Assembly (NCBI GenBank): GCA_023392205.1
Contig: JAEVZN010000397.1
Coordinates: forward strand, 1 to 14,801
Direction: 5' to 3'
DNA length: 14,801 bases
Source of the DNA: Pseudomonadota bacterium
GTDB taxonomy: Bacteria > Pseudomonadota > Alphaproteobacteria > Rhizobiales > Xanthobacteraceae
The position numbers and the translations under genes were made by a program. Below the pieces are notes generated by a model. It had not been told where the DNA came from. It did not search any database and worked only from the letters and a program-made list of their open reading frames with translations. This document shows, in pieces, positions 1 through 14,801 of the stretch. The stretch's first letter is position 1, and every line of letters starts with the position of its first letter.

Positions 1-15
1 AGGCTGACCCCCGTG

Positions 16-387
16 TCAGGGCCGCGTCTGCGGCTCGCCCGGAGCCGCCGGCGGCGGGATCACCGGCATCGTGCCGGTATCGGGCGCCGGTGCGCGGATA
101 TCCGGATCGAGAGTCGGCGGCGGGCAGATCACGCTGCCGGTGCGGGCAAGCCGGTCACTCAACGGTTCGCCGGTGTTCGGCGCGCGCACCTCGTTGCCTT
201 GTGCATCCAGCCGCATGCGGTCTTGGTCCGCGCAGGCTTTCGGATCGAGCGTGGGAGATGCGGGCTGTGCCGGGACGGCCGGCTCGGCGGTCTGCGCCAC
301 AGCAAAACCGGATCCCATGGGCAAAGCCAAGGACAAGCACAGACAGCAGGCAAATGGCAGGAAGATCGCGGTCGGTTTAACGGTCAT
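16..387 (-). CDS. Small exported Pro-rich protein, function unknown
   Basis: This 123-residue protein is not one I recognise. Residues 1-31 look like a signal peptide: Met, Thr, Val, Lys at the start, a hydrophobic core with two adjacent Cys, and a likely cleavage after the Ala-Val-Ala-Gln region. The rest is rich in Pro, Asp and Ala. It has two Cys in the mature part (in the DPKACADQ and SVICPPP stretches) and no evident enzyme motif. It probably lies in the periplasm or on the envelope. It starts 34 bases after the stop of the methyltransferase gene on the same strand, so it is likely the third gene of the mnmA-pmtA transcription unit. The coding frame and signal peptide are seen in the sequence; location is inference and function is unknown. 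Confidence 0.65.
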   Translation of the reverse strand: MTVKPTAIFLPFACCLCLSLALPMGSGFAVAQTAEPAVPAQPASPTLDPKACADQDRMRLDAQGNEVRAPNTGEPLSDRLARTGSVICPPPTLDPDIRAPAPDTGTMPVIPPPAAPGEPQTRP

Positions 388-421
388 GGAAAACCAACCG
401 GAAACCCGCCGTTTTGGTTCC

Positions 422-1063
422 CTACGCTGCCTTCCCGAACCTGATCATCGAGAAATGCCCGAGCGGAGGCATCGGTGTGCGATCGATGACATGCATCTGC
501 GGATGCCGGTCCACCCAGGCTTGCAGCTTCGCCCATTCGAATTCCGGCCGCCATCCAAGTCGCCGCGCGACCGGGGCGAATTTCAGTTCGAAGGCGCGGC
601 GCATGCCGCCTTCGGCGCTAATGTGATTGACCAGGATGATCTCGCCGCCGGGTTTCAGCACGCGCGCGAATTCATCGAGCGCCGCATCCGGATCGGGAAC
701 CGCGGTGATGACATATTGCGCCACCACGGCGTCGAAGCTGTCATCGGGAAAGCCGAGATGGGCGACATCCATCACCGCCAGCGCCTCGACATTGTCGAGC
801 TTGAACTCGCGCACACGCCCCATCGCCTTGCGCAGCATCGGCTCGGAAATATCGATTCCGACCAGGCGATGCTTGCGCGCATAATCGGGTAGCGAGATGC
901 CGGTGCCGACGCCGACTTCGAGAATGCGGCCGCCGATGCGTTCGGCTGCTGCGATCGAGGATTTGCGCCCCTTGTCGAACACCGCGCCGAAGACGAGGTC
1001 ATAGACCGGCGCCCAGCGCGCATAGGCCTTGGTGATGGTCGCCTTGTCGAGCCCCCCGGACAT
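422..1063 (-). CDS. pmtA: Class I SAM methyltransferase, PmtA-like phosphatidylethanolamine N-methyltransferase
   Basis: The 213-residue protein is a soluble Rossmann-fold methyltransferase. The SAM-binding motif LEVGVGTG is at residues 48-55, the acidic residue that normally binds the SAM ribose is Asp71, and FDAVVAQYVITAVPDP at about 110-125 forms the next motifs. Length and motifs fit the Rhodobacter-type (UbiE-like) PmtA family, which methylates phosphatidylethanolamine stepwise towards phosphatidylcholine at the inner membrane. Other small SAM methyltransferases share these motifs, so the lipid substrate is inferred from overall resemblance. ATG at 1061-1063 lies only five bases after the mnmA stop, which points to translational coupling. 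Family assignment is strong; the exact substrate is less sure. Confidence 0.8.
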   Translation of the reverse strand: MSGGLDKATITKAYARWAPVYDLVFGAVFDKGRKSSIAAAERIGGRILEVGVGTGISLPDYARKHRLVGIDISEPMLRKAMGRVREFKLDNVEALAVMDVAHLGFPDDSFDAVVAQYVITAVPDPDAALDEFARVLKPGGEIILVNHISAEGGMRRAFELKFAPVARRLGWRPEFEWAKLQAWVDRHPQMHVIDRTPMPPLGHFSMIRFGKAA

Positions 1064-1068
1064 CGTCG

Positions 1069-2256
1069 TCAGCCCGCAGAAGATACGTTCAGCGCTTCGC
1101 GCTTTGTATCACCGCTGAGAAGCGGCAGGGCAATCCGGATGAAACCGCCACCGAGCACGCGCGCCTGTCCGTCAGGCGCGTCGTAGAAGACACAGGCCTG
1201 CCCCGGCGCCACGCCGTCCTCGCCATCGATCAATTCCACCATGCAACCCTCCGGGCCGCGCATCAGCCAGGCCGGCTGTGGCGCGCGCGTGGAGCGGACC
1301 TTCACGAACACCTCGCGCCCTCCGCTATCGAGCAATGTGTCCAGCGTTCCGTCACCGATCCAGTTGATGTCGCGCAGACTGATGCGGCGCGTGCGCAGGG
1401 CGTCGCGCGGTCCGACAATCACCTGCCGCGTTGCCGGATCCAGACGCACCACATAGAGCGGCACACCCGTCGAGACGCCAAGTCCTTTGCGCTGCCCGAT
1501 GGTGAAATGGATGATCCCGTGATGCTGCCCGAGCACGCGGCCGTCCATGTCGACGATGTCGCCGGGATCGGCGGAGCCGGGCATCAGCTTCTCGATGATG
1601 TCGGTGTAACGGCCCTGCGGGACGAAGCAGATATCCTGGCTGTCTTCCTTGTCGGCCACGGTGAGTCCGAAGCGGCGCGCGGCGGCGCGGGTTTCGGATT
1701 TGGTCAGGTCGCCGAGCGGGAAGCGCAAGGTCTGCAGCTGATCGCCGGTTGTGGCGAACAGGAAATAGCTCTGGTCGCGCTCCTCCTCGCGGGCGCGGAA
1801 CAGGCCGCGGCTTCCGTCCGGCAAGGCGCGTGAGGAAATGTAATGGCCGGTGGCCATGACACCCGCGCCGAGATCCTTTGCGGTCTCGAGCAGGTCGCGG
1901 AACTTGATCGACTGGTTGCAGGAGATGCACGGCACCGGGGTTTCGCCAGCGACATAGCTCTCGGCGAAGCGGTCGATCACCTCTTCCTTGAAGCGGCTTT
2001 CATAGTCGAGGACGTAGTGCGGAATGCCGAGCGTCGCTGCCACGCTGCGCGCATCGTGGATGTCGCGCCCGGCGCAACAGGCGCCCTTGCGATGGGTCGC
2101 CTCGCCATGATCGTAGAGCTGCATGGTCACCCCGACCACGTCATAGCCCTCTTCCGCCAGCAAAGCTGCGGTGACCGACGAATCCACGCCGCCCGACATC
2201 GCCACTACGACGCGGGTGTCCTGCGGACGGCTATCGAGACCCAGTGAGTTCACCAT
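1069..2256 (-). CDS. mnmA: tRNA-specific 2-thiouridylase MnmA
   Basis: MnmA uses ATP and a relayed persulfide sulfur to make 2-thiouridine at wobble position 34 of Glu, Gln and Lys tRNAs. The 395-residue protein has the PP-loop SGGVDSS at residues 21-27. The two catalytic Cys of the family are present: Cys113 in SCNQSIKF and Cys210 in DSQDICFVP. The GHY motif is near 137 and the family's C-terminal beta domain follows. The frame opens further upstream to a GTG at 2292, but that codon overlaps an AAGGA sequence that could only serve as its own ribosome site, so I chose ATG at 2256. It is the first gene of the leftward unit and is divergent from fliK. Confidence 0.95.
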
Positions 2257-2421
2257 GGACGTCCGCGGCCGGGGCCTGTCAGCCCGCCGCACTCCTTGAA
2301 AAAGCTGACGATGTGTTCGGCGCGACGCCTGCTCCGCTGCCTTTTACAGGCGGATCGCCGGATCAGGCAATCGAGCAGACATATAGGAAGCCGTGGTGGG
2401 AATTTCCTGCCGGGTTCCGGT

Positions 2422-2433
2422 CGGTATTTGCCG
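2422..2433 (-). promoter_or_regulatory. Possible FlbD-binding (ftr-like) site upstream of fliK
   Basis: Read on the minus strand, this stretch gives CGGCAAATACCG. Its first nine bases match the core of the inverted repeat in the fliF promoter (CGGCAAATA in CGGCAAATATTGCC). It lies about 55 bases upstream of the sigma-54 element, a usual place for an enhancer-bound activator. Calling it an FlbD site is inference from the shared sequence and from FlbD's known control of late flagellar genes in Caulobacter. Confidence 0.4.
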
Positions 2434-2457
2434 CTCCAAACCAGGCCTGATTTTATC

Positions 2458-2470
2458 TAAATTATTGATC
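2458..2470 (-). promoter_or_regulatory. Possible IHF site between enhancer and sigma-54 promoter
   Basis: On the minus strand the sequence is GATCAATAATTTA. It fits the IHF consensus WATCARNNNNTTR at every fixed position except the first base. It sits between the FlbD-like site and the sigma-54 promoter, where IHF-induced bending is known to help Caulobacter flagellar sigma-54 promoters. The region is AT-rich, so a chance match is possible. Confidence 0.35.
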
Positions 2471-2487
2471 TAGCTTGTCTTTTTCTA

Positions 2488-2503
2488 TGGCGCAGCGTTT
2501 GCA
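2488..2503 (+). promoter_or_regulatory. Sigma-54 (RpoN) promoter for fliK-flgD
   Basis: TGGCGCAGCGTTTGCA matches the sigma-54 pattern TGGCAC-N5-TTGCW with one change (A to G in the -24 element). The GG and GC pairs have the required spacing. It ends 45 bases before the fliK start at 2549. Late hook genes in Caulobacter are transcribed by RpoN with FlbD, so the context supports the call. Confidence 0.7.
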
Positions 2504-2548
2504 AAGGGGTTTTGCACCTGAACGGAATTTTTCGTGGAGTTGGACTGC

Positions 2549-3985
2549 GTGACCAGCGTCGCTGCCGAAGCCCTGTATCTCTCGAAACGGATGGCGAAAA
2601 AACCCGCCAAAACCGAACCCGCTGCCGGAGCGGAAAGCGGATTCGCTAACCTCGTGGAGCGCCAGTCGGAGCCTGCCCGTCCGGCCGGAAGTGAGAAAAA
2701 CACAGCCGCACAATCCACGCGACCCGTCGCGCAGAAGGACAATTCGCGCCCCGCAGCGGCCTCCGAAAGCCCGCAGGCGAAACCGGAAAAGACAGACGAC
2801 GCGGCCACGGCCGACATTGCCGCCGCGCAGTCGAAAACGGCGGAGGCCGCCGTTGCGCCGGCCACGGTTGTGGTGACGGACATTGTCGCGCTGCCCGGCG
2901 AAGTCGAGGTCGGCGAGGCGGCGACCGAGGACATGAATGCGCCGGATGCAACGGCAGCCCCCGCTCCTGTGCCCGCCACGCCACCCGAAACCGTGCCGCC
3001 TTCCGTGACCGTGGGTCAGCCAGTGCCACCCGCCGATGCGGCCGAAGACCAGACCGAAGCTCAACACGATGACAGCGTAGCGATCCCCGCGCCGGTCGCC
3101 GCAGCCGCGCAGCAGGCATCGCAGCCGGAGCAGCCCGTCGATTCTACCGAAGCGCATCCCGCCGCACAAAAGGCTTTGGCCGATGCCGCAGCCCGTGCCG
3201 CCGCGCCGTCCACCGACGACGGCGATGACGCTGCCGATGCAGAGGACAGTACAGAATCGGCAGAGCCTGCCGCGGACGAGCAGCCGGCCGTTCGTGCCGC
3301 AGCCGACAAGGAACGGCCCGTCGAGGCGCGCAATGAGACACGCCATGCCGCCGTGGCGAAAGCACCGCCGCAGGCCGAGCAGCCTGCACAGCCGCGCAGC
3401 ACCACGCAGGAGCCTCTTGCCGACACCCTGAAAGTGTTCGACATAGGTGCTGCGGGCAAAGCCGGTGCAGAGTCGCTGCTCTCGGTCACGGGCCACGCCA
3501 CGCCACACGGCGCCGCGCCGGCCCAGGTATCGCCGCAGGCCGCGCCGGTCAGTGCCGCGCAACCCGTTCCGCTCAATGCCCTCGCCGTCGAGATTGCCGC
3601 GCAGGCCCGCGCCGGCAATTCGCGTTTCGAGATCCGCCTCGATCCGCCAGAACTCGGCCGGATCGATGTACGGCTCGATGTCGATCGCGACGGCAATGTC
3701 ACATCGCGGCTCGTGATCGAACGCGCCGATACCTACGATCTGCTGCGGCGCGATCAGTCGACGCTGGAGCGCGCCTTGCAGCAGGCAGGTCTCAAGACCT
3801 CGGAAAATTCCATGCAATTCTCGTTGCGCGACGAAGGTGCGAGCCAGAACCAGCGCGACCGCGACACCCCTGCCCCGCACATTACAGCAATTGTGACCGA
3901 CGGCGACGTCCCGACAGCGGAGGTTGCAGCGAATGGCTATGGCCGTTTGCTGGGCGGCCGCAGCGGCATCGACATCCGGATCTGA
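2549..3985 (+). CDS. fliK: Flagellar hook-length control protein FliK
   Basis: FliK is the secreted molecular ruler that ends hook growth and switches the flagellar export gate, via FlhB, to filament substrates. Residues from about 40 to 330 are a low-complexity, Ala/Pro/Glu-rich, probably disordered ruler region. The C-terminal Flg_hook domain follows at roughly residues 344-430, with the typical stretch RFEIRLDPPELGRIDVRLDV and a final helix ending near SMQFSLRD. The frame also has a GTG at 2534. I chose the GTG at 2549 because GTGGAG at 2534-2539 would serve as its ribosome site at good spacing; the earlier GTG has only a weak GGA upstream. The product is 478 residues (483 from the earlier GTG). 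flgD follows after 15 bases. Confidence 0.92.
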   Translation: MTSVAAEALYLSKRMAKKPAKTEPAAGAESGFANLVERQSEPARPAGSEKNTAAQSTRPVAQKDNSRPAAASESPQAKPEKTDDAATADIAAAQSKTAEAAVAPATVVVTDIVALPGEVEVGEAATEDMNAPDATAAPAPVPATPPETVPPSVTVGQPVPPADAAEDQTEAQHDDSVAIPAPVAAAAQQASQPEQPVDSTEAHPAAQKALADAAARAAAPSTDDGDDAADAEDSTESAEPAADEQPAVRAAADKERPVEARNETRHAAVAKAPPQAEQPAQPRSTTQEPLADTLKVFDIGAAGKAGAESLLSVTGHATPHGAAPAQVSPQAAPVSAAQPVPLNALAVEIAAQARAGNSRFEIRLDPPELGRIDVRLDVDRDGNVTSRLVIERADTYDLLRRDQSTLERALQQAGLKTSENSMQFSLRDEGASQNQRDRDTPAPHITAIVTDGDVPTAEVAANGYGRLLGGRSGIDIRI

Positions 3986-4000
3986 GGAAAGGCTGACACC

Positions 4001-4687
4001 ATGAGCACGATCGACGGCGTCGCAACCAATGTCAGTTCTGCAGTCACCAATTCGGGAACGGCCAGTGTCGCCCGGGATACGCTGGCCAGCAACTTCACGA
4101 CCTTTCTGCAATTGCTCACGACGCAACTGAAGAACCAGAATCCGCTGGACCCGCTCGACACGAACCAGTTCACGCAACAACTCGTCCAGTTCGCGCAGGT
4201 CGAACAGCAATTGAAGTCGAACGATCAATTGTCGGCGCTGGTATCGTTGCAGCAGACCGCACAATCCACGCAGGCGCTCGGCTTTGTCGGCCATACCGTG
4301 GCGATCGACGGCCAGACCGCGCGGCTGACGAACGGTCAGGCGGGATGGAGCTTCAATTCGCCCAAGCCTGCAGCGGCGACAATCAACATTCTCAACTCGA
4401 CCGGCGCCACCGTCTATTCGGGGACATTCTCGCTCAATACCGGCGTGCAGAATTTCGTGTGGGACGGCCGCAATACGTCAGGCACATTGCAGCCCGACGG
4501 CGAATACAAGATGACGATCAGCGCCAAGGACGCGGCGGGCCAGAACGTTTCGGTCTCCACCGAAATTCAGGGCATCGTCGATTCCGTGGACCTGTCGCAG
4601 AACCCGCCCATCCTCAATGTCGGCGGCACCGATTACACACTCGACAAGATCAAGCGCGTTGTCCGCCAGACAGGCACGGCGCTCTGA
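4001..4687 (+). CDS. flgD: Flagellar hook cap / basal-body rod modification protein FlgD
   Basis: FlgD caps the growing hook and is needed for FlgE subunits to assemble outside the cell. The 228-residue protein has the conserved N-terminal FlgD motif at about residues 30-73 (FLQLLTTQLKNQNPLDPLD, then QFTQQLVQFAQVEQQLKSN). It then has a beta-rich FLG/Ig-like domain with NFVWDGRNTSGTLQPDGEY near 147-167. There is no cleavable signal peptide, as expected for a flagellar type III substrate. GGAAAGG lies nine bases upstream of the ATG. It is second after fliK in a two-gene unit; the hook gene flgE is not next to it here. I see no hairpin terminator before sciP. Confidence 0.95.
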   Translation: MSTIDGVATNVSSAVTNSGTASVARDTLASNFTTFLQLLTTQLKNQNPLDPLDTNQFTQQLVQFAQVEQQLKSNDQLSALVSLQQTAQSTQALGFVGHTVAIDGQTARLTNGQAGWSFNSPKPAAATINILNSTGATVYSGTFSLNTGVQNFVWDGRNTSGTLQPDGEYKMTISAKDAAGQNVSVSTEIQGIVDSVDLSQNPPILNVGGTDYTLDKIKRVVRQTGTAL

Positions 4688-4707
4688 CGCTGCGCCCGGC
4701 CGCGACG

Positions 4708-4723
4708 TTTACACGTGATTAAG
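4708..4723 (+). promoter_or_regulatory. CtrA-type box, distal, upstream of sciP
   Basis: TTTA-N7-TTAAG differs from the CtrA consensus TTAA-N7-TTAA by one base in the first half. It lies 21 bases after the flgD stop and about 120 bases before the sciP ATG. CtrA binding is inferred. Confidence 0.4.
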
Positions 4724-4775
4724 ACCTCGCCTCCGGCGATGCTCCACACACACATTTCTCATTTGAGTGTTGCGC

Positions 4776-4791
4776 TTAGGCAAATCTTAAG
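4776..4791 (+). promoter_or_regulatory. CtrA-type box, proximal, upstream of sciP
   Basis: TTAG-N7-TTAAG differs from the CtrA consensus by one base in the first half. Its end lies 52 bases upstream of the sciP ATG, so it could overlap a -35 region. Known Caulobacter biology (sciP is activated by CtrA) supports the call. Confidence 0.55.
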
Positions 4792-4843
4792 CGGCGACAG
4801 CTACATTGCCGGGAGTATGTGGGTTGAGTGTGTGAGTGCAACC

Positions 4844-5119
4844 ATGACCGAACCTCATCGCCCGAGGGTCAAATATGTCATCGGGCCGGACGGTTCTCCG
4901 CTGACGATCGCGGACCTCCCTCCGCCTTCGACGAAGCGCTGGGTGATCCGCCGCAAGGCGGAAGTGGTTGCTGCCGTTCGCGGCGGCCTCCTCTCACTCG
5001 AAGAAGCCTGTCAGCGTTACACGCTGACGACGGAAGAATTTCTGTCCTGGCAATTTTCGATTGACCAGCACGGACTCGCGGGATTGCGCACCACGCGCAT
5101 TCAGCAATATCGCCAGTAA
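4844..5119 (+). CDS. sciP: SciP, small CtrA inhibitory protein (DUF1153)
   Basis: SciP in Caulobacter is a small helix-turn-helix protein made in swarmer cells. It blocks CtrA-dependent transcription after CtrA has switched genes on. This 91-residue protein has the very conserved family core: VKYVIGPDGSPLTIADLPPP at residues 9-28, KRWVIRRKAEVVAAVRGGLL at 31-50, then a helical YTLTTEEFLSW region that completes the helix-turn-helix. The frame is open back to 4715, but the upstream part is AT-rich promoter DNA with CtrA-type boxes. I chose ATG at 4844 because the family's N-terminus (Met-Thr-Glu, then basic residues) starts there. Its place between hook genes and fliF is the same as in Caulobacter. 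Confidence 0.93.
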   Translation: MTEPHRPRVKYVIGPDGSPLTIADLPPPSTKRWVIRRKAEVVAAVRGGLLSLEEACQRYTLTTEEFLSWQFSIDQHGLAGLRTTRIQQYRQ

Positions 5120-5242
5120 TCCGGCGCGGCAATTTCCGATTCGTCGGGGATTGGTGGCCGCGTCCGGTATGCGGCGGCGATAATCGGCTTTCCGACCGGG
5201 CCGCGGATCGATACACTTGCGCCCGTATCACCGGAGCGCTCC

Positions 5243-5647
5243 ATGATCACCAGACTGATCTTCGCCAGCCTTGCGGCTCTTTTTCTGGGCATGGCCCCGG
5301 CCTCGGCCCGTCAGCTCGCAGTCGGGGCGGCCGCCGGTTATGTCGAGCCGCCCGGATATGTCGCGGTTCCGGTCTATACCTGGCCGAACCGCCGCGCCTG
5401 GACACCCGCCGATACCAGCATGGGCTATGTCTTCCGGGAGCCGGTTTATTCGACCCCCCGGGGTTACCGTTACGTCTATGTCCGCGGCTATTACTGGAAG
5501 CGGCTGCCGGTCAAGTCCGCGCCGCGCAAATACCGGCGTGTGGTGAAGACGAGCACGGCGCCGGTCCGCCGGGTCAAGCCGCGGCGCGCGCCCTGTGTGA
5601 CCGATCTGGGCTATGGCCGTCACGAGCTGTGCGGCCGGTATTACTGA
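5243..5647 (+). CDS. Small secreted Tyr/Arg-rich protein, function unknown
   Basis: I do not recognise this 134-residue protein. Residues 1-22 form a clear signal peptide ending in ASA, with cleavage before RQLAVG. The mature part is short, basic and rich in Tyr, Pro and Arg (for example GYRYVYVRGYYWKRLP), with two Cys near the C-terminus in CVTDLGYGRHELC that could form a disulfide. Such proteins are usually periplasmic or outer-membrane associated. GGAG lies eight bases before the ATG. It stands alone between sciP and fliF and is followed by a strong terminator, so it is probably its own unit. Any link to the flagellum is only positional. Confidence 0.75.
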   Translation: MITRLIFASLAALFLGMAPASARQLAVGAAAGYVEPPGYVAVPVYTWPNRRAWTPADTSMGYVFREPVYSTPRGYRYVYVRGYYWKRLPVKSAPRKYRRVVKTSTAPVRRVKPRRAPCVTDLGYGRHELCGRYY

Positions 5648-5677
5648 CGCTGCCGCAAAGAGAGAATCACTGACCGG

Positions 5678-5704
5678 AAAGGCGGGCCTCGACCCGCCTT
5701 TTTT
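5678..5704 (+). terminator. Rho-independent terminator
   Basis: A nine-base-pair stem (AAAGGCGGG pairing with CCCGCCTTT) encloses a six-base loop and runs into TTTTTT. It lies 30 bases after the stop of the secreted protein gene and 70 bases before the fliF CtrA box, so it insulates the fliF promoter from upstream transcription. Confidence 0.9.
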
Positions 5705-5773
5705 CATGTCTCGGCGGATCTTCCACACGCCTGCAACCCTTCGGCAACCCAAAACAGGACTTCGTTACCGGAG

Positions 5774-5815
5774 TTAACGAAAAAGAAACCATACGGGCGG
5801 CAAATATTGCCCAGT
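5774..5815 (+). promoter_or_regulatory. fliF operon promoter: CtrA-type box and palindromic operator
   Basis: The region reads TTAA (5774-5777), seven bases, GAAACCATA (5785-5793), five bases, then GGCAAATATTGCCCAGT (5799-5815). The first part resembles the CtrA pattern TTAA-N7-TTAACCAT with two changed bases. GGCAA-ATA-TTGCC is an inverted repeat with five-base arms placed in the core promoter. In Caulobacter, CtrA activates fliF and FlbD represses it from a site called ftr4. I infer that this inverted repeat is the equivalent. The same layout recurs at flhA. Confidence 0.7.
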
Positions 5816-5848
5816 TCGGGTGACGGCGCCCGCGGTGGGGAATTGTCG

Positions 5849-7504
5849 GTGCAAGGTCTTGTCGAGTTCGTCAAAACTTTGGGTGCGACTCGCCTCATGG
5901 CCATGGCTGCCGTTGCGGCGGCGCTGATCGGCTTTTTCGCCTTCATCATCCTGCGGGTCACGGCGGTGCCGATGACGCCGCTGTTCACGGATCTGACCTT
6001 CGAGGATTCCTCGGCCATCATCCGCGACCTTGAGCGGCAGGCCGTGCCCTACCAGACGCGAAATGACGGCGCGATCATCCTGGTGCCCAAGGATACGGTG
6101 ACACGCCTGCGCATGAAGCTTGCCGAGGGCGGACTGCCGAAAGGCGGCGGCGTCGGCTACGAAATCTTCGACAAGTCGGATGCCCTGGGCGCCACCAGTT
6201 TCGTCCAGAATATCAATCACCTGCGCGCGCTCGAGGGTGAATTGGCGCGCACCATCCGCTCAATCGACCGCGTCGCTGCGGCCCGCGTCCACCTGGTGCT
6301 GCCGGAGCGGCCCTTGTTCTCGCGCGAGCGTCAGGAGCCTTCGGCCTCCATCGTGCTGAAACTGCGCGGCTCGCTTGATGCGCCGCAGGTCCGCGCCATC
6401 CGGCATCTGGCGGCCTCCGCTGTCAACGGGCTGAAGCCCAACCGGGTGTCGATCGTCGACGAAGCCGGGCGCCTTCTGGCCGACGGCGCCGACGACGGCA
6501 GCGCCGGATTGGGTGCCGGCGCCGAGGAGCGCAAGGCCGCCTTCGAGCGGCGGCTGCGCGAGCAGGTCGAGAATATCGTCACCTCGGTGGTCGGTCCGGG
6601 GCGGGCGCGTGTGCAACTGACCGCCGATTTCGACTTCAACCGCATCACCCAGACCACCGACCGATTCGACCCGGATGGCCGCGTGGTGCGATCGAGCCAG
6701 ACCCGCGAGGAAACGCTGGCCTCGTCCGAGGCGAAGGAAGGCCAGGTCACGGTTGGCAACGAATTGCCGGGCGCGGCACAGAACCAGGGCGCGAACGCGG
6801 GCCATCGCAGCGACAACCGCAAGAGCGAAGAAATCGTCAATTACGAGATCTCGCGCACCACCAAGACTGAAGTGATCGAGGGCGGCCGGGTGAACCGCAT
6901 CTCGGTGGCCGTGCTGGTGGATGGAGTGTACGCCCGCAACGATCGTGGGGAATCGGTCTACACGGCGCGCGAAAAGGACGAACTGGACCGGATCGGCGCG
7001 CTGGTGCGCTCCGCGATCGGCTTCGACCAGAAGCGCGGCGATCAGGTCGAGATCGTCAACCTGCGCTTTGCGGAATTGCCGCAGAACCTGTTCAACGAAT
7101 CGAACGGCATTTTCGATCTGCCCGCGCTCACCCGCGACGACCTGATGCGCGCTATCGAAATGGTGGTGATGGGCATTCTCGGCCTGATCGTCCTTTTCTT
7201 CGTGGTGCGGCCGCTGGTGCGCAAGATCGTCACGCCGGACAGCCCGGCCGGGACGCAGATCGCCGATGGCAGCGGCGCGCTGCTGGCCGGCAGCGCCATG
7301 GCCCTACCCGGCGGGCCGAACGTCGAAATCGTCGGCAGCGACCAGAATGTCGCCATCACCAACCACACCTCCGCGATGATCGACATCGCCAAGGTGCAGG
7401 GGCAGGTGCACGCCCAATCGGTTCAAAAGGTCGGCGAACTGGCCGACCGCAATCCGCACGAGACGGTCGCCATCATCCGTCAATGGCTCCACGAGACGGC
7501 ATAG
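5849..7504 (+). CDS. fliF: Flagellar MS-ring protein FliF
   Basis: FliF forms the MS ring in the inner membrane, the base on which the switch and export gate assemble. The protein is 551 residues, normal for the family. Membrane segment 1 is at about residues 14-36. The YscJ/FliF ring domain follows, including GGLPKGGGVGYEIFDKSDALG and ARVHLVLPERPLFSRE. Membrane segment 2 is at about 433-455. The cytoplasmic tail ends in NPHETVAIIRQWLHE, the FliG-binding helix. The frame extends back to a TTG at 5807, but that lies inside the promoter palindrome. I chose GTG at 5849, which has TGGGGA eight bases upstream. It is the first of five genes in the operon, and fliG begins right at its stop. Confidence 0.96.
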   Translation: MQGLVEFVKTLGATRLMAMAAVAAALIGFFAFIILRVTAVPMTPLFTDLTFEDSSAIIRDLERQAVPYQTRNDGAIILVPKDTVTRLRMKLAEGGLPKGGGVGYEIFDKSDALGATSFVQNINHLRALEGELARTIRSIDRVAAARVHLVLPERPLFSRERQEPSASIVLKLRGSLDAPQVRAIRHLAASAVNGLKPNRVSIVDEAGRLLADGADDGSAGLGAGAEERKAAFERRLREQVENIVTSVVGPGRARVQLTADFDFNRITQTTDRFDPDGRVVRSSQTREETLASSEAKEGQVTVGNELPGAAQNQGANAGHRSDNRKSEEIVNYEISRTTKTEVIEGGRVNRISVAVLVDGVYARNDRGESVYTAREKDELDRIGALVRSAIGFDQKRGDQVEIVNLRFAELPQNLFNESNGIFDLPALTRDDLMRAIEMVVMGILGLIVLFFVVRPLVRKIVTPDSPAGTQIADGSGALLAGSAMALPGGPNVEIVGSDQNVAITNHTSAMIDIAKVQGQVHAQSVQKVGELADRNPHETVAIIRQWLHETA

Positions 7505-8608
7505 GTGGCGGATATGGCAAACACTCCCGACAAGCAGAATAACGGCCCGACCGATATCGCGAGTGTCCTCGCGACCCTCGCGACCCGCCAGGCCGAGAAT
7601 GCCAAGCCGACACGGCAATTGTCCGGTCCCGAGCGCGCCGCCGTCCTGATGCTGGCGCTGGGCGATCAATATGGCGGCAAGATCTGGGAGATGCTGGACG
7701 ACGACGAATTGCGCGAACTCTCGATCTGCATGTCGACGCTGGGCAACATCGAGGCTGCGACGGTCGAGCAATTGCTGCTGGAATTCGTGAGCCGGCTGTC
7801 GGCTTCCGGTTCGCTGATGGGCAATTACGAGGCAACCGAGCGGCTGCTGCAGCAATTCCTGCCGCCCGAGCGGGTCGGCGGCATCATGGACGAGATTCGC
7901 GGACCGGCCGGCCGCAACATGTGGGAGAAGCTCTCCAACGTCCAGGAGGACGTGCTCGCCAATTACCTGAAGAACGAATATCCGCAGACCATCGCCGTGG
8001 TGCTGTCCAAGCTGCGACCGGAACATGCCGCGCGCGTGCTGTCCATACTGCCCGAGGATCTGGCGCTCGATGTGGTCAACCGCATGCTACGGATGGAAGC
8101 GATCCAGAAGGAAGTGATCGATCGCGTCGAGCAGACGCTGCGTACCGAATTCATGTCGAATATCTCCAAGACGCGGCGTCGCGACGCGCACGAGGTCATG
8201 GCGGAGATATTCAACAATTTCGACCGGCAGACAGAGACCCGCTTCATCACCTCGCTGGAAGAGGACAACCGGGATTCGGCGGAGCGTATCAAGGCGCTGA
8301 TGTTCACCTTCGACGATCTGGTCAAGCTCGATGCCGGTTCGGCGCAGACGCTCATGCGCAATATCGACAAGGACAAGCTCGCCATCGCGCTCAAGGGCGC
8401 ATCCGAGCCTGTCCGGCAATTCTTCTTCAGCAACATGTCGACGCGCGCCGCCAAGATGCTGGGCGACGACATGGAGGCGCTCGGTCCGGTGCGGCTGCGC
8501 GATGTCGACGAGGCGCAGGTGTTGCTGGTCAACATGGCCAAGGACCTTGCCGCCAAGGGCGAACTCATCATCACCAAGCAGCGCGGCGACGAGGAGCTCG
8601 TCTATTGA
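7505..8608 (+). CDS. fliG: Flagellar motor switch protein FliG
   Basis: FliG binds FliF and is the rotor face that meets the MotA stator, so it takes part in torque and switching. The product is 367 residues, slightly longer than usual because of an N-terminal extension of about 35 polar residues before [15 protein letters not shown]. The middle domain has [21 protein letters not shown]. The C-terminal domain carries the charged torque helix ([18 protein letters not shown]) and ends with the conserved [10 protein letters not shown] region. A GTG at 7505 follows the fliF TAG directly. An ATG at 7514 in the same frame, behind AGGTGG, could be the real start, giving 364 residues. The last base of the stop is shared with the first base of the fliH ATG. 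Confidence 0.96.
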
Positions 8609-9231
8609 TGGGCGCCCCGGCCAAATTCATGTTCGACCTCGATTTTGCAGCGCCCAAGCCGCAAAACACCGCCATGCCGCTGGCCGATCACCAGGCCAAG
8701 CTGGCGGAAGCGGAAAGCCGTGGCTATCGCAAGGGCTTTGCGGAGGGTCAGCGCGAAGCGGAGGCCGAAACCTCACGCCGCATGGCGATGGCGATGGAAG
8801 ATCTGGCGCGCTCGCTCGATACGCTGTCGCGCGGATTGTCCGGGATCGAACAGAGGGTCGAGGCGGAAGCCGTCGAGGTCGCCCTTGCCACCGGACGCAA
8901 GCTGTCCGCCGAACTGATCGCGCGCGAACCCTTCATGGAGATCGAGGCGCTGGCGGCGGGATGCTTCCGCGATCTTGTCGGCATTCCGCATGTGGTCGTG
9001 CGCATCAACGACGCGCTGTATGCCGAAGCGCAGACGCGGCTCACCGAGATCGCTCGCACCACCGGCTTTGACGGCCGTCTGCTGATCCTTGCCGAGCCCG
9101 ATATCGCGGTCGGCGATTGCCGCATCGAATGGGCCGATGGCGGAATCACCCGCGAACAGGCCAGGACCGAAGCGCAGATCGACGAGACGGTGAAGCGGTT
9201 CGTCATCGCACGGCGTGCCGGAGAGATTTGA
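8608..9231 (+). CDS. fliH: FliH-type flagellar export regulator (FlbE)
   Basis: FliH-type proteins hold the export ATPase FliI and link it to the C-ring through FliN. In Caulobacter the gene at this place is called flbE. The 207-residue product has an N-terminal FMFDLDF motif, then a predicted coiled coil at about 30-80 rich in Ala, Glu and Arg (including RGYRKGFAEGQREAEAE). A C-terminal domain follows with VVVRINDALYAEAQ and a DCRIEWADGG motif, as in FliH/YscL. The start overlaps the fliG stop (TGATG), which indicates translational coupling. The frame extends far upstream inside fliG but that part is not coding. fliI is not in this window. Confidence 0.88.
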   Translation: MGAPAKFMFDLDFAAPKPQNTAMPLADHQAKLAEAESRGYRKGFAEGQREAEAETSRRMAMAMEDLARSLDTLSRGLSGIEQRVEAEAVEVALATGRKLSAELIAREPFMEIEALAAGCFRDLVGIPHVVVRINDALYAEAQTRLTEIARTTGFDGRLLILAEPDIAVGDCRIEWADGGITREQARTEAQIDETVKRFVIARRAGEI

Positions 9232-9249
9232 AAGTGAAAGGTCCAGACG

Positions 9250-9606
9250 ATGAGTGACAACGAGGCCAAAGTGCCCTTCCCCAATCTGGAGGCCGGCGGT
9301 GGCGGCGCCCCCGACATCACGCTGGCGCCGATCGGCGAACCGGAAGCCGCCGGCATGACCGCGGCCGACCTCGAAGCTATTTTCGACGTGCCGGTACAGG
9401 TGTCGGCGGTGCTGGGCCGCTCGCGCATGGATGTCAGCGACCTGCTGCGGCTCGGACCCGGTGCCGTGCTCGAACTGGACCGAAAGGTCGGCGAAGCGAT
9501 CGACATCTATGTCAACAACCGCCTGATCGCGCGCGGCGAAGTGGTGCTGGTCGAGGAGAAGCTCGGCGTGACCATGACCGAAATCATCAAGGCCGACCGG
9601 GGATGA
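9250..9606 (+). CDS. fliN: Flagellar motor switch protein FliN
   Basis: FliN forms the lower part of the C-ring, taking part in switching and docking the FliH-FliI complex. The protein is 118 residues, with a short acidic, Gly/Pro-rich N-terminal part of about 35 residues. The SpoA domain then has the family motifs: IFDVPVQVSAVLGRSRM, DLLRLGPGAVLELDR, IYVNNRLIARGEVVLVE and GVTMTEII. GAAAGG precedes the ATG. It lies 18 bases after fliH and 46 bases before flbD in the same operon. Confidence 0.96.
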   Translation: MSDNEAKVPFPNLEAGGGGAPDITLAPIGEPEAAGMTAADLEAIFDVPVQVSAVLGRSRMDVSDLLRLGPGAVLELDRKVGEAIDIYVNNRLIARGEVVLVEEKLGVTMTEIIKADRG

Positions 9607-9652
9607 CGATGACCACGCACATCCTCAAAAACGAGAATGAAGGATAGGACCG

Positions 9653-11020
9653 ATGCGCCTCCTGATCGTCGGAACCCTGAAAGGCCAGCTCACGCTCGCC
9701 ACCAAATACGCCATGGACAAGGGCGCGAGCGTCACGCATGCGGACGGGATCGCGCAGGCGCTGGCCGTCCTGCGGTCGGGGCGCGGTGCGGATCTGCTGA
9801 TGGTCGACGTCGCTGTCGATATCGCAAGCCTGATCGCGCAACTGACAAACGAACATATTCACGCGCCGGTCGTGGCTTGCGGCATCGAGAATAACGCCCG
9901 CGCGGCCGTCGCCGCCATCCATGCGGGCGCCAAGGAATACATCCCGCTGCCGCCCGATCCGGAAATGATCGCAGCCGTGCTCGCCGCCGTCGCCAATGAC
10001 GACCGCGAAATGGTCTGGCGCGACGAATCCATGGGGCATGTGGTCAAGCTCGCCCAGCAGATTGCAGGCTCGGATGCCTCGGTGCTGATCACCGGCGAGA
10101 GCGGCACCGGAAAGGAAGTGCTGGCGCGCTATGTGCACACCCGCTCCCGCCGCGCCAACAAGCATTTCATCAGCGTCAATTGCGCCGCCATCCCCGAAGC
10201 CCTGCTGGAATCCGAATTGTTCGGCCACGAGAAGGGCGCCTTTACCGGGGCCATCGCGCGCCGCATCGGCAAGTTCGAGGAAGCCAATGGCGGCACGCTG
10301 CTGCTGGACGAAGTCTCGGAAATGGATGTGCGGCTGCAGGCCAAGCTCCTGCGCGCCATTCAGGAGCGGGTGATCGACCGGGTCGGTGGCACCAAGCCGG
10401 TGCCGGTGGATATCCGCATCATCGCCACCTCGAACCGCAATCTCGTCGAGGCCGCCCGCAATGGCAGCTTCCGCGAAGACCTGCTGTTCCGGCTCAATGT
10501 CGTCAATCTGCGGCTGCCGCCCCTGCGCGAACGGCCCCAGGATGTGATCGCGCTGGCGGAACATTTCATCGCCAAATATTCGGCGGCGAACGGATTGCCA
10601 ATGCGGTCGCTCTCGGCCGAGGGACGCAAGGCGCTGGCGCACAAGAGCTGGCCGGGCAATGTGCGCGAACTGGAAAACATGCTGCATCGCGCGGTGCTGC
10701 TCACATCCGATGCAGAGATCGGGCCGGACGCGCTCGTGACGCCGGACGGCATGCGCCTCGACGCGGCGGCGTCGGATGTGGCCTCGCATGCGGCCGTCGC
10801 GGCCGAACAGGTCACGCGCGGTCTGGTCGGCCGGACGGTGGCCGATGTGGAACGCGATCTCATTCTGGAAACGCTGAAGCATTGCCTCGGCAACCGGACC
10901 CATGCCGCCAATATCCTCGGCATTTCCATCCGCACCCTGCGCAACAAACTCAACGAATATGCCGGCGACGGTGTCGCCGTCCCGGCCCCGCATGGCGGCG
11001 AAGTCCGCATGGCGGGATAG
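9653..11020 (+). CDS. flbD: FlbD, sigma-54-dependent flagellar transcription regulator
   Basis: FlbD activates late flagellar sigma-54 promoters and represses fliF in Caulobacter; its activity is coupled to assembly through FliX. The 455-residue protein has three parts. Residues 1-120 form a degenerate receiver: Asp52 is at the phosphorylation position, but the acidic pair near residue 8 is replaced by Gly-Thr and the conserved Lys near 99 is missing. The AAA+ domain has Walker A GESGTGKE at 148-155, the sigma-54 contact loop GAFTGA at 195-200, Walker B LLLDE at 216-220, and Arg274 and Arg280 in FREDLLFRLN. A Fis-type helix-turn-helix lies near 420-445 (NRTHAANILGISIRTLRNKL). AAGGATAGG precedes the ATG. 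It is the last gene of the fliF operon. Confidence 0.94.
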   Translation: MRLLIVGTLKGQLTLATKYAMDKGASVTHADGIAQALAVLRSGRGADLLMVDVAVDIASLIAQLTNEHIHAPVVACGIENNARAAVAAIHAGAKEYIPLPPDPEMIAAVLAAVANDDREMVWRDESMGHVVKLAQQIAGSDASVLITGESGTGKEVLARYVHTRSRRANKHFISVNCAAIPEALLESELFGHEKGAFTGAIARRIGKFEEANGGTLLLDEVSEMDVRLQAKLLRAIQERVIDRVGGTKPVPVDIRIIATSNRNLVEAARNGSFREDLLFRLNVVNLRLPPLRERPQDVIALAEHFIAKYSAANGLPMRSLSAEGRKALAHKSWPGNVRELENMLHRAVLLTSDAEIGPDALVTPDGMRLDAAASDVASHAAVAAEQVTRGLVGRTVADVERDLILETLKHCLGNRTHAANILGISIRTLRNKLNEYAGDGVAVPAPHGGEVRMAG

Positions 11021-11087
11021 TCGAATTAATTCTGAACACACCGGCTCGTTTGCGTATTATACAATTAGACCGCCACAAAGGGCCGAA
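11021..11087 (+). promoter_or_regulatory. Possible promoter and leader of the DUF488 gene
   Basis: This AT-rich spacer follows the flbD stop. TATTAT at 11055-11060 is a fair -10 element, and TGAACA at 11033-11038, 16 bases upstream of it, is a weak -35 candidate. AAAGGG at about 11077-11082 serves as ribosome site for the ATG at 11088. There is no terminator hairpin after flbD, so read-through from the flagellar operon is also possible. Confidence 0.35.
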
Positions 11088-11615
11088 ATGAATACGATTT
11101 TTACTATCGGATATGAAGGAACTGACATAGCTCAGTTTTTATCGACACTGTCGTCGGAGCGAATTCAGTTGCTTGCGGACGTGCGGGCGATAGCTATCTC
11201 CCGCAAGAAGGGCTTCTCAAAAAATGCTCTTCGTCACTCGTTGTCGCAGGCCGGAATTGAATATCAGCACTTCGTCGATCTAGGCGACCCCAAGGAAGGC
11301 CGAGAAGCCGCGCGAGCCGGCCGCTTTGCACAGTTTCACAAAGTCTACAGCAATCATCTCGGAAGCCCTTCGGCGCAAGCAGCATTGTCGCAATTAATTG
11401 ACGCATCGACACAATTTCGAACCTGCCTCATGTGCTTCGAGCGAGAACCGGCGAGTTGTCATCGAACTCTAGTAGCCGAAGCAATGTCTCAACATGGTAT
11501 AATGATCGCGAATCTATTTAGCAGATTAGATTTGCACAATGCTGGGATCAGTAAGAAGCTGCCGAGTGGCAATTTTGATCAAAGCAATTCCACGGGCCAG
11601 CAAGAAATACGGTGA
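11088..11615 (+). CDS. DUF488 family protein
   Basis: The 175-residue protein has the hallmarks of the DUF488 family. TIGYEG lies at residues 6-11. LLADVRAIAISRKKGFSK at 28-45 is the usual Asp-Val-Arg then Ser-Arg motif. GIEYQHFVDLGDP follows near 56-68. The Cys/His motif CFEREPASCHR is at 116-126, with a further Cys113. The biochemical role of DUF488 is not established. The conserved Asp, Arg, Cys and His look like an active or metal site, but that is inference. ATG at 11088 has AAAGGG upstream, and the frame before it is flbD sequence and spacer. Its codons are AT-richer than in the flanking genes. The next gene overlaps its 3' end in another frame. Confidence 0.85.
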   Translation: MNTIFTIGYEGTDIAQFLSTLSSERIQLLADVRAIAISRKKGFSKNALRHSLSQAGIEYQHFVDLGDPKEGREAARAGRFAQFHKVYSNHLGSPSAQAALSQLIDASTQFRTCLMCFEREPASCHRTLVAEAMSQHGIMIANLFSRLDLHNAGISKKLPSGNFDQSNSTGQQEIR

Positions 11616-12303
11616 AACGGTTTGTTGTGCAGGTGCCACCGATAGCGGCGAGTGGCGGCGACTTTACCCTGTCCGATTTCGTCAATTAGCCGGCGAGGGG
11701 CAGTTTTCCCGCTGGGACATAGTAAGCTTCAATTATCGCCGACCAAGAGATGATGTTCGGTATGAAAGTTGTCACGTCTTTGAGGACACCATATTAGTTG
11801 AAGGAGAGGTCCCGCCAAATCGTCGAGCCGAATTTCTCGATCGGCTTCTCGTTGGGTCAGCAAGAATAGCAGCTTCAAAAAGGCAATCGTTGGCACTCAT
11901 CCGACCTAAGAACGTGCGGTTCATTTTTAAGAAAAAAAAGCCAGCAGCCATTGACGCCGAAAAGGCGCTTTTCGTCAAAGCAGGTAGGCAGACATCCTTT
12001 CTAGATGCAGACCTTGAGGCATTAGACCCCGTGCCTTACGCATTCGCTTTTCGCTTCGAAGACGATGACGGCCAACACACCTATCAATGCGGAGATTGGG
12101 AGACTCAGGCAACCTTTTGGAAATGGAAAAGGACCTACGGGGAGCAACGCGCACTCCAAGACCTTTCTGCCAGATACAACGATGAGTATCCAAAGAAAGG
12201 CCTAGCATTTGCGCTCGGAAATGTCCTGAAACGTCCGCATACGTGGCAGCTGCTTGGCGTAATTCGAGCGGACGATAAGTTCCAGACTAGCTTCTCGTTT
12301 TAA
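11539..12303 (+). CDS. Conserved-looking hypothetical protein paired with DUF488
   Basis: This 254-residue protein has no family name I can give. Its features are: a basic N-terminal stretch LIKAIPRASKKYGETVCCAG near 13-32 with two adjacent Cys; WRRLYPVRFRQL near 39-50; a WD-SFNYRRP stretch near 59-69; a Lys run at 131-134; and a C-terminal region with HTYQCGDWETQATFWKW near 180-196 and RPHTWQLLGVIRAD near 232-245. Many aromatic and basic residues suggest nucleic acid contact, but this is only a guess. ATG at 11539 overlaps the DUF488 gene by 77 bases in another frame. A GTG at 11566 would shorten the protein to 245 residues and may be the true start. Neither has a strong ribosome site, so coupling to DUF488 translation is likely. 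Confidence 0.75.
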   Translation: MLGSVRSCRVAILIKAIPRASKKYGETVCCAGATDSGEWRRLYPVRFRQLAGEGQFSRWDIVSFNYRRPRDDVRYESCHVFEDTILVEGEVPPNRRAEFLDRLLVGSARIAASKRQSLALIRPKNVRFIFKKKKPAAIDAEKALFVKAGRQTSFLDADLEALDPVPYAFAFRFEDDDGQHTYQCGDWETQATFWKWKRTYGEQRALQDLSARYNDEYPKKGLAFALGNVLKRPHTWQLLGVIRADDKFQTSFSF

Positions 12304-12319
12304 GAGAGCGCGACCTGAA

Positions 12320-12667
12320 ATGACCTCAATTTATAAAATACTCCCATTGGCTCTCTGGCAGGAAGCGCAGCACGCCGGCCGGTTTGACGGCTCCGCCGTC
12401 GATCTCGCCGACGGCTATATCCATTTCTCCACCGCAGAGCAGGCTGCCGAAACCGCAGCCAAACACTTTGCTGGTCAGACCGATCTGGTGCTCCTGCAGG
12501 TCTCCGCAGATGCGCTGGGCGATGCCCTGAAATGGGAGCCGTCGCGCGGCGGGGCGCTGTTTCCGCATCTTTATGACCGGCTGGACGTGGCCCATGTGAC
12601 GGCCGCGCATCCGCTGCCACTCGGCGACGACGGGCGGCATGTATTTCCCGAGATGCTACAGGCCTGA
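12320..12667 (+). CDS. DUF952 family protein
   Basis: The 115-residue cytosolic protein matches DUF952. IYKILPLALWQEA is at the N-terminus, then DLADGYIHFSTAEQAAETAAKH at about 28-49, LVLLQVSADAL, and the signature LKWEPSRGGALFPHLYDRL at about 73-91. The family fold resembles ADP-ribose-handling proteins in some descriptions, but no activity is established. The first ten or so codons are AT-rich (TCA, ATT, TAT, AAA, ATA) like the insert to the left, and the rest is GC-rich like the chromosome, so the insert boundary may lie in its 5' end. It starts 16 bases after the preceding stop. Confidence 0.88.
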   Translation: MTSIYKILPLALWQEAQHAGRFDGSAVDLADGYIHFSTAEQAAETAAKHFAGQTDLVLLQVSADALGDALKWEPSRGGALFPHLYDRLDVAHVTAAHPLPLGDDGRHVFPEMLQA

Positions 12668-12696
12668 CGCCCGCCGGCCTTCCACGGATTGAACAG

Positions 12697-13776
12697 ATGA
12701 AAACCACGATCGTTTTGGCATGTGCCGTCACACTGACATGCAGCTTTGACGCACAGGCGCAGGAAGCCCGCCAGTTCCGCGACTGGTATGCGGCGTGCGA
12801 TAATCTGCGCAATTGCAGCGCCTATGGCTTCGGAACGCAGGACGCGAGCCCTTCCGCCTATCTGCGGATCGAGCGCGGCGCATCCCCGGATGCCGTCGCG
12901 GCGCTCACGATCACAGTCGATATGTCCTCCGGATCGACCTTCGGATTGCAATTCGACGACCGGACCCTGCCCGGCCTGCCTTCCGGCAATCTCCGCGGCG
13001 AAGAAGGCGACGGCCATGACATGCGCCGGGTTCGCATCCAGCTCACGCCCGCACTGGTGGCGTCCATGCGCAAGGCGAAGGCGATCGTAGTGACGCGGAC
13101 CGATCCGCCGGCCCGCAAGCTGGATGCCGGCGATCGCCGCTCGACGATTTCGATGTCGGGTGCCACCGCTGCGCTGTTGTGGATCGACGACCGGCAGCAA
13201 CGCCTCGATACGCCGACGGCATTCGTCCGTAGCGGCGGCAAGGCGCCCGATGCCATGCTGCCGCTGCCGGCAGCGCCGGTGATCGTCGCGGCAAAGCCCC
13301 AATCCGGAACGGCGCCGAAACCCGACCCGGCAATCCTTGCGCAGGTCCGAAAGGTCTGCGAGGGCGACGACAGAGCCGCGCTGGAGGATTCGGCGGCACT
13401 CTCTCCCACCCTTTTCCTTTATTCGTATGCATGTCCGGACATGAGCGGCGCCTACAACATGAATGGCGTTTTCATGATCGTGGCCGCCGGCAATCCCAAA
13501 GCCGCGCGCGCCGTCGATTTCGTCTGGCCGTTCAAGATGGCAGATCAGCCGCAGGACCACCCGCGTACCCTCGCGACGAATGCGTCGTTCGACCCCAAGA
13601 GCATGGAATTGCAGACCTTCAACAAGGGCCGCGGGATCGGCGATTGCGGCACGGCGGAGACCTGGGTGTTCGACGGTCGTGCTTTCCGCCTGGCCGAATT
13701 GAGCATGATGTCTGAATGCATGGGCGTCCCGCCGGACGATTGGCCGGTCCTGTATCGCGCCGAGGTCCGGCGCTAG
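12697..13776 (+). CDS. DUF1176 exported protein
   Basis: The 359-residue protein starts with a signal peptide (residues 1-22, ending in AQAQ) and is expected in the periplasm. The mature N-terminus FRDWYAACDNLRNCSAYGF at about 27-45 is the DUF1176 signature, with its two Cys likely forming a disulfide. Further Cys pairs lie in the C-terminal half (VRKVCEGDD, YACPDMSG, IGDCGTAE and SECMG), consistent with oxidative folding. The family is found in proteobacteria and has no assigned function. ACGGA lies upstream of the ATG. It follows the DUF952 gene by 29 bases and may be cotranscribed. It faces the thioesterase gene tail to tail, with 16 bases between the stops and no terminator visible there. 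Confidence 0.85.
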   Translation: MKTTIVLACAVTLTCSFDAQAQEARQFRDWYAACDNLRNCSAYGFGTQDASPSAYLRIERGASPDAVAALTITVDMSSGSTFGLQFDDRTLPGLPSGNLRGEEGDGHDMRRVRIQLTPALVASMRKAKAIVVTRTDPPARKLDAGDRRSTISMSGATAALLWIDDRQQRLDTPTAFVRSGGKAPDAMLPLPAAPVIVAAKPQSGTAPKPDPAILAQVRKVCEGDDRAALEDSAALSPTLFLYSYACPDMSGAYNMNGVFMIVAAGNPKAARAVDFVWPFKMADQPQDHPRTLATNASFDPKSMELQTFNKGRGIGDCGTAETWVFDGRAFRLAELSMMSECMGVPPDDWPVLYRAEVRR

Positions 13777-13792
13777 CTCCTACCGCCCGGCG

Positions 13793-14236
13793 TCAGAGCA
13801 GCGCATAGGCGCTCGACACCATCGCCACCGGCTTTGCATCGGACGCACTGGACAAGATCACACGCCCGAACGCCATGCTCTTGCCCAGCCGCACGATGCG
13901 CGCATCCGCCAGCACGTCGGTGCCGACAGCGGGCTTGAGGAAATGCGTGGTCTGGTCGACCGTGGTCATCGGGCAATAGCTGCCCGCTGCGGCCGACACC
14001 GCAAACACCATCGCGGTATCGGCAAACGACATCAGTGCCTGGCCGCAGATGATGCCGCCCTCCCGGCACAGCCGGTCCGAATAGGCCATCCGCAGCAATG
14101 CTCCCGCACCGGCAGGATCGTCCGCGCCGAAGATGGCGTCCACGCGCAGCGACAGGTCCTGCACCCAGGGCGCGAAGACCTGTTCCAGCAATTGCTGTGC
14201 GGCGTCGGGCGAAAACCCGCCTTGCGTCCCGGCCAT
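13793..14236 (-). CDS. PaaI-type hotdog-fold thioesterase
   Basis: The 147-residue protein fits the PaaI/YbgC class of acyl-CoA thioesterases, which hydrolyse acyl- or aryl-CoA thioesters. The region REGGIICGQALMSFADTAMVFAV at about 60-82 corresponds to the hotdog central helix with its catalytic-site Gly pair and Asp. TTVDQTTHFLKPAVGTDVLADARIVRLGKSM follows as the family beta strands. The His usual before the second Gly is Ile-Cys here, so activity is not certain. The frame extends to 14311, inside the flhA promoter. I chose ATG at 14236, which has GGGGGA five bases upstream. It is divergent from flhA. Confidence 0.8.
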   Translation of the reverse strand: MAGTQGGFSPDAAQQLLEQVFAPWVQDLSLRVDAIFGADDPAGAGALLRMAYSDRLCREGGIICGQALMSFADTAMVFAVSAAAGSYCPMTTVDQTTHFLKPAVGTDVLADARIVRLGKSMAFGRVILSSASDAKPVAMVSSAYALL

Positions 14237-14260
14237 CGAATCCCCCTTCGGACAAGACAG

Positions 14261-14270
14261 GTTAACGCTT
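14261..14270 (+). promoter_or_regulatory. Additional GTTAACGCTT half-site upstream of flhA
   Basis: GTTAACGCTT occurs here and again at 14292-14301, exactly 31 bases apart, about three turns of the helix. The second copy is part of the main CtrA-type box. The first lies in the spacer between the divergent thioesterase and flhA and could be a second CtrA contact. Confidence 0.4.
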
Positions 14271-14292
14271 TCGCGCCCTCCGGCCAGCCTCG

Positions 14293-14334
14293 TTAACGCT
14301 TCGCTAACCATAAGGCAGGCAAATATTGCCCAGT
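14293..14334 (+). promoter_or_regulatory. flhA promoter: CtrA-type box and palindromic operator
   Basis: TTAA (14293-14296), seven bases, CTAACCATA (14304-14312), five bases, then GGCAAATATTGCCCAGT (14318-14334). The box differs from TTAA-N7-TTAACCAT by one base. All spacings and the 17-base downstream sequence are identical to the fliF promoter. The palindrome ends 16 bases before the flhA ATG, so the leader must be very short. Confidence 0.7.
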
Positions 14335-14346
14335 GGCGGAGACACC

Positions 14347-14801
14347 ATGACCGACGTACCTGCGAGCCCGCCGGCCAGCCGCTTCACGCTGCCGACGCTG
14401 CACGAGATGACCAGCCTGTTGCGCCGCGGCGATCTCATGCTCGCCATCGGCGTGCTGACCATTCTGGTCGTCCTGATCCTGCCGCTCCCGCCGGTGGGCC
14501 TGGACCTGTTTCTGGCAGTGTCGATCACGATCTCGGTGCTGGTCCTGATGACCGCGCTGTTCATTCATACGCCGCTCGAATTCTCGTCCTTCCCGACGGT
14601 GCTGCTGATCGCCACCATGCTACGGCTGGCGCTCAATCTCGCATCGACCCGCCTGATCCTCGCCAACGGCCATGAAGGGCCGGCGGCGGCGGGACACGTG
14701 ATCGAAGCCTTCGGCCGGTTCGTCATGGGCGGCAACTTCGTCATCGGCGTCATCGTCTTCGCGATCCTGATCATCGTGAACTTCGTCGTGATCACGAAGG
14801 G
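14347..14801 (+). CDS. flhA: Flagellar export gate protein FlhA (5' part, cut by window end)
   Basis: FlhA is the large inner-membrane protein of the flagellar type III export gate, using the proton motive force and docking chaperone-substrate complexes. Only the first 151 codons are present. The short cytoplasmic N-terminus has [17 protein letters not shown]. Membrane segments lie at about residues 30-48 and 52-70, and another begins near 130. The conserved cytoplasmic loop [20 protein letters not shown] and the FHIPEP-family signature [10 protein letters not shown] (about 93-102) are clear, and the window ends in FVVITKG. GGCGGAG lies five bases before the ATG. In Caulobacter this gene (also called flbF) is an early CtrA-controlled gene. 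Confidence 0.96.

Follow-up and report, generated by a model that had tools for sequence, protein, structure and literature searches.

A DUF488 gene and an overlapping gene for a probable OB-fold protein as a candidate mobile two-gene conflict module

We analysed a 14,801-nucleotide stretch of DNA from a Xanthobacteraceae genome (contig JAEVZN010000397.1, assembly GCA_023392205.1; hereafter the window), in which a DUF488 gene and a second, overlapping gene (the partner) lie between the flagellar genes flbD and flhA. The two are almost certainly a real two-gene unit, kept together across genomes, plasmids, phages and viral contigs, and very probably travel as mobile conflict cargo. On balance, we lean toward a mobile two-gene conflict module in which the OB-fold partner would recruit the DUF488 enzyme to the nucleic acid of a competing element. 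The computed support comprises the near-obligate adjacency of the two genes, their mobility, conserved motifs in both proteins, a first OB domain by structural model, and DNA-binding fusions.

The pair in the flagellar locus and in other genomes

The features of the locus are collected in Table 1. After flbD, the gene order is DUF488, partner, DUF952, DUF1176, a minus-strand ORF and then flhA. Both frames of the pair are intact and retain all residues that are invariant in their alignments. The overlap, put at 50 to 77 bases in a preliminary description made from the sequence, is best taken as 77 nt because many homologues begin at the same alignment column as the start at 11539; an in-frame GTG at 11566 is an alternative partner start, with which the overlap would be 50 nt. 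In co-directional relatives the open frames of the two genes (frames, not start codons) overlap in nearly all cases. The pair has a GC content of 0.498 versus 0.642 for the rest of the window, and every pair-sized stretch outside it has a higher value (lowest: 0.596); third-position GC is 0.49 and 0.48 in the pair genes, 0.81 in flbD and 0.84 in fliF. The two overlapping, AT-richer genes are thus as first described, and the reported lack of a transposase or integrase agrees with a Pfam scan of 7 window proteins, none of which belonged to such a family.

Table 1. Features of the flbD-flhA interval in the window (aa, amino acids; nt, nucleotides)
Feature	Position	Strand	Remarks
flbD	stop at 11020		
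AT-rich leader, flbD stop to DUF488 start	11021..11087	+	
DUF488 protein, PDC-M19A type	11088..11615	+	175 aa; ATG at 11088, frame open to 11615
D31-V32-R33 motif of DUF488	11178..11186	+	D31 and R33 invariant in 43/43; V32 at least 90%
Predicted active-site loop C116-x-E118...C124-H125-R126	11433..11465	+	between strand 112-116 and helix 125-134 (model)
Overlap of DUF488 and partner frames	11539..11615	+	77 nt
Partner, PDC-M19B type	11539..12303	+	254 aa; probable tandem OB-fold protein by model
First OB domain of partner	11539..11832	+	approximately residues 1-98; good structural scores for this domain only
D72-x-R74-x-E76-S77 motif of partner	11752..11769	+	all four invariant in 29 diverse partners
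Second OB-like domain of partner	11890..12267	+	approximately residues 118-243; less certain
D186-W187-E188 motif of partner	12094..12102	+	29 diverse partners compared: D186 and W187 invariant, E188 in at least 90%
DUF952, DUF1176, minus-strand ORF	12320-14311		between pair and flhA; normal GC
flhA reading frame	translated from 14335		

Promoter and terminator scans gave results close to chance level. One sigma-70-like match falls in the leader (11033-11060), and since shuffled sequence averages 1.1 such matches, it is no evidence of a promoter. A search for direct repeats as insertion scars returned only short imperfect repeats, which in no case bracket the two genes together, and a 17-nt tandem near-repeat at the 3' end of flbD (10988-11021; 82%) was set aside as probably due to chance. 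In the protein database the window partner is found on 3 contigs, of which the longest has 20,805 bases.

The interval was compared with 23 flbD-like loci from other genomes. In 21 of these flhA follows flbD within 500 bp (match distance: 20-137 bp in 20 loci, 491 bp in L085) as against 3.3 kb in the window; the two exceptions are a 36% paralogue without flhA (L083) and a locus without flhA in its 1.5-kb flank (L090). With flhA this close behind flbD, the window interval is an insertion relative to distant relatives, which is the distance that the comparison covers, rather than a strain-level empty site, because FlbD identity across the 21 loci is 63-72%. The pair is absent from this place in the distant relatives examined; two genomes that do carry it (G002 and G003) have a short flbD-flhA interval with the pair elsewhere (L010 and L063). 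A search for FlbD in viral contigs found nothing. The earlier view of the pair as the inserted element needs widening: the 21 relatives with a close flhA have no room for DUF952, DUF1176 and the minus-strand ORF either. As these three genes of ordinary GC are also extra, the pair may have entered an already open site, or all five genes may have arrived in steps.

On genome contigs, DUF488 lies directly upstream of the partner, overlapping or abutting it, in 77 of 80 loci (including L022, where DUF488 occupies two frames). The remaining three loci are a contig end (L058) and two with a transposase-like frame, judged by eye, just upstream (L070) or approximately 1.5 kb upstream (L073). From plasmids and phages we fetched 18 of 33 matching records (17 of 26 plasmids; 1 of 7 phages), and DUF488 adjoins the partner in 15 of the 18; the exceptions are two partner fragments (L118 and L119) and the Sulfolobus plasmid pSOG2 (L106), where no DUF488 was found in 9 kb. 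Among viral contigs, a set that includes near copies (L161 and L162), the two genes adjoin in 46 of 47 loci (34/34 and 12/13, the miss being a contig end). Adjacency was seen in bacteria and in one archaeal plasmid.

Genome draws, each of which includes a centre genome picked because it was partner-positive, placed the partner in 10 of 398 evenly drawn Pseudomonadota genomes and in 5 of 199 genomes of the phylum of L076 (Planctomycetota), with an adjacent DUF488 in all 10 and all 5; a draw around L070 (Anaerolineae) returned Pseudomonadota genomes already sampled and was left out of the counts. DUF488 itself was called at E ≤ 1e-20 to an alignment of the window protein and the proteins of 42 of the 77 loci with DUF488 (A2), and was present in 50 of the 398 Pseudomonadota genomes, including all 10 with the partner. 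Of the best 30 DUF488 loci, the partner accompanies the first 8 (207-249 bits) and is missing from the 22 below them (171-188 bits); the remaining partner-linked DUF488 proteins, G607 and G029, score lower at 137 and 105 bits, so that score alone does not separate DUF488 proteins with and without a partner. The partner goes with DUF488, and DUF488 does not require the partner. The protein distances of the two correlate (r = 0.817; 75 loci, with L022 and L052 left out; 0 of 1000 permutations; kinship ignored). The suggestion that the pair acts as a unit is well founded in the sense that its genes are kept together, and the partner's co-occurrence with DUF488 extends to genomes, plasmids, phages and viral contigs alike.

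The two proteins and their proposed action

The DUF488 protein scores above the curated cutoffs of both PF04343 (E-value: 4.5e-29; 102 bits against a gathering cutoff of 22.2) and PF22751 (“Active DUF488-N3 subclade”, DUF488-N3a; 34.6 bits against 27). DUF488 is, to our knowledge, a large family without an established activity. The AF2 model of the window protein (pLDDT: 88.8; pTM: 0.79) suggests a Rossmann-like domain. Its Cys-x-Glu...Cys-His-Arg loop is invariant: C116, E118, C124, H125 and R126 are identical in all 43 proteins of alignment A2. The Asp-Val-Arg and Cys-x7-Cys-His-Arg motifs picked out at first sight are therefore conserved throughout, with V32 as the one position that is not invariant. 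We regard the C116...R126 loop as a predicted active site that would carry the catalysis. In the PDB, the top-scoring folds belong to the N-domain of tetrapyrrole and diphthine-synthase-type methylases, with weak scores only, and a search of solved structures by sequence, with the protein alone and with its alignment, gave no usable match. In some lineages DUF488 is fused to DNA-binding domains (Xre-HTH-DUF488 and ParB_N-HTH_ParB-DUF488; Pfam). Three partner-linked DUF488 proteins (L137, L139 and L130) have an N-terminal extension of approximately 170-200 residues ahead of DUF488, without a match in Pfam, and on a Saccharolobus shibatae plasmid (L114:4951-7364) a ParB_N-HTH_ParB-DUF488 fusion stands just before the partner.

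The partner has 844 homologues, the best 120 of which were listed, and matches phrog_25907 (E-value: 2.6e-28). It matched no Pfam family at E-values up to 1, and a match to Tus (TIGR02648; E-value: 0.075) was far below that model's cutoff and was rejected. From its AF2 model (pLDDT: 87.6; pTM: 0.86) the partner is a probable tandem OB-fold protein of the RPA/SSB/HIN-like kind, for which TM-scores against tandem OB-fold structures are low (about 0.1-0.4) across both domains. A search of solved structures with the partner alignment gave no usable sequence match; a ribosomal L19e row in the solved-structure sequence search (E-value: 0.74) was dismissed as chance. With models now in hand for both proteins, Rossmann-like for DUF488 and OB-fold for the partner, the action on nucleic acids first raised as a possibility appears likely, given the OB-fold model and the DNA-binding fusions.

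From these properties we infer a complex of the two proteins, nucleic-acid binding, a chemistry with its substrate, and an outcome in defence, as follows. The partner would bind single-stranded or otherwise exposed nucleic acid and would bring the DUF488 enzyme to it. There the Cys/His/Arg phosphate-binding loop of DUF488 (C116/H125/R126) could attach or remove a covalently bound group at an end, a sugar or a phosphate of the nucleic acid, and the DNA (or RNA) of the competing element would be disabled. An enzyme that acts on nucleic acid after recruitment by an OB-fold protein is, in our judgement, fairly probable, and the chances that the pair protects its carrier, whether cell or element, from phages or other DNA seem evenly balanced. 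A more far-reaching version, in which a widespread immune module of bacteria and archaea uses an RPA- or HIN-like tandem OB sensor to direct DUF488 to covalent modification of the ends or sugars of foreign DNA, with subunits that can be re-paired, seems unlikely. We know of no immune system that covalently modifies DNA ends or sugars.

Mobile carriage, gene order and alternative explanations

GC content was compared in 61 loci whose flanks extend 3 kb or more both ways, with near copies retained: the pair has less GC than its flanks in 58, and in 46 it ranks in the lowest tenth for its locus. Within one genus (Mesorhizobium, after L034) the pair is present in 9 of 146 genomes, centre genome included. 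Plasmid carriage amounts to 26 records (13 typed conjugative; 3 archaeal) and phage carriage to 7 Gordonia phage records; in Gordonia phage Nymphadora, the one examined, the pair has the immunity repressor on one side and the integrase on the other. A search of plasmids for relatives of the pair at the DNA level found none. Low GC, plasmids, phages and patchy presence in genomes all speak for the small mobile two-gene system suspected at the outset.

Neighbouring genes were compared in 42 loci, obtained after removing close partner copies, by setting genes at most two positions away on each side (144 near genes, trimmed at random from 164) against genes of those loci that lie beyond 6 kb (148 far genes, trimmed at random from 162). 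The Pfam matches listed for near genes include serine Resolvase (6), Phage_integrase (4) and N6_N4_Mtase (6), and the PADLOC matches listed include type III methyltransferase (4), AbiEi (1) and a DNA cytosine methylase; Resolvase, Phage_integrase, N6_N4_Mtase, type III methyltransferase and AbiEi are all absent from the matches listed for the 148 far genes. There, AAA_24, ribosomal L28 and response regulators lead the Pfam matches listed, with one phage capsid. Near genes matched 93 PADLOC models versus 16 for far genes, counts that overstate the difference because one methylase matches many models; the 16 are single matches, and some are to proteins of defence type (four PDC systems, RecD-like, PycC, PD-T4-7, mad3 and dCTPase). 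The type III systems near the pair, four in all, are probably one lineage. In L016 (7672-15827) the order is serine recombinase, a 136-aa ORF, the pair, type III Mod and type III Res, and L006, L024 and L037 have genes of like size and place. A ParB-N6/N4-methylase fusion adjoins the pair in L059. The part in defence raised at the outset as a possibility agrees with the match of both genes to a candidate defence system (see below), and it competes with a role for the phages and plasmids that often carry the pair. Two further neighbours are recorded here: a HEPN/Toprim-associated gene beside the pair on a Pseudomonas plasmid (L113:7449-8747), and a 163-168-aa protein after the partner on Sulfolobales plasmids (L114; L106:5992-7349) with a PD-(D/E)XK-nuclease-like motif by eye, which no Pfam family supports.

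In this rival reading the element that carries the pair would benefit: the pair would process or protect the element's own DNA during entry, replication or packaging or against restriction, with no part in host defence. Among 149 neighbour genes on viral contigs (33 of the 47 viral loci; 185 genes in all, 176 once filtered by size) there are 12 DNA methyltransferases, 11 ParB-like proteins and 5 terminase small subunits; on a Sulfitobacter plasmid the pair is flanked by DUF932/RadC genes on one side and an SSB gene on the other, and on pRL8 it lies near toprim and helicase genes, surroundings that look like the leading or maintenance regions of plasmids. According to PMC11137577 and PMC12614216, conjugative elements have other OB-fold proteins that act in transfer. 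Contigs titled chromosome carry some of the loci (L007 and L031), and some stand beside restriction-modification, AbiEi or DNA cytosine methylase genes, which weighs weakly against such a role. We consider service to the element the main alternative, though a good deal less probable than the conflict module.

The two genes occur in three orders. DUF488 before partner is found in most loci; partner before DUF488 in two cyanobacterial plasmids (L111 and L121) and in L140; and the convergent order in alpha-, beta- and gammaproteobacterial and actinobacterial plasmids, a Gordonia phage, viral contigs, L127 and L148. Of the convergent viral pairs, 9 of 12 overlap at their 3' ends by 44-47 nt (open frames), and convergent plasmid pairs vary, by annotated genes, between a gap of 8 nt (pRL8) and an overlap of 62 nt. 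In Nymphadora, gp42 (L104:6849-7301), annotated with the note “HipA toxin, toxin-antitoxin system?”, is a DUF488 protein (PF04343 E-value: 1.2e-29) convergent with the partner gp43. That annotator's note, together with two small overlapping genes, carriage on plasmids and phages, and patchy presence, would fit a toxin-antitoxin pair in which one protein harms the cell and the other neutralises it; we hold this to be improbable, as the convergent order is common (12 of 13 contigs of one viral set; 9 of 18 plasmid and phage loci) and ill-suited to a coupled operon, and as each protein belongs to a well-conserved family that has invariant polar positions.

Trees were built for a chosen subset of loci (DUF488: 107 rows; partner: 85 rows, as a quick build without bootstrap). 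Well-supported branches of the DUF488 tree force at least 3 changes for the convergent order. The DUF488 proteins of four convergent units (L107, L116, L183 and L193) fall inside a 30-row clade (support: 98/86) made up of 24 co-directional, 4 convergent and 2 partner-less rows; their partners fall in a 19-row convergent clade (SH-aLRT: 100) that is separate from the 53-row clade of co-directional partners. Since the clades of these four units disagree, DUF488 and partner lineages have apparently been re-paired once, with the genes still adjacent. Partner-less Pseudomonadota DUF488 proteins (L204-L225) stand mostly apart in the family, 20 of 22 rows forming one clade of their own, and the two that lie among partner-linked proteins (L210 and L215) may have lost the partner.

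It is extremely improbable that two host genes with separate housekeeping functions simply lie side by side and that weak expression alone accounts for the shift in composition: partner-less DUF488 proteins are common (22 of the 30 best DUF488 loci examined), so that DUF488 as such is no marker of the module, but the reading is already contradicted by the partner's nearly constant DUF488 neighbour, in three orders and in bacteria and one archaeal plasmid, and by the flbD-flhA interval of relatives, which lacks the pair. For DUF488, the near-obligate partner, the DNA-binding fusions and the mobile carriage yield a testable hypothesis, that of a two-subunit nucleic-acid conflict enzyme, and the pair is a small, self-contained candidate for bench work with named residues to change.

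Relation to known systems

The Rossmann-like model of the window DUF488 protein, with C116 at the end of strand 112-116 and His-Arg at the start of a helix, resembles the Rhodanese-phosphatase superfamily, for which we take a Cys that closes the strand preceding the loop to be defining; this likeness comes with weak fold scores only and no usable sequence match to a solved structure. The superfamily reportedly includes the tetrapyrrole/diphthine-synthase-type methylase N-domain fold (Burroughs and Aravind 2023). No sequence relation was found between the partner and the tandem OB-fold binders (RPA, CST, telomere end-binding proteins and LEF-3) or the HIN-200 DNA sensors, and we know of no OB-fold single-stranded DNA binder with its invariant DxRxES and DW motifs.

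An archaeal ParB-CTPase-DUF488-HTH fusion, for which CTP binding is reported in PMC12704722, resembles the ParB_N-HTH_ParB-DUF488 unit of the S. shibatae plasmid; the window DUF488 protein has no ParB part, so that CTP binding by the fusion says nothing direct about it.

The closest known system is the PADLOC candidate PDC-M19. The literature searched contained no account of the DUF488-partner pair and none of “PDC-M19” or its mechanism; the passage of PMC11687729 that matched a DUF488 query concerns DUF4880 and was discarded. PDCs are described in passages of PMC12988326 as unvalidated candidates found by guilt-by-embedding. The DUF488 protein matches 4 models, the top one being PDC-M19A (PDLC04505; E-value: 4.6e-33; 112.9 bits), with PDC-M45B (E-value: 1.1e-23) and PDC-M45C scoring lower, and the partner matches PDC-M19B (PDLC04508; E-value: 2.8e-38; residues 8-250). 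As both proteins match, with their genes adjacent and overlapping by 77 nt, the kind of pair is already catalogued, and the window shows no departure from PDC-M19, itself a computational candidate. To that candidate the present analysis adds the partner's modelled OB fold, the DNA-binding fusions, the changes of gene order and the apparent re-pairing of the two lineages.
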